A stretch of 64,000 bases of DNA from Microlunatus panaciterrae (GTDB lineage: Bacteria; Actinomycetota; Actinomycetes; Propionibacteriales; Propionibacteriaceae), in contig NZ_JAFBCF010000001.1 of the NCBI RefSeq assembly GCF_016907535.1, positions 248,001-312,000 on the forward strand, in the 5' to 3' direction. Numbering within the stretch: the stretch's first letter is position 1; each line of letters starts with the position of its first letter. A program made the position numbers and the translations under genes. The notes under the pieces were generated by a model that did no database searches, had not been told where the DNA came from, and worked only from the letters and a program-made list of their open reading frames with translations. Positions 1 through 64,000 of this stretch are shown here, one piece after another.

Positions 1-1695
1 CGTGCCGTCCAGGTCGAAGACGGCCAGGGCCTGCGACCCGGCGGTGTCCCTGCTCAGGTCTTTCATCGTGGTGGGACGCGCACCCCGCTTGCGCCGGATG
101 GCGTCCATCCTGCGGACCGGCTCGGTGATCGACGGGCAGTGCACCTCCTCGATGTAGGTGGTCCAGTCGTAGACGGCGGTGTCGAAGGCGAAGATCGGCT
201 GGTCATCCGGGTGCAGCGACCGGGTCAGCCGCAGCGTGTTGTCGTCGACGAAGTGCAGCTCGGACTGGGCATACTCGTTGTACAGGCCCAGGTAGCGGCG
301 CAAGAAGGTCATCCGGACCCGTGCCCGGTCCAGGTCGCGGGCGATCTTGCGAATCCGCTCCGAGCGCGGGGCTCTCGCCAGCACCCGTTCGGCCACCTTG
401 TGGGCGCGCTCGGAGTTCGTCAGCAGCCGCTCGACCGACGTGGCACCGGGGAACTGCCATTGCGGCAGGTGGGCGGCGCCACGCTCGCCGCCGTCGAAGG
501 GGTGGGCGGTGAAGTAGGAGCGGACGTGGTCGTACAGCTCGCGGAAGGTCAGTGGGTTCCGCGCCCCGGAGGCCACGTGGTAGTACTCGGGTCTGCCGAC
601 CTCGGGCACAGTCGCGCAGACGGCGAGGATGGCGTTCACGACGTGGTCGCAGGGCACGATGTCGACCACCGAGTCCGGTGAGGCCGGGAACTCGGGCAGC
701 TCGCCCCGGCCGTACGCCAGGATCAGCGGCTCGGCCATCTTGAACCCCTCGATCCATCCGGGGTACGGGTGCAACCAGGACGACTCGACGATGGCGGGAC
801 GGACGATCGAGACGTGCAGGTTGGCCCCGAGATCGGCGACCACCCTCTCACCCAGTGCCTTGGTGAAGGTGTAGACGTCGGTCCAGCCCAGCGACCGGGC
901 CCGTTCGGTGCCGGCCTCGACCAGCTTCTCCTGCACCCAGTCCTTGCGGCGGCGCTCGGTGTCGGCGGCCGTGGTCAGGAAGCCGGCGGCGCGATGCTCC
1001 CGCTCAGCCTCCTTGCGCAGCCGGGTGAGCTGCTCGGCGGTGCGGGACTCGGCCTCGATCAGCTCGCGCATGGCCAGCCCGGCCCGGGTCTCGGTCTCGT
1101 AGTCGATGCTGTGCTCGTGCGGAGCCTCCGGGATGGCGCCACGGCGCCGTCCGGCCGTGTAGGCGGTGGAGATGTGCACATAGTGCGGCACCTTGGTGAT
1201 ATTGCCAGCCTCGTCGGTGACGGCCTCAATCATCCGCCGCATCAGGGCCCGGGTGCCGATCACATTGGTGGTGAACGCCTGGTCGATCGGCGGGTCGAAG
1301 GACACGTCTCCGGCGCAATGCATCACCACGTCGAGATCGGCGGGCAGCTCGGGGACGTTCGGCAGGTCGCCCTCGATCACCTGGATCCGGGCATCCACCA
1401 GCTGCTCGGCGCCGCCGGCCGCCTCCCGCAGCTGGGTGAAGATCTTCTTCTTGACCAGGCCGATCACGCGCTCCCGGGCGGACGCGGAACCCTTCCGTCG
1501 GACCAGGACCGCGGGCGCGGTCTCCGGGAGCTCGGTCAGGATCTTCCAGAGCACCTGTTCACCGATGAAACCCGTGACACCGGTCATGACGATCTTCTTG
1601 CCGGCGAGCAGCTCGCTCAGCCGGCCGTCGAGAGTCGGCCCGGCAGCGGTGGCGACAGCGGAGCGGCGGAAGGCCGCCGCGGGGACGGCCGTCAT
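1..1695 (-). CDS. Fatty acyl-CoA reductase (SDR) fused to a HAD domain, 3' end outside window
   Basis: The frame runs open from ATG at 1695 to base 1 (565 codons seen). Residues 38-45 read TGVTGFIG, the Rossmann NAD(P)-binding loop of extended SDRs. STAY at about 176-179 and Y275/K279 (YTFTK) supply the catalytic triad pattern, so this is a thioester or fatty acyl-CoA reductase of the NAD_binding_4 type. A FAR-like C-terminal region follows to about residue 540. The last residues seen are LAVFDLDGT, which is motif I of a HAD phosphatase (nucleophile Asp, then DxDGT), so the gene encodes a reductase-HAD fusion whose HAD part lies beyond the window. The ATG overlaps the priA stop as ATGA, so translation is probably coupled to priA. 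The likely role is reducing an acyl-CoA or acyl thioester to aldehyde or alcohol in lipid metabolism. The HAD substrate is unknown. Confidence 0.85.
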
Positions 1696-2459
1696 AGGCC
1701 CCCCAGTCCACGGTCGGCCGGCTCGCTCACCGGGCGGCCCTGCGCTGTCGCCAGGGCCTCCTCGATGGTGAAGTTGCCGACATAGAGCGCCGTGCCGATG
1801 ATCGCACCCTCGACCCCGGCACCCACCAGCTCGGTCAGCGCCGCGATGTCCGCCAGCGTCGAGATCCCGCCGCTGGCGATGACCGGCTTGTCGGTGCGGG
1901 CGCAGACGTTGCGGAGCAGCTCGAAGTTGGGCCCGGCCAGCATGCCGTCCGAGGCGACGTCGGTGACCACGAACCGGGCGCAGCCGGCACGGTCGAGCCG
2001 GTCCAGTGTCTCGTAGAGGTCGCCACCCTCCTCGGTCCAACCGCGGGCGGCCAGCCGACGGCCCCTGACATCGAGGCCGATGGCGATCCGGTCACCGTGG
2101 CTGGCGATGATCTCCTCGCACCACTCCGGACGTTCCAGTGCGGCCGTGCCGATGTTCACCCGGGCACATCCGGTCGCCAGTGCCCGCTCCAGGCTCGCAT
2201 CGTCTCGGATGCCGCCGGACAGCTCCACCTTGAGCGGCATCGCGGCCGTGACCTCGGCGATCACAGCGGCGTTGTCCCCCCGGCCGAAGGCGGCATCGAG
2301 GTCCACCAGATGGATCCATTCCGCGCCGGCGTCGGCCCAGCGTTGCGCGGCGACCCTCGGGTCCCCGAACCTCTTCTCCGAACCGGCCCTGCCCTGAACG
2401 AGTTGGACGGCCTGACCGTCGGCGACGTCCACGGCAGGCAACAGCACCAATGAATCCAC
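1692..2459 (-). CDS. priA: PriA: phosphoribosyl isomerase of histidine (and probably tryptophan) synthesis
   Basis: 255 residues with the HisA-type (beta/alpha)8 fold. D11 (LLPAVDV) and D171 (TDVASDG) occupy the positions of the acid/base pair of Pri[11 protein letters not shown] (about 139-148) is the PriA loop whose Arg and Trp switch between the histidine (ProFAR) and tryptophan (PRA) substrates. Two phosphate sites are visible as LSGGIR (80-85) and IASGGIS. No trpF is seen in the window although trpE, trpC, trpB and trpA are present, which fits the bifunctional role. The first-strand loop has Gln19 where the mycobacterial and streptomycete proteins I recall have Arg; archaeal HisA also has Gln there, so I do not read it as damage. 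The start is GTG at 2459, behind a -10 hexamer with no room for a Shine-Dalgarno. Confidence 0.95.
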
Positions 2460-2465
2460 CCGAAG

Positions 2466-2471
2466 ACCCTA
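2466..2471 (-). promoter_or_regulatory. -10 hexamer TAGGGT, leaderless start of priA
   Basis: On the minus strand TAGGGT is followed by six bases and then the GTG start of priA. That places the transcription start on or next to the start codon. priA therefore seems to have its own promoter and does not depend on read-through across the upstream cassette. Confidence 0.6.
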
Positions 2472-2505
2472 TCCGGAACACCCCTCGGCTGGCACATCCT
2501 GCGCC

Positions 2506-2547
2506 CTGAGCCCGTCCCACCGCGGCCTCAGCCTGTCCCTCCGCGGC
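2506..2547. repeat. Two imperfect 21-bp tandem units in the gap upstream of priA
   Basis: Bases 2506-2526 and 2527-2547 are tandem copies differing at three positions. They lie in the 226-bp gap (2460-2685) between priA and the GT52-like gene. Apart from the priA -10 hexamer I see nothing else in this gap. Confidence 0.5.
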
Positions 2548-2685
2548 TCGAGTGCAAGGAAACGACCAGTCAGCGAGTGCGGACCGCCCCGCCGCGCCGG
2601 GGGTGGGCCACTCAGCCGACGACGAGTGGTCGGTTTCTGCCACCAGGCGATGACCGCATCCGCCCTAGCAGCATGCCCCGAGGCG

Positions 2686-3687
2686 TCACGCGGCGGCGAC
2701 GGAGGACAGGCCATACGTCAGTCGGGCGGTTCGGGTCACGGTCGTCAGGAAACGCTGCGAGTGCGGGCTCGCCTGATGGGTGAACCAGTCGTTGTCGATG
2801 TCGCAGCAGGACACCGAAACCCCGAGCCCACGAAGGACGACAGGCAGGGTGTGGACGACCGTCGACGGAAAGCTGAGGACGGTCCGCCCGATCGGGCTGC
2901 GGCGCACCCACAGCTCCAGCGGTAGGTCGGGCCGGACGATGTCGAGGCCGAGCGCCTCGATCCGGCTCAGCTTGGCCGCGGACTCGCGCCGGTGCGCCAG
3001 GTAGCGGCTGACCCCGTGACGCCCGGCGAGCAGCTCGACCCCGCGCAGGTAGCGGTCCAGCTCGACCACGCCGGTCTCCACCAGCGATGTCCCGACCAGG
3101 TCCGTCGTCTCGAGCAGCACCGGGGCAGGGTACCGCCGTCGCGACCAGCCGAACGAGTTGCGCACCACAGTGACGGCCGAGCTCTCCACCGGCATCGCCG
3201 TGAACAGCTGCACCGACCGCCCCGGCCGGGCCGTCAGCCGTCGACGGGCCAGCGCGGCCAGCGGGCGCGACCGCCCGGCGCGGTGCCAGCGGACCAGGTC
3301 ACCGCCGGACTCCAGCCTCTCGACGAACTCCAACGTCGCGCTGCCGTCGTCGACCACCACCAGCTGCTGGATCCGGCTGAGGCCCAGCACCAGCTGCATC
3401 AGTCCGGAGAACGGGTCCCCCAGCACCAGCTGATCGGTCGCCCTGAGCTGCCCGGACAGCGCCCGGACGCTGGCCAGTCCGGCACTCCGGCTGGCGCGTG
3501 GCTCCTGCCAGTCCAGGCGATGACCGACAGCGCCGGCCAGCTCCGACATCCGGTGCAGCTGTTGTCGGCTCTGCTCCTGCCGAGGCGCCAGTACGGTGAT
3601 GCACAGGTCGTCAGTGCCCTGCGCGTGGGCCCATTCCAGCACGTTCAGCAGCTGGGCCGGGCTCTCGACCAGGGCGGTCGTGGTCAT
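2686..3687 (-). CDS. GT52-like (sialyltransferase-type) glycosyltransferase
   Basis: 333 residues with no signal peptide or membrane segment. The order of landmarks resembles the lipooligosaccharide sialyltransferase group (GT52, GT-B fold): an N-terminal Rossmann-like half, VVDDGSAT (about 118-125), a YLAHRRES patch followed by a Lys, then a PLELW..P.......SFPST segment and a C-terminal DNDWF. In known members the His and Pro-Glu pair handles the CMP-sugar donor. The similarity is by pattern only, so the donor and acceptor are inference. The ATG overlaps the stop of the NeuB-like gene as ATGA, which ties it to nonulosonate synthesis. An alternative is a member of the polysialyltransferase family like the gene at 5770. 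Confidence 0.6.
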   Translation of the reverse strand: MTTTALVESPAQLLNVLEWAHAQGTDDLCITVLAPRQEQSRQQLHRMSELAGAVGHRLDWQEPRASRSAGLASVRALSGQLRATDQLVLGDPFSGLMQLVLGLSRIQQLVVVDDGSATLEFVERLESGGDLVRWHRAGRSRPLAALARRRLTARPGRSVQLFTAMPVESSAVTVVRNSFGWSRRRYPAPVLLETTDLVGTSLVETGVVELDRYLRGVELLAGRHGVSRYLAHRRESAAKLSRIEALGLDIVRPDLPLELWVRRSPIGRTVLSFPSTVVHTLPVVLRGLGVSVSCCDIDNDWFTHQASPHSQRFLTTVTRTARLTYGLSSVAAA

Positions 3688-4634
3688 GACGCGCTGACCA
3701 GCTCCCTGACCCCGTCCTCGGCCTCGACCGTTCCCTCGCCTTGGACCCGGCGGAGCTTCCGCATCGCGGCCAGCTCACCCTCGTACACCCGCTTGACCCC
3801 GTCGCCCAGGGACTCCTCGATGGCCCGGATGTCACGGACCAGCCGCTGCAGACCCTGCGGTTCGACCGATGCGGCCTGGTCGGAGCCCCAGAGGGCCCGG
3901 TCCAGGGTGATGTGCCGTTCGACGAAGGTGGCGCCGAGTGCGACCGCCGCGAGCGTGGTTTGCAGACCGGTCTCGTGACCGGAGTAGCCGATCGGTACGT
4001 TCGGGAACTCGCGCTGCAGGGTGTGGATCATCCGCAGGTTGAGCTCGGTATTGCGCGCCGGGTAGGTGCTGGTTGCATGCAGCAGCACGATGTTGTCGCT
4101 GCCGAGCACCTCCACGGCGTGCCGGATCTGCCGGGGCGTGGACATGCCCGTCGAGAGGATGACGGTACGCCCGGTGGCCCGCAGTCGCCGCAGCAGCTCG
4201 TCGTCGGTGAGGGAGGCCGAGGCGACCTTGTGGGCGGGTACGTCGAACTGCTCCAGGAAGTCGACCGACTCGACGTCCCACGGCGAGGCGAACCAGTCGA
4301 TGCCCCGCTGCCGGCAGTGCTCGTCGATGGCGCGGTAGTCGTCGGCGTCGAACTCGACCCGGTGCCGGTAGTCGATGTAGGTCATCCGACCCCAGGGGGT
4401 GTCCCGCTCCACGTCCCACTGGTCGCGTGGGGTGCAGACCTCCGGGGTGCGCTTCTGGAACTTCACGGCGTTGCAGCCTGCCTCGGCCGCGACGTCGATC
4501 AGGTCGAAGGCGTTCTTCAGCTCACCGTTGTGGTTGATACCGATCTCACCGGTGATGAAGACGGGGTGACCGGGGCCGACCTTGGCCGAGCCCAGGGTGC
4601 GAACGGCGAGTGTGCGGAAGTTTTCTGTAGTCAT
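3684..4634 (-). CDS. NeuB-type nonulosonate (sialic-acid-like) synthase without SAF domain
   Basis: 316 residues. EIGINHNG (30-37), AVKFQ (56-60), ILSTGMST, IGYSGHETG, VERHITLDR and QAASVEP are the successive signatures of the NeuB TIM barrel, which condenses phosphoenolpyruvate with an N-acyl hexosamine to give a nine-carbon sugar acid. Family members usually end in an antifreeze-like SAF domain that closes over the active site of the partner subunit. Here the protein stops shortly after the barrel. No NeuA (CMP activation) or NeuC (epimerase) gene is in the window. I chose ATG 4634 over an upstream frame start at 4757 because the family N-terminus fits and a -10 hexamer sits seven bases before it. 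Which nonulosonate it makes (Neu5Ac, legionaminate, Kdn or other) cannot be told. Confidence 0.8.
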   Translation of the reverse strand: MTTENFRTLAVRTLGSAKVGPGHPVFITGEIGINHNGELKNAFDLIDVAAEAGCNAVKFQKRTPEVCTPRDQWDVERDTPWGRMTYIDYRHRVEFDADDYRAIDEHCRQRGIDWFASPWDVESVDFLEQFDVPAHKVASASLTDDELLRRLRATGRTVILSTGMSTPRQIRHAVEVLGSDNIVLLHATSTYPARNTELNLRMIHTLQREFPNVPIGYSGHETGLQTTLAAVALGATFVERHITLDRALWGSDQAASVEPQGLQRLVRDIRAIEESLGDGVKRVYEGELAAMRKLRRVQGEGTVEAEDGVRELVSAS

Positions 4635-4641
4635 GTGACAG

Positions 4642-4647
4642 ACCGTA
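4642..4647 (-). promoter_or_regulatory. -10 hexamer TACGGT, leaderless start of the NeuB-like gene
   Basis: On the minus strand TACGGT, seven bases, then ATG 4634. There is no purine-rich ribosome site between. It faces the promoter of the GT2 gene across a 179-bp divergent region. Confidence 0.55.
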
Positions 4648-4800
4648 GGAACCGGGCATTTCCTGACGGCTGAGGACACGTGAACACGAAGCGAACAACA
4701 CACCGCCAACAATCGACCATGATCAGCTTGTTGGCCCAGACGTTCATGATCGTTCACCGACGCGACAGCCCGGCGACACCGGCACCGGACACTGACTGCC

Positions 4801-4806
4801 TAACGT
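4801..4806 (+). promoter_or_regulatory. -10 hexamer TAACGT, leaderless start of the GT2 gene
   Basis: TAACGT is followed by seven bases and the GTG start at 4814. The spacing equals that of the divergent NeuB-like gene, so both arms of the cassette look leaderless and could be co-regulated from the shared intergenic region. Confidence 0.55.
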
Positions 4807-4813
4807 CGGCGCG

Positions 4814-5773
4814 GTGATCAAACTTTCGGTGGTCGTGCCCTGCTTCAACGTCGCTGAGTTCCTGCCCGAGACGATCCGCAGCCTGGCCCGCAACACGGAC
4901 CCACGGATCGAGTACCTGTTCGTCGACGACGCCTCACAGGACGGCACGGCGGCACTGCTCGAGGCCGAGCTCGACCACCTCCCGGGTGCACGCCTGATCA
5001 AGAACTCGCTGAACCGGGGTCTGGCCGCCACCCGCAACGTCGGCCTGGACGCCGCGCGGGGTGAGCACCTGGCCTTCCTGGACGGCGACGACTTCGTGGC
5101 GCCGGGCTACTACACCGAGCTGGTCGCGACCATCGAACGGCTGGCGGTCGACTTCGTCCGCACCGATCATGTCCGGGTCCTGGGTCGCCGGCGCACCATC
5201 GACCGGGTCCCCTACGGCCCCCGCTCGCGGCCGCGGGACCCCCGCAGCGGCATCCTTCCCGACGACCGCAACACCTCGGTCGACTATCCGTTCGCGTGGG
5301 CCGGGATCTACCACCGCCGGCTCGCCGACGCCGGGCTGCTGCACTTCACCCCCGGTCTGCGCACCTGCGAGGACCGACCCTGGAACTGGCGTCTGCACCT
5401 GGGTGCGGACTCGTTTGCCGTGGTCGGACTGCTCGGCGTCTTCTACCGCCGCGGCATCACCAGCTCGCTGAGCCAGGTCACCGACACCCGCCAGTTCGAC
5501 TTCGTCCCAGCCTTCGACCAGATCCTCGCCGACGTGGCCGCCGACCCTGAGTGCGAGCTGCTGTTGCCGAAGGCGCTGCGGTCGTACGCCGCCATCCTGT
5601 GCCACCACCTGCGGCGGCTGGACAGCTATGCCCCGCCGCTGGATGCCGCCCTGCGCACCCTCTGCGAGCAGGCGGCCCGCCGGCTACCCAGGGAGGAGCT
5701 GATCAAGACGGCACAGACGCTCGACCCGGACCGCCGCCGGCAGTTGAGCGAGCTGATCGGCGCAGCCGCATGA
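4814..5773 (+). CDS. Family 2 glycosyltransferase (GT-A)
   Basis: 319 residues starting at GTG. LSVVVPCFN at the N-terminus, VDDAS (38-42) and LDGDD (89-93) are the nucleotide-sugar and metal (DxD) motifs of inverting GT2 enzymes. TCEDRPWNW near residue 185 carries the ED catalytic-base motif. The C-terminal 100 residues are helical and show no membrane span. Its TGA overlaps the next ATG, so it forms a two-gene operon with the polysialyltransferase-like gene. It probably adds a hexose or HexNAc to the polymer or linker on which the nonulosonate is placed. The acceptor is unknown. Confidence 0.85.
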   Translation: MIKLSVVVPCFNVAEFLPETIRSLARNTDPRIEYLFVDDASQDGTAALLEAELDHLPGARLIKNSLNRGLAATRNVGLDAARGEHLAFLDGDDFVAPGYYTELVATIERLAVDFVRTDHVRVLGRRRTIDRVPYGPRSRPRDPRSGILPDDRNTSVDYPFAWAGIYHRRLADAGLLHFTPGLRTCEDRPWNWRLHLGADSFAVVGLLGVFYRRGITSSLSQVTDTRQFDFVPAFDQILADVAADPECELLLPKALRSYAAILCHHLRRLDSYAPPLDAALRTLCEQAARRLPREELIKTAQTLDPDRRRQLSELIGAAA

Positions 5774-7215
5774 GCGGGTCATCGCCAGCACCGTCGTCGT
5801 CGACGGTCCAGGTCTTCGTCGTCTCCACCTTCTACGGCCTGGTCACCCTCACCGCAGCACTTGACGGCGGCGCCTTCAACGCCGCCGACGAGCGTGTCCT
5901 GGTGGTCAGCAACAATGCCCAGACACCCGAGACCGCTGCCCGGCTCCAGGAGATGCACGGCTTCGCCGCACTGGTGCAGCGGTTCGACCGGGTGCTGGAC
6001 TACAACGACGCCATCGCCCCTCAGCACCCGTCGCTGTGGTCGCCCAGAGTGGACGAGCTGCCGATCTGGGAACGCTACCTCCGGCTGCGGTGGCACCTCG
6101 GTCGGGCCGACGTGCACCTGGTGCTGGAGAGCATCCAGGTCTGTCCGGCACTCGCGCTCTGCCGGATCTTCCCGGACGCGCGGATCGACGTGTACGCCGA
6201 TGGCCTGATGAGCTACGGGCCGACCCGGGTTCGGCTGGCTCCGCTGGTCGGCGGCCGGGTCGAGCGCCTGCTCTATCTCGATCTGGTGCCCGGCCTGAGG
6301 CCGTTGCTGCTGAGCGAGTGGGACGTGCCGGCCGAGGCGGTGTCTGACCGGGCCTTCCGCGCGGTACTCCGGCGGGTGACCGGGCAGGTGACGCTGCCCT
6401 GCCCGGCCGACCAGCCGGTCGTGATCATCATCGGGCAGTACCTCTCGGCGCTGGGCGTGCTGAGCGTCGACGAGGAGGCGGAGCTGCATCGGCAGATGCT
6501 GGTCGGCATCGCCCAGCTCGGACATCGCATCGTCATCTTCAAACCACACCCCAACGCTGGCCGAGCGCTGGCCGATCCGATGCTGGCCGAGGCGGAACGG
6601 CTGGGGGTGCAGGTGCTCGTCTGCTCTGCTCCGGTGCTGGCCGAGAGCCTGTTCGAGCAGCTGCGGGTGGAGCTGGTGGTCGGGTGCTTCTCCACCGCAC
6701 TGCTCACCGCGGCCAGATACTTCGACCTCCCGGCCGCCCGCAGCGGGACCGAGCTACTGCTCGAACGGTTGCAGCCGTACGAGAACAGCAACCGGATACC
6801 GGTCACCCTGGTGGATGCGCTGCTGCCCGATGTCGCCGACCTGAGCCGACCGCCCGAGCCGCGGCGACCGGAGCAGCACAGGGACACCACGGGAGCCGCC
6901 GTCTCGGCCCAGGCTCTCGTCAACACGGTCGGCTATGCGATGCGACCGAGCCTCTACCCGAAGCTGCGTGACGAGGCGGTGCGCTACCTGGCCGCCCACT
7001 ACCCTGACCAGGCGCGCTACTTCAAACGCCGCCGGCTCACCGCCCTGCAGCTGCCGGGTGCGCTGCCACCTCGCCTGCAACAGACCCGTCGGATCGGGCG
7101 CCGGCTGCGGTCTCGACTCAGAAGGACGTACCGGGGTGTACTGCGCGCGACCGGCGCAGGTCCAGCGGCGCGTACAGGTGCGGGAACTCGCCCTCTCCGC
7201 CGAGGTCTTCCATGA
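5770..7215 (+). CDS. Polysialyltransferase-family (POLYST) glycosyltransferase
   Basis: 481 residues from the ATG that overlaps the GT2 stop. YADGLMSYG (142-150), IGQYLSALGVLS (221-232) and FKPHPN (257-262) are the landmarks I associate with the alpha-2,8-polysialyltransferase family. VGCFSTALLTAA near 305 resembles the CMP-phosphate pocket of GT-B sialyltransferases. These enzymes polymerise or cap nonulosonic acids on surface glycans at the cytoplasmic face. From about residue 435 the chain becomes Arg-rich, and residues 450-481 are encoded antisense to the end of the HAD-DUF952 gene. The tail therefore looks like read-through into host sequence and not part of the native fold. The family call is by motif only. 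Confidence 0.72.
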   Translation: MSGSSPAPSSSTVQVFVVSTFYGLVTLTAALDGGAFNAADERVLVVSNNAQTPETAARLQEMHGFAALVQRFDRVLDYNDAIAPQHPSLWSPRVDELPIWERYLRLRWHLGRADVHLVLESIQVCPALALCRIFPDARIDVYADGLMSYGPTRVRLAPLVGGRVERLLYLDLVPGLRPLLLSEWDVPAEAVSDRAFRAVLRRVTGQVTLPCPADQPVVIIIGQYLSALGVLSVDEEAELHRQMLVGIAQLGHRIVIFKPHPNAGRALADPMLAEAERLGVQVLVCSAPVLAESLFEQLRVELVVGCFSTALLTAARYFDLPAARSGTELLLERLQPYENSNRIPVTLVDALLPDVADLSRPPEPRRPEQHRDTTGAAVSAQALVNTVGYAMRPSLYPKLRDEAVRYLAAHYPDQARYFKRRRLTALQLPGALPPRLQQTRRIGRRLRSRLRRTYRGVLRATGAGPAARTGAGTRPLRRGLP

Positions 7216-8065
7216 TCACGACTCCGTCGAGCTCCTGCGGGTCGAACTCACCGACGACCAGGTCGGCGCGATTGAGGTCGGCATAGGTCGACGCCAGCAC
7301 GCCAGCGACCTGATCTGGCAGCGCGCAGTGCACGAAGCCCTGCCGCTGATAGCTCAGCCCGCGGCTCGACCAGGGGTAGTCGCCGCTGTCCAGTCCCTGC
7401 TGCCACAGCTCCCGTTCGGCCACGTGGAACACCGGGCCGGCGACGGGTTGGCGGGTCTGCAGCAGTCCAAGATCAACCAGCGCGGACCTGGTCGACTCGG
7501 CGTCGACGAAGTTGATCACGGTCAGCCCCACTGCTGCGGCCGCTCGACAGTTCTTCGGCGAGTCGTCGATGAAGACCGCCGCTGCGGGATCGACGCCGTA
7601 CCGCTCGCACAGCAGGGTGAAGATCGCCGGGTCCGGCTTGGCCAGCTGCTCCTCGCCGGACACCACGATCCCCTCGAAGCGGTCCAGGATGGAGAAGCTG
7701 CGACGGGCAACGGGGAAGAGCTCCGCCGACCAGTTGGTCAGCGCGATCAGCCGAACGCCGCGGCGCTGCAGCTCGGCGACCAGCGCGGCGGTGCCGGGCA
7801 CCAGCCCGGTGAGGGTACGGGCGAAGTGGCGTCGGTAGGCCAGGATCGCCTCGGCCCGGTCGGGGAAGCGGCTGATCAGCTCGGTTTCGCCGACGGACCA
7901 CTCCTGCCCGGCGTCGTGGGCGAGGTTCCACTCGGCGAAGGAGATCTGCTCCATGAACTCGCCGATCTCCTCGGCCGGCAGCACCTCGGCGAACGCCAGC
8001 CGTGGGTCCCACTCGAGCAGCACCCGGCCGAGGTCGAAGATCACCGTGTCCGCGGAGGCCGTCAC
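7118..8065 (-). CDS. HAD phosphatase fused to a DUF952 domain
   Basis: 315 residues from GTG 8065, which overlaps the hisH stop as GTGA. Residues 1-200 are a HAD-IA (YihX/epoxide-hydrolase-like) phosphatase: IFDLGRVLL at the start, TNWS (motif II), KPDPAIF (motif III Lys) and FIDDSPKN (motif IV). The second Asp of the usual DxD is Gly (DLG), as in several YihX-like HADs. Residues about 215-310 match DUF952: an FHVAE start, [11 protein letters not shown] in the middle and FPHLYAPL near the end. DUF952 has no settled function that I know. Being coupled to hisH and hisB, the HAD could act on a sugar phosphate or even on histidinol phosphate, but that is speculative. The 3' end lies under the convergent polysialyltransferase-like gene for 98 bases. 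Confidence 0.82.
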
Positions 8066-8697
8066 AGTGTGGCGACCCAGTTGCTGATCAGCCGCCCGCC
8101 GGCGTCTCCGGACTTCTCGGGGTGGAACTGCGTCGACCACAGCGGGCCGTCCTCCACAGCGGCGACGAAGGTGTCGCCACCATGGTCGGCCCAGGTCACC
8201 ACGGCACCGGGCGGCGGCTCGAACTCACGAACCGCGTAGGAGTGCACGAAGTAGAAGCGGTCGGACTCGACGCCGGCGAACATCGCGCTGCCGCTCTGGG
8301 TACGTACCGTGTTCCACCCCATGTGCGGCAGCCGTTCGGCGTGGATCAGCTCGACCTCGCCCGGCCACAGACCACAGCCGTCGGCGGCCCGGCCATGCTC
8401 GACCCCCCTGCTGAACAGGACCTGATGACCGACGCAGATCGCCAGCGTCGGCTGCTGGTTGGCCACCCGCTCGGCGATGATCTTGTCGCCGCCGACGGCG
8501 CGCAGTCCGTCCATGCAGGCCGCGAAGGCACCCACACCGGGCACCACGAGGCCGTCTGCCGCCAGGGCGAGCTCGGCATCGAGGGTCACCGTCACCTCGA
8601 CTCCGGCCCGGGCGATCGCGCGCTCGGCCGAGCGGATGTTGCCGGAGCCGTAGTCGAGAACGACGACCTTCTTGCGCCCGGCCGCCGGAACCGTCAC
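8062..8697 (-). CDS. hisH: Imidazole glycerol phosphate synthase, glutamine amidotransferase subunit HisH
   Basis: 211 residues, a class I glutaminase. The nucleophile is C88 in AICVGHQ and the His-Glu pair is H192 and E194 in QFHPEKS. PHMGWN (124-129) is the conserved HisH segment near the HisF interface, and DYGSGN (15-20) lies near the N-terminus. It feeds ammonia to HisF, which closes the imidazole ring. No hisF is in the window, so the partner is encoded elsewhere. The GTG at 8697 overlaps the hisB stop. A short N-terminal extension (about eight residues) precedes the first strand. Confidence 0.95.
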
Positions 8698-9365
8698 AGG
8701 GCTCCCTTGGTGCTGGGCACCCCTCGTACCCGCGGGTCGTGGGCGACGGCGTCCCGGAGCGCCCGGGCGAGCGCCTTGAACTGCGCCTCGACGATGTGGT
8801 GCGGGTCCCGGCCGGCGAGCACGGTGACGTGCAGGCAGAGGTGGGCGTGGAAGGCGAGCGTCTCCAGCACGTGCCGGGTCAGCGACCCCGCGTACGGCAC
8901 GCCGACCGGACCCGGGCCGGACCCGGTGGCCGGCCCGCCGCCGATCAGGGCGTACTCCTGTCCCGCCGGCTCACCGCTGTGCACGCAGTACGGCCGCCCG
9001 GACACGTCGACGACGCACTGGGCCAGCGCCTCGTCCAGCGGCACCAGGGCATCAGCGAACCGCCGGATGCCGACCTTGTCCCCCAGCGCCTGCCGGATGG
9101 CCTGGCCGAGCACGATCGCCGTGTCCTCGACGGTGTGGTGGGCGTCGATGTGCAGGTCGCCGACGCTCTCGATCTCCAGGTCGAACAGGGCGTGCTTGGC
9201 CAGCGCATTCAGCATGTGGTCATAGAACCCGACGCCGGTGGCGATCTTCGCCTGACCGCTGCCGTCCAGGTTCAGGCTGAGGACGACCTTCGACTCCGAC
9301 GTCGTCCGTTCCAGCACGGCGGTGCGCTCAGGGGGCGTCAGAGCTCGGGGGCTGGTCTCGGTCAT
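8694..9365 (-). CDS. hisB: Imidazoleglycerol-phosphate dehydratase HisB (monofunctional)
   Basis: 223 residues from the ATG overlapping the hisC stop. HHTVE (76-80) and HHIVE (189-193) are the twin manganese-binding motifs of the dehydratase, preceded by GVGFYDHML (44-52). There is no HAD phosphatase domain, unlike the bifunctional enterobacterial HisB, so histidinol-phosphate phosphatase must come from another gene. A Gly/Pro-rich loop (143-155) stands where other actinobacterial HisBs that I recall have a shorter hydrophobic turn. Confidence 0.95.
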
Positions 9366-10504
9366 CGGGCGGCGTCCTTTCTGGCCGAGATCTCCGGGTC
9401 GTCGAGGATCTGGCGGAGTGCGCTTGTGAAGGTGGCCATCTCCTCGTGGGTGCCCACCGACACCCGGAGCCAGCCGTCGGGCCCAGTCTCCCTGATCAGC
9501 ACATCGCGGTCCAACAGGGCCTGCCAGACCCGGTGTCGGTCGGCGAACCGGCCGAACAGACAGAAGTTGGCGTCGGAGGCCGCCACCTCCAGGCCCTGCT
9601 CCGACAGCCAGGTCGCCAGCTGGTCCCGTTCGGTGCGCAGCAGGTCGACGTGGGCCAGCATCTCGTCGGCGTGGGCCAGCGCGACCCGGGCCACCGCCTG
9701 GGTGACGGCGGAGAGGTGGTACGGCAGCCGGACGATCCGGAGTGCATCGACGAAGGCGGGCGCCGCCGCCAGGTAGCCCAGCCGGCCGCCGGCGAACGCG
9801 AACGCCTTCGACATGGTGCGGCTGACCGCCAGCCGCGGGAAGTCGGGCAGTAGCGCCAGTGCACTCGGTGTTCCGGTGCGGGCGAACTCGACGTACGCCT
9901 CGTCGACGACGACGACCCCCGGTGCGGCGGCGCAGATGTCGGCGAGGGTCTCCAGCGCCACAGCGGTGCCGGTCGGGTTGTTCGGGCTGGTGACGAATAC
10001 GACGTCGGGAGCGTGCTCCTTGACGGCGGCCACCGCCTCCTGCGGGTCGATCGTGAAGTCCGCACGGCGGGGTGCCGTCAGCCAGCGGGTGTGGGTGTCC
10101 CGGGCGTACTCCGGGTACATGGAGTAGGTCGGCGCGAAGGAGAGGGCGCTGCGACCGGGTCCGCCGAAGGCCTGCAGCACCTGCAGCATCACCTCGTTGC
10201 TGCCGTTCGCGGCCCACACCTGGTCGGCGGTCAGGCCGTGGCCCAGGTAGCGGGCCAGGTCCTCACGAAGCGCCCAGGCATCCCGGTCCGGGTACCGGTT
10301 CAGTCGGCCGGCGACGGTCGCCACCGCGGCGGCGATGTCGGCGACCACCTCCGGCCCCGGCGGGTAGGGGTTCTCGTTCACGTTCAGCTGCACCGCGACC
10401 TCCAGCTGCGGTGCCCCGTACGGCTCCTCCCCCACCAGCTCGGGTCGGAGCGGCAGGTCGGCCAACGTCGGCCGGGCGGTCGCTGCGTTGCTGCTGCCGC
10501 TCAC
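9362..10504 (-). CDS. hisC: Histidinol-phosphate aminotransferase HisC
   Basis: 380 residues, PLP fold type [12 protein letters not shown] (41-51) lies near the N-terminus, SPNNPTG at 173-179 and DEAYVEF at 201-207. The Schiff-base Lys is K233 in [17 protein letters not shown], and the C-terminal Arg of WLRVSVG binds the substrate phosphate or carboxylate. It converts imidazole acetol phosphate to histidinol phosphate with glutamate. GTG 10504 overlaps the hisD stop as GTGA. Confidence 0.95.
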
Positions 10505-11817
10505 CGCTGCTCGAACCTGACGGTGACGGCCGCGCCGTGGGCCGGCAGGTCCTCCGCGGCGGCGAACACCTCGACGTGCCGGGCGACCTCGGCCAGCGCC
10601 TCCCGCGAGTAGTTGATCAGGTGCACCGCCTTCAGGAAGCTCTTCACATTGAGCCCGGACGAGTGGCAGGCGCAGCCGCCGGTCGGCAGTACGTGGGTGC
10701 TGCCCGCCAGGTAGTCACCCAGGCTGACCGGCGACCAGGTGCCGATGAAGATGGCGCCGGCGTTGCGGATCCGGGCGGCCACCGCCTCGGCGTCGGCGGT
10801 GTGCAGCTCGAGGTGCTCGGCCGCGTAGGCGTCGACGACGGCGACCCCCTGGTCCAGGTCGTCCACCAGCACCGCGCCGGACTGGCGGCCGGCCAGCGCG
10901 GTCCGTACCCGTTCGACGTGCTTGGTCAGGGCCACCTGCCGCTCGAGCTCCGTCTCGACCCGCGCCACCAGGTCAGCGGAGTCGGTCACCAGCACCGAGG
11001 CCGCGGCGGGGTCATGCTCGGCCTGCGAGATGAGATCGGCCGCGACGTGCACCGGGTTGGCGGCGGCATCGGCCAGGATGGCGATCTCAGTGGTCCCGGC
11101 CTCGGAGTCGATCCCGATCCGCCCCTTCAGCAACCGCTTGGCTGCCACCACATAGATGTTGCCCGGACCGGTCACCAGGTCGACCGCCGGGCACAGTCCC
11201 GGCACCCCGTAGGCGAACATCGCGATCGCCTGCGCGCCGCCGACGGCGTACACCTCCTCGATCCCGAGGATGTGGCAGAGGGCGAGGATGTTGGGGTGCG
11301 GCAGGCCGCCGAACTCCTTCTGTGGCGGGGAGGTGACCGCAATCGAGCTCACCCCGGCCAGCTGGGCCGGGACGACGTTCATGATCACGCTCGACGCCAG
11401 CGGCGCCAGACCGCCGGGCACGTAGAGTCCGACGCGCTCGACCGGGATCATCTTCTGGCTGACGACCGCGCCAGCGGCGAGGGTGACGTCGACCGACTTT
11501 TCGCCCAGCTCGGCCGCGCTGACCGCTCGACGACGCTCGATCGCCACCGTGAAGGCGGCACGAAGCTCGTCGTCGAGCCGGTCCGCGGCAGCGGCGAGGG
11601 CCGCCGCCGGCACCCGGAAGGAGTCCGGGACGACCCCGTCGAACTGTTCGGAGTATCTGGCCAGCGCCTCGATCCCCTCGTGACGCACGGCGGCGCAGAT
11701 CGGGCGCACCCGTTCCACCGCATGGTCGACGTCGAAATCGGCCCGCGGCACGATGGCCCGGTAGTCGAGGGTCTCTCCCGCGTCGAGGCGGCCACGAAGA
11801 TCAAGGAGGCGAAGCAC
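10501..11817 (-). CDS. hisD: Histidinol dehydrogenase HisD
   Basis: With GTG 11817 as start the protein has 438 residues and begins VLRLLDLRG, the normal HisD N-terminus. A longer frame reaching 11916 would add 33 unrelated residues. Zinc ligands are Q265 and H268 (SQAEHDP) and D368 ([15 protein letters not shown]). The base pair E334/H335 lies in [10 protein letters not shown], and the NAD site in [10 protein letters not shown] (214-223). It performs the last two oxidations of histidine synthesis. It is the first gene of hisD-C-B-H-HAD. A -10 hexamer seven bases ahead of the GTG makes it leaderless. Confidence 0.95.
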
Positions 11818-11824
11818 GACCCCG

Positions 11825-11830
11825 ATTCTA
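11825..11830 (-). promoter_or_regulatory. -10 hexamer TAGAAT, leaderless start of hisD
   Basis: On the minus strand TAGAAT, then seven bases, then GTG 11817. It also settles the hisD start, which matches the family N-terminus. Confidence 0.65.
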
Positions 11831-11954
11831 CGGAATGGGTCCGCGCCCACCAGCCGATATCTCACCGGTGCCCGGCGCAGGGCCGGGTCGCGGCTGCCCG
11901 TGACACAATCGGCCACCAGATCCCACCCATCCGATCCTGCTGGAGGAAGTGCGC

Positions 11955-12728
11955 ATGTTCCCCGGTTTCGGCACCGTTGTGAACATGGCCACGGTGGTGA
12001 TCGGATCCTCCCTCGGCCTTCTGCTGGGACATCGGCTGCCGAAGCGGACCCGGGACACCGTCACCGATGCGCTCGGTCTGGTGACGTTGTTGATCGGCGG
12101 TCTGGCCGCGGTCCAGGTGACCTCGGCCGCGCTGAGCGACCTGGTCGGGTCGAGCGCGCCGGTGCTGATCGTGCTCGGGGCGATGCTGTTCGGCGGAATC
12201 GTCGGCTCGCTGCTGGACATCGAGGCACGATTGGAGGGCTTCGGCGGATGGCTGCGAACCCGCCTGGGCACCGGCGGCCGGGAGGATGGCCCGCTGGTGG
12301 ATGGCGAACCCGCCAAGGAGCGCTTCGTCGAGGGCTTCGTGACCGCCTCACTGGTGTTCTGCGTCGGCCCGCTCACCATTCTCGGCTCGCTGTCCGACGG
12401 CCTGGGGCTGGGCGCCGACCAGCTGATCCTCAAGTCGGGGTTGGACGGGTTCGCCTCGATCGCCTTCGCCGCCTCGCTCGGCGCCGGCGTGATGGCCTCG
12501 GTCGTGTCGCTTGGCGTCATCCAGGGCCTGCTGACCCTGCTCGGCTTCCTGCTCGGCGACTTCGTCCCGGCAGCGCACCTGGCCGCTCTCACCGCCACCG
12601 GTGGCCTGCTGCTGCTCGGCGTCGGCCTGCGGCTGCTGCATGTGAGGCAGGTCCCGGTGGGCAACCTGCTCCCCGCGCTGGTGGTGGCACCGCTGCTGGT
12701 CCAGCTCGTCGCCGTGCTGGGCGGCTGA
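11955..12728 (+). CDS. DUF554 family membrane protein
   Basis: 257 residues with about six to seven hydrophobic segments. [18 protein letters not shown] at the N-terminus, [22 protein letters not shown] in the middle and [16 protein letters not shown] later are the DUF554 (YdfK/YqgA) landmarks. The function is not established; transport has been suggested for the family. ATG 11955 is preferred over GTG 11949 because GGAGG at 11942-11946 is eight bases before the ATG and only two before the GTG. It reads divergently from hisD. Confidence 0.85.
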
Positions 12729-12745
12729 GGTCGGAGGCCGCAGCG

Positions 12746-13234
12746 ATGACGAAGAAGCAGGCGGCCGGCGCCACCCCGGCGACCGTGGCCCTGACCAGGG
12801 CGGGGGTGGCGTTCGTGCTGCGCACCTACGAGCACCGACCAGGCGACCATGGCTATGGCGAGGAGGCGGCCGAGGCGCTGGGGGTCGATCCGAGGCGCAT
12901 CTTCAAGACCCTGGTCGCCGAGGTCGACTCCGAGCTGGTGGTGGCGGTCGTGCCGGTGGCACGGCAGCTGGACCTGAAGGCGCTGGCGGTCGCCATCGGC
13001 GGCAAGCGGGCGCAGCTGGCCGACCCGGCCGTGGCGGCGCGCAGCAGCGGCTACGTCATCGGGGGGATCTCCCCCGTCGGTCAGCGCACCCGGCTGCGGA
13101 CGGTGGTCGACGACTCGGCGCTCACTTTCGACACGGTGCTGGTCTCGGCCGGCCGACGCGGGCTTCAGGTCGAGCTCGCTCCCGCCGACCTGGTGCGGGT
13201 GACGCAGGCGCTGACCTGCCCGATCGGCCACTGA
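12746..13234 (+). CDS. ybaK: YbaK/EbsC-type aminoacyl-tRNA deacylase
   Basis: 162 residues forming a single YbaK domain. FKTLVAE (about 52-58) holds the conserved Lys of the deacylase pocket, and GGISPVGQ (about 108-115) is the conserved Gly-rich loop. Family members hydrolyse mischarged Cys-tRNA(Pro) after prolyl-tRNA synthetase releases it. The ATG is preceded by GGAGG at 12733-12737. It is 17 bases behind the DUF554 gene and probably co-transcribed with it. Confidence 0.88.
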   Translation: MTKKQAAGATPATVALTRAGVAFVLRTYEHRPGDHGYGEEAAEALGVDPRRIFKTLVAEVDSELVVAVVPVARQLDLKALAVAIGGKRAQLADPAVAARSSGYVIGGISPVGQRTRLRTVVDDSALTFDTVLVSAGRRGLQVELAPADLVRVTQALTCPIGH

Positions 13235-13315
13235 CGCACCCGGTCGTCCCCTGACCTGCCCGGGCGTCACCTGACGGTCTGACGACGGTCCGCTCTGATC
13301 GCGTCGGCCGGAGCC

Positions 13316-13873
13316 TCAGCGGCGAGGTCGGCGGAAGGGCCGCGGGTCCTCGTCGTCCGGGCCGAGCGAGGACCGCAGCAGGATCGGCAGCGTGGCCGCG
13401 AACGGCCAGACCACGAAGGACGCCTTGGCTCGGACCGTCAGCTCGATCGGGACGTACTGGCCGGGCTGGGCGGCCGCCAGCCTGGGCTCGAAGGGTCCGG
13501 GGCCGAGGCGGTAGCCGAGGTACCAGCAGGCGAACCCGGCCAGCAACGCCCCCAGCGCGGCCAACAGCACCAGCGGCCAGCCGAGCCGGGCGAACCAGCG
13601 CCAGGCGACGATGCCCAACCCGACCCCGACCACCAGGCCCAACGCCGTGAACCAGGCGTCGCTGGCGAAGAACTCGGTCAGCCCCCGCTCGGTGGTGGCG
13701 GCACCGCCGTCACTGCTGACCCGGTAGGCCGGCAGGTGCACCAGCCGCCACCAGGCGACACCGGCCAAGCCACCGACGATCACCGACAGCAGCAGATAGC
13801 CGGCGATCCAGGCGGCGGTCCGCCGGCGACCACGGCGCAGCGGCTGCCCGGTGCCGGTCAGGACGCCAGACAC
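13316..13873 (-). CDS. DUF2567-like membrane protein
   Basis: 185 residues. The N-terminus is Arg-rich and cytoplasmic (RRGRRRTAAW), followed by hydrophobic spans at about 22-43, 74-92 and 97-118 and a further one at about 150-168. The layout resembles actinobacterial DUF2567 proteins, which have no assigned function. The GTG start overlaps the dnaE stop by 16 bases, so it probably follows dnaE in one transcript. The Arg-rich tail is cytoplasmic. Confidence 0.6.
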   Translation of the reverse strand: MSGVLTGTGQPLRRGRRRTAAWIAGYLLLSVIVGGLAGVAWWRLVHLPAYRVSSDGGAATTERGLTEFFASDAWFTALGLVVGVGLGIVAWRWFARLGWPLVLLAALGALLAGFACWYLGYRLGPGPFEPRLAAAQPGQYVPIELTVRAKASFVVWPFAATLPILLRSSLGPDDEDPRPFRRPRR

Positions 13874-16800
13874 GACGGGCCCAACAGCGCCTTCAGGTCA
13901 GCCATCAGCGGCTGAGAGGGGGTGACCCGAAGCCCGTGGTCCAGTTTCATCACCGTCGTCTTGCTCGACGACTGCAGTCGCAGCCGCACCTCGGTCATCC
14001 CGGGATGCGCAGCCAGCACCACCCGCAGCTGCTCCACCACCGGTGGCGTGCAGCGCACGGCCGGCAACGAGATGACCACCGGGCCGGTCGAGGTCGGGTC
14101 GCTGGTGTCAGGCAGCGTCAGCTCCTGGCCGTGCAGCTCGACGGCGTCCTCCTTCACCTGGATCCGGCCCTTCACCCGGACCACCGTGTCGGTGGCCAGC
14201 ACCGTCGACACCAGGTCGTAGACCTTGGGGAACATCAGGACGTCGACGGAGGCCTCCAGGTCCTCGACGGTGATGATGGCCCAGATGTCGCCCCGCTTGG
14301 TGGTCTTGCGGGTGACCTGGGTGATCATCCCGGCGATATTGACCATGCCCTCGCGGGGTCCGTCGTCGGAGATCAGCTGGCCGATGCCGAGGTCGCGCTC
14401 GGCGAGCAGGATGTGCTCCAGGCCCTGCAGCGGGTGGTCGCTGACGTAGAGCCCCAGCATCTCGCGCTCGAAGGCCAGCTTGGTCGGCTTGTCCCAGTCG
14501 GCGATGTCCGGGACGGTGCCCGACATCAGCGGACCCGATTCGTCGCCGAAGCTGCCGAACAGGTCGTCCTGCCCGTGCGCCTCGTTGCGCTTGAGGTCGA
14601 GCACGGCATCCACCGCCGACTCGTACACGGTCATCAGGGCCTTGCGGGTGTGCCCCATCGACTCGAACGCCCCGGCCTTGATCAGCGACTCGATCACCCG
14701 CTTGTTGCAGACCACCAGTGGCACCTGGTCCAGGAAGCCGTGGAAGTTGGCCGCCTTGCCGTGCTCCTCCCGGGCGGCGACGATGCCGTCGACCACGTTG
14801 GAGCCGACGTTGCGGATCGCCGTCAGGCCGAAGCGGATGTCGCTGCCGACGGGGGTGAAGTTGGCGGCGGACTCGTTCACGTCCGGCGGCAGCACCTTGA
14901 TACCCATCCGGCGGCACTCGGCCAGGTAGATGGCGATCTTGTCCTTGTCGTCCTGCACCGAGGTCAGCAGGGCGGCCATGAACTCGCAGGTGTAGTTGGC
15001 CTTCAGGTACGCCGTCCAGTACGACACCAGACCGTACGCGGCGGTGTGGGACTTGTTGAAGGCGTAGTCGGAGAACGGCAGCAGGATGTCCCACAGCGTC
15101 TGCATGGCGGCCTTGGAGTAGCCGCGCTCGGCCATCCCGGCGGAGAAGTTCGCGAACTGCTTATCCAGCTCGGACTTCTTCTTCTTGCCCATCGCCCGGC
15201 GCAGCAGGTCGGCCTGGCCCAACGAGTAGCCGGCCAGCTGCTGGGCGATCGCCATCACCTGCTCCTGGTACACGATCAGCCCGTAGGTCTCGCCCAGGAT
15301 CTCCTCCAGCGGCTCGGCCAGCTCCGGGTGGATCGGGGTGACCTCCTCACGGCCGGTCTTGCGCCGGGCGTACTTGTTGTGCGAGTCGGCACCCATCGGG
15401 CCCGGGCGATAGAGCGCCAGCACGGCGGAGATGTCGGCGAAGCTGTCTGGACGCATGCTGCGCAGCAGCGAGCGCATCGGGCCGCCGTCCAGCTGGAAGA
15501 CGCCCAGGGTGTCGCCCCGGGCCAGCAGCTCATAGGTCGGCGCGTCGTCGAGGGCGAGCTCCTCCAGTACGATCTGCTTGCCCCGGTTGAGCGTGATGTT
15601 GGCGACCGCGTCGTCGAGGACGGTCAGGTTGCGCAGGCCGAGGAAGTCCATCTTGATCAGCCCGAGCGACTCGCAGGTCGGGTAGTCGAACTGGGTGATG
15701 ATCGCGCCGTCCTGCTCGCGCTTCATGATCGGGATGATGTCCAGCAGCGGCTCGCTGGACATGATCACCCCGGCCGCGTGCACGCCGGAGCTGCGTTTCA
15801 GGCCCTCCAGCCCGGCAGCCGTGTCGACGACCGACTTGACGTCCGGGTCGCTGTTGTAGAGCGCCCGGAACTCGCCGCCCTCGCCGTACCGGTCATGGCT
15901 GGCGTCGAAGATCTTCGACAGCGGCACGTCCTTGCCCATCACCGCAGGTGGCATCGCCTTGGTGATCCGGTCCCCCATCGCGTACGGGTAGCCCAGCACC
16001 CGTGAGGCGTCCTTGACGGCCTGCTTGGCCTTGATGGTGCCGTAGGTGACGATCATGGAGACGCGGTCGTCACCGTACTTGTCCGAGACGTAGCGGATCA
16101 CCTCACCGCGACGACGCTCGTCGAAGTCGATGTCGAAGTCCGGCATCGACACCCGGTCGGGGTTGAGGAAGCGCTCGAACAGCAGGCCGTGCTCGATCGG
16201 GTCCAGGTCGGTGATGCGCATCGCGTAGGCGGCGATCGAGCCGGCCCCGGAGCCACGGCCAGGTCCGACCCGGATGCCGTTCTCCTTGGCCCAGGTGATG
16301 AAGTCGGCCACCACCAGGAAGTAGCCGGGGAAGCCCATCGAGATGATCACTTCGGTCTCGAACGCCGCTCGACGGCGGGCCTCGTCCGGGACACCCCGGG
16401 GATAGCGGAACCGGAGCCCCTTCTCGACCTCCTTGACGAACCAGGACTCCTCGTTCTCCCCGGGCGGACACGGGTACCGCGGCATGTAGGTGCCGATGCC
16501 CTCGGTGAACTCGATGTTGCAGCGTTCGGCGATGGCCAGCGTGTTGTCGCAGGCCTCCGGCAGCTCGGCGAACAGCGCCCGCATCTCGGCCGGGCTCTTC
16601 AGGTAGTAGGAGTCACCGTCGAACTTGAACCGGTTGGCGTCGGCCATGGTCGAGCCCGACTGGACGCAGAGCAGCACCTCGTGGTTGGCGGCGTCGTCCC
16701 GGTGGGCGTAGTGCAGGTCGTTGGTGGCCACCAGCGGCAGGTTGAGGTCCTTGGCGATCCGCAACAGGTCCTTGCGGACCCGGTTCTCGATGGTCAGGCC

Positions 16801-17400
16801 GTGGTCCATCAGCTCGACGAAGTAGTTGTCGGCGCCGAACATGTCGCGGAACTCGGCTGCGCTCTTGACCGCCTCGTCGTACTTGCCCAACCGCAGGTAG
16901 GTCTGTACCTCGCCTGAGGGGCACCCGGTGGTGGCGATCAGGCCCTTGGAGTATTCGGAGAGCAGCTCGCGGTCCATCCGCGGCTTGTAGAAGTAGCCCT
17001 CCAGCGAGGCCCGCGAGCCCAGCCGGAACAGGTTGTGCATGCCCTCGGTGCTCTCCGACAGCAGGGTCATGTGGGTGAAGGCGCCACCGCCGGAGACGTC
17101 GTCACCGCCACCGTCGCCCCAGCGCACCCGCTTCCGTTCGGAGCGGTGCGTCTTGGGCGTGACGTACGCCTCAAGACCGATGATCGGCTTGACCGAGCTG
17201 TCCTTGGAGTTCTTGTAGAACTCGTAGGCGCCGAAGAGGTTGCCGTGGTCGGTGACGGCGACGGCCGGCATACCCATCTCTTCGCAGCCCTTGAAGAGGT
17301 CCGAGACCCGCGCCGCGCCATCCAGCATGGAGTATTCGGAGTGGACGTGCAGATGGACGAACGAGTCGCTCTTCCCAGCCGCGGCACTCGTGTCAGCCAT
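13858..17400 (-). CDS. dnaE: DNA polymerase III alpha subunit DnaE (DnaE1 type)
   Basis: 1180 residues, the normal length for actinobacterial DnaE1. The PHP domain starts with FVHLHVHSEYSMLDG (14-28); its metal-binding residues look intact, and in Mycobacterium DnaE1 this domain is the proofreading exonuclease. VGPGRGSGAGS (378-388) and PDFDIDFDERR (420-430; D421 and D423) are palm motifs, and the third catalytic Asp lies in KMDFLGLRNL (about 586). A helix-hairpin-helix and an OB domain (VNIAGMITQV) follow, then a C-terminal tau-binding part. GGAGG is twelve bases before the ATG. It is the replicative polymerase of the organism. Confidence 0.97.
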   Translation of the reverse strand: MADTSAAAGKSDSFVHLHVHSEYSMLDGAARVSDLFKGCEEMGMPAVAVTDHGNLFGAYEFYKNSKDSSVKPIIGLEAYVTPKTHRSERKRVRWGDGGGDDVSGGGAFTHMTLLSESTEGMHNLFRLGSRASLEGYFYKPRMDRELLSEYSKGLIATTGCPSGEVQTYLRLGKYDEAVKSAAEFRDMFGADNYFVELMDHGLTIENRVRKDLLRIAKDLNLPLVATNDLHYAHRDDAANHEVLLCVQSGSTMADANRFKFDGDSYYLKSPAEMRALFAELPEACDNTLAIAERCNIEFTEGIGTYMPRYPCPPGENEESWFVKEVEKGLRFRYPRGVPDEARRRAAFETEVIISMGFPGYFLVVADFITWAKENGIRVGPGRGSGAGSIAAYAMRITDLDPIEHGLLFERFLNPDRVSMPDFDIDFDERRRGEVIRYVSDKYGDDRVSMIVTYGTIKAKQAVKDASRVLGYPYAMGDRITKAMPPAVMGKDVPLSKIFDASHDRYGEGGEFRALYNSDPDVKSVVDTAAGLEGLKRSSGVHAAGVIMSSEPLLDIIPIMKREQDGAIITQFDYPTCESLGLIKMDFLGLRNLTVLDDAVANITLNRGKQIVLEELALDDAPTYELLARGDTLGVFQLDGGPMRSLLRSMRPDSFADISAVLALYRPGPMGADSHNKYARRKTGREEVTPIHPELAEPLEEILGETYGLIVYQEQVMAIAQQLAGYSLGQADLLRRAMGKKKKSELDKQFANFSAGMAERGYSKAAMQTLWDILLPFSDYAFNKSHTAAYGLVSYWTAYLKANYTCEFMAALLTSVQDDKDKIAIYLAECRRMGIKVLPPDVNESAANFTPVGSDIRFGLTAIRNVGSNVVDGIVAAREEHGKAANFHGFLDQVPLVVCNKRVIESLIKAGAFESMGHTRKALMTVYESAVDAVLDLKRNEAHGQDDLFGSFGDESGPLMSGTVPDIADWDKPTKLAFEREMLGLYVSDHPLQGLEHILLAERDLGIGQLISDDGPREGMVNIAGMITQVTRKTTKRGDIWAIITVEDLEASVDVLMFPKVYDLVSTVLATDTVVRVKGRIQVKEDAVELHGQELTLPDTSDPTSTGPVVISLPAVRCTPPVVEQLRVVLAAHPGMTEVRLRLQSSSKTTVMKLDHGLRVTPSQPLMADLKALLGPSCLAS

Positions 17401-17691
17401 GAACCTGCCCTACCTCCAGAGTGATGAAAACCGTCGTGCCACTGGTGCTGCGGGGAAGTCCAGCGAGAGGACCAAGCCTAATGCTCCGAGCGTGCTGCAC
17501 CCAGCCCGACTCGCAGTATCGGACACCGCACTGACAACGGCGGTCCTCGTCGAACGCTGCCCTGCGGTGTGACTGCACCACCGCCCATCATCCAGCACCG
17601 GGGGAACCGCCCGCCGGCGGGCCGAGGAGCTGCTCGACGGCCGGGCGGCCGTGCCGCCGTGCGCACCCGGGTCGACGTGGGGTGAGAAACG

Positions 17692-18216
17692 TCAGCGGTC
17701 CAGCAGATCGACCAGCTTGCCGACGGTACGGACGTTGCGGACGGTGAGGTCGACGCCGACCACCTGTTGCAGCCTCTCGGCCAGCTTGCTCCGGCCGAGG
17801 CCGCCGGCGAAATCGACGTAGATCTCGGTGTCGGCGATGGTGAACTGCTCGTCCGCGGTGGCCAGCCCGGCCATCCGGTCGGCCACCTCGGGATCGGGAC
17901 CGGCAGCAAGGAAGGCGACCGTGACCTGGCTCGGGTTGCCCTCCGGGTAAGGGTTGGCCGTGAGCACGCTGCGCAGCTGGGAGTGGTCGCGGACGATCAC
18001 CCGGGCCGGGTAGCCGAACCGCCCGTTCAGCGCCCGCTCCAGCTCGGTGCGGATGGTGGTGGCAGAGCGGCCGCTGGAGAGCAGCAGGTTGCCACTATTG
18101 ATGTAGGTGGACACCTCGGCATACCCGAGCTGCTCGGCGACCTCCCTGAGCTCCGGCATCCCCACCTTCCGGCCGCCCACATTGACGCCGCGCAGCAACG
18201 CCGCATACCGGGTCAT
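17692..18216 (-). CDS. DUF1697 protein
   Basis: 174 residues. YAALLRGVNVGGRKVGM at the N-terminus and TYINSGNLLLSS (about 37-48) are diagnostic of DUF1697; VIVRDHSQLRSVLTANPYP follows. The family is a compact alpha/beta protein of unknown function common in actinobacteria. It stands alone between dnaE and the repeat region behind gltD. In the 291-bp gap between it and dnaE I see only a GC-only 14-bp palindrome at 17609-17622 without a T run. Confidence 0.88.
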   Translation of the reverse strand: MTRYAALLRGVNVGGRKVGMPELREVAEQLGYAEVSTYINSGNLLLSSGRSATTIRTELERALNGRFGYPARVIVRDHSQLRSVLTANPYPEGNPSQVTVAFLAAGPDPEVADRMAGLATADEQFTIADTEIYVDFAGGLGRSKLAERLQQVVGVDLTVRNVRTVGKLVDLLDR

Positions 18217-18320
18217 CGGTCATCCCTGGTCATGACGGCGGTCTCCCATACGTACACCTCATCACATCCGCAGTCACCACCGCAGCACCAATCCGCGGCG
18301 GTCAGCGCTGACCCGGCCAG

Positions 18321-18392
18321 GTTTCCTGTCACATGACCAGGGAAATCTGCCTGGCTGCGTGACAGAATCCCAAGTCGACTTGGGAAACCGAC
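18321..18392. repeat. Dispersed palindromic element, degenerate copy
   Basis: An imperfect inverted repeat (arms about 18321-18341 and 18349-18371) is followed by an 18-bp perfect palindrome (18368-18385, core CAAGTCGACTTG). The 25 bases 18368-18392 are identical to 59438-59462, and the hairpin arm GCCTGGCTG.GTGACAG is shared with that copy. The left arm has drifted. It lies between gltD and the DUF1697 gene, outside coding sequence. Confidence 0.85.
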
Positions 18393-18454
18393 ACCCCCCA
18401 GCGCCCGGGAAACCGACACCCCCAGCGCCCGGGAAACCGACACCCCAACGCCCC
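18382..18454. repeat. Three tandem 24-25-bp units abutting the gltD stop
   Basis: The units are 18382-18406, 18407-18430 and 18431-18454. Each begins GGGAAACCGACACC, so the tandem array grew out of the right edge of the palindromic element. It ends four bases before the gltD stop codon. Confidence 0.85.
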
Positions 18455-18457
18455 GGG

Positions 18458-19924
18458 TCAGACGATCATCTGCCGGGCGGTGGGGCGGATCGGGCTGGGC
18501 AGCTTGGTGCTGCCCGACAGGTAGGCGTCCACACCGGCGGCGCACGCGCGCCCCTCGGCGATGGCCCAGACGATCAGGGACTGTCCCCGGCCGGCGTCGC
18601 CGCAGACGAACACGCCGTCGACGTCGGTGGCATAGCTGTCGTCGCGGGCGATGTTGCCCCGCTCGTCCAGGCTGACGCCGAGCTGGGACACGACGGTGTC
18701 GGTCTCCGGGCCGGTGAAGCCCATCGCCAGCAGCACCAGGTCCGCCGGGATCTCCCGCTCGGTGCCCTCGACCGGCGACATCCGGCCGGCCTCGAACTTG
18801 ACCTCGGACAGCCTCAGCGAGGCCACGTTCCCCTGGCCGTCACCAGTGAACTCACTGGTGGACACGGAGTACATCCGCTCGCCACCCTCCTCGTGCGCGG
18901 AGGAGACCCGATAGATCATCGGGTACGTCGGCCAGGGCTGGTGGCCCGGACGCTGGTCGGGCGGCGTGGGCATGATCTCGAGCTGGGTGATCGAGGCAGC
19001 ACCCTGCCGGATGGCCGTCCCCAGGCAGTCCGCGCCGGTGTCGCCGCCGCCGATGATGACGACGTTCTTGCCCTTGGCGGTGATCTGGTTGGGCACCTCG
19101 CGGCCGAGCACCGCCCGGTTGGACTGCGGCAGATACTCCATCGCCTGGTGGATGCCTGCCAGCTCCCGGCCCGGCACCGGTAGGTCCCGGCCGACGGTCG
19201 AGCCGATCGCCAGCACCACGACGTCGTAGCGCTCCTTGAGCTGTCGCCCGGTGACGTCGACGCCGACACTGACACCACAGCGGAAGTGGGTGCCCTCGTC
19301 CTTCATCTGTCGGATCCGCCGGTCGAGGACCGACTTCTCCATCTTGAACTCGGGGATGCCGAACCGCAGCAGGCCGCCCGGCTCCTCCGCCCGCTCGAAC
19401 ACGGCCACCGTGTGTCCGGCCCGGGTGAGCTGCTGGGCCGCCGCCAGTCCGGCCGGTCCGGACCCGACCACGGCCACCGTCTTGCCGGTGTGCCACTCGG
19501 GCGGCTGCGGGGTGACCCGTCGCTCGTCCCAGGCCTTGTCGATGATGGTGACCTCGACGTTCTTGATCGTCACCGGGTCGGCGTTGATTCCCACCACGCA
19601 GGCGGTCTCACACGGAGCAGGGCAGAGCCGCCCGGTGAACTCCGGGAAGTTGTTGGTGGCGTGCAGCCGGTCGAGGGCGGCGTCCCAGTCGCCGCGCCAG
19701 ACCAGGTCGTTCCACTCCGGGATCAGGTTGCCCAGCGGGCAGCCGGTGTGGCAGAACGGGATGCCGCAGTCCATACAGCGACCGGCCTGCTTGCCGATGA
19801 TCGGCAGCAGCGCCCGCCCGGGGGTACCCGGGTAGACCTCGTGCCAGTCGTGCACCCGCTCGGCGACGGGACGACGCTGCGCCACCTCGCGTGGGGTGGT
19901 CATGAATCCACGTGGATCAGCCAT
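18458..19924 (-). CDS. gltD: Glutamate synthase small subunit GltD
   Basis: 488 residues. I placed the start at ATG 19924 (MADPRGF, the usual actinobacterial N-terminus) with GGAGG eight bases upstream, and not at 19945. Cysteine clusters for two 4Fe-4S centres appear in CMDCGIPFCHTGCP and LCPAPCETAC. Two dinucleotide folds follow: VVGSGPAGLAAAQQL (FAD) and IIGGGDTGADCLGTA (NADPH). A C-terminal GDAGRGQSLIVWAI motif closes the FAD site. It passes electrons from NADPH to GltB. It lies 53 bases behind gltB in the same operon. Confidence 0.96.
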   Translation of the reverse strand: MADPRGFMTTPREVAQRRPVAERVHDWHEVYPGTPGRALLPIIGKQAGRCMDCGIPFCHTGCPLGNLIPEWNDLVWRGDWDAALDRLHATNNFPEFTGRLCPAPCETACVVGINADPVTIKNVEVTIIDKAWDERRVTPQPPEWHTGKTVAVVGSGPAGLAAAQQLTRAGHTVAVFERAEEPGGLLRFGIPEFKMEKSVLDRRIRQMKDEGTHFRCGVSVGVDVTGRQLKERYDVVVLAIGSTVGRDLPVPGRELAGIHQAMEYLPQSNRAVLGREVPNQITAKGKNVVIIGGGDTGADCLGTAIRQGAASITQLEIMPTPPDQRPGHQPWPTYPMIYRVSSAHEEGGERMYSVSTSEFTGDGQGNVASLRLSEVKFEAGRMSPVEGTEREIPADLVLLAMGFTGPETDTVVSQLGVSLDERGNIARDDSYATDVDGVFVCGDAGRGQSLIVWAIAEGRACAAGVDAYLSGSTKLPSPIRPTARQMIV

Positions 19925-19977
19925 GCGGGTACCTCCAGACATCACGATCAGCCATGTACGTCAGTGCAACCCGGCGC

Positions 19978-22900
19978 TCAGCCATGGGCGGCCTCCATCA
20001 TCCTCTTGGTGGTGGCCTCGTCATCGAGCCCTTCAGCCTCGGCGACCTCCCGGGCAGCCAGCACCCGGGCATAGTCGCGGGGCAGCACCTTCACGAACCG
20101 CTGGACGCATCCGTCCCAGTCGGCCAGCAGCCGGGCGGCCACCGCCGACTCGGTCTCCTCGCCGTGCCGGATCACCAGGCTCTTGACCAGGTCCTGGTCG
20201 GCCTGGGTCATCGGCACCGCGTCGACCAGCTCCGAGTTCAGGCGGGCCAGGTCGAGGTCGAGGAAGTAGCCCACCCCGCCGGACATGCCGGCCGCAACGT
20301 TGCGCCCGGTCTGTCCGAGCACCACGACGACCCCGCCGGTCATGTACTCGCAGCCGTGGTCACCCAGCCCCTCGACCACGGCGGTGGCGCCGGAGTTGCG
20401 GACGCAGAACCGCTCGCCCACCTGGCCACGGATGAAGATCTCGCCGGAGGTGGCACCGTAGCCGATCACGTTGCCGGCGATGATGTGGTCCTCGGCCACG
20501 AAGGCCGACGACCGGTCGGGGCGGATCACCAGCCGACCACCGGAGAGGCCCTTGCCGAGGTAGTCGTTGCTGTCGCCCTCGAGCCGGAGCGTGATCCCAG
20601 CCGGCAGGAAGGCGCCGAAGCTCTGCCCGGCCGATCCGCTGAAGGTGATGTCGATCGTACCGTCCGGCAGCCCCTTGCCCTCGGTCGCCTTGGTCACCTC
20701 GTGGCCGAGGATGGTGCCCACCGTCCGGTTGACGTTCCGGATCTTCACCGACGCGCGGACCGCCTCGCCCGTCTCGAGAGCCGGCCGGCAGATGGCGATC
20801 AGCTCCTGGTCCAGCGCCAGGTCCAGACCGTGGTCCTGACCGGTGACGCAGTGCAGCGGCTCGGTCGCGGCGATCTCGGGCTTGTACAGGATCGGCCTCA
20901 GGTCCAGCCCGTGCGCCTTCCAGTGCCCGATCGCCTCGCGGGTCTCCAGCGCCTCGACATGGCCGACCGCCTCGGCGATCGAGCGGAAGCCCAGCTGGGC
21001 GAGGTACTCGCGCACCTCCTGGGCGATGAACTCGAAGAAGTTGACCACGAACTCCGGCTTGCCGCTGAACCTGGCCCTCAGCTCGGGGTTCTGGGTGGCG
21101 ACGCCCACCGGGCAGGTGTCGAGGTGGCAGACACGCATCATCACGCAGCCGCTCACCACCAGCGGGGCGGTGGCGAAACCGAACTCCTCGGCACCGAGCA
21201 GCGCGCCGATCACGACGTCGCGGCCGGTCTTGAGCTGGCCGTCGACCTGCACCACGATCCGGTCCCGCAGGCCGTTGAGCAGTAGGGTCTGCTGGGTCTC
21301 GGCCAGGCCGAGCTCCCACGGCCCGCCGGCATGCTTGAGCGAGGTGAGCGGAGCAGCACCGGTGCCGCCGTCATGGCCGGAGATCAGCACCACGTCGGCC
21401 TTCGCCTTGCTGACGCCGGCTGCGACCGTACCGACCCCGACCTCGGCGACCAGCTTGACGTGCACCCGAGCGGACGGGTTGGCGCACTTGAGGTCGTGGA
21501 TCAGCTGCTTGAGGTCCTCGATTGAGTAGATGTCGTGGTGCGGCGGCGGCGAGATCAGCCCGACCCCCGGGGTCGAGTGCCGGGTGCTGGCCACCCACGG
21601 GTACACCTTCGGTCCTGGAAGCTGGCCGCCCTCACCGGGCTTGGCTCCCTGGGCCATCTTGATCTGGATGTCGTCGGCGTTAGTCAGGTAGTCGGAGGTG
21701 ACCCCGAACCGACCGCTGGCGACCTGCTTGATGGCGCTCCGCCGGGTCGGGTCGTAGAGCCGGTCCCGGTCCTCGCCACCCTCGCCGGTGTTGGACTTGC
21801 CGCCGAGCCGGTTCATGGCGATGGCCAGGTTCTCGTGCGCCTCCTGGCTGATCGAGCCATAGCTCATCGCACCGGTCGAGAACCGCTTCACGATCTCCGA
21901 CACCGGCTCGACCTCCTCGATCGGCACCGGGGTCCGGTCGGAGGCGAACTTCAGCAGACCACGCAGCGTCATCAGCCGCTCCGAGGAGTCGTCGATGTGC
22001 CTGGTGTACTGCTTGAAGATGTCGTAGCGGCCGGCCCGGGTGGAGTGCTGCAGCCGGAAGACGGTCTCTGGGTCGAACAGGTGCGGCTCGCCCTCGCGAC
22101 GCCACTGGTACTCGCCGCCCACATCGAGCGTGCGGTGCGCCAGCGGGATGCCGTCCAGCGGATACGCGACCAGGTGCCGGGCCTGCACCTCACGGGCCAG
22201 CTCGGCCAGCCCGGCGCCGCCGAGCTTGCTGGTGGTGCCGGTGAAGTACCTGTCGACCACGTCGGCCGACAGACCCAGCGCCTCGAAGATCTGCGCGCCG
22301 GTGTAGGAGGCGACGGTCGAGACGCCCATCTTGCTCATCACCTTGAGCACGCCCTTGCCGAGCGCCTTGACGACGTTCTTGACCGCCTGCTCCGGCTCGA
22401 CGTTGACGTAGACACCGGACCGGGCCAGGTCCTCGGCGGACTCGATCGCCAGGTAGGGGTTGACCGCGGCGGCACCGAAGCCGATCAGCAGCGAAACATG
22501 GTGCACCTCACGCACGTCACCGGCCTCGACCACCAGGCCGACCTGGGTCCGGGTCTTCTCCCGTACCAGGTGGTGGTGGATCGCCGCTGTCAGCAGCAGG
22601 GACGGGATCGGGGCCAGCTCGGCGTTGGAGTGCCGGTCGGACAGGATGATGGTCCGGGCACCGTCGCGGATCGCTGCCGACACCTCGCGGCAGAGGTCGT
22701 CGAGCTTGGCGGCCAGCGCCTCGGCTCCGCCGCTGACGTCGTACAGCCCGCGCGCGACGTGGGTCGCGTAGCCGGGCAGATCCCCATCCTTGTTGATGTG
22801 ACGGATCTTGGTGAGGGCGTCGTTGTCGAGCACCGGGAACGGCAGCACCACCCGGCGGCAGGAGGCCGGACCGGGGTCCAGCAGGTTCCACTCCGGGCCG

Positions 22901-24543
22901 ATGGTGTTGTACAGGGAGGTGACCAGCTCCTCGCGGATGGCGTCCAGCGGCGGGTTGGTGACCTGGGCGAACAGCTGCGAGAAGTAGTCGAACAGCAGCC
23001 GGGGACGGTCGCTGAGGGCGGCGATCGGCGAGTCGGTGCCCATCGAGCCGATCGGCTCCGCACCGGCCGTCGCCATCGGCCCCAGGATCATCCGGAGCTC
23101 CTCCTGGGTGTAGCCGAACACCTGCTGGCGCCGGGTCACTGAGGCGTGGCTGTGCACGGTGTGCTCGCGGTCGGGCAGGTCGTTGAGCTGCAGTCGACCA
23201 GCCAGCAGCCATTCGCCGTACGGGGCCGCCGCGGCGAGCTGGCCCTTCACCTCCTCGTCGGAGATGATCCGGTGCTCGGCCAGGTCGGCCAGGAACATCT
23301 TGCCCGGCTGCAGCCGGCCCTTCGAGACCACCTTGGCGGCCGGGATGTCCAGCACACCCGACTCGGAGGCGAGCACCACCAGGCCGTCGTCGGTGACCCA
23401 GTAGCGGCCCGGGCGCAAGCCGTTGCGGTCCAGCACCGCGCCGATCTGGGTGCCGTCGGTGAAGACGACGCAGGCCGGACCGTCCCAGGGCTCCATCAGG
23501 CAGGAGTTGAAGGCGTAGAAGTCACGCCGGGACTGGTCCATCTCGGTGTTGTTCTCCCACGCCTCCGGGATCATCATCAGCATGGCGTGCGGCAGCGACC
23601 GGCCGCCGAGGTGCAGCAGCTCGACGACCTCGTCGAAGGATGCGGAGTCCGAGGCGCCCGGGGTGCAGATCGGGAAGATCCGCTCAAGGTCGCCGGGGAT
23701 GACGTTGGAGGCCAGCAGGGCCTCACGGGCCCGCATCCAGTTGCGGTTGCCCTTGACCGTGTTGATCTCACCGTTGTGGGCGATCAGCCGGTACGGATGG
23801 GCCAGCTCCCAGGCGGGGAAGGTGTTGGTGGAGAAGCGGGAGTGGACCACCGCGAGGGCACTGGCCATCAGCGGGTCGTGCAGCTCGGGGAAGATCTCCT
23901 CCAGCTGGATGGTGGTGAGCATGCCCTTGTAGACCAGCGTGCGGCTCGACAGGGACGCGAAGAACACGCCGGTCTCGTGCTGAGCCCGGCGGCGCAGGCA
24001 GTAGACCATCCGTTCCAGCGCCATGCCGATCAGCGGACTGCCCTTGGCCGAGACGAAGAGCTGCTCGAAGTGCGGCATGTTGGCCCGCGACACGTCACTC
24101 AGCGAGTCCGGCACGGTGGGCACCACCCGCCAGCCGTGCACGGTCAGGTTCTCCTCGTCGGCGATCTGCTCGATGGTCGCCTTGGCCTTGGCGGCCGCAT
24201 CCGGATCGGTCGGCAGGAACGCCGTGCCTACCGCATAGCTGCCTGCCTTGGGCAGCTCGAAGTCGACGTGCGCACGCAGGAAGGCGTCCGGGATCTGCAT
24301 CAGGATGCCGGCTCCGTCACCGGTCGCCGCGTCCGCTCCGGTGGCACCGCGGTGGTCCAGGTTGCGAAGGGCCTCGAGGCCCTGTTCGACTATGGTGTGG
24401 CTGGGCTCGCCGGTCAGCGTGGCGACCATGGCGACACCACACGCGTCGTGCTCGAGCAGCGGGTCGTAGAGACCGCCGGCCGCGGCGCGCTCGCGCAGGG
24501 TCGGCTGGCCCGAGGTCTGGCCTGAGGCATGCACAACTGTCAT
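19978..24543 (-). CDS. gltB: Glutamate synthase large subunit GltB
   Basis: 1521 residues from ATG 24543, which has GGGAG upstream; an in-frame upstream start at 24624 is less likely. A 34-residue propeptide precedes C35 ([10 protein letters not shown]), the Ntn glutaminase nucleophile exposed by cleavage. A central domain, then the FMN synthase domain with [19 protein letters not shown] and [14 protein letters not shown], then the 3Fe-4S cluster [15 protein letters not shown], and the Gly-rich beta-helix end ([36 protein letters not shown]). It converts 2-oxoglutarate and glutamine to two glutamates with GltD. The 5' leader may be structured (see 24544-24884). Confidence 0.97.
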
Positions 24544-24884
24544 ACGAAGACTCCCGTCGTCGGTGCCGGTGGCCAGAGGTTCGGTTCTGGCCGGGGGGAC
24601 CTGTGCCCTTGAGGGGGCAGGCATCGGCGCACCGGGGACACCGTTGGCCCGAGGTGGATGCTGACTCTAACTCAATCGTCCCACAGTGCGGACGGGCAGT
24701 CTCGTCATCTGGCCAGGGTGTGGGCCACATCTCAACAAATCCCGGTGGTGCTGATGGGTTATCAGCGTCCACACGTTACGCCTACCGGCCACCAGTTGCC
24801 AACGCGGTTTCACGCCGACGGCAATTGTGCGGAGTGGCCGCCGATCGGGAGGAGATTCTCTCGCTTGCGGCCGCTGCGGACGGA
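24544..24884 (-). other. gltB upstream region with candidate promoter and two hairpins
   Basis: This 341-bp gap holds no convincing gene. On the minus strand a -10-like TAGAGT lies at 24664-24669, which would give a leader of about 110 bases. Within that leader are two inverted repeats: GGCCAGA/TCTGGCC (24571-24577 with 24586-24592) and TGCCC/GGGCA (24604-24608 with 24615-24619). They could be regulatory RNA structure or chance in GC-rich DNA. I recognise no known riboswitch. The rest (24670-24884) is featureless to me. Confidence 0.4.
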
Positions 24885-25892
24885 TCAGCCGGTCCCGGGC
24901 GGCCGCTCGCCCTCCCCCACGCCGTCCCGCTCGCTCTTTCCCGCACCGTCCCGCTCGCTCGGCCCGGCTGCGGCCCGGGCGCTCTCGGTGGACTCGTCGC
25001 CGCCCTTCGACAGGCTCAGGTCTTCGGTCGGGCCGGTAGCCGCCCCGCTGCTGGCGGCGGAACCTGACCGGACGCCCTCGACGATCTCCTCGCGACCCGG
25101 CTTGGTCCTGACCAGCCAGATCAACCAGGCCAGCGCCAGCAGGAACACCGCAACCGAGGTGTAGTTGTTCAGCCGGAAGCCGCCGATCTCGTTCACCTTG
25201 TCGATCCGCAGCGCCTCGACCCAGAACCGGCCGGCGGTGTACAGCACGATGTAGAGCACGAAGACCTTGCCGTGCCCGAGCCGGAACTTGCGGTCGGCCC
25301 AGACCAGCACGCCGGCCACGCCCAGGTTCCAGACCAGCTCGTACAGGAAGGTGGGGTGGAACGTCTCATACTGCGCGAAGCCGTCCGGACGGTTCTGCGG
25401 GTCGATCCGCAGCCCCCACGGCAGCGTGGTCGGCCGGCCGAACAGCTCCTGGTTGAACCAGTTCCCCAGGCGCCCGATGGCCTGGGCAACGACGATCCCG
25501 GGCGCCATCGCGTCGGCCAGGGCGGGGAAACGGACTCCGCGGTGCCGGGCGACCAGGTAGGCGCCCAGGGCGCCGAAGGCCACCCCGCCCCAGATCCCGA
25601 GGCCGCCGTTCCAGACCTTCAGTGCGTCGATCGGGTCCCGCCCGGGTCCGAAGTAGAGCTGGTAGTCGGTGATGACGTGGTAGATCCGGGCGCCGATGAT
25701 GCCGAACGGCACGGCCACCACAGCCACCATCTCGATCGTGTCGGGCTGGCCACCTCGACGCACCCAGCGACGGGTCGCGATGACCACACCGACGATGACC
25801 CCGGCGATGATGCACAGGGCGTACGCCCGGATCGGGAAGCCGCCGAGGTGCCAGACGCCGGTGGGTGGGCTGGGGATGAAGAGCGGGGTCAC
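24885..25892 (-). CDS. lgt: Prolipoprotein diacylglyceryl transferase Lgt
   Basis: 335 residues with seven hydrophobic segments up to about residue 270. IGRLGNWFNQELFGRP is the Lgt signature with its phosphatidylglycerol-binding Arg. FHPTFLYELVWN and GRFWVEALRID are further conserved loops. The enzyme transfers diacylglycerol to the lipobox Cys of exported lipoproteins; the SCO protein in this operon and the sugar dehydrogenase at 34465 are candidate clients. The tail from about 271 is low-complexity and charged, with the units SERDGAGK and SERDGVGE, and includes LSLSKG encoded by a REP-like sequence. GTG 25892 overlaps the stop of the DsbA-like gene. Confidence 0.95.
   Translation of the reverse strand: MTPLFIPSPPTGVWHLGGFPIRAYALCIIAGVIVGVVIATRRWVRRGGQPDTIEMVAVVAVPFGIIGARIYHVITDYQLYFGPGRDPIDALKVWNGGLGIWGGVAFGALGAYLVARHRGVRFPALADAMAPGIVVAQAIGRLGNWFNQELFGRPTTLPWGLRIDPQNRPDGFAQYETFHPTFLYELVWNLGVAGVLVWADRKFRLGHGKVFVLYIVLYTAGRFWVEALRIDKVNEIGGFRLNNYTSVAVFLLALAWLIWLVRTKPGREEIVEGVRSGSAASSGAATGPTEDLSLSKGGDESTESARAAAGPSERDGAGKSERDGVGEGERPPGTG
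25005..25020. repeat. REP-like sequence CTTCGACAGGCTCAGG inside the lgt tail
   Basis: This 16-mer resembles a short interspersed sequence that I recall from many high-GC genomes. On the minus strand it encodes LSLSKG in the disordered Lgt tail, which suggests that the tail grew by acquisition of a repeat. Confidence 0.35.
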
Positions 25893-26605
25893 TTCGCCGC
25901 GGCCTCGGAGATCATGGTTCTGAGGGTGTCAGGTGTCAGCCGGCCGACATCAACCGGGTTGCCGTCGAGGAACATGGTGGGGGTGGAGTCGACACCGGCC
26001 GACTGCGCGGCGGCGTTGATGGAGTCGACCCAGGAGGCGTGCGCCCCGGTGGTGACACAGCTGTCGAACCGACCACGGGAGCCGCCGGCAGTCCGGGTCG
26101 CCAGGTCGATCAGCTGGCTCTGGTTCCACTGCAGAGTGTGGTTCGCGAACAGTCCCAGGTAGTAGCTCTGCCCGAATCCGTTCTCGGCCGCGCAGGCCAT
26201 CGCGTTCGACGCCGCCAGCGAGCCCTCGTCGATGAAGGCCATCGGGAACAGCTCCACGACCACGGTGCCGCTGTTCTGCTGCTCGGTGATGACCGGGCCC
26301 AGCTTCTCCTCGAAGTCAGCGCAGTGCGGACAGTGGAAGTCCTCGTACAGGGTGATCTTGACCGGAGCGCCCGCCTTGCCCAGCAACAGCGGCTTACCGG
26401 GCTCGACGCTCACCGGAGCGAAGCCGGCCGAGCTGTGGGTCGCCGCGGAGGGTGTCCGGTGGGTGCGCCAGGTCTGCAGCAGGACGCCACCGGCCACCAC
26501 CAGCAGAACCAGCCCGGCTGCGACGGCGGTCAGCAGCCGGCGTTCCCGGCGCCGTCTCAGCTGGAGGTCACGCTGCTGCTCGGCCCTGCTCCGTGCGTTG
26601 CTCAT
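25889..26605 (-). CDS. Membrane-anchored DsbA-like thiol oxidoreductase
   Basis: 238 residues from the ATG that overlaps the MauE-like stop. A basic N-terminus (RRRRERR) and one hydrophobic span (about 24-45) anchor it in the membrane with the rest outside. The thioredoxin fold carries C92-PH-C95 in YEDFHCPHCADF, and STPTMFLDG provides the cis-Pro loop. An extra Cys pair (MACAAE and DSCVTT) sits in the helical insert as in actinobacterial DsbA proteins. It should form or shuffle disulfides in exported proteins. Neighbouring MauE-like and SCO genes suggest one redox module. Confidence 0.88.
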   Translation of the reverse strand: MSNARSRAEQQRDLQLRRRRERRLLTAVAAGLVLLVVAGGVLLQTWRTHRTPSAATHSSAGFAPVSVEPGKPLLLGKAGAPVKITLYEDFHCPHCADFEEKLGPVITEQQNSGTVVVELFPMAFIDEGSLAASNAMACAAENGFGQSYYLGLFANHTLQWNQSQLIDLATRTAGGSRGRFDSCVTTGAHASWVDSINAAAQSAGVDSTPTMFLDGNPVDVGRLTPDTLRTMISEAAAK

Positions 26606-27129
26606 CGACTCTCCTCGTCCCCGAACTCCTGGACCCGCGTGTCCTCGTACCGGTAGACCCTGTGGGCTCCGAAGGCGCCGTCCACGCTGAGGTGGCTGCG
26701 CGGCCGCCACACCAGCCAACCGGCCGCCAGCAGCAGTCCGACGTCACGCGCGATCTCGGCAGCATAGGCCGTCTGGCCGGGTGCCACCCGACCGCCGCCG
26801 CCGAAGCAGCCACAGTCGATGCTCAGCCCGCGGGCGGCTACCGAGATCACCCCACCGATGAAGGTCAGCAACAGCAGGCCGGCGACGGCCGCGGCGGCGC
26901 GAGTATGCAGGCCCACCAGGATCAGCAGCCCGAGGGCGATCTCCGCGAACGGCAGTCCCCAGCCCACCAACGTCTCCAGCCCGGCAGGCAGCAGCTGGTA
27001 GGCCCGGACGGCCTGGACCGAGGCGACCGGGTCCACCACCTTGAGGGCGCCGGCGACGACGAAGACCGCGGCCAGCGGAAGACGGGCCGCGGTGGAGACC
27101 CACACCGCCACCGGGCCGGTGGTGTTCAC
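26602..27129 (-). CDS. MauE/DoxX-family membrane protein
   Basis: 175 residues with four hydrophobic spans (about 10-30, 50-70, 76-95, 115-132). LPLAAVFVVAGALKVVDP at the start and DCGCFGGGG before the last span match the MauE/DoxX-type proteins. In methylotrophs MauE helps disulfide formation in the small subunit of methylamine dehydrogenase, so a DsbB- or VKOR-like partner role for the adjacent DsbA is a fair inference. GTG 27129 overlaps the SCO stop, and its own stop overlaps the DsbA-like start. Confidence 0.82.
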   Translation of the reverse strand: MNTTGPVAVWVSTAARLPLAAVFVVAGALKVVDPVASVQAVRAYQLLPAGLETLVGWGLPFAEIALGLLILVGLHTRAAAAVAGLLLLTFIGGVISVAARGLSIDCGCFGGGGRVAPGQTAYAAEIARDVGLLLAAGWLVWRPRSHLSVDGAFGAHRVYRYEDTRVQEFGDEESR

Positions 27130-27779
27130 TGCTGCTTGGCGACCAGCAGGTCGAAGTCGTGCATCAGGTCGCCGACCGCCGTCGACGGGGTCCACAGCAC
27201 CCTCGCCTTGTGGTCCTTGCCGAACCCGAGCACCTGCGCCGAGTGGCCGACCTCGTAGCCGCCGCTGGGCAGTTTCTTCATCCCCTCGATGTCGACACCG
27301 ACCCGCCCGGCCACGGTCTTGATGGCAGGCAGGTCGCCGGTCAGACCGACGAAGTCGGGGTCGAAGCGGTCGAGGTAGGCGCGGATGGTCTTCTCGTTGT
27401 CCCTGGCCGGGTCGGTGGTGACGAAGACGACCTGGATCCGCTCCCGTGCCGAGGGATCCATCCGGCTGAGCGCAGTGGCCACATCGGACATCACCCCCGT
27501 GCAGACGTCGGGACAGTGGGTGTAGCCGAAGAAGAGCAGTGTCACCGGTCGCGACGAGGTGGTTCGCAGGTTGTAGGCCTGGCCCGAGGTGTCGGTGAAC
27601 GACTGGTCGGGCATGGTGTACGGCTCCGCCAGCGCGGCGCCACGGAAGCCGCTGGGATCCGCCGACCGCCGCACCTGGACGCCGGCCGGGTTGTCGGAAC
27701 CCGACGCCGTGCACCCGGCCACGAGCACCAGCAGCCCGGCGACGAGTGCCAGGGACAGCCGGTGGCAGGTTCTCGTCAC
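27126..27779 (-). CDS. SCO1/SenC family lipoprotein
   Basis: 217 residues. The signal peptide ends in the lipobox LVAGC (C23), so it is lipid-anchored outside the membrane. C89 and C93 (THCPDVC) and H179 (VGHSAQ) are the three SCO copper ligands, and a thioredoxin-like core surrounds them (VTLLFFGY, VFVTTDPARD). SCO proteins deliver copper to, or reduce the CuA cysteines of, cytochrome oxidase. GTG 27779 overlaps the trpA stop, so it is coupled to the trp genes, an unusual place for a respiratory assembly factor. Confidence 0.92.
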   Translation of the reverse strand: MTRTCHRLSLALVAGLLVLVAGCTASGSDNPAGVQVRRSADPSGFRGAALAEPYTMPDQSFTDTSGQAYNLRTTSSRPVTLLFFGYTHCPDVCTGVMSDVATALSRMDPSARERIQVVFVTTDPARDNEKTIRAYLDRFDPDFVGLTGDLPAIKTVAGRVGVDIEGMKKLPSGGYEVGHSAQVLGFGKDHKARVLWTPSTAVGDLMHDFDLLVAKQQ

Positions 27780-28678
27780 GACCCGCTTAACCCCTGGGAT
27801 GCCAGCGAAGTTCCCGACCGGACACCGGCGGCCAGGTCGGCGACGACGGTACGCAGACCGGAGAGGTCCTCCGGCCGTCCGGCGTCGTCGGCGGTCAGCA
27901 GCGGGTTCAGCAGTGCCGAGCCGACGATGACGGCATCGGCGAACTCGGCGACCTCGCGGGCCTGGGCACCGTTGGACACCCCGAGCCCGACGCCGACCAT
28001 CGCCTCCGGGTCGAGCGTCCGGATCCGCCGGACCAGGGCGGGGGCCAGCGACGAGGTCTGGGTCCGGGTGCCGGTGACGCCCATCAGCGACGTCGCGTAC
28101 ACCCACCCCCGGCAGGATGACACCGTCCGGGCCAGCCGGTCGTCGGTCGACGACGGCGAGACGAGGAAGATCCGGTCCAAACCGTGCGCGTCGGAGGCCT
28201 CGAACCACTCCTGCGCCTCGTCCGGGGTCAGGTCCGGCGTGATCAGCCCGGCGCCCCCGGCGTTCTTGAGGTCCCGCGCGAAGGCGTCGGCGCCGTAGCG
28301 CTCGACGAGGTTCCAATAGATCATCACGACGGCCGGGGTGCCGGTGGCGGCGACGGCGCCGACAGCGGCGAAGACGTCCGCGGTCCGGACGCCACGCTGC
28401 AGGGCGCGGGTGCCGGCCTTCTGGATCGTCGCACCGTCCATTACCGGATCGCTGTAGGGCATCCCGATCTCGACCAGGTCGACGCCGGGAGCGTCTCCCT
28501 CGCCGGTCAGCGCCCGCATCGCCGCCAGCGAGATCGGCACGTCGGGGTAGCCCACCGGGAGGTACCCCACCAGGGCACCCCGGCCCTGCGCCCGGATCTC
28601 GGCGAACCGGCGGCCGGTGATGCCCTTGTCGAAGCCGCCGCTGTGCGCCGGCTCGGAGCCGGCCTCGGTGGGCGTCAC
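27776..28678 (-). CDS. trpA: Tryptophan synthase alpha chain TrpA
   Basis: 300 residues from GTG 28678, which overlaps the trpB stop. E69 ([13 protein letters not shown]) and D80 (PVMDG) correspond to the catalytic Glu/Asp pair that cleaves indole-3-glycerol phosphate. [15 protein letters not shown] is the conserved middle segment, and VGVGLGVSN and [10 protein letters not shown] the phosphate loop. An N-terminal extension of about 15 residues precedes the barrel. Indole passes to TrpB through the complex tunnel. Confidence 0.96.
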
Positions 28679-29916
28679 TGCGCCGCCCCGGTGGACGAGT
28701 CGCCGTGGGTGTCGACGTGGAACCACTCGATGGCCGTGTCCACGTCCTTATCGCCGCGGCCCGAGAGGTTCACCAGGATCAGCGGCTTCTCCACCCCCTG
28801 CTCGGTCAGCCGCCGGCCCAGCTTGAGCGCACCGGCGACGGCATGGGCGGACTCGATCGCCGGCATGATCCCCTCGGTCTCGGTAAGCAGCCGGAAGGCG
28901 TCCATCGCCTCGCTGTCGGTGATCGGCTCATAGCTGGCCCGGCCGGTCTTGGCCAGCCAGGCGTGCTCCGGTCCGACCCCGGGGTAGTCCAGCCCGGCTG
29001 AGATCGAATGCGACTCGCTGGTCTGGCCGTCGGCGTTCTGCAGGACGAAGGTGCGCATCCCGTGCAGCACCCCGACCTCGCCGGCCGAGATGGTCGCGGC
29101 ATGTCGGCCGGTGTCCACCCCTTCACCGCCGGCCTCGAACCCGTACAGGCCCACCTCGGTGTCGGGGATGAAGTCGGCGAAGATGCCGAGCGCGTTGGAA
29201 CCGCCACCCACACACGCTGCGACCGCATCCGGCAGCCGGCCGTAACGGGCCAGCACCTGAGCCCTGGCCTCGGTGCTGATCACCCGTTGGAACTCACGAA
29301 CGATCATCGGGAACGGGTGCGGGCCGGCGACGCTGCCGATCAGGTAGTGCGTGTTGTCCACCGAGGCCACCCAGTCGCGCATGGCGTCGTTCATCGCGTC
29401 CTTCAGCGTCTGGGTACCGGAGTCGACCGCGATCACCTCTGCGCCGAGCAGCCGCATCCGCGCGACGTTGAGGGCCTGGCGTTCGGTGTCCACCTTGCCC
29501 ATGTAGACGCGGCACTCCAGCCCGAACAGCGCGGCCGCGGTCGCGGTCGCCACCCCGTGCTGGCCGGCGCCCGTCTCGGCGATGACCCGCGTCTTGCCCA
29601 TCCTCCGGGTCAGCAGTGCCTGGCCGAGGACGTTGTTGATCTTATGCGAGCCGGTGTGGTTGAGGTCCTCCCGCTTGAGCAGGATGGTCGCACCGCCGGC
29701 GTGCTCGCTGAACCGTCGCGCCTCGGTGACCGGCGACGGCCGACCGGTGTAGTCGGCCAGGAGCTCGTCCAGCTCGGTCTTGAAGGCCGGGTCGGCATTG
29801 GCCGCGACGAACGCCTCCTCCAGCTGCTGCAGGGCGGCGTAGAGCGCCTCGGGTACGAACTTGCCGCCGAAACGATCGAAGTGGCCGGTCGCGTCGGGCA
29901 GAGATACCGCTGGCAA
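28675..29916 (-). CDS. trpB: Tryptophan synthase beta chain TrpB
   Basis: 413 residues. The PLP Lys is K92 in [23 protein letters not shown] carries the catalytic Glu, and [10 protein letters not shown] the PLP phosphate loop. It joins indole and serine to give tryptophan. The start codon is TTG 29916: AAGGA lies six to eight bases upstream and no ATG or GTG fits the family N-terminus ([17 protein letters not shown]). The weak codon may tune TrpB output. Confidence 0.96.
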
Positions 29917-29964
29917 AATGAGTCCTTACTCGTGGGTCGGACGTGTGAGTCTGTGCCTGCTGAG

Positions 29965-30768
29965 TCAGGACCGATGCACAGCGGGGTGGGCCCCCGCGGC
30001 CACCAGGTCGGCAACCCCTTCGCGGGGATCGCGGCCGGTCACCAGCGCCTCACCGACCAGGATCACGTCGGCACCTGCTCGCGCCAAGTCGATCACATCC
30101 CGAGGGCCCCGAACGCCCGACTCCGCGATCCGGACGATGCCGTCGGGGATCTTCGGGGCCAGCCGCGCGAAGGTGGTCGGGTCGACCTCCAGCGTCTTCA
30201 GGTTACGCGCGTTCACGCCGATCACCCGGGCACCGGCGTCGACCGCCCTGCTGATCTCCTCCTCGGTGTGCACCTCCACCACAGGGGTCAGGCCGATCGA
30301 CTCGGCCCGCTCGACCAGGCCGCTGAGCTCGTCGTCGTTGAGCGCGGCCACGATCAACAGCGCCAGGTCGGCGCCGGCGGCACGGGCTTCGAAGAGCTGG
30401 TAGGCGGTGACGATGAAGTCCTTGCGCAGGACCGGGATGTCGACGGCCAGCCGGACCCGCACCAGGTCGTTCAGGGTGCCGGAGAAGCGGCGCTGCTCGG
30501 TCAGGACCGAGATCGCCGCGGCCCCACCGAGCTCGTACTCGTGGGCCAGAGCGGCCGGGTCGGCGATCTCGGCCAGCGACCCGCGGCTGGGGCTGGCACG
30601 CTTGACCTCCGCGATGACGGCCACCCCGGGGGCCCGGAACGCCGGCATCGGGTCGAGGGCCGGGTCGATGTGGTGCACCCGCTCCTTCAGCCGGTCGATA
30701 CTCACCTCGGACTGGCGGACCGCCAGGTCCTCGCGTACCCCGTCGATGATGTCTTCTAGTGCACCCAC
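29965..30768 (-). CDS. trpC: Indole-3-glycerol phosphate synthase TrpC
   Basis: 267 residues, TIM barrel. [13 protein letters not shown] carries the catalytic Lys of the first strand. [22 protein letters not shown] carries the second Lys, and [14 protein letters not shown] and IAESGV the later sites with the catalytic Glu. It makes indole-3-glycerol phosphate. GTG 30768 has GGGAG upstream. No TrpF domain is fused. It is 48 bases ahead of trpB. Confidence 0.96.
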
Positions 30769-30812
30769 AGCGAACTCCCACTACCCATCTGTCGTCGTGC
30801 CCGTCGGGCCTC

Positions 30813-31058
30813 TTAGCCGTCTGCCCCGTAGCCCAGCTTGCGCATCACCGCTGTCACCACCAGGGCCAGCGCCACCAGGGCGATGCCGACCCAGAACACG
30901 GTCATGTTCGGGCCCATGAACATCGCGGCGGCGATGACCAGTAGTCCGACGAAGGCGATGGTGACGCCCGCCCAGGCGGCCGGGGTGCGTCCATGATGAA
31001 CCTCGCGACGTCCGGCGTGCCCGGTGCCCCGGCTGGTCGTCCCTCGTGTCTCGGTCAT
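30813..31058 (-). CDS. Small HGxxPAAW-motif membrane protein
   Basis: 81 residues. HHGRTPAAWAGV (21-32) is the HGxxPAAW motif, followed by two hydrophobic spans (about 30-48 and 52-70) and a short cytoplasmic end. This family is found between trpE and trpC in many actinobacteria and has no known function. GAGGGA lies upstream of the ATG. It follows the Trp-associated membrane protein by seven bases, and the two may form a complex. Confidence 0.85.
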   Translation of the reverse strand: MTETRGTTSRGTGHAGRREVHHGRTPAAWAGVTIAFVGLLVIAAAMFMGPNMTVFWVGIALVALALVVTAVMRKLGYGADG

Positions 31059-31065
31059 CGGTCCC

Positions 31066-31695
31066 TCATTCCGCGTCGATCCCTGGCGGGCGTGTGCTCG
31101 AGCTGTCCCGGCCCATTCTGTCGCTTATCCGTGCCGATGTCTCATCGGGGGGTGTCGTGGGGTCGATTCCCGCGTCCAGCGCCTTCCACAGCACTGCCGG
31201 GTCCTGATCGGCCGGCGGCTCGTCGGCGACGGCCGTCCGCTGGAACCAGTCGGTGCGTTGCGGCCAGCGGTCAGACCGGACAACCATCAGCACCGCACCG
31301 ACCAGCACCAGCAGCCCGGCGCAGGCGAACACCTGCGGCCAGGCGGTCGCGGTCAGCGCGTACTGGTCCAGCAGCGTGACCTCACGCAGCCGCGTCTGGA
31401 CGTCGACCGGGCTCGGTCGGAGGCGGAGCAGCCCTACCACCACCGCGCCGGCACCGATCAAGGCCAAGATGACACCGAGCACCCGGCGGCCCCGTGACCG
31501 CAGCGTGAGTGCCAGCAGCACGCCCGCCAGCACCACCACCGCCAGCGCCTGGGTCAACCCTGCGCTCACGTCGCTGCCGGTGAAAGCGACACCGGTCCCC
31601 TCGGCCGCCGCCCGCCACCACGGACGAGACGACGAGATGAGGGCCAGCACGCCGCCGATCGCAGCACCTCCCAGCGCGACGGCGCGGCTTCTCAT
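31066..31695 (-). CDS. Tryptophan-operon-associated membrane protein
   Basis: 209 residues with four hydrophobic spans (about 5-22, 46-63, 70-88, 120-139) and a hydrophilic C-terminal 60 residues. SSRPWWRAA after the first span and its place directly behind trpE match the Trp_oprn_chp family of actinobacteria. The function is unknown; tryptophan or precursor transport has only been guessed. Its ATG overlaps the trpE stop. Confidence 0.85.
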
Positions 31696-33203
31696 CCGGA
31701 GCCTGCCGGCCGGAACGACTGGGCGATCGAGATGGCCCGGACCACGGCGGCCGCCTTGTTCTGTGTCTCCTGGTCCTCGGTGGCCGGGTCGGAGTCAGCC
31801 ACGATGCCACCCCCGGCCTGGACGTACGCCACCCCGTCGCGGAGCAGCGCCGTCCGGATGGCGATCGCGGCGTCGGCGTCGCCGGCGAAGTCGAGGTAGC
31901 CGACGATGCCACCGTAGAGCCCGCGCCGAGCCACCTCGAGTCGATCGATGATCTCCATCGCCCGGACCTTCGGGGCGCCGGACAGTGTGCCGGCCGGGAA
32001 GGTGGCCATCAGCACGTCCAGTGCGCTGCGACCCGGCGCGATCGTGCCGGTCACGGTCGACTCCAGGTGGGTGATGTGGCTGTAGCGACGGACGTTCATG
32101 AACTCCACCACCTCGACCGTGCCCGGGATGCAGACGCGGCCGAGATCGTTGCGGCCGAGATCGACCAGCATCACATGCTCGGCCCGCTCCTTCTCGTCGG
32201 CCAGCAGCTCCGCCTCCAGGGCGGCGTCCTCGGCCGGAGTTGCCCCGCGTGGCTTGGACCCGGCGATCGGATGGGTGATGGCGGTGTCGCCCTTGACCGT
32301 CACCAGCGCCTCGGGGCTGGACCCGACGATGTCGAACCCGTCCAGTCGCAGCAGGTACATGTACGGGCTGGGGTTGGTCAGCCGCAGCACCCGGTAGATG
32401 TCGAGCGCATCGGCGTCGGTGTCCACCTCGAACCGCTGGCTGACGACGATCTGGAACGCCTCACCGGACTTGATCTCCTCCACCGCGGCGGCCACGCTCG
32501 CCTGGTGCTCGGCCGACGTGCGCTGCCGACGGATCGGCAGCACGTTGTCCCGGCTGACGGCGACCACCGCTGACGGGGTGGGCGCGGCCAGCGCCTCTGC
32601 CATCGCCTGCACCCGGGCCACGGCGTCGGCGTACGCGTCGTCGACCCGCTCGTCGGTGGCGTCGAAGTTGATGGCGTTGGCCACCAGCCAGACCTCGCCC
32701 TGGTGATGGTCCAGCACGGCCAGGTCCGAGGCCAGCAGGAAGGCCAGTTCGGGGATGTGCAGGTCGTCGGGGTTGGAGTCGGGCAGCCTCTCCATCCGCC
32801 GTACGGCGTCATAGCCGATGTAGCCGACCAGCCCTGAGGTGAACGGCGGCAGCCCTGCTGAGCGCGGGGTGTGCAACAGCCGCAGGGTCTCGGCGACGGC
32901 GGCCAGCGGGTCGCCACCGGTGGGCAGCCCGGCTGGGGCGTGACCGGTCCAGTGCGCCTGGCCGTCCCGCTCGGTCAGCACCGCTGCAGCACGGACACCG
33001 ATGAACGAGTAGCGCGACCAGACTCCCTGCTCGGCCGACTCGAGCAGATAGGTGCCGGGACGGCTGCCACTCAGCTTGAGGTACAGCCCGACCGCCGTCT
33101 CGGCGTCGGCCAGGAAGCGCTGGGTGACCGGAATCACCCGGCGGCTGCGGGCCTGTTCGCGGAACTCCTGCAGCGAAGGGGTGACCAGGCCGTCCTGGCT
33201 CAT
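31692..33203 (-). CDS. trpE: Anthranilate synthase component I TrpE
   Basis: 503 residues from the ATG that overlaps the hisI stop. LLESAEQG (about 53-60) is the tryptophan feedback site with its LLES motif. The chorismate-binding half includes [38 protein letters not shown] and [15 protein letters not shown], all intact. It makes anthranilate with TrpG, which is not in the window; neither is TrpD. I see no Trp-rich leader peptide upstream of the operon. Confidence 0.96.
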
Positions 33204-33586
33204 CGCTGCCCCTCCGCGCCGGGGGTGATGACGACCGCCGGCAGTCGGCGGTCGTCGAAGCAGCTGCGGGTGCCGGTGTGACAGGCCGGACCCTCCTGGT
33301 GCACCTTGAGCAGCACCGTGTCCCCGTCGCAGTCCAACCGGACCTCGCGGACCCACTGGGCGTTCCCGCTCTGCTCACCCTTGACCCAGTAGCTGTTGCG
33401 GCTGCGGGAGAAGAAGGTGCTGCGACCCGTGGTCAGGGTGCGGTGCAGCGCGGTGTCATCCATCCAGGCCAGCATCAGCACCTCACCTGTCGACTCCTCC
33501 TGGACGATGGCCGGGACCAGGCCGGCGTCGTTGCGTTTGAGCCGTTCGGCGATGGTCGGGTCGAGGTCGGAGCTGCTGGACGTCAC
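33200..33586 (-). CDS. hisI: Phosphoribosyl-AMP cyclohydrolase HisI
   Basis: 128 residues. [12 protein letters not shown] and [12 protein letters not shown] provide the Mg/Zn-binding Asp and Cys residues. [12 protein letters not shown] and [15 protein letters not shown] are the other signatures. It lacks the HisE pyrophosphohydrolase domain, so HisE is separate. It opens the ring of PR-AMP in histidine synthesis. GTG 33586 follows a CACAAT hexamer by six bases, one mismatch from TANNNT, so it may be leaderless. hisI leads the trpE run, which puts histidine and tryptophan genes in one transcript. Confidence 0.95.
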
Positions 33587-33713
33587 CCACCCATTGTGTC
33601 GGTCGTCGACAGCCGGCCGCGCAGGTGGCCCAGCTGGTGGGCGGCACCGCCTCGACCCGGACGGCGGGTCGGCGGCCGCCCGGCGTCTGGTCGGAGGGTT
33701 CTGCGCTGGGCAC

Positions 33714-33719
33714 TAGCAT
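33714..33719 (+). promoter_or_regulatory. -10 hexamer TAGCAT, leaderless start of the TIGR03085 gene
   Basis: TAGCAT, seven bases, ATG 33727. It lies in the 140-bp region divergent to hisI. Confidence 0.6.
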
Positions 33720-33726
33720 CTGCACC

Positions 33727-34401
33727 ATGACGTTCGCGAAGTCTGAGCGCGCCGAGCTGTGCGACCTGTTGGACAAGCTCGGCCCAGACGCCCCCACGCT
33801 CTGCAGCGGTTGGACCACCCACGACCTGGCGGCCCACCTGTGGATTCGCGAGACCGACCCGGTCGGCGCTCCCGGCATCCTGGCCCGGCCGCTGTCGGGC
33901 CTGACCGAGCGCCGGATGGCGGAGGCACGGCAGCGCTGGGAGTACAGCGAGCTGGTCGAGCGGATCCGGAACGGTCCGGCCCGGTTCTCGGTGTTCGCCT
34001 TCCCGGGCGTCGACGAGCCGGCGAACACCACCGAGTACTTCGTGCACCACGAGGATGTGCGCCGGGCCGGCGACGAGCCGATGCCTGCCCGCGACCTCGG
34101 CGAGGAGACCGAGGACTGGATGTGGCGGCGGCTCAAGCTGATGGGCCGGGCCTACTTCCGCCGGTCCCAGGTGGGGGTGATCCTGGAGCGGCTGCCGTCC
34201 GCGTCAGCCAAGCCGGTTGCTCCCGGAGCCGACAACCCGAACGCGTTGCGGGTGATGAGCGGTCGGCAGATCGTCACCCTGGTGGGCCAGCCGAGCGAGC
34301 TGTTGCTGTTCGCCCACGGCCGCAACACGGTCGCCGAGGTCAAGGTCGTGGGTGAGCCGGAGGCGATCGACCTGCTGCACACGACCGACCTCAGCTCCTG
34401 A
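33727..34401 (+). CDS. TIGR03085-type DinB/maleylpyruvate-isomerase-like protein
   Basis: 224 residues. The N-terminus (ERAELCDLLDKLGPDAPTL, CSGWTTHDLAAHLW) and TEYFVHHEDVRRA place it in the actinobacterial metal-binding group TIGR03085, part of the DinB/mycothiol-dependent isomerase fold. Conserved His residues at about 37, 101 and 102 would bind the metal. Related proteins use mycothiol as cofactor, so a thiol-transfer or detoxification role is possible, but no substrate is known. The start is ATG 33727; a frame reaching 33625 would pass through the promoter. Confidence 0.82.
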   Translation: MTFAKSERAELCDLLDKLGPDAPTLCSGWTTHDLAAHLWIRETDPVGAPGILARPLSGLTERRMAEARQRWEYSELVERIRNGPARFSVFAFPGVDEPANTTEYFVHHEDVRRAGDEPMPARDLGEETEDWMWRRLKLMGRAYFRRSQVGVILERLPSASAKPVAPGADNPNALRVMSGRQIVTLVGQPSELLLFAHGRNTVAEVKVVGEPEAIDLLHTTDLSS

Positions 34402-34402
34402 C

Positions 34403-34447
34403 CCGCAGTCGAACAGGCCGCAGTCGAACGGGCCGCGGTTGAACGGG
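34403..34447. repeat. Three tandem 15-bp units behind the TIGR03085 stop
   Basis: Units 34403-34417, 34418-34432 and 34433-34447 (consensus CCGCAGTCGAACGGG) start two bases after the stop codon and end 17 bases before the next GTG. Confidence 0.75.
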
Positions 34448-34464
34448 CGGGCAAGACTGGGTGG

Positions 34465-35658
34465 GTGTCCACCCTCCGAGGTCTCGCCCGCGCCGTCGCA
34501 GCAATGATCGGCGTCGCCCTGGTGGCTGGCTGCAGCGGCCCGGCCAGTCAGCCCGCTGCAGGGACCCGCACCGCCGGTGCCACGCCCAGCGCCAGCAGCC
34601 CGGCAGCCCCGACCAGTGCTCCGCAGACGAGAGCTGCGAGCCCCACCCGAATCTCCACCGCTGCGACAGCAGGCTCGTCGGCGACCGAAGCGGCCGGAAG
34701 GCACGGGCCGCTGCGCGCCCGCGACGTGGTCACCGGTCTCACCTCTCCCTGGGGCCTGGCTTTCCTGTCCGACGGCACCGCCCTGGTGGCCGAACGCGAC
34801 ACCGGTCGGATCCTGCGGGTCGCCCCCACCGGCCGCACGACGCAGGTGCAGCGGATCACCGACAGCCGACCGTCCTCCGAGGGCGGGCTGCTGGGTCTGG
34901 CGGTGGCGCCGGACCAGAAGACGGTCTTCGCCTACTACTCGGCCAGACGGGACAACCGGGTGGTGGCGATGAGCTGGGACGGCGCTGCGCTGGGCAGGTC
35001 GAGGGCGGTGATCGACGGCATCCCCGAGTCGGGCCGGCACAACGGCGGCCAGCTGACCTTCGGCCCCGACGGCTATCTCTACGTCGCCACCGGTGACGCC
35101 ACCGAGCCGGCGCAGTCCCAGGACAAGAAGTCCCTGGCCGGCAAGATCCTGCGGATCACCCCTCAGGGCAGGCCGGCGCCCGGGAACCCCTTCGGCAACG
35201 AGGTCTTCAGCCTCGGCCACCGCAACGTGCAGGGCCTGGCCTTCGACCCGCAGGGAAGGCTCTGGGCCTCGGAGTTCGGCGACCAGACGTGGGACGAGCT
35301 GAACCTGATCATCAAGGGCGGCAACTACGGCTGGCCGGCCGCGGAGGGCTCCGCCCAGCTCGACGGGATGATCAACCCGAAGGTGGTCTGGCGCACCGAC
35401 GACGCCTCGCCATCCGGGTTGGCCTACTGGCGGGGATCGCTGTGGATGGCCGGTCTTCGCGGCAAGCGGTTGTGGCAGATTCCGCTCGACGGCACCAGGA
35501 CCGGCGAGCCGAAATCCCATTTCGCCGGTCGGTACGGCAGGCTGAGGGCGGTCAAGGCCCTCCCCAACGGGAGCGGCCTGTGGCTCGGCACCTCGAACAC
35601 CGACGGCCGAGGCCAGCCGAAACCCGGTGACGACCGGTTGCTCAGTGTCACCGGATAG
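34465..35658 (+). CDS. PQQ-type glucose/sorbosone dehydrogenase lipoprotein
   Basis: 397 residues starting at GTG. The signal peptide has a lipobox LVAGC (C23), followed by about 60 residues rich in Ala, Ser, Thr and Pro as a linker. The six-bladed propeller of the GSDH family follows: LTSPWGLAFLSDGTALVAER, GGLLGLAVAPD, RHNGGQLTFGPDGYLYVATGD, GKILRI, GHRNVQGLAFDP, LWASEFG and GGNYGWP, in family order. These proteins oxidise aldoses outside the cell with PQQ. No PQQ-synthesis gene is near, so it may be a non-catalytic or PQQ-scavenging member. Confidence 0.88.
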   Translation: MSTLRGLARAVAAMIGVALVAGCSGPASQPAAGTRTAGATPSASSPAAPTSAPQTRAASPTRISTAATAGSSATEAAGRHGPLRARDVVTGLTSPWGLAFLSDGTALVAERDTGRILRVAPTGRTTQVQRITDSRPSSEGGLLGLAVAPDQKTVFAYYSARRDNRVVAMSWDGAALGRSRAVIDGIPESGRHNGGQLTFGPDGYLYVATGDATEPAQSQDKKSLAGKILRITPQGRPAPGNPFGNEVFSLGHRNVQGLAFDPQGRLWASEFGDQTWDELNLIIKGGNYGWPAAEGSAQLDGMINPKVVWRTDDASPSGLAYWRGSLWMAGLRGKRLWQIPLDGTRTGEPKSHFAGRYGRLRAVKALPNGSGLWLGTSNTDGRGQPKPGDDRLLSVTG

Positions 35659-35673
35659 CTCTCAGGAGAACAG

Positions 35674-35898
35674 ATGATCAAGAAACCGCTGCTGGCCGGG
35701 CTGGGTGGGCTCGCCGTCCTGATCGGCCTGCTCTGGATCGGTCAGGGCGCAGGCCTGATCGGTGGCAGCTTCATGACCGGCAGCAACACCTGGCTGGTGA
35801 TCGGCATCGTCGCGCTCGTGGTCGGCCTGCTGGTCGTCCTGCTGAGCACCCGGGGGCGGTCCTGGCGGGACCCGAACGGCCCGCCCGGACAGCACTGA
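35674..35898 (+). CDS. Small membrane protein of unknown function
   Basis: 74 residues with two hydrophobic spans (about 7-30 and 40-58) joined by a short loop containing MTGSNTW, and a hydrophilic tail rich in Arg, Pro and Gly. AGGAGA (35664-35669) precedes the ATG. It is 15 bases behind the sugar dehydrogenase and likely co-transcribed. I do not recognise a family. Confidence 0.7.
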   Translation: MIKKPLLAGLGGLAVLIGLLWIGQGAGLIGGSFMTGSNTWLVIGIVALVVGLLVVLLSTRGRSWRDPNGPPGQH

Positions 35899-35921
35899 AC
35901 GGGTCACCGCCGCGTACGGCG

Positions 35922-37436
35922 TCAGCCGGTCAGCTTCTCGATGATCAGCTCCCGCACCCGGCCGGCGTCGGCCTTGCCACCCAGCTCCTTCATCACCGCC
36001 CCGATCAGCGCACCGGCCGCCTGCACCTTGCCGCCACGGACCTTGTCCGCGACGCCCGGGTTCGCCTCGATGGCGGCCTCTACCGCGGCGCCGAGGGCAC
36101 CGTCGTCTGAGACAACCGCCAGGCCGCGGCCGGTCACGACCTCGGCCGGGCTGCCCTCACCGGCGATGACGCCGTCGAAGACCTGCCGGGCCAGCTTGTC
36201 GTTGATCGTGCCGGCCTCCACCAGAGCCTGGATCTCAGCCACCTGCTGCGGCGTGACGCCGGTCGCCTCCAGGTCGACGCCGTTCTCGTTCGCCCGCCGG
36301 GCCAGCTCCGTCAACCACCACTTGCGAGCCGCCTGCGGCGAGCAGCCCGCGGCCACCGTCGCCTCGATCGCATTGACGGCGCCCGCGTTCAGCACGTCGC
36401 GCATCTCCAGCTCCGAGAACTGCCAGTCCGCGCTGACCCGGCGGATCCGCTGCTGCGGCGGCTCGGGCAGCGTGGCCCTCAGCTCCTCCACCCACTCCCG
36501 GCTCGGCGCCACCGGCACCAGGTCGGGCTCGGGGAAGTAGCGGTAGTCCTCCGCCGACTCCTTGCTCCGGCCGGGCGAGGTGACCCCGTCGTTCTCGTGC
36601 CAGTGCCGGGTCTCCATGTGGATGACGCCACCGTCGGTGAGAATCGCCGCCTGCCGGGTGATCTCGTAGCGGATGGCCCGCTCGACGCTGCGCAGCGAGT
36701 TGACGTTCTTGGTCTCGGTCCGGGTGCCGAACTCGACGGTGCCGTGAGCTCGCAGCGACAGGTTCGCGTCACAGCGCAGCGAGCCCTGCTCCATCCGGAC
36801 ATCGGACACGTCGAGGCCACGCAGCAGGTCACGGAGCATCGCGACGTACGCCTTCGCCACCTCCGGCGCTTTCGCTCCGGCTCCCTCGATGGGTTTGGTG
36901 ACGATCTCGACCAGCGGCACCCCCGAACGGTTGTAGTCCAGCAGCGAGTAGTCCGCGCCATGGATCCGGCCGGTCGCCCCGCCGACGTGCAGGGACTTGC
37001 CGGTGTCCTCCTCCATGTGCGCCCGCTCGATCCCGATCCGGTAGGTCTCGCCGTCGACCTCGACCTCGGTCCACCCGTCGAAAGCGATCGGCTCGTCGTA
37101 CTGGGAGATCTGGTAGTTCTTCGGCATGTCCGGATAGAAGTAGTTCTTCCGGGAGAACCGGCACCACTCGGCAATCGAGCAGTTCAGCGCCAAACCGATC
37201 CGGATGGCCGACTCGATGGCCTTGGCGTTCACCACCGGAAGCGATCCCGGCAGCCCCAGGCAGACCGGGCAGGTCTGGGTGTTCGGCGACGCCCCGAACT
37301 CGGTCGAGCAGCCGCAGAACATCTTCGAGGCCGTGTTGAGCTCGACGTGCACCTCGAGCCCCATCACCGGGTCGAAGGCAGCCAGCGCCTCCTCGTAGGA
37401 CAGCACGGCCTCCGGGACCTGGGCGTGCGGGGTCAT
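35922..37436 (-). CDS. gatB: Asp/Glu-tRNA amidotransferase subunit B (GatB)
   Basis: 504 residues from ATG 37436, which overlaps the gatA stop. [18 protein letters not shown] starts the cradle domain, and [13 protein letters not shown] is the zinc or structural Cys segment. [21 protein letters not shown] and [14 protein letters not shown] follow, and the helical and YqeY tail domains end it. It binds Glu-tRNA(Gln) or Asp-tRNA(Asn) and activates the acyl group with ATP for amidation by GatA. Confidence 0.97.
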
Positions 37437-38953
37437 CGGGCCACCTCCTGAAGGGTCGTGAGTTCGGGTATCCGGTCCAGCAGGGACCCGCCCCATTGAG
37501 CCTCGAGGGCCCGCTCCAGGGCGGCCCCGACCCGGTAGAGACGGTCGTCAGCCAGCGGCGGGGCCATCACCTGGAGGCCGACCGGCAGTCCGTCCTCGGG
37601 GGCGAGACCGACCGGGAAGGACGCGCTGGCGTTGCCGGCCAGATTGGACGGGATGGTGCAGAGGTCGGCCTTGTACATCGCCAGCGGGTCGTCGACCCGC
37701 TCGCCGATTCTGAAGGCGGTGCTCGGTGTGGTCGGCGACACCAGCACATCAACGTCGGCGAATGCCGCCTCGAAGTCGCGGGCGATCAGGGTCCTGACCT
37801 TCTGCGCCTGACCGTAGTAGGCGTCGTAGTAGCCACTGGACAGGGCGTAGGTGCCGATGATGATGCGGCGCTTCACCTCGGCGCCAAAGCCGGCCTCCCG
37901 GGTGGCAGCCATCACCTGCTCGGCGCTCAGCACGCCATCGTCACCGACCCTGAGCCCGAACCGCATCGCGTCGAACTTGGCGAGGTTGGACGAGCATTCG
38001 CTCGGCAGGATCAGGTAGTAGGCGGCCAGGGCGTAGTCGAAGTGCGGGCAGGACACCTCGACGATGTCGGCGCCCAACGACTCCAGCAGCGCGACCGCCT
38101 CAGTGAAGCGCTGTTCGACGCCGGGGGCGTACCCCTCGCCACCGAGCTCCTTTACCACGCCGATCTTCATCCCGCTGACATCAGCGGCCCGGGCCGCACC
38201 GACGATGTCCGGTACCGGGGCGTCGATGGAGGTCGAGTCCCGCGGGTCGTGGCCGGCGATCACGCGGTGCAGCAGCGCCGCGTCCAGCACGTTACGGGCG
38301 CACGGGCCGGGCGTGTCCAGGCTGGAGGCGAGCGCCACCAGGCCGTAGCGGGAGGTGCCGCCGTACGTCGGCTTGACTCCGACAGTGCCGGTGACCGCGC
38401 CGGGCTGGCGGATGGAGCCACCGGTGTCGGTGCCGATCGCCAGCGGCGCTTCGAAAGCGGCCAGCGCAGCCGCCGACCCACCGCCGGAACCGCCGGGGAT
38501 CCGGTCGGTGTCCCACGGATTCCTGGTCGGGCCGTAGGCCGAGTTCTCCGTCGAGGACCCCATCGCGAACTCGTCCAGGTTGGTCTTGCCGAGGATCACG
38601 ATGTCGGCATCCAGCAGCCGCTGGGTGACGGTCGCGTTGTACGGCGGCATCCAGCCCTCGAGGATCTTCGAGCCACAGGTGGTCGGGGCGCCGGTGTAGG
38701 TCAGCACGTCCTTCAGCGCGAGCGGAACCCCGGCCAGCGGGCCGAGCCGCTCACCGGCCGCACGCTTGGCGTCGACGGCCGCCGCCTGGTCCAGGGCCCG
38801 GTCCCGGTCGATGTGTAGAAAGGCATGCACCAGGTCGTCGACGGCCGCGATCCGGTCCAGATGGGCCTGCGTGACCTGGACCGAGCTCAGCTCACCTGTC
38901 GCGATCTGGGCCGCGAGCGCGCTCGCGGTCAGGTGGGTCAGTTCCGCGCTCAT
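37433..38953 (-). CDS. gatA: Asp/Glu-tRNA amidotransferase subunit A (GatA)
   Basis: 506 residues of the amidase signature family. The catalytic triad is K81 (LALKDVL), S156 (GGSGGGS) and S180 ([12 protein letters not shown]). [15 protein letters not shown] and [22 protein letters not shown] are the surrounding signatures. It frees ammonia from glutamine for the GatB reaction. Both its ends overlap neighbours as ATGA, in the order gatC-gatA-gatB. Confidence 0.97.
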
Positions 38954-39354
38954 CGGGCGGCCTCCTCGGCGCCGGCGGCCGACAGGTCGGCCCCTGACAG
39001 GTTGCCTTGCAGTGGCTCGTCTGCCGCCGGGTCGCCATACACCGAGTCGTCCACCGAAAGCTCGCCGTCGCCGAGGATGCGCGGCACCCGGAACCGATCC
39101 TGGTCATGGGCGGGCGCACCGGCCAGCGCGACCTCGACCGGCAGGGACGCCTGCACCTCGTCGGGGCGGAACACATTCGTCAGCGGCAGCGCGTGCGAGG
39201 TGGGCGGAATGTCGTCGGCGGCCACGTCGGCCACGTGCGCCACCGACTCCAGGATCACGTCCAACTGGGGTGCCAGATGTGCCAGCTCTGCCTGGGTCAG
39301 CTCGATCCGGGCCAACCTGGCCAGGTCGGCGACATCTTCGGGGCTCAGTGCCAC
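38950..39354 (-). CDS. gatC: Asp/Glu-tRNA amidotransferase subunit C (GatC) with extended tail
   Basis: 134 residues. [19 protein letters not shown] and a [10 protein letters not shown] helix match GatC, the small belt subunit. AGGGAG lies eight bases before GTG 39354, which I prefer to TTG 39358-39360 in the same frame. GatC is normally near 95-100 residues; here the last 35 (from about [16 protein letters not shown]) form an acidic Ala-rich tail that may be an actinobacterial extension. The upstream 178 bases show no clear promoter to me. Confidence 0.92.
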
Positions 39355-39532
39355 GCTCAAATCTCCCTACACAGTTGACGCGCACCGGATGGGTGCGCCA
39401 CATATCCGTTCGTCTCGGCAGTCGATGCGCGAAGCAGCCACTGGCGAAATGGTGCTGCAGACGCAGCCATCTTAGGGGCGACCGGGCGCCGACCCGAACC
39501 GCATTGTCCCCGCCCGGCCCGGGCCGGGAAGT

Positions 39533-40711
39533 TCAGTCGCCCAGCTGACGGATCACGAAGCCGGTCTTCAGCTTCGGGGTGAAGAAGGTCGACTTGGGCG
39601 GCATCAGCAGCCCCTCCCGAGCCGTCCGCTCGATCTCGTCGACGCTGACCGGCCGGATCAGCACCGCCGCCGTGGCCCGCCCGTCGCGCACCGCCGCCGT
39701 CACCTCGCCCAGGCCGTGCTGATAGCTGACGCTCGCCGGCACGTTGGCGAGCGTCTCCTCCAGCCAGACGCCGTCCAGCGACCGGACGCCGTCGAAGGCC
39801 CCCGCGCGAGGGGTCAGCCGCTCGGCCCGGTCCGGACCCACCAGCACCAGAAAACCCTCGGCCTGCATGGCCGCCAGCGTCGCCGGCGTCGGTTCGGGCA
39901 GCGGGGTGAGCTCGAAGCGCGTCGCCAGCGCCGCACGCAGGTCGGCGAGGCTGACGTCGTCATAGAGCCGGTGAATCGCCTCGACACTCAGCTGCTCGGC
40001 CACCAGCTCGCCGACGAAGGCCAGAGTCTGCTCGGCGGCGGTATCGGTACGGCCGGTGGCGGCCCGGACCTCGTCGCGGTAGCTCCGGCTGATCGCGTAC
40101 CGGTGGTGACCGTCCGCGATCAGCACGTCGTCGGCAGCCAGCTGGTCGCGGATGGCGGCAATCCGGTCCGGGTCGGACACCCGCTCGACGGCGTGCTCCA
40201 CGCCCTCGTCCATGACCCGGCCGACCTGCTCGGCGGGTTCGTCCAGCAACGCCGTCAGCCCGCTGGCCAGTGACAGTCCCCAGACCGGCGACAGGTTGGC
40301 ACGGGTCGCCCTGGTCAGGTCAAGCCGGTCGGTCGAGGCCTTCGGTGTGGTGCGTTCGTGCGGCAGCACGCCGCCGGATCCCGGGTCGGTCAGCTCGAGA
40401 CCACCGACCACGCCGGCCAGGTTCCGCCGCGCGCCGCCCGCGTCGGTGAAACGCATCCGGTAGATCGTGAACGTCTCGGTCGCATCCGGCACCAGTACAC
40501 CCCGGCGCTGCCAGTCAGCGAGGGTCTCGGCTGCGCGCCGGTAGCGATCCGGGCCACCGCGTGGCACGTCGACGCGGACGATGTTGGTCGGCGACCTGGC
40601 CTCCAGCGCATCGACGTCGGCGTCGGAGAGCACGTCGTACGGCGGGGCGATGACGGTGTCGAGGCTGCTGGTGGCGAAGCGCAGCGCGCGGAATGGTTCG
40701 AAGCGGGGCAC
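39533..40711 (-). CDS. DUF1015 family protein
   Basis: 392 residues from GTG 40711. DTVIAPPYDVLSD near the N-terminus, LIADGHHRYAISRSYRDE in the middle and LMPPKSTFFTPKLKTGFVIRQL at the end are the DUF1015 landmarks. The family is annotated as SpoOJ/ParB-like or kinase-like in places, but its function is not settled. HHR and the Lys-rich end suggest a phosphoryl or nucleotide site. It is divergent from the ACT-domain gene. Confidence 0.88.
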   Translation of the reverse strand: MPRFEPFRALRFATSSLDTVIAPPYDVLSDADVDALEARSPTNIVRVDVPRGGPDRYRRAAETLADWQRRGVLVPDATETFTIYRMRFTDAGGARRNLAGVVGGLELTDPGSGGVLPHERTTPKASTDRLDLTRATRANLSPVWGLSLASGLTALLDEPAEQVGRVMDEGVEHAVERVSDPDRIAAIRDQLAADDVLIADGHHRYAISRSYRDEVRAATGRTDTAAEQTLAFVGELVAEQLSVEAIHRLYDDVSLADLRAALATRFELTPLPEPTPATLAAMQAEGFLVLVGPDRAERLTPRAGAFDGVRSLDGVWLEETLANVPASVSYQHGLGEVTAAVRDGRATAAVLIRPVSVDEIERTAREGLLMPPKSTFFTPKLKTGFVIRQLGD

Positions 40712-40770
40712 GTTGCCCAGCGTTCCACGTCACGTACTGAAACACGCCGGTAACGCGCATAGGGAAAACT

Positions 40771-41409
40771 GTGGGTGTGTTCTTGATGCGTGTCTCCCTG
40801 CCCGACCGCCCCGGCTCCCTGGGTGCGGTGGCCGCAGCCCTGGGTACGGCGGGTGCGGATATCAGCTCGATCGAGATCGTCCAGAAGAGTGACGGCATCG
40901 CGGTCGACGACTTCATCCTCGCCCTGCCCCAAGGCCAGCTGCCCGAGTCGGTGGTGGTGGCCTGCCAGGGTCTGCCGAATGTCCGGGTGGAATGGATCTC
41001 CCGCTACCCCGGCGGGGCGAACCTGCAGTCGGACCTGGAGGCCCTGGAGCGGATGATGGCCGACCCGGCGCACGCCGCCGAGACCCTGGTCGCGCAGGCG
41101 CCGGTGGTGTTCCGGGCGCAGTGGGCGATCCTGGTCGAACGATGCGTCGGTTCGGCGCCCGGTGCGGTCACCTTCAGCACCCCGCACGCACCCGACCTGT
41201 CGCCGGAGTCGCTGTCCCACCTGCAGCCCTTCGACGACACGCACGTCACAGATCTGGAGCCTGGCTGGGCGCCCGGCTGGCAGGATTCGACAGTGGTGGT
41301 CGCCCCGCTGACGGACGACCGGGCGATCGCCATCGGTCGAATCGGCGGCCCAGCGTTCCTGGGATCCGAGGTCGCTCGGCTGCGGCTGCTGGCCACGCTC
41401 GCCCACTGA
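40771..41409 (+). CDS. ACT-domain amino-acid-binding protein
   Basis: 212 residues. The N-terminal 75 (LMRVSLPDRPGSLGAVAAALGTAGADISSIEIV, given in part) form an ACT domain with the DRPG..G ligand loop. The remaining 130 residues are a GAF-like alpha/beta domain without motifs I can name. From gene order it equals the ACT protein next to ligA and gatC in Mycobacterium. It probably senses an amino acid; the partner is unknown. GTG 40771 is used, though GTG 40777 is possible. Confidence 0.82.
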   Translation: MGVFLMRVSLPDRPGSLGAVAAALGTAGADISSIEIVQKSDGIAVDDFILALPQGQLPESVVVACQGLPNVRVEWISRYPGGANLQSDLEALERMMADPAHAAETLVAQAPVVFRAQWAILVERCVGSAPGAVTFSTPHAPDLSPESLSHLQPFDDTHVTDLEPGWAPGWQDSTVVVAPLTDDRAIAIGRIGGPAFLGSEVARLRLLATLAH

Positions 41410-41441
41410 CCTGCCGAGGCCGTCCGTCGCCGGGGTCGGTG

Positions 41442-41447
41442 TACGTT
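41442..41447 (+). promoter_or_regulatory. -10 hexamer TACGTT ahead of a mini-ORF
   Basis: TACGTT, seven bases, then GTG 41455. The spacing is the leaderless one used across this window. The GTG opens a five-codon ORF and not the main gene. Confidence 0.55.
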
Positions 41448-41454
41448 TCACCCT

Positions 41455-41472
41455 GTGAGTGAAGCCTCATGA
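41455..41472 (+). CDS. Five-codon leaderless mini-ORF (MSEAS) overlapping the next start
   Basis: GTG-AGT-GAA-GCC-TCA-TGA. Its TGA shares bases with ATG 41469 of the membrane-protein gene as ATGA. The main frame has a stop (41460-41462) just upstream of its ATG, so the main protein cannot start earlier. A ribosome starting on the leaderless GTG would terminate exactly on the next start, so reinitiation is the simplest reading. Confidence 0.45.
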   Translation: MSEAS

Positions 41473-41972
41473 CGCCGCATGAGCTCGCCGAGCTGGTCAC
41501 ATCCCTCGCCTTGGGGATCGTGTCGGCCATCGTGCCGGTGGTCAACGCCGAGACCTACGTGGTGGCTTCTCAGGTGTCTGCGCTGGCCGGTCCGGTGCCG
41601 GTCGCCGTCGGGGTCGGGATCGGCCAGAGCTTCGGCAAGCTCCTCCTGTTTCTCGGCGTACGTCGTGGGCGCGACTTTCCCTTCGTGCAGCGGCATCGTG
41701 GCAAGATCAGCAGCGCCGAGACCGGGCCGATGAGGCAGCGTCTCCGAGCCTTCGTCCGCACACTGTTGAACCTGGTCGGCACCAAGCGCTGGGGACTACC
41801 TATCACCTTCGTGGCCGCCGTGCTGGGGGTGCCGCCGCTGTACGCCGTGGCTCTGCTCGCCGGGGCGACCCGGATGCGGATCGGCTGGTTCTATCTGGCG
41901 GTGGTCGTCGGCCGGGTGCTCAGGTTCGTGGCGGTGGCCACCGGTGCCGGGTCCCTGACCTTCTGGGACTGA
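41469..41972 (+). CDS. Small DedA/VTT-like membrane protein
   Basis: 167 residues with hydrophobic spans at about 8-28, 37-62 and 108-155. VPVVNAETYVVAS, GIGQSFGKLLLFLGV and the Gly-rich C-terminal half resemble a half-size VTT (SNARE-associated/DedA) fold, whose members move lipid carriers or small molecules. The assignment is by pattern and weak. Translation is probably coupled to the mini-ORF at 41455. Confidence 0.6.
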   Translation: MTPHELAELVTSLALGIVSAIVPVVNAETYVVASQVSALAGPVPVAVGVGIGQSFGKLLLFLGVRRGRDFPFVQRHRGKISSAETGPMRQRLRAFVRTLLNLVGTKRWGLPITFVAAVLGVPPLYAVALLAGATRMRIGWFYLAVVVGRVLRFVAVATGAGSLTFWD

Positions 41973-41998
41973 CGGGCCTGCTGGGGCTGACGGGCCCG
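41963..41998. repeat. 18-bp tandem duplication across a stop codon
   Basis: Units 41963-41980 and 41981-41998 (CTGGGACTGACGGGCCTG type) differ at two positions. The first contains the TGA of the membrane-protein gene, so the second carries a spare copy of the gene end. Confidence 0.7.
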
Positions 41999-42002
41999 CC
42001 GC

Positions 42003-42236
42003 CTACTTGTCGTCGCCGATCCCGAATCCGATGTTGCCGGTCATCAGGTAGTACACGTACCAGCCCAGCAGGAAGAGCGCCAGCATCGCCGCGAACAGGG
42101 CCAGGCTGGCCCAGATGCGCATCCGTTTCTTCGCCTTGGTGCTGGGCACCTTCTGCGGACCCCACTCGCCGAGCGCAGGCTGCACCCGAGGCGGTGTCAC
42201 CCCGTTGAGGTTCAGGTTGCTGAAGATCTTGGCCAC
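42003..42236 (-). CDS. Small single-span membrane protein
   Basis: 77 residues from GTG. The first 40 are hydrophilic with a KAKKRMR stop-transfer patch, then one hydrophobic span (about 43-65) and a short GDDK end. The family is unknown to me. A -10 hexamer six bases upstream makes it leaderless. It shares the 54-bp divergent promoter region with the epimerase gene. Confidence 0.65.
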   Translation of the reverse strand: MAKIFSNLNLNGVTPPRVQPALGEWGPQKVPSTKAKKRMRIWASLALFAAMLALFLLGWYVYYLMTGNIGFGIGDDK

Positions 42237-42242
42237 CCCACC

Positions 42243-42248
42243 ACCCTA
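42243..42248 (-). promoter_or_regulatory. -10 hexamer TAGGGT for the small membrane protein
   Basis: On the minus strand TAGGGT, six bases, then GTG 42236. Confidence 0.5.
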
Positions 42249-42277
42249 GCCGTGAGGAGGCCGGCGACCCGCCCGGC

Positions 42278-42283
42278 TAGAGT
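42278..42283 (+). promoter_or_regulatory. -10 hexamer TAGAGT, leaderless start of the epimerase
   Basis: TAGAGT, seven bases, ATG 42291. It rules out the longer in-frame start at 42252. Confidence 0.6.
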
Positions 42284-42290
42284 TCGGCGT

Positions 42291-43136
42291 ATGCCTTCTT
42301 CGATCAAGCACGTCGTCGTCACCGGAGCCGCAGGCAAGGCCGGCCGCGCCGCCGTCGCCGAACTGCTGGCCCATGGTTATCAGGTGACCGGCGCGGACAC
42401 CGCCCCGGCCCCGGCGGACCTCGGAACGGCTTTCCTGCGAGCGGATCTGACCGACTACGGCCAGACGGTCGACGTGCTGGCCGGCGCGGATGCGGTGGTG
42501 CACCTGGCGAACATCCCGGCTCCTGGCATCTACCCACCGGCGCACACCTTCACCGCGAACACCGCGATGAACGCCCACGTGTTTCTGGCGGCGGCGCAGT
42601 TGAAGCTGCAGCGGGTCGTCTGGGCCTCCAGCGAGACCACGCTGGGGCTGTCCTTCACGCCGGAGACCCCGCCGCGCTATGCGCCGGTGGACGAGGCTCA
42701 CTACCCGTACCCGGAGTCCACCTATGCGCTGTCCAAGGTGGTTGCCGAGACGATGGCCGAACAGATATCGCGCTGGTCCGGCATCCCGTTCGCGGGGCTG
42801 CGGTTCTCCAACATCCTCAACGACGACGACTACACCCGCGTCCCGAGCTATCAGGACGACCCACGGGCCAGGATGTGGAACCTGTGGGGTTACATCGACG
42901 TCCGCGACGCCGCCGCCTCCTGCCGCAACGCCCTCGAGGCCGAGCTGACCGGGTCGGAGAACTTCATCATCGCCAACGACGACTCGATCATGGAACGACC
43001 CTCGCTGGAGCTGCTGCGGGAAGTGTTCGGCGATGTGGAGGTGCGCGGTGAGGTGGGCGAGCACGACACGTTGCTGTCCAACGCGAAGGCCCGCAGGATG
43101 CTCGGCTTCGCCCCTCAGCATGGCTGGCGTCGCTGA
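42291..43136 (+). CDS. NAD-dependent epimerase/dehydratase (extended SDR)
   Basis: 281 residues. VVVTGAAGKAGRAAVAEL (8-25) is the dinucleotide loop. YALSK (about 143-147) gives the Tyr-Lys pair, with an upstream SSETTLG supplying Ser/Thr. The C-terminal half (RFSNILNDDDY, WGYIDVRDAA) is typical of UDP-sugar epimerases and uronate dehydrogenase-like proteins. The substrate cannot be read from the sequence. It is convergent with ligA. Confidence 0.85.
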   Translation: MPSSIKHVVVTGAAGKAGRAAVAELLAHGYQVTGADTAPAPADLGTAFLRADLTDYGQTVDVLAGADAVVHLANIPAPGIYPPAHTFTANTAMNAHVFLAAAQLKLQRVVWASSETTLGLSFTPETPPRYAPVDEAHYPYPESTYALSKVVAETMAEQISRWSGIPFAGLRFSNILNDDDYTRVPSYQDDPRARMWNLWGYIDVRDAAASCRNALEAELTGSENFIIANDDSIMERPSLELLREVFGDVEVRGEVGEHDTLLSNAKARRMLGFAPQHGWRR

Positions 43137-43175
43137 GCGCAGGTTCAGCAGCCGGGAGCTACCAGGGGTCACCGG

Positions 43176-46054
<2,879 letters not shown>

Positions 46055-46100
46055 CTCTCTGCCGATCGGGCCGTCTGCTGGGCTGGGGCGCGTCGGGTGC

Positions 46101-46670
46101 TCAGTTCTCCTTGTCCCAGATCAGCCAGTCGTCACGCTCCGCGGCGTACTCCACGTCTCCCAACTCGGCCCCCTCGAAGGCATCTGGCCAGTCGGACTGA
46201 AACGTCCGGACATGGTGCATGCCGCATTTCTCCATCACGCGTCGTGCCCCCTTGTTGACGAACAGCATCTCCGCGACGACCCGTTCAACGCCCAGCTCGG
46301 TGAACGCCTTGCGGATCAGGGCTCGGCACCCCTCGGTCGCGAAGCCCTTGCGCCATTCCGATCGGCGTAGTCGGTAACCGATCTCGGGGGCCCCGTCGGT
46401 CGTGTAGCCGGGGGGTCGCAGATGGAACCATCCGATGAACAGGCCGGTCGACTTCTCGATGGCGGCCCAGTAGCCGAAGCCGTCGGGGCGGTTGTAGTAG
46501 CTGAGCAGGCTGGGCAGGACCTCGTCGGCGATCTCCTGCCGTGAGGTGGCTCGACCGCCGTTGATGTAGCGCATCACATCGGGGTCCTTATCCAGCGACG
46601 CCAGGTGGTCCACATCGGCCGCGGTGAATCTGCGCAAGATCAACCGCTCGGTCTCGAGAAAGATCTGCAC
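46101..46670 (-). CDS. GNAT acetyltransferase, RimJ/RimL-like (copy 2)
   Basis: 189 residues from GTG 46670, chosen because VQIFLETERLILRRF aligns with VEIFLQTERLLLRRF of copy 1. FIGWFHLRPP, WRKGFATEGCRALIRKAF and GARRVMEKCGM match copy 1 almost step by step, so the two arose by tandem duplication. It lacks the acidic tail of copy 1. The gap to copy 1 is 46 bases. Confidence 0.83.
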   Translation of the reverse strand: MQIFLETERLILRRFTAADVDHLASLDKDPDVMRYINGGRATSRQEIADEVLPSLLSYYNRPDGFGYWAAIEKSTGLFIGWFHLRPPGYTTDGAPEIGYRLRRSEWRKGFATEGCRALIRKAFTELGVERVVAEMLFVNKGARRVMEKCGMHHVRTFQSDWPDAFEGAELGDVEYAAERDDWLIWDKEN

Positions 46671-46733
46671 ATCTCCATCGTGCCTCCGTATGGACGCCAG
46701 CGGCGCGCGAAGCGCAGACAATGTCAAATCTTT

Positions 46734-46746
46734 ACGAGTTACTCGT
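46734..46746. promoter_or_regulatory. Palindrome ACGAGT-T-ACTCGT upstream of the GNAT pair
   Basis: A 13-bp odd palindrome in the short gap between the DUF222-HNH stop and the GNAT copy 2 start. It could be an operator. Its half site resembles that of the etfB palindrome at 53527. Confidence 0.35.
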
Positions 46747-46761
46747 GGCGCAGGGCGGTGT

Positions 46762-48111
46762 TCATTTCTTCTTCACGAGTCGGTGATTGGTGATCGGGGT
46801 CCGCTGAGGATCGACGTGTGGAGGTGGGATCCATTCGGGGAGTTGGTGGGGTCCCATCCGGCAGGTCCAGCCGTGGGCCGCGAACTCGCGGTGGTGATAG
46901 CCGCAGAGGAGGGTCATGTTGTGCAGCGCCGTGGCGCCGCCCTGGGCCCAGTCGAGAATGTGGTGGCGCTCGCACCAGGGCGCCGGGTGCTCGCAGCCGG
47001 GAAACGTGCAGCCACCGTCGCGGGCATAGAGCGCGTGGGTGAGCGTGCGGTTGGCGATCCGGCGGGAGCGACCGAGGTCGAGGACGGCTCCGTGTGACGA
47101 GAGGAAGGCGGGGATCAGGTCGGCCTCGCTGGCCAGGGTGAGCAGCTCGGCTGCGCTGAGGCGGACCCCGTCGGCGGTGGTGGCGTGTCCGGTCCGGTTC
47201 AGCAGGTCATCGATGGTGATGGTGGCGATGATCGTGGCGGGGGTGCCGCCACTGTCGGGCAGGTCACCGGAGCGGAGCAGCCGATCGCCGGCGTCGGCCA
47301 GGGCGTCGTGCCAGCGTTGGGCACTGCTACGCCGGTCGGGACCCTCCGGGCCTTCTGGTCTCGGTGCGGCCAGAGGCGACAACACAGCCCACATGGTCGC
47401 GCCGGCGCCGGCCGTCAGCAGGCCGCTGAGCCGATACGAGCCATCGCGGGTCGGGTGCAACGCGAGGCACCGCCGCTCGCGGATCAGGTCGTCGCGTGGT
47501 GGGGTGGCGTCTGGGATGAGCAGGTCGGTCACCTGTTCGGTCACGGTCCGCAGCTCTGCCGGGCCGAATACCCGCGCATCCGCCACCAGCGCGGTCTCGA
47601 CCTCCGCGACCTGATCCGGGTCGAGCCCGGCCCACTCCAGATCTGACAGACACTCGGCGAGCACCCGCACCTGCGCCGCGCTCACCGCCCCGTCACGCTG
47701 TGCCGCCGCCACCGCGGGTCGCCGTGACACCAGCGGCGCTCCGTTCAGATCGGTCCGGCGCCGCAACAGTTCGGCCGCTTCCACCCGGGCACGCGCCTCA
47801 CCGGCAGGGATCCGCAGCACCCGCATCAGCAGGCCCTTGGTGTGACGCAGCATCAACCGCAACCCCAACTCGCGGACCTGGACCTCGTCGACCATTGCAT
47901 GATCCAGCAGGGCCAACCGGTTCCGATGCGCCTCCACCCGCCGCAGCACCTCCAGCAGAGCGTCGTCGGACTCGCGCTGCAAGCCGCCGGACTCGAACGC
48001 CGCCACCACCCGCCCCAGCGCAGCATCCAGCTCGTCCAGCAGAGCCGCCACACCACCGTGCTCGGCAGCGACCGCGGTGGGCACTGGATCGAGGGTGGTT
48101 GTCATGGTCAC
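46762..48111 (-). CDS. DUF222-HNH endonuclease (13E12 repeat family)
   Basis: 449 residues. A long helical DUF222 part (about 15-340) is followed by a C-terminal HNH: CTFPGCEHPAPWCERHH, then LHNMTLLCGYHHREF. The ERHH and GYHH His residues and two CxxC-like Cys pairs form the metal site. These proteins are multicopy in actinobacteria (13E12 family in M. tuberculosis). The start GTG 48111 is six bases behind a -10 hexamer, and a perfect SOS box sits just upstream. DNA-damage induction is therefore expected. The target is unknown. Confidence 0.9.
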   Translation of the reverse strand: MTMTTTLDPVPTAVAAEHGGVAALLDELDAALGRVVAAFESGGLQRESDDALLEVLRRVEAHRNRLALLDHAMVDEVQVRELGLRLMLRHTKGLLMRVLRIPAGEARARVEAAELLRRRTDLNGAPLVSRRPAVAAAQRDGAVSAAQVRVLAECLSDLEWAGLDPDQVAEVETALVADARVFGPAELRTVTEQVTDLLIPDATPPRDDLIRERRCLALHPTRDGSYRLSGLLTAGAGATMWAVLSPLAAPRPEGPEGPDRRSSAQRWHDALADAGDRLLRSGDLPDSGGTPATIIATITIDDLLNRTGHATTADGVRLSAAELLTLASEADLIPAFLSSHGAVLDLGRSRRIANRTLTHALYARDGGCTFPGCEHPAPWCERHHILDWAQGGATALHNMTLLCGYHHREFAAHGWTCRMGPHQLPEWIPPPHVDPQRTPITNHRLVKKK

Positions 48112-48117
48112 CAATGC

Positions 48118-48123
48118 ATCTTA
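48118..48123 (-). promoter_or_regulatory. -10 hexamer TAAGAT of the DUF222-HNH gene
   Basis: On the minus strand TAAGAT, six bases, GTG 48111. It lies two bases from the SOS box, so LexA binding would block RNA polymerase. Confidence 0.6.
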
Positions 48124-48124
48124 A

Positions 48125-48140
48125 TCGAACGCGTGTTCGA
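48125..48140. promoter_or_regulatory. LexA/SOS box TCGAACGCGTGTTCGA
   Basis: A perfect match to the mycobacterial SOS consensus TCGAAC-N4-GTTCGA, placed between the -35 and -10 positions of the DUF222-HNH promoter. Confidence 0.85.
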
Positions 48141-48327
48141 ATACAAGCCCTTCCGCCCGCAATTCCCTGGCTGGCCCTTCGCGTCCATTGCCCCCCGAGC
48201 CTCGTCCGCCGGGTCGGGTTCGGTAGCGAAACAGTGTCCAACCCGAACGGCGGTACCTCGAGCAGCGTCGACAGGCTTTCGTACGCGCTGCCCCGTCGCC
48301 AGCAGAGGACCATGGGCCCCGTCCCAG

Positions 48328-49335
48328 CTAGGCGGCGAGCTGGTCGCTGACGATGTCCGCCGCCGTACGGAGCGTCCGCAGCGCCCGCAGCGCCGCCGGT
48401 TGGTCCAGCCCGGCGAGTCCGCACGCAGGGGTGAGCACCATCCGACTGGAGACCTCCGGCGCCAGACCGAGTCGACGGATCGGGGCCAGCACGCTGGCCG
48501 CAACCTGGTCGGCGTTCAGCTGCCCGCGGGTGGAAAGCGCTCCAGCCCCCAGCCACAGTCCGCCCTCCATCGCAGCCCCGAGCTGATCCCAGGTGCTGCT
48601 GTCGGCAAGCTCGAGGTCAAGCCCGACTCCGACGACGCCGGACTGGTGCAGCAGTTCGACCGGCACCCCGCGGGCGCAGCAGTGAACCGTCAACGCTGCG
48701 TCGACGCCGACGCGCTCCAACCCTGTCACGAACGCGGCGAAGCTGTCACCGACCTCGGGCCGATCGACGCGGCGATGCCGGGAGAACCCGCTGGCGGTGG
48801 CGATGTCTCCCGCCAGCACCGACGGCAGCAGTGGCTCGTCCAGTTGCAGCACGGGTTGCGTCCCGGGCAGCCGGCGCTGCATCTCCGCCAGCAGTGTGAC
48901 GATCCCCTCCGCCAGCGACTCGCCGAGCTCCCGGCGGGCGCCGTGGTCGGCCAGCACCCGATCCCCCTGCGGCCGTTCCATCATCGCGGCCAGCGTCCAC
49001 GGCCCGGCGAATGAATACTTCAGCAGTCCCTGGTAGCCCTGGGCCTGCTCCTCCAGCTCGTCCAGGTCGTTCCGCAGCAGGGCCTTGGCCCGGAGGTGGT
49101 CACCGCTGGAGGCGCCGGTGAGCCGCCAGCCTGCGGGCTGCAGGTCCACGGCCAATCCCGACAGCGCCGCGGCGCCGCGGCCGACCAGCTGAGCGCCGAC
49201 CCCGCGCGCCGGCAGCTCGGGCAGGTAAGGCAGCCGAGGACACTCGGCGAAGGCGATCTTCACCGCGTCGGCCATCTCCTCCCCCGGCCAGGAGCCGATC
49301 CCGGTCACCCGGATGCCGGTCCACTCCTCGCTCAC
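48328..49335 (-). CDS. MetE-like (cobalamin-independent methionine synthase C-terminal fold) protein
   Basis: 335 residues from GTG 49335, which overlaps the mnmA stop. GIGSWPG at the start, [10 protein letters not shown] (a zinc-site-like region), VHCCARGVP and [10 protein letters not shown] match the UROD/MetE-C barrel with candidate zinc Cys and His residues (HCC and ACG). It is half the length of MetE and lacks the N-terminal folate half, so it may use another methyl donor. Mycobacterium has the equivalent gene near ligA. Its function is unproven. Confidence 0.8.
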
Positions 49336-50405
49336 GGCCGGGCTGCCGCAATGGTGGCACTGCCGACGACCCGGTCCCCGTCATAGAGGACCACCGCCTG
49401 CCCAGGGGCGATGCCAGCGGTCGGCTCGGCCAGCGTCACCTGTAGCTCATCGGGACGGATCCGGACATCCGCGGCCAGGCTGGAACCGTGCGCACGCACC
49501 TGGACCTGACCCGACCAGTCGCCGGTCAGCGGCTGCTGGGTCCAGCTGGGCCGGATCCCGCTGATCCGGCTGACCAGCAGCGCCTCGTGCGGTCCGACAG
49601 TGACCGTGTTGGTGACCGGCGAGATGTCCAGCACATAACGTGGCTTGCCGTCATCGGCTGGAACCCCGAGCCGCAGTCCTCGACGCTGACCGATCGTGAA
49701 CTGGTGACTCCCGTTGTGCTGGCCCACCAGGGCACCGCTGGTGTCGACGATGTCACCCGGCCTCGCACCGAGGTGCCGATCGAGGAAACCGGCGGTGTCA
49801 CCGTCGGCGATGAAGCAGATGTCATGGCTGTCCGGCTTGTCGGCGACGGACAGCCCGCGCCGTTCAGCCTCGGCCCTGACCTGACTCTTCAGCGAGCCGC
49901 CGAGGGGAAAGTAGGAGCGAGCCAGCTGATCCTGGTTGAGCACCGCCAGCACGTAAGACTGGTCCTTGTCCGGGTCGGTGGAACGATGCATCGCCACCCC
50001 CGCATCGGTTCGCACCAGACGGGCGTAGTGCCCGGTGCAGACGGCATCGAAGCCGAGAGCCACGCCCCGGTCGAGCACAGCGGCGAACTTGATCTTCTCG
50101 TTGCAGCGCAGGCAGGGGTTGGGTGTACGGCCGGCGGCGTACTCGGCGACGAAGTCGTCCACCACATCCTCGGCGAACCGGTCCGAGAGGTCCCAGACAT
50201 AGAACGGGATGCCGAGGACGTCGGCGGCCCGGCGAGCGTCGTGCGCGTCCTCCTTGGAGCAGCAGCCACGGGCGCCGCTGCGGAACGACTGCGGGTTCTT
50301 CGACAACGCCAGGTGCACGCCCGTCACCTCATGGCCGGCCTCCACGGCACGGGCCGCCGCGACGGCCGAGTCGACCCCGCCGGACATGGCGGCAAGAACC
50401 TTCAT
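49332..50405 (-). CDS. mnmA: tRNA 2-thiouridine synthase MnmA
   Basis: 357 residues. The PP-loop SGGVDSA is at 8-14. The catalytic Cys pair lies in [11 protein letters not shown] and DICFIADGD, and GHYARL and DKDQSYVLA are tRNA and ATP contacts. It adds sulfur to U34 of Lys, Glu and Gln tRNAs, with sulfur from the desulfurase encoded just upstream. ATG 50405 is used; GTG 50408 is possible. Confidence 0.96.
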
Positions 50406-50461
50406 CACAACCTCTTCCTGGCGTGCCTGCTTGAGGACGCGAAACTGGCAACCGAGAAAGA

Positions 50462-51634
50462 CTATCCCGTCATCGACCCGGCTCGTCGGGCTCGCTGCAC
50501 CACCTCGGGCAGCACCGCCAGCACGGCCTGCACGTCCGCCGCGGTTGAGCTGTGCCCCAGCGAGAACCGCAGCGCGGATCTGGCCTCGCGCCCGGTGCGG
50601 CCCATCGCCAGCAGCACATGGCTCGGCTGCGAGACCCCGGCTGAGCAGGCGGACCCGGCGGAGCAGTCGATGCCGGCCGCGTCCAACAGCAGCAGCAGTG
50701 AGTCGGCCTCGCAGCCGTCAAAGCACAGGTTGGCGATGCCGGGCAGCCGCTGGTCGACGGCGGCGGGACCGTTCTCGATGGCACCGGGCACGGTGGCCAG
50801 GATGCCCTCGACCAGCCGGTCGCGGAGCCCACGGAGCCGGGTTCGCGCGGCCGGGCGGTCACCGACCGCGGTCCGGATCGCCGCCGCGAACGCCGCCACC
50901 GCAGGCACGTCCAGGGTCCCGGACCGGAGCTCGCGCTCCTGGCCGCCACCGTGCAGTACAGGGGTCAGAGTGAGCTCTCGACGGGCCAGCAGCGCACCGA
51001 TGCCGTACGGACCGCCGAGCTTGTGTGCGGTAAGGGTGAGCAGGTCGAGGCCGGAGTCGGCGAAGTCGACCTCGAGCTGCCCGACCGCCTGTACAGCGTC
51101 TGAATGCGAGACGACGCCCCGCTCGCGGGCCCGCTCGGCGATCTCGACGACCGGCTGGACCACGCCGACCTCGTTGTTCGCCCACATCACCGACACCAGC
51201 GCTGCATCGTCGGCGGCCGCCAGCGACTGTGTCAGGGCGGCCAGGTCGACCCGGCCGTCCCCGTCGACGCCCACCAGATCAACGGTGGCCTGCTGGGTCC
51301 GCTCCAGCCAGTCGAGCGGGTCCAGGACGGCGTGGTGTTCGACGGCGCTGGCGATCAGCCGCGACCTGCCTCGCTCCCGGCCGGCCCAGAAGGCACCCTT
51401 GACGGCGAGGTTGTCGGACTCGGTCCCGCCGGAGGTGAAGATGACCTCGGTGGGCCGGGCGCCGACCAGGGCGGCGATCTCCTCGCGCGATTCCTCCACC
51501 ACTCGGCGCGCCGCGCGGCCCGACCCGTGCAGCGAGGAGGCGTTGCCGGCTTGGCCGAGCTGAGCGGTCATCGCCTCAACCGCGGCCGGCACCATCGGCG
51601 TCGTCGCCGCATGGTCGAGGTAGGTCCGGGTCAC
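50462..51634 (-). CDS. iscS: Cysteine desulfurase (IscS/NifS type)
   Basis: 390 residues. The PLP Lys is K205 ([11 protein letters not shown]) and the persulfide Cys is C330 (GSACSAG). YLDHAATTP and TSGGTESDN are the N-terminal signatures. It supplies sulfur for MnmA and probably for Fe-S assembly. GTG 51634 is leaderless. The gap to mnmA is 56 bases. Confidence 0.95.
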
Positions 51635-51640
51635 CCTTGA

Positions 51641-51646
51641 AGCGTA
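51641..51646 (-). promoter_or_regulatory. -10 hexamer TACGCT, leaderless start of the desulfurase
   Basis: On the minus strand TACGCT, six bases, GTG 51634. It marks a promoter inside the short gap behind etfA. Confidence 0.55.
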
Positions 51647-51689
51647 CGCAGCCAGCGTCCGCTACGGGAATCGTGAGCCAAGACCCTGG

Positions 51690-52664
51690 TCAGCCCTTGC
51701 GCGCCTGGACTTCGGCGGTGACCGCCGGCAGCACGGTGTGCAGGTCACCGACGACACCGAGATCGGCCAGGGCGAAGATCGGCGCCTCGGGGTCCTTGTT
51801 GACCGCAACGATGGCCTTCGAGGTCTGCATCCCGGCGCGGTGCTGGATGGCGCCGGATATGCCGGCGGCCACGTACAGCTGCGGTGAGACCGTCTTGCCG
51901 GTCTGCCCGACCTGGTACGAATGCGGGTACCAGCCGGAGTCGACCGCCGCACGGGAGGCACCCACGGCCGCGCCCAGCGCGTCCGCGAGACCCTCGACCT
52001 CGCTGAAGTCACCACCGGTCCCCCGCCCTCCGGAGACCACGATGGCCGCCTCGGTCAGCTCCGGTCGACCGCTCTCCTTCTTCGGCTCTGAGGAGACGAT
52101 CCTGGCGGTCTTGGCCGCGTCCGAGATGCTCACCTCGACCTGCTCGACAGTGGCTTCGACCGGGGCCGGCTCGGGGGCGGTGGCGTTGGCCTTCACGGTG
52201 ACGACGGGTGCTCCGGTGCTGACAGTGGCGCGTACGGTCCAGTTGCCGGCGAAGACCGACTGGGTCGTGGTCACCACTCCGTCAGTGGCGGCGAGGTCGG
52301 TGGCGTCGGTGATCAGGCCGGAGCCCAGCTTGACCGCCAGCCTGGCGGCGATCTCCTTGCCCTCCAGGGTGGAGGTGAACAGCACGGCAGCAGGCTGCAG
52401 CCGGGCGCAGATCTGGGCCAGCGCCTCGGCCTTGGGTGCGACCAGGAAGTCGTCCAGGGCGGGGTCGGTCACCGACAGCACCTGGGCCGCACCGTACTGG
52501 CCCAGGCCCGGAGCGAGGGCGTCCGCACCGGCGCCGAACACGACCGCCACCGGATCGCCGACCCGACGGGCCAGGGTGAGCAGCTCGAGGGTGGGCTTGG
52601 CGACCTGACCGTCCAGGTGCTCGACGACGACAACAACAGGTGACATGGGGACAACAGGTGACAT
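51690..52664 (-). CDS. etfA: Electron transfer flavoprotein alpha subunit (EtfA/FixB)
   Basis: 324 residues if ATG 52664 is used. VVSGGRGTGG, SRAAVDSGWYPHSYQVGQTGK (part of the FAD site) and GISGAIQHRAGMQTS then IFALADLGVVGDLH give the FAD-binding domain of EtfA. An 18-bp duplication repeats the start (MSPVVPMSPVVVVVEH), so ATG 52646 is equally likely and gives 318 residues. It carries electrons from acyl-CoA dehydrogenases to the quinone pool together with EtfB. Confidence 0.94.
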   Translation of the reverse strand: MSPVVPMSPVVVVVEHLDGQVAKPTLELLTLARRVGDPVAVVFGAGADALAPGLGQYGAAQVLSVTDPALDDFLVAPKAEALAQICARLQPAAVLFTSTLEGKEIAARLAVKLGSGLITDATDLAATDGVVTTTQSVFAGNWTVRATVSTGAPVVTVKANATAPEPAPVEATVEQVEVSISDAAKTARIVSSEPKKESGRPELTEAAIVVSGGRGTGGDFSEVEGLADALGAAVGASRAAVDSGWYPHSYQVGQTGKTVSPQLYVAAGISGAIQHRAGMQTSKAIVAVNKDPEAPIFALADLGVVGDLHTVLPAVTAEVQARKG

Positions 52665-52668
52665 GGCA
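52633..52668. repeat. 18-bp tandem duplication across the etfA start
   Basis: Units 52633-52650 and 52651-52668 match at 16 of 18 bases. Each carries an in-frame ATG for etfA, so the gene has two possible starts six codons apart. Confidence 0.75.
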
Positions 52669-52686
52669 GCAGACCGTTCTCTCGAC

Positions 52687-53469
52687 TCAGATGTACTTGC
52701 CGGCGGACAGGAAGTCGACCAGCGCCTTGGCTCCGGAGCCCCCCTCGTCAGTGACCACCCGGCCCGCCTCCTTGGGTGGTCGCGGAGACGTCTCGAGCAC
52801 CCTGGTCCAGGCAGCCGCCAGGCCGACGGACCCGGCGTCGACCCCCAGGTCGGCCAGGGTCCAGTGCTCGACCGGCTTCTTCTTCGCCGCCAGGATCCCC
52901 TTCATGGACGGGTAGCGGGCCTCGCCGGACTGGTCGGTCACGCTGACCACCGCTGGCAGCTTCGCCTCGATCGTCTGGCTGGCGGTGTCACCGTCACGGC
53001 GGATGGTGACGGTATCGGCGGACACCGTCACGCTGGAGCCGAAGGTCACGGCGGGCCAGCCCAGCCGCTCGGCCAGCATCGCCGGCACCACGCCCATCGA
53101 GCCGTCGGTGGACGCCATCCCACAGATGACCAGATCGGGTGCGGCCTTGGTGACCGCCGCGGCCAGGATGGCGCTGGTGGCCAGGGCGTCGGAGCCGTGC
53201 ACGGCCTCGTCGTTGATGTGGATGCCGGCACCGACACCCATCTGCAGCGCGCGTTTGATGGCGTCGGCCGCCTCGTCGCCGCCGAGAGTCAGCGCGACGA
53301 CCTCGACATCGTCGCTGGCCTCGGCGATCTGCAGCGCCTGTTCCACCGCGTACTCGTCCAGCTCGGACAACAGACCGTCGCTGGCGGCCCGGTCCACCGT
53401 GCCGTCGGCGGCGAAGCCACGCTCACCGGTCGCGTCCGGGACGTGCTTGACAAGGACGACGATCTTCAT
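52687..53469 (-). CDS. etfB: Electron transfer flavoprotein beta subunit (EtfB/FixA)
   Basis: 260 residues from ATG 53469 (MKIVVLVKHVPD). LSELDEYAVEQALQI and VVALTLGGDEAADAIKRALQMG are the AMP-binding signatures. DLVICGMASTDGSMGVVPAMLAE and KPVEHWTLADLG follow. It precedes etfA with a 22-base gap. A 14-bp palindrome and a -10-like TAATAT lie 55-71 bases upstream. Confidence 0.95.
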   Translation of the reverse strand: MKIVVLVKHVPDATGERGFAADGTVDRAASDGLLSELDEYAVEQALQIAEASDDVEVVALTLGGDEAADAIKRALQMGVGAGIHINDEAVHGSDALATSAILAAAVTKAAPDLVICGMASTDGSMGVVPAMLAERLGWPAVTFGSSVTVSADTVTIRRDGDTASQTIEAKLPAVVSVTDQSGEARYPSMKGILAAKKKPVEHWTLADLGVDAGSVGLAAAWTRVLETSPRPPKEAGRVVTDEGGSGAKALVDFLSAGKYI

Positions 53470-53523
53470 CTTTCTCGCCTTCTGTGCGGCGCAGCGGGCT
53501 GCGCGGAGGACTCGACCCACCTT

Positions 53524-53529
53524 ATATTA
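53524..53529 (-). promoter_or_regulatory. -10-like TAATAT of the etfBA operon
   Basis: On the minus strand TAATAT lies 54 bases ahead of the etfB ATG and overlaps the palindrome at 53527-53540. Confidence 0.45.
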
Positions 53530-53540
53530 CTCACGAGTAA
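53527..53540. promoter_or_regulatory. Operator-like palindrome TTACTC-AC-GAGTAA upstream of etfB
   Basis: A perfect 6+2+6 inverted repeat of AT-rich half sites in a GC-rich genome, overlapping the -10 region. The form is that of a TetR-family operator. The regulator is not in the window as far as I can see. Confidence 0.6.
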
Positions 53541-53587
53541 CCAGGCGTGGGTGTCGCGTCACAGCGTAACTGCGGGCCTGGCAACGC

Positions 53588-54265
53588 TCATCCCTCGCCC
53601 CGCTGCAGCCGGCGCACCTGCTCTGCGGCGTGGTCACCGAGCCCCTTGACGTAGGCGCGCAGGGCGGCCTGGTCGGCGTAACGCCCGTCCCGGTTGGCCA
53701 CCACGACGGCCGGTACCCCGGCGCAGATGGACCGGGCCGGGATGCTCCCTCGGACGACGCCATGCGCCGCGACGACCGAGCCGTCCCCCAGGTCCGTGCC
53801 ACGCAGCACCGTGACCCGTGATCCGAGCCAGCAGTCCGCACCGATCCGCACCGGTGACTTGACCAGGCCCTGGTCCTTGATCGGCCTGTGCACGTCCTCG
53901 GTCCGATGGTCGAAGTCGCAGATGTAGACGTGGTCGCCGATGATCGTCGCATCGCCCACCTCGACATCGAGGTAGGCGTTCAGGGTCAGGTCGTAGCCCA
54001 GTACGCACTTGCTGCCGATCCGCACCGTTCCCTCATGGGCCCGCAGCTTCACCCGGTCCGCCAGATGGGTCCAGGCTCCGATCACCAGCCGGCCATAGCC
54101 CGCTCGAACGGTGAGCTCGACCTGCCGGCCGAGGAAGACGAAGCCCTCGAACTCGACCTCGGGGTGACGCAGTCGGGCGATCGTGAACCGCAGCGCGGCT
54201 CGCAGGTGCGCCGGCGTGTAGAACCGGTGTCGGACCACCCACCGGAGGGTCCGGAGGAGATTCAC
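53588..54265 (-). CDS. Hexapeptide-repeat (left-handed beta-helix) acyltransferase
   Basis: 225 residues from GTG. An N-terminal helical 50 residues precede the beta-helix rungs (IGAWTHLADRV, IGSKCVLGYDLT, IGDHVYICDFDHRT, IGADCWLGSRVTVLRGTDLGDGSVVAAHGVV). DFDH carries the catalytic-type His. I recall a similar transferase near the methylglucose lipopolysaccharide genes of Mycobacterium (Rv3034c), so acylation of a glycan is the likely job. It follows the methyltransferase by 26 bases. Confidence 0.82.
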   Translation of the reverse strand: MNLLRTLRWVVRHRFYTPAHLRAALRFTIARLRHPEVEFEGFVFLGRQVELTVRAGYGRLVIGAWTHLADRVKLRAHEGTVRIGSKCVLGYDLTLNAYLDVEVGDATIIGDHVYICDFDHRTEDVHRPIKDQGLVKSPVRIGADCWLGSRVTVLRGTDLGDGSVVAAHGVVRGSIPARSICAGVPAVVVANRDGRYADQAALRAYVKGLGDHAAEQVRRLQRGEG

Positions 54266-54291
54266 GTCGCCGTCGCGACCGGGGCGACCGG

Positions 54292-55239
54292 TCAGCGCAC
54301 CGGCTTGATGCCGGTGACCGAGACGTTGTAGAAGAGCTCGTCCGGGACGATCCGGGCCAGCACCCGGTCGACAGCGCTCAGCCGGAGCCAGGTCCGGTAG
54401 GCGAACATCCGCCAGCCCCAGGTCAGCTTCTCCTCGGGCACGGCCGCCTCGAAGGTGCGGATCGGCCAGCCGACCCAGGCCGCGGTCAGCTCCTCGGTGA
54501 CCGTACTGACCTCGACCAGACCGGCCCGACGCACCGTCCTGGCCAGGGTGTCGGGGTCGAAGGTGTGCAGATCGACCACCGCCTCGAGCGCGGCAGCGCG
54601 GGACGACTCGTCCAGCTCGGCCTTGGGCCGTGACCAGCCGCGCAGCGGCCGCAGCCGGGTGAGGTGGGTGGTCACGAACCAGGTGGCCCGGGACAGCCGA
54701 CGGGCGACGAAGTCGCCCCAGCGGGTGGGCTCACCACAGATGACCACCCGGCCGCCGGGCTTCAGCACCCGGCGGATCTCGGAGAACGCCAGCTCGACAT
54801 CGGGGAGGTGGTGGATCACCGCGTGCCCCACCACAAGGTCGAAGGTGTCGTCGGCGTACCCCAGCGTCTCGGCGTCGGCGACCCGGCCCTCGACCTGCAG
54901 GCCGAGCCCGGCTGCGTTGCGCTCGGCAGCCCTGACCATGCCTTCAGAGATGTCGGTGACGCAGGCCGTGGCGATGACACCGGCCTGCATCAGGTTCAGG
55001 GTGAAGAAGCCGGTGCCGGCGCCCACCTCGAGCGCGGTCGGGTACGGCCAGCCGCTGTTGCCGGCGATCGCAGTGAACCGGTCGCGGGCGTAGGCGATGC
55101 AGCGTTCGTCGTACGAGATCGACCACTTGTCGTCATAGCTGGCTGCCTCCCAGTCGTGATAGAGCACCTGGGCCAGCTTGTTGTCCGACCAGGCTGCCTC
55201 CACCTGCTCCGGGGTTGCCGGCGGACGGTCAGCGGCCAA
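54292..55239 (-). CDS. SAM-dependent methyltransferase, Rv3030-like
   Basis: 315 residues. ALEVGAGTGFFTLNLMQAG is the SAM loop (motif I), ACVTDISEGMV motif post-I, ADDTFDLVVGHAVIHHL motif II and VLKPGGRVVICGEP motif III. The N-terminal LYHDWEAASYDDKWSISYDERC matches mycobacterial Rv3030, a methyltransferase implicated in 6-O-methylglucose lipopolysaccharide. I take TTG 55239 as start, inside the end of the enoyl-CoA hydratase gene (overlap 11 bases), with GAAGG upstream. GlgX, GlgP and GlgE to the right fit an alpha-glucan context. Confidence 0.8.
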   Translation of the reverse strand: MAADRPPATPEQVEAAWSDNKLAQVLYHDWEAASYDDKWSISYDERCIAYARDRFTAIAGNSGWPYPTALEVGAGTGFFTLNLMQAGVIATACVTDISEGMVRAAERNAAGLGLQVEGRVADAETLGYADDTFDLVVGHAVIHHLPDVELAFSEIRRVLKPGGRVVICGEPTRWGDFVARRLSRATWFVTTHLTRLRPLRGWSRPKAELDESSRAAALEAVVDLHTFDPDTLARTVRRAGLVEVSTVTEELTAAWVGWPIRTFEAAVPEEKLTWGWRMFAYRTWLRLSAVDRVLARIVPDELFYNVSVTGIKPVR

Positions 55240-56026
55240 CGAAGTGCGCCTTCCCGGGGCCGAGCTCCACGAACGACCGCATGCCGATGGTGCGGTCCTC
55301 GGTGGCGAACAGGGCGGCAAACTGTTGCCGCTCCATCACCAGGGCGGTATCCAGGTCGACCTCGTTGCCCCGGTCGATGCACTCCTTGGCAGCCTGCAGC
55401 GCCAGCCGGGGGCCACCGACGAACTGGCGGGCCCAGACCACCGCCGTGGCGTACACGTCATCGGCCGGGACGACCTGGTCGACCAGCCCGATCGCGAGCG
55501 CCTCGGCCGCCTGCACGAACCGGCCGGTGAAGATGATGTCCTTGGCCCGGCTCGGGCCGACCAGCCTGGTCAGCCGTTGGGTGCCGCCGGCGCCGGGGAT
55601 CACGCCCAGCTTGATCTCCGGCTGACCGAGGATCGCATCGTCGGCCGCGATCCTGACGTCGGCGCAGAGGGCCAGCTCGCAGCCGCCGCCGAGGGCGTAG
55701 CCATTGATCGCCGCAACGACCGGTTTCGGGATCCGGGCGACCGCCGTGAACGCCTGATGCAGCCGCGCCGAGTGCGCTACCATCTCCGGATACGACAGTC
55801 CCGCCATCTCCTTGATATCGGCGCCCGCGGCGAACACCTGGGGCCCACCGGTGATCACCACAGCGGAGATGTCGTCGCGGTCCGAGACCTCGGCCGCCGC
55901 CGCACCGATCCGGTCCTGCACCTCCTGGTTGAGGGCGTTCATCTTCGGCCGGTCGATCCTGATCGTGCCCACCCCTTCGACGACGTCGAGCCGGACGACG
56001 TCGGAGGACTCTCGCACTGCGGTCAT
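55229..56026 (-). CDS. Enoyl-CoA hydratase/isomerase (crotonase)
   Basis: 265 residues from ATG 56026. FAAGADIKEMAGL is the oxyanion/CoA loop. Catalytic Glu residues lie in GGGCELALCADVRIA and LGQPEIKLGVIPGAGGTQRL, so hydratase activity is expected. It probably serves beta-oxidation, in line with etfBA. An in-frame extension to 56185 is rejected because a -10 hexamer lies seven bases before the ATG. Confidence 0.92.
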   Translation of the reverse strand: MTAVRESSDVVRLDVVEGVGTIRIDRPKMNALNQEVQDRIGAAAAEVSDRDDISAVVITGGPQVFAAGADIKEMAGLSYPEMVAHSARLHQAFTAVARIPKPVVAAINGYALGGGCELALCADVRIAADDAILGQPEIKLGVIPGAGGTQRLTRLVGPSRAKDIIFTGRFVQAAEALAIGLVDQVVPADDVYATAVVWARQFVGGPRLALQAAKECIDRGNEVDLDTALVMERQQFAALFATEDRTIGMRSFVELGPGKAHFVGR

Positions 56027-56033
56027 GGCAGGC

Positions 56034-56039
56034 AGCCTA
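56034..56039 (-). promoter_or_regulatory. -10 hexamer TAGGCT, leaderless start of the enoyl-CoA hydratase
   Basis: On the minus strand TAGGCT, seven bases, ATG 56026. Confidence 0.6.
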
Positions 56040-56185
56040 ATCGGCAGAGCACCAAAGGCCCATCCACCAGCCCGAGAATGTTGCCGAACCGCTGCGATCT
56101 GGTGCCGATCTGATCGCACAGTCGTTACCAGCCGGTAGTTGACGGCACAATGAGGAGCGCCGGTGCTCCATTCCGGCCGTACCAC

Positions 56186-56214
56186 GTGTCAGGCATCCAG
56201 GTGCCAACTGACAC
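56186..56214. promoter_or_regulatory. Inverted repeat GTGTCAG...CTGACAC ahead of glgX
   Basis: Seven-base arms 56186-56192 and 56208-56214 with inner GCA/TGC pairing. It lies in the 251-bp divergent region, about 20 bases upstream of a -35-like TTGACA (56234-56239). No good -10 at standard spacing is visible (GAGACT at 56255-56260 is weak). It is a candidate operator for glgX. Confidence 0.4.
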
Positions 56215-56277
56215 GAAGCGAACCCTGCACTACTTGACAGAGCATGAAACATTTGAGACTGAGAACCGAGAACTGAT

Positions 56278-58383
56278 ATGACGAATCCCGACCTTCCGGC
56301 ACCGACCGACACCTCCCTGTTAGGTGCTCACGTGCGCGGCAACGGAACAACCTTCGGCCTCTGGGCCCCCCGAGCGACCAGGGTCGAGCTGGCGCTGGTC
56401 GCGGCCGACCGCAGCCAGTACAACGTCGACATGACCCGCAGCACGGACGGGGTGTGGTCGGTCCACGTGCCCGGGGTCGGTCCCGAACAGCGTTACGGCT
56501 TCCGGGTGCATGGCGACTGGGACCCGGAGAAGGGCAAGCGGTTCAACCCCGCCAAGCTCCTGCTCGACCCGTACGCACGTGCGATCACCGGCGGTGTCGA
56601 CTACTCCGGCCCGATCCTGGACCACACGGCCGAGTCCGACTACCTGCCTGACCTGACCGACTCCTTCAGGGCCGTCCCGCTCAGCGTGGTGGTGGCCGAC
56701 TCACCCGCCCCCACCCCGATCGCGGAACCACGGCCGCTGGCCGACACGGTCCTGTACGAGCTGCATGTCAAGGGCTACACCCAGCTGCACCCGGCCGTGC
56801 CAGAGCATCTGCGTGGGACCTACGCGGGTCTCGCCTACCCGGCGGTGACCCAGCACCTGGTCAACCTCGGCGTCACCGCCGTGGAGCTGCTGCCGGTGCA
56901 CCACTTCGTCTCCGAGCCGTTCCTGATCGGTCGCGGACTGTCGAACTACTGGGGCTACAACACGCTCGGCTTCTTCGCCCCGCATGCCGCGTACTGCTCG
57001 GTCGGCACCACGGGCGACCAGGTCCGCGAGTTCAAGGAGATGGTCAGCGCGCTGCACGAGGCCGGCATCGAGGTGATCCTGGACGTCGTCTACAACCACA
57101 CCGGCGAGGGCGGCCATGAGGGACCGACGCTGGCCTTCCGAGGCATCGACCACCAGGGCTACTACCGGTTGACCGACGACCTGCGCAACGACTATGACGT
57201 CACCGGCTGCGGCAACTCCGTCGACACCTCGATGCCCGGGGTGCTGCGGATGGTGGTGGACTCGCTGCGCTACTGGGTGACCGAGATGGGCGTGGACGGC
57301 TTCCGCTTCGACCTGGTCACCACTCTGCTCCGCGACGAGCAGCACCACGTCGACCAGAACCATCCGTTCAAGCAGGCCCTGCGTGAGGACCCGGTGCTGA
57401 GCAAGGTCAAGATCATCGCCGAGCCGTGGGACATGGGACCCTACGGCTACCAGGTCGGCGCGTTCGGCAACGGCTGGAGCGAGTGGAACGACCGTTTCCG
57501 CGGCTTTACCCGCGACTTCTGGCGCGGGAACATCGGCGGTGTCCAGGAGCTCGGTCAACGACTGTCGGGGTCACCGGACATCTTCGACCACGATCGGCGG
57601 CCGATCTCCTCCTCGGTCAACTTCGTCACCGCCCACGACGGCTTCACGCTGCGTGACCTGGTCACCTACGACGTGAAGCACAACGCGGCGAACGGAGAGT
57701 CCAACCGGGACGGCTCGGATGACAACAGGTCCTGGAACTGCGGCTACGAGGGTGAGACAGACGACCCGGAGATCAAGGCGCTGCGGCACCGGCAGACCAA
57801 GAACATGATGGCGACCCTGGTCCTGGCCTCCGGGGTTCCGATGATCACCGCGGGCGATGAGCTCGGCCGGACCCAGGGCGGCAACAACAATGCGTACTGT
57901 CAGGACTCCCCCATCTCCTGGGTGCACTGGGACACCCAGGAGGAGTGGCACGACCTGACCACGCTGACCCGGGCGCTGCTGACGCTGCGAACGGACTGCG
58001 CCGTCTTCCGGCCGCGGAAGTTCCGCCACGGCGAGGAGCTCGTCGACGCCGAGGGCGACGGACTGGGGCGGAAGGACTTGGCCTGGTTCAACGGCTACAG
58101 CGGTGAGATGACCGGTGACGACTGGGCCGACGGCGGCCGTCGCACGCTCGGCATGTACGTCGCCACCAGTGACCCCGACACCGAACAGGGCGATGCCTTC
58201 TGCGTCTGGGTGCATGCCGGCGTCGACCCGGTGGACGTCCGGCTGCCGGGCGGTTTCTGGGCCGACAAGTACACCGTGCTGGCGCACACCGGCAACGACG
58301 GCGAACTGCCGACCGAGCCGGTGGCAGCCGAGTCGACGCTGACCATTCCCGGCCGGACCGTTGTCGTGATGCGGGCCCAGTAG
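56278..58383 (+). CDS. glgX: Glycogen debranching enzyme GlgX (GH13 isoamylase type)
   Basis: 701 residues, the normal length. An N-terminal CBM48 (HVRGNGTTFGLWAPRATRVEL, given in part) precedes the GH13 barrel. VYNHTGEGG is region I, GFRFDL with nucleophile D345 region II, IIAEPWD with acid E382 region III and VTAHDGFTLRD region IV. It cuts alpha-1,6 branches of phosphorylase-limit glycogen. GlgP and GlgE are encoded just downstream. Confidence 0.96.
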   Translation: MTNPDLPAPTDTSLLGAHVRGNGTTFGLWAPRATRVELALVAADRSQYNVDMTRSTDGVWSVHVPGVGPEQRYGFRVHGDWDPEKGKRFNPAKLLLDPYARAITGGVDYSGPILDHTAESDYLPDLTDSFRAVPLSVVVADSPAPTPIAEPRPLADTVLYELHVKGYTQLHPAVPEHLRGTYAGLAYPAVTQHLVNLGVTAVELLPVHHFVSEPFLIGRGLSNYWGYNTLGFFAPHAAYCSVGTTGDQVREFKEMVSALHEAGIEVILDVVYNHTGEGGHEGPTLAFRGIDHQGYYRLTDDLRNDYDVTGCGNSVDTSMPGVLRMVVDSLRYWVTEMGVDGFRFDLVTTLLRDEQHHVDQNHPFKQALREDPVLSKVKIIAEPWDMGPYGYQVGAFGNGWSEWNDRFRGFTRDFWRGNIGGVQELGQRLSGSPDIFDHDRRPISSSVNFVTAHDGFTLRDLVTYDVKHNAANGESNRDGSDDNRSWNCGYEGETDDPEIKALRHRQTKNMMATLVLASGVPMITAGDELGRTQGGNNNAYCQDSPISWVHWDTQEEWHDLTTLTRALLTLRTDCAVFRPRKFRHGEELVDAEGDGLGRKDLAWFNGYSGEMTGDDWADGGRRTLGMYVATSDPDTEQGDAFCVWVHAGVDPVDVRLPGGFWADKYTVLAHTGNDGELPTEPVAAESTLTIPGRTVVVMRAQ

Positions 58384-58389
58384 GTCGTC

Positions 58390-59352
58390 GTGCACTGGCG
58401 GACCAGGCTGTTCACCCGGCTGTCCAGGATGCTGCCCCACCCGTCGGAGCCGACGGACCGCTACCTGACCTGGATGCGGTACGAGCCACCGCTGGTGCTG
58501 TCCAGGATCCTGTCCGGGCCGATCGGCCGCAGGCTGCGGATCACCGAGCGTCCGGTGCCCGTCACCGGCGGTGCGGTGACCGTACGCATCTATCAGCCGT
58601 GGCCGCGGGAGCCGCACTCGCAGCTGCCGCTGGTGATCAACTTCCACGGTGGCGGTTTCGTCTTCGGCAACCTGTCGCAGACCGACTGGCTGTGCTGCCG
58701 GGTGGCCGATCGGGCCCGGGCGGTGGTGGTGTCGGTGGCGTACCGGATGGCCCCGGAGCATCCGGCGCCGGGACCGTTCCAGGATGCCTGGGACTCAACC
58801 CGCTGGCTGATCGAGCATGCGGCCGCGCTCGGAGCCGACCCGGCCGACGTCTCGGTGATGGGCGCCAGCGCGGGCGGCAACCTGGCCGCACTGGTGGCCT
58901 TGGCGCATCGCGACGCCTGCCGTCAGGACCCGCAGCTGCAGCCGCTCCGGCATCAGATCCTGCTCTACCCGGCCACCGACCTGACGCTCGGATCGCCCTC
59001 GGTGGCAGAGTTCGCCGCCGGGCCGATCGTCACCCGGCCGGTGCTGGAGTGGTACGGGCAGCACTATCTGCCGCAGGGTCGGCCGGACAGCATAGGCTAT
59101 GACGACCCGCGGGTGAGCCCGCTGCACCATCCCGACCACACCGATGTCGCGCCGGCCCTGATCATGGTCGCCGGACTGGACGGGCTGCGCGACGACGGCA
59201 TCCGCTACGGCGACATCCTGACCGCAGCCGGGGTCGAGACGCGAGTGATCAACTTCGCGGACGCGATCCACGGCTTCGCCTCGATGCCACTGTTCTCCCC
59301 GTCGGCCCGCGACGCATTGGACGAGATCGTCACGCTCATCCGTACGCCCTGA
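58390..59352 (+). CDS. Alpha/beta-hydrolase, hormone-sensitive-lipase type esterase
   Basis: 320 residues from GTG, six bases behind glgX. INFHGGGFVFG carries the HGGG oxyanion loop, MGASAGGNLAALVAL the nucleophile Ser (GxSxG), and the Asp and His follow in VAGLDGLRDDG and DAIHGFASM. It has no signal peptide, so it is probably a cytoplasmic ester hydrolase. The link to glycogen is only positional. Confidence 0.88.
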   Translation: MHWRTRLFTRLSRMLPHPSEPTDRYLTWMRYEPPLVLSRILSGPIGRRLRITERPVPVTGGAVTVRIYQPWPREPHSQLPLVINFHGGGFVFGNLSQTDWLCCRVADRARAVVVSVAYRMAPEHPAPGPFQDAWDSTRWLIEHAAALGADPADVSVMGASAGGNLAALVALAHRDACRQDPQLQPLRHQILLYPATDLTLGSPSVAEFAAGPIVTRPVLEWYGQHYLPQGRPDSIGYDDPRVSPLHHPDHTDVAPALIMVAGLDGLRDDGIRYGDILTAAGVETRVINFADAIHGFASMPLFSPSARDALDEIVTLIRTP

Positions 59353-59390
59353 CCCGGCCCCGCGAGCCGTACAGAGCCGTACAGAGCCAG

Positions 59391-59458
59391 GGAAACTGTC
59401 ACTCAGCCAGGCGAATTTGCCTGGCTGAGTGACAGTTTCCCAAGTCGACTTGGGAAAC
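59391..59458. repeat. Dispersed double-palindrome element, intact copy
   Basis: A perfect 22-bp hairpin (arms 59391-59412 and 59419-59440, six-base loop GAATTT) overlaps a perfect 24-bp palindrome (59435-59458). It lies between the convergent esterase and glgP stops, where it could also end transcription from both sides. A degenerate copy is at 18321-18392. Three short AGAGCCGTAC-like units precede it (59364-59390). Confidence 0.9.
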
Positions 59459-59473
59459 CGACCCCAGAGCGCG

Positions 59474-62053
59474 CTAGGCGGTCGGCGGGGTGGGCTGGTC
59501 GGCCGGCAGGGCGGCCAGGCCCATCTCGGCGACGTTCGCCAGCTCCCGGTGGTACGGGACCACCCGGACGGTGTAGCCGATCGAGCCGGCCCGACGGGCG
59601 TTCACCCAGCCCTCGTAACGGCGCAGGCCGCCGGGTTGGTCGACACCTGCCGGGAACGGGTTCACCCGGGTGGCATGGAGCTGGTCATCGCTGTCCACCA
59701 GCCCGGTGACCAGCTGCACCTCGATATCGTCCGGCGTGAGGTCGCCGAGCCGCACCAGCGCGCTGACGTGGATCTTGGCGCCCACCTCCACCGCGTCGCC
59801 TGCCAGGCTCTCCACGTGGTCGACGGTCACCTTCGGCCAGGCATCGCGGACCCGTCGCTTCCACTCCGCCAGCGCCTCGGCGCCGCCCGGCGTCTCATCG
59901 ATCTCCGCCGACGAGGCCGCGGCCGGGGTGTACAGCTGGGTAACGTAGTCGCGCACCATCCGCGAGGCCAGCACCTTCGGGCCGAGCCCCGCGACCGTGT
60001 CGCGGATCATCTGGATCCAGCGCTGCGGCAGACCGTCGGAGTCCACGTCATAGAACCTCGGCACGATCTCGTTCTCGATGATGTCGTACAGCGCCCGCGC
60101 CTCCAGGTCGTCGCGATACTCGGGGTCGTCGACCCCCTCGGCGGAGGGGATCTCCCAGCCGTACGCCGGGTCGAACCACTCGTCCCACCAGCCGTCGCGG
60201 ATGGAGAGGTTGGCGGCACCGTTCAGCGCGGCCTTCATCCCCGACGTGCCGCAGGCCTCGTACGGCCGGAGCGGGTTGTTCATCCACACGTCGCAGCCCG
60301 GGTAGAGCGGCTTGGCCATCGAGATGTCGTAGTCGGGCAGGAAGACGATCCGCTCCCGGACGTCCTCTGCGTCGGCGAACTGCACCATCTGCTGGATCAA
60401 CGCCTTGCCGCCCTCGTCAGCCGGGTGCGACTTGCCGGCGATCACGATCTGGATCGGCCGGTCCGGGTGGGTCAGCAGGGCCTTCAGCCGTTCGGGATGC
60501 CGCAGCATCAGGGTCAGCCGCTTGTAGGACGGCACCCGGCGGGCGAAGCCGAAGGTGACGATGTCGGGGTTGAGCACGTTGTTGACCCAGTCAGGCGAGC
60601 CGGCCAGGCCGCGCGTCTTGGTGCTGGCGGCCAGCCGCCGCCGGGTCATCGAGATCAGGTCGATGCGCATCTGCCGCTTCATCGCCCAGATCGTGCTGGC
60701 GTCGACCCGGTCGAGCCCCGACCAGTCGTACCCGTCGACCACCGAGTCCCGGTCGCCGGTCGCCGTCTCCAGCAGCTGCAGCAGCCCGTGGTGCACCCAG
60801 GTCTGGTGATGGACGCCGTTGGTGATCGAGCTGATCGGCACCTCGCTGGTGTCGAAGGCGGACCACAGCCCGTGGAACATCTCCCGGGACACCTCGCCGT
60901 GCAGCTGGGAGACGCCGTTGGCGCGCTGGCCCAGCCGCAGCCCCATGACGGCCATGTTGAACTTGGAGTCGTCGCCACCCTCGTAGTCCTCGCTGCCGAG
61001 GGCCAGCAGCCGCTCGATCGGCAGCTGGCCGAACGAGGAGAACTGGTGGGCGATCAGCTCCTTCGGGAACCGGTCGATGCCGGCCGGCACCGGCGTATGG
61101 GTGGTGAACACGGTGCCGGCCCGGGTCCGTTCCAGGGCCGCGTCGAAGGCGAGCCCCTGCTCCATGTACTCCCGGATCCTTTCCAGGCCGAGGAAACCCG
61201 CGTGACCCTCGTTTGTGTGGAAGACGTCCGGCGCCTCGTTGCCGGTGATCCGACAGTACTGGCGGATCGCGCGCACGCCGCCGACGCCGAGCAGCAGCTC
61301 CTGCGCCAGCCGGTGGTCGGTGCCACCGCCGTACAGCCGGTCGGTGGTCTCCCGCTCGGGACCGCTGTTGGCCTCGACGTCGGAGTCCATCAGCAGCAGC
61401 GGTACGCGTCCGACCTGGGCGACCCAGACCTGGGCGTGCAGCGTACGACCGTCCAGGGGAAGCTCGATCCGGACCGGGCCGTCGTCGTCGTGCAGCAGCG
61501 TCAGCGGCAGCTCGTTCGGGTCGATCAGCGGGTAGCGCTCCTGCTGCCAGCCGGCCCCGTTCAGCGACTGGCGGAAGTAGCCCTGCCGGTAGAGCAGGCC
61601 GACACCGATGATGGGCACCCCCAGGTCGCTGGCCGACTTGAGGTGGTCACCGGCCAGGATGCCGAGACCGCCGGAGTACTGCGGCAGCACCTCGGTGATG
61701 CCGAACTCGGGCGAGAAGTAGCCGATGGCCTTGGGCGCGTCCGAGTTCTCGGCGGCGTACTGCTGGTACCAGAGCTCACCGGTGAGGTAGTCGTCGAGGT
61801 CGGCCCGGATCAGCTGCAGGTTCTTGACGAACTTGCGGTCCTTGGTCAGCTTCTCCAGCCGCTCGGGTGACACCTGGCTGAGCAGCGTGACCGGATCGTG
61901 GTCACAGCTCTCCCACAGAGTGGGATCGATGCTCTCGAAGAGCTCCTGGGTGTCGGCATGCCAGCACCAGCGGAGGTTGAGGGCCAGATCACCGAGAGGC
62001 TTGAGGATCTCGGGCAGGACAGGCCGGACGGTGAATCGACGAATAGCGCGCAC
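59474..62053 (-). CDS. glgP: Alpha-glucan (glycogen) phosphorylase GlgP
   Basis: 859 residues, the GT35 form of actinobacteria. The N-terminus VRAIRRFTV equals the MKALRRFTV type of mycobacterial GlgP, so GTG 62053 is preferred to ATG 62059. That start is also six bases from the -10 hexamer. IGYFSPEFGI, YSGGLGILAGDHLKSASDLG and VFHTNEGHA form the active cleft, and ACGTSGMKAALNGA is the PLP-phosphate region near the Lys. It releases glucose or maltosyl 1-phosphate units from alpha-glucan ends with phosphate. It is convergent with the esterase gene. Confidence 0.95.
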   Translation of the reverse strand: MRAIRRFTVRPVLPEILKPLGDLALNLRWCWHADTQELFESIDPTLWESCDHDPVTLLSQVSPERLEKLTKDRKFVKNLQLIRADLDDYLTGELWYQQYAAENSDAPKAIGYFSPEFGITEVLPQYSGGLGILAGDHLKSASDLGVPIIGVGLLYRQGYFRQSLNGAGWQQERYPLIDPNELPLTLLHDDDGPVRIELPLDGRTLHAQVWVAQVGRVPLLLMDSDVEANSGPERETTDRLYGGGTDHRLAQELLLGVGGVRAIRQYCRITGNEAPDVFHTNEGHAGFLGLERIREYMEQGLAFDAALERTRAGTVFTTHTPVPAGIDRFPKELIAHQFSSFGQLPIERLLALGSEDYEGGDDSKFNMAVMGLRLGQRANGVSQLHGEVSREMFHGLWSAFDTSEVPISSITNGVHHQTWVHHGLLQLLETATGDRDSVVDGYDWSGLDRVDASTIWAMKRQMRIDLISMTRRRLAASTKTRGLAGSPDWVNNVLNPDIVTFGFARRVPSYKRLTLMLRHPERLKALLTHPDRPIQIVIAGKSHPADEGGKALIQQMVQFADAEDVRERIVFLPDYDISMAKPLYPGCDVWMNNPLRPYEACGTSGMKAALNGAANLSIRDGWWDEWFDPAYGWEIPSAEGVDDPEYRDDLEARALYDIIENEIVPRFYDVDSDGLPQRWIQMIRDTVAGLGPKVLASRMVRDYVTQLYTPAAASSAEIDETPGGAEALAEWKRRVRDAWPKVTVDHVESLAGDAVEVGAKIHVSALVRLGDLTPDDIEVQLVTGLVDSDDQLHATRVNPFPAGVDQPGGLRRYEGWVNARRAGSIGYTVRVVPYHRELANVAEMGLAALPADQPTPPTA

Positions 62054-62059
62054 GCGCAT

Positions 62060-62065
62060 ACCGTA
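62060..62065 (-). promoter_or_regulatory. -10 hexamer TACGGT, leaderless start of glgP
   Basis: On the minus strand TACGGT abuts ATG 62059 and lies six bases from GTG 62053. The standard spacing in this window points to the GTG. Confidence 0.55.
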
Positions 62066-62204
62066 GCGCCACCGGAGGGGTCGTGCCGAAACCTCTGCCT
62101 TACTGGTCTGACCGGGCCGACGGCCACGGTGACCGGAGCGTCGGGCGGAGGGGCGCCGGCGGTGGTGCGGAGGATCGGGCGCTGACGTGACGGCTGGTTG
62201 CCGC

Positions 62205-62210
62205 TAGGTT
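62205..62210 (+). promoter_or_regulatory. -10 hexamer TAGGTT, leaderless start of glgE
   Basis: TAGGTT, six bases, GTG 62217. It is divergent from the glgP promoter with about 140 bases between the two hexamers. Confidence 0.6.
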
Positions 62211-62216
62211 GGGGGT

Positions 62217-64000
<1,784 letters not shown>

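Follow-up and report, generated by a model that had tools for sequence, protein, structure and literature searches.

Teichulosonic acids are described from Streptomyces, Promicromonospora and Kribbella, so that the view of an earlier note on this DNA, that polymers of this kind have hardly been reported from actinobacteria, does not hold. In Streptomyces coelicolor the published teichulosonic-acid genes are SCO4873-4882, and expression of SCO4873-81, including neuAB, depends on phosphate starvation and PhoP. A published table gives SCO4878 as a GT2 and SCO4877, SCO4879 and SCO4882 as hypothetical, with Pho activation, and SCO4881 bears the published label NeuB. Literature searches directed at the bacterial family studied here yielded nothing of use. 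A related route makes Kdn in Prymnesium parvum and Bacteroides thetaiotaomicron (PMC6200933); it starts from mannose-6-phosphate (Man-6-P), dispenses with NeuC and comprises a Kdn-9-P synthase, a Kdn-9-P phosphatase and a CMP-Kdn synthetase.

Here we analyse a window of 64,000 nucleotides, in which four genes interrupt the histidine locus. These genes are probably half of a Kdn-type teichulosonic-acid wall-polymer cluster orthologous to S. coelicolor SCO4877-4882, with the other half, NeuA-HAD and DUF6716, located about 70 kb away.

Results

The features that enter the argument are as follows.

1692-2459, minus strand: PriA (HisA/TrpF; TIGR01919, 350.8 bits, cut-off 306), at the border of the insertion
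2686-3687, minus strand: ORF1, a putative transferase for CMP-nonulosonates, predicted to have a GT-B fold like that of GT38/GT52
3684-4634, minus strand: NeuB, SAF-less nonulosonate synthase (PF03102, E 2.7e-82), with a likely ATG start at 4634 (longer GTG ORF to 4757)
4635-4813, no strand: intergenic region between the divergent pairs, carrying an 11-bp direct repeat that resembles a PHO box (about 4680-4696, NeuB strand)
4814-5773, plus strand: GT2 glycosyltransferase (PF00535, E 4e-30), SCO4878 counterpart by label and order
5770-7215, plus strand: PolyST, alpha-2,8-polysialyltransferase-like (A-2_8-polyST; PF07388, E 3.2e-25), SCO4877 counterpart by order
7118-8065, minus strand: HAD-DUF952 protein (PF00702 and PF06108), on the hisH side of the insertion
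C1:322481-323776: NeuA-HAD fusion, located about 10.5 kb past the window end, at a distance of about 70 kb from NeuB

The four ORFs (2686-3687 and 3684-4757, minus; 4814-5773 and 5770-7215, plus) are intact, and the NeuB-ORF1 pair diverges from the pair formed by GT2 and the PF07388 polysialyltransferase-like protein, between hisH/HAD and priA. The HAD-DUF952 protein probably lies outside the pathway; it is also found near priA in congeners that have no NeuB (G007, G011 and G012). Beyond it lie hisH (GATase by Pfam) and then, on reading, apparent hisB, hisC and hisD genes. The whole genome, 4.07 Mb in a single contig, contains one NeuB match and one PF07388 match. The coordinates and the Pfam and TIGRFAM-type matches thus agree with the earlier note, which had placed four genes in two divergent pairs between the his run and priA, and had recognised the NeuB-type synthase, the GT2 and the polysialyltransferase-like protein. 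Its statement that NeuA and NeuC are absent is true for the four-gene stretch.

The PHO-box-like match at 4680-4696 has 2 mismatches, and such matches are not enriched window-wide (21, against a shuffle mean of 17). In post hoc, length-matched comparisons its p value is 0.0275 in its own genome and below 0.04 in 7 of 10 congeneric genomes, its own among them, and in 0 of 8 from other genera. The four genes may be under phosphate regulation.

The NeuB domain scores well above the PF03102 cut-off (276.3 against 22.1 bits), and the protein is 58-87% identical to 17 orthologs from relatives in one alignment. It falls below the curated cut-offs of both NeuB_NnaB and PseI, the better being NeuB_NnaB (255.6 bits, cut-off 399.65). 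Pfam finds no SAF domain at the C-terminus of the window protein, while both distant NeuB homologs scanned as a control gave a SAF match. The tail after GYSGH measures 81-111 residues in all 107 orthologs, against 136, and is too short for SAF. All 107 orthologs checked also carry Ser or Cys where four distant NeuBs carry Glu or Asp; the window protein has Ser at the position of Glu134, presumably a residue with a role in meningococcal NeuB. The protein is probably a Kdn or Kdn-9-P synthase. The Ser/Cys substitution has no explanation under the reading as a Kdn cluster and counts against it.

Pfam yields nothing for ORF1 at E values up to 1, and NCBIfam and PHROGs give no match either. The PF07922 (GT52) profile does not match the window protein and reaches E 0.11, which is not significant, in 1 of 19 members, and sequence-profile searches against PDB gave no lead for ORF1 or PolyST. 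The AlphaFold2 model of ORF1 (pLDDT 90.5) places at Foldseek ranks 1-4 in PDB the polysialyltransferase 5wcn/5wc6 and the Neisseria NST 2yk7/2yk4 (E 3.2e-9 to 2.5e-7), with UDP-GlcNAc 2-epimerases and UDP-dependent GT-B enzymes at lower ranks. DDG and SFPSTVVHTLP are invariant across 19 aligned members, DDG being a motif that we take to be meaningful in sialyltransferases. The resemblance to the bacterial GT38/GT52 sialyltransferases (5wcn, 2yk7) thus lies in the top fold ranks and in the presence of DDG, whereas the identity is only 9-11%, with no significant sequence-profile match. The assignment of ORF1 as GT52/GT38-like is supported by predicted structure only; the earlier note had spoken of a GT52-like transferase paired with the synthase.

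PolyST exceeds the PF07388 cut-off (89.8 against 23.3 bits), and its AlphaFold2 model (pLDDT 83.9) has a GT-B fold. Its Foldseek list opens with an epimerase followed by plant glycosyltransferases, at query-normalised TM values of 0.31-0.43. UDP-GlcNAc 2-epimerases and UDP-dependent GT-B enzymes stand at the head of this list and behind the sialyltransferases in that of ORF1, as would suit two GT-B enzymes using UDP-sugars and not acting as nonulosonate transferases. We consider this unlikely, since sialyltransferases fill the first four ranks for ORF1, the strength of the PF07388 match argues against it, and the PolyST list does include polysialyltransferase 5wc6 (rank 15) and GT80-type sialyltransferases (ranks 18, 30, 38 and 48).

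The NeuA-HAD fusion adjoins DUF6716, near a methylmalonyl-CoA mutase gene. Its HAD part, which resembles phosphatases of Kdn-9-P and Kdo-8-P, matches KdsC (E 1e-27) and KDN-9-PPhBT (E 6e-23), below the curated cut-offs of both, and PDB 3e81 (E 6.6e-19), which we take to be a Kdn-9-P phosphatase. The NeuA domain scores best with PseF (111.5 bits, below the cut-off of 205.7). A second CTP_transf_3 match, at C1:139456, was rejected as NeuA, because its cytidylyltransferase is of the IspD type and is joined to an SDR. The genome-wide search for a CMP-nonulosonate transferase suggested in the earlier note was therefore productive; with NeuA-HAD and DUF6716 in the same genome, a minimal gene set, and with it a pathway lacking NeuA, is rejected.

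Discussion

The gene set of this genome resembles SCO4877-4882 in having the same six protein types and the divergent pairs PolyST-GT2 and NeuB-ORF1, in which ORF1 is the counterpart of the gene after neuB; GT2 adjoins PolyST in Streptomyces clusters too. The SCO numbers follow gene order and labels from the literature rather than an alignment with S. coelicolor. One published table labels the SCO4880 counterpart, here NeuA-HAD, as 'sialic acid synthase', at odds with SCO4881 as NeuB. A scan with NeuB confirmed 576 candidate loci, of which the best 80 all belong to Streptomycetaceae and are 80-86% identical to the window NeuB, a value that refers to these loci and not to SCO4881. Among these best 80, all six genes lie together in 60 of the 63 loci longer than 18 kb, so that contiguity is the usual state there, and DUF6716-NeuA-NeuB-ORF1 occurs in 63 of 63. 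Unlike in SCO4877-4882, NeuB-ORF1 and GT2-PolyST are here located between hisH-HAD and priA, and DUF6716 and NeuA-HAD, which lie between the two pairs in Streptomyces, are about 70 kb off. Since all six genes are present but divided between two loci, we regard the arrangement as a split form of the SCO4877-4882-type cluster. The set thus appears to be a rearranged member of a known cluster type, not a new minimal pathway.

The gene identities, their co-occurrence, the synteny and the predicted fold of ORF1 carry this conclusion. From them we infer the substrate, the Kdn product, the order of transfer and the attachment to the wall. NeuB would condense PEP with Man-6-P to Kdn-9-P, the HAD domain on NeuA would remove the phosphate, and the NeuA domain would form CMP-Kdn. 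Kdn could then be transferred by ORF1, DUF6716 and/or PolyST, and a neutral hexose by GT2, before the finished polymer is joined to the wall. The nonulosonate polymer named earlier is the likely product. NeuC was not found above cut-off in the genome, and PseG (TIGR03590) has no match, which fits a Kdn route from Man-6-P; with Kdn as the product, NeuC is not needed. The likeness to the P. parvum and B. thetaiotaomicron pathway lies in the proposed Man-6-P route, in the lack of NeuC and in the sub-cut-off KDN-9-PPhBT match; here, however, the phosphatase is fused to NeuA and the substrate specificity is putative.

A different product, be it Neu5Ac, legionaminic or pseudaminic acid, for which epimerases of the wecB type or enzymes that escaped recognition would supply the missing steps, is also unlikely. 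NeuB and NeuA do score highest with NeuB_NnaB and PseF, both below cut-off, PseC matches at five places, all below its cut-off, and the epimerase search proposed earlier did return two Epimerase_2 genes. Both, however, are wecB above cut-off and were rejected for a NeuC role (NeuC scores 68.8 bits in one, against 235.9, and is unlisted for the other), and one lies beside apparent FnlB/CapF-like genes on reading. The absence of PseG, the phosphatase fused to NeuA and the orthology to the published Kdn cluster also speak for Kdn.

Of 57 genomes, the 18 with NeuA-HAD are also the 18 with a NeuB of at least 58% identity. In 16 of the 27 ortholog-bearing relatives compared, across several genera, priA has NeuB-ORF1 next to it or close by; the placement is therefore old and not private to this genome. 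The comparison with sister genomes does bear out the interruption of the his locus: hisH and priA are at most 150 bp apart in 5 of 20 relatives' priA loci compared (G008, G020, G022, G023 and G027). In other relatives the junction is filled in another way, and the site is variable in content. In 3 of the 8 congeners of the his-locus type (G006, G010 and G019) no GT2 or PolyST was found next to NeuB, and the polymer may therefore differ between species. We read the presence of NeuB-ORF1, often with GT2-PolyST, at the hisH-priA junction as an old move, presumably from a cluster that was once contiguous. That the genes are a recent insertion private to this genome and backed by no working pathway, for which the closed junctions could be cited, is highly improbable given the shared placement, which largely refutes it, the common occurrence of NeuB and NeuA-HAD, the intact ORFs and the absence of detected tRNA genes from the 64,000-nt window. 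In the NeuB tree (44 rows) Streptomycetaceae are nested among the relatives at a weakly supported fork; recent transfer of NeuB from Streptomyces is not supported, a single clade of the 24 family rows not being rejected (p-AU 0.486). The NeuA tree (39 rows) separates g1, g3, g6, g10, g8 and f3 from g9, g18 and Streptomycetaceae (split support 100/100), and the history of the cluster halves in g9 and g18 is therefore not settled.

More tentatively, the NeuB subfamily (SAF-less, Ser/Cys for Glu/Asp, with a fused NeuA-phosphatase partner) may be a mechanistically separate Kdn synthase and, jointly, ORF1, perhaps with DUF6716, may be the first members of a new family of glycosyltransferases that build Kdn polymers on the walls of actinobacteria. 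The SAF-less subfamily is in any case marked out, and the missing SAF domain could explain a preference for Man-6-P over ManNAc. ORF1 is now named as a testable Kdn transferase where sequence searches return nothing. The Kdn-cluster reading would bring a further genus and family of actinobacteria into the range of the wall-polymer system of Streptomyces, and indicates that the two parts of a split cluster can be kept jointly by the genomes that have either.

Gene content and the distant NeuA-HAD gene

The four window genes, together with NeuA-HAD and DUF6716 genes outside the window, are a split and rearranged member of a cluster type known from Streptomyces. The four genes are bordered by priA on one side and by HAD-DUF952/hisH, followed by more his genes, on the other.

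Genes of the stretch and its priA border (window coordinates)
1692-2459, priA, one border of the stretch; TIGR01919 match above cut-off
2686-3687, minus strand, ORF1; no Pfam match
3684-4634, minus strand, NeuB; Pfam NeuB, E 2.7e-82; a longer GTG ORF reaches 4757
4814-5773, plus strand, GT2; Pfam GT2, E 4e-30
5770-7215, plus strand, PolyST; PF07388, E 3.2e-25

The whole genome (4.07 Mb in one contig, C1, with the window at C1:248001-312000) gives a single NeuB match and a single PF07388 match. The earlier note saw no NeuA or NeuC among the four genes; a genome-wide CTP_transf_3 search gave two places. At C1:322481-323776, about 70 kb from NeuB, a 432-aa product combines an N-terminal CMP-sugar synthetase with a C-terminal HAD domain (NeuA-HAD). 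Its N-terminal part matches PseF (E 4e-32) and its HAD part KdsC (E 1e-27) and KDN-9-PPhBT (E 6e-23), all below the curated cut-offs. The nearest solved structures are 9t4z ('PpNeuA', E 6.9e-35) for the NeuA part and 3mmz ('putative HAD family hydrolase', E 9.4e-47) for the HAD part, which also matches 3e81 at E 6.6e-19. The gene is flanked by a convergent DUF6716 gene (E 1e-124) and, on the opposite side, by a methylmalonyl-CoA mutase gene. Among nine fetched NeuA-HAD loci of congeners (G008 excluded), a mutase gene is nearby in six and a MarR/MeaB/thiolase-like set ('thiolase-like' by reading) is found in seven; a locus of another genus, g6, has both.

The second place, C1:139456, was rejected as NeuA, its product being an IspD-type/SDR fusion. 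This fusion lies with a 1165-aa GT2-like and an acyltransferase-like protein (both by reading) at L006:128-10794 (C1:130127-140793), perhaps a separate teichoic-acid-type locus.

Among 57 genomes searched, which are related and hence not 57 independent trials, and part of which are incomplete, NeuA-HAD was matched at E 1e-30 or better in 18, exactly the 18 with a NeuB of at least 58% identity (11/20 in the genus, own included; 5/13 in other family members; 2/24 in the order). In another nine of these genomes every NeuB is a distant one (35-37%), and NeuA-HAD was not found in those nine.

The Streptomyces counterpart

With the NeuB alignment as query, at least 588 stretches of species genomes were matched and 576 of them confirmed. 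Among these 576, the best 80, some on short contigs, comprise 79 labelled Streptomyces and one Actinacidiphila (80-86% identity), with ORF1 present in 80, NeuA-HAD in 78, DUF6716 in 73, GT2 in 70 and PolyST in 68. Where the loci of these best 80 exceed 18 kb (n = 63), all six genes occur in 60 and DUF6716-NeuA-NeuB-ORF1 in every one.

By order and label, the six gene types were matched to SCO4877-4882. In published work, SCO4881 is labelled NeuB (PMC2367054), SCO4873-81, neuAB included, are listed as PhoP-dependent genes of phosphate starvation that serve a putative teichuronic acid free of phosphorus (PMC2267785), and SCO4873-4882 are called teichulosonic-acid genes under PhoP (PMC13011467, citing Ostash 2014). 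Other papers name the sugar as Kdn (PMC11481543; PMC7831098) and place teichulosonic acids also in Promicromonospora and Kribbella (PMC6801904, PMC6113628). PMC8269224 lists Pho-activated Planobispora counterparts of SCO4877, SCO4879 and SCO4882 (hypothetical), SCO4878 (GT2) and SCO4880, the last named sialic acid synthase; by gene order we take SCO4880 to be NeuA-HAD, at odds with that label.

Gene order in relatives

Thirty-one loci around NeuB matches were fetched, 27 with orthologs of at least 58% identity and four with distant homologs. NeuB-ORF1 adjoins priA or is close to it in 16 of these 27 loci (8/10 congeners and eight others in genera g3, g6, g10, g15 and g16); in some, further genes intervene (as much as roughly 3.9 kb in G006), and some are on contigs showing the priA side only. 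Within the fetched stretches the pair lies elsewhere in 11/27, namely the congeners G008 and G013, three g9, two g18 and one g8 genome, and three of a further group, f3. NeuA-HAD immediately precedes NeuB in g18, 2/3 g9, g8 and 3/3 f3 genomes. A complete cluster, PolyST-GT2 / NeuB-ORF1-NeuA·HAD-DUF6716, is present in G008, where it directly adjoins a PstS-like gene (PF12849) followed by PstC/A/B (by reading). This neighbourhood, noted at L049:254-4309, agrees with the connection to phosphate that is known in Streptomyces. In G013, one contig ends with NeuB-ORF1 and another with GT2-PolyST-DUF6716/NeuA-HAD, and no NeuB separates this genome's HAD-DUF952 from priA. GT2 and PolyST adjoin NeuB in five of the eight congeners of his-locus type and were not found there in G006, G010 and G019.

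A second, divergent DUF6716 adjoins the his-locus cluster in two congeners (L048:11965-14075, L047:3075-5182), accompanied in L048 by a Methyltransf_24 protein (the L047 neighbour by reading); these are possibly a polymer methylation module.

We compared the hisH-priA junction in 20 genomes (18 further priA loci, G008 and G013). It is closed to 150 bp or less in five (G008, with a gap of about 100 bp, G020, G022, G023, G027) and spans 0.17-1.5 kb in seven (G001, G015, G025, G030, G088, G106, G109). HAD-DUF952 and other genes are near priA in three (G007, G011, G012; the fetched stretches of the latter two are without hisH), G013 has HAD-DUF952 only, and the G087 stretch is without hisH. In the remaining three, all congeners (G003, G014, G017), the junction holds a protein of 820-862 aa; Pfam gave no match for the G003 copy, the sole one scanned.

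Copies of the 820-862 aa junction protein
L222:5284-7872, the copy for which Pfam gave no match
L226:5620-8082
L227:7776-10238

Since the junctions of relatives differ and the NeuB placement is common to several genera, the hisH-priA junction is a variable site, and NeuB there is an old, common state and did not arise recently in this genome. Compared with genomes whose hisH-priA junction is closed, the his locus is interrupted, in line with the insertion of the earlier note; a placement private to this genome is not supported.

A protein with a Male_sterility NAD-binding domain (Pfam; L007:9342-11696) adjoins priA, and is beside priA in many, not all, fetched relatives.

A candidate PHO box

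Upstream of NeuB, the NeuB-GT2 spacer carries an 11-bp direct repeat that resembles a PHO box (window 4680-4696, minus strand). In 250-base stretches upstream of NeuB, the length-matched p is below 0.04 in 7/10 genomes of the genus (own included; the other three are G004 and G006, about 0.12, and G019, 0.52) and in 0/8 genomes of other genera (lowest 0.0675). Streptomycetaceae spacers score at least 11 of 14 in 14/68 cases vs 41/800 random stretches. Because the idea was formed after reading the literature, we treat phosphate control through this repeat as a lead only.

Predicted folds and the proposed sugar route

ORF1, modelled with AlphaFold2 from an alignment with 18 Streptomycetaceae proteins (pLDDT 90.5), has as Foldseek ranks 1-4 the polysialyltransferase 5wcn and 5wc6 and the Neisseria sialyltransferase 2yk7 and 2yk4 (E 3.2e-9 to 2.5e-7, 9-11% identity, query-normalised TM 0.42-0.57), with UDP-GlcNAc 2-epimerases from rank 5 on. 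The GT52-like reading of this protein is supported by the predicted structure. The PolyST model, from an alignment with 24 Streptomycetaceae proteins, is GT-B (pLDDT 83.9). Its list is led by an epimerase, then plant glycosyltransferases and others, with polysialyltransferase 5wc6 at rank 15 only, so that sequence family outweighs fold as evidence.

The motif K-[VI]-A-S-A-[SC] is present in 27/27 orthologs of relatives and in 80/80 Streptomycetaceae NeuBs (best 80 of 576); at the [SC] place, all four distant homologs carry D or E instead. In a profile alignment this place stands opposite Glu134 of meningococcal NeuB. From GYSGH to the end, orthologs have 81-111 residues vs 136 in two SAF-bearing homologs, in both of which Pfam finds SAF; the other two distant homologs have a longer, different C-terminus. 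The absence of SAF would imply no N-acetyl recognition and, by extension, Man-6-P as substrate. A route from Man-6-P through Kdn-9-P and Kdn to CMP-Kdn, as P. parvum and B. thetaiotaomicron are known to have (PMC6200933), would have no need for NeuC and would explain the phosphatase fused to NeuA.

Genome-wide, the CMP-sugar enzyme sought is present as NeuA-HAD and two Epimerase_2 proteins were found, both of them wecB above cut-off. PseG was not found in the genome, and PseC gave five matches, none of which reaches its cut-off. The interest of the find rests on ORF1 and the NeuB subfamily.
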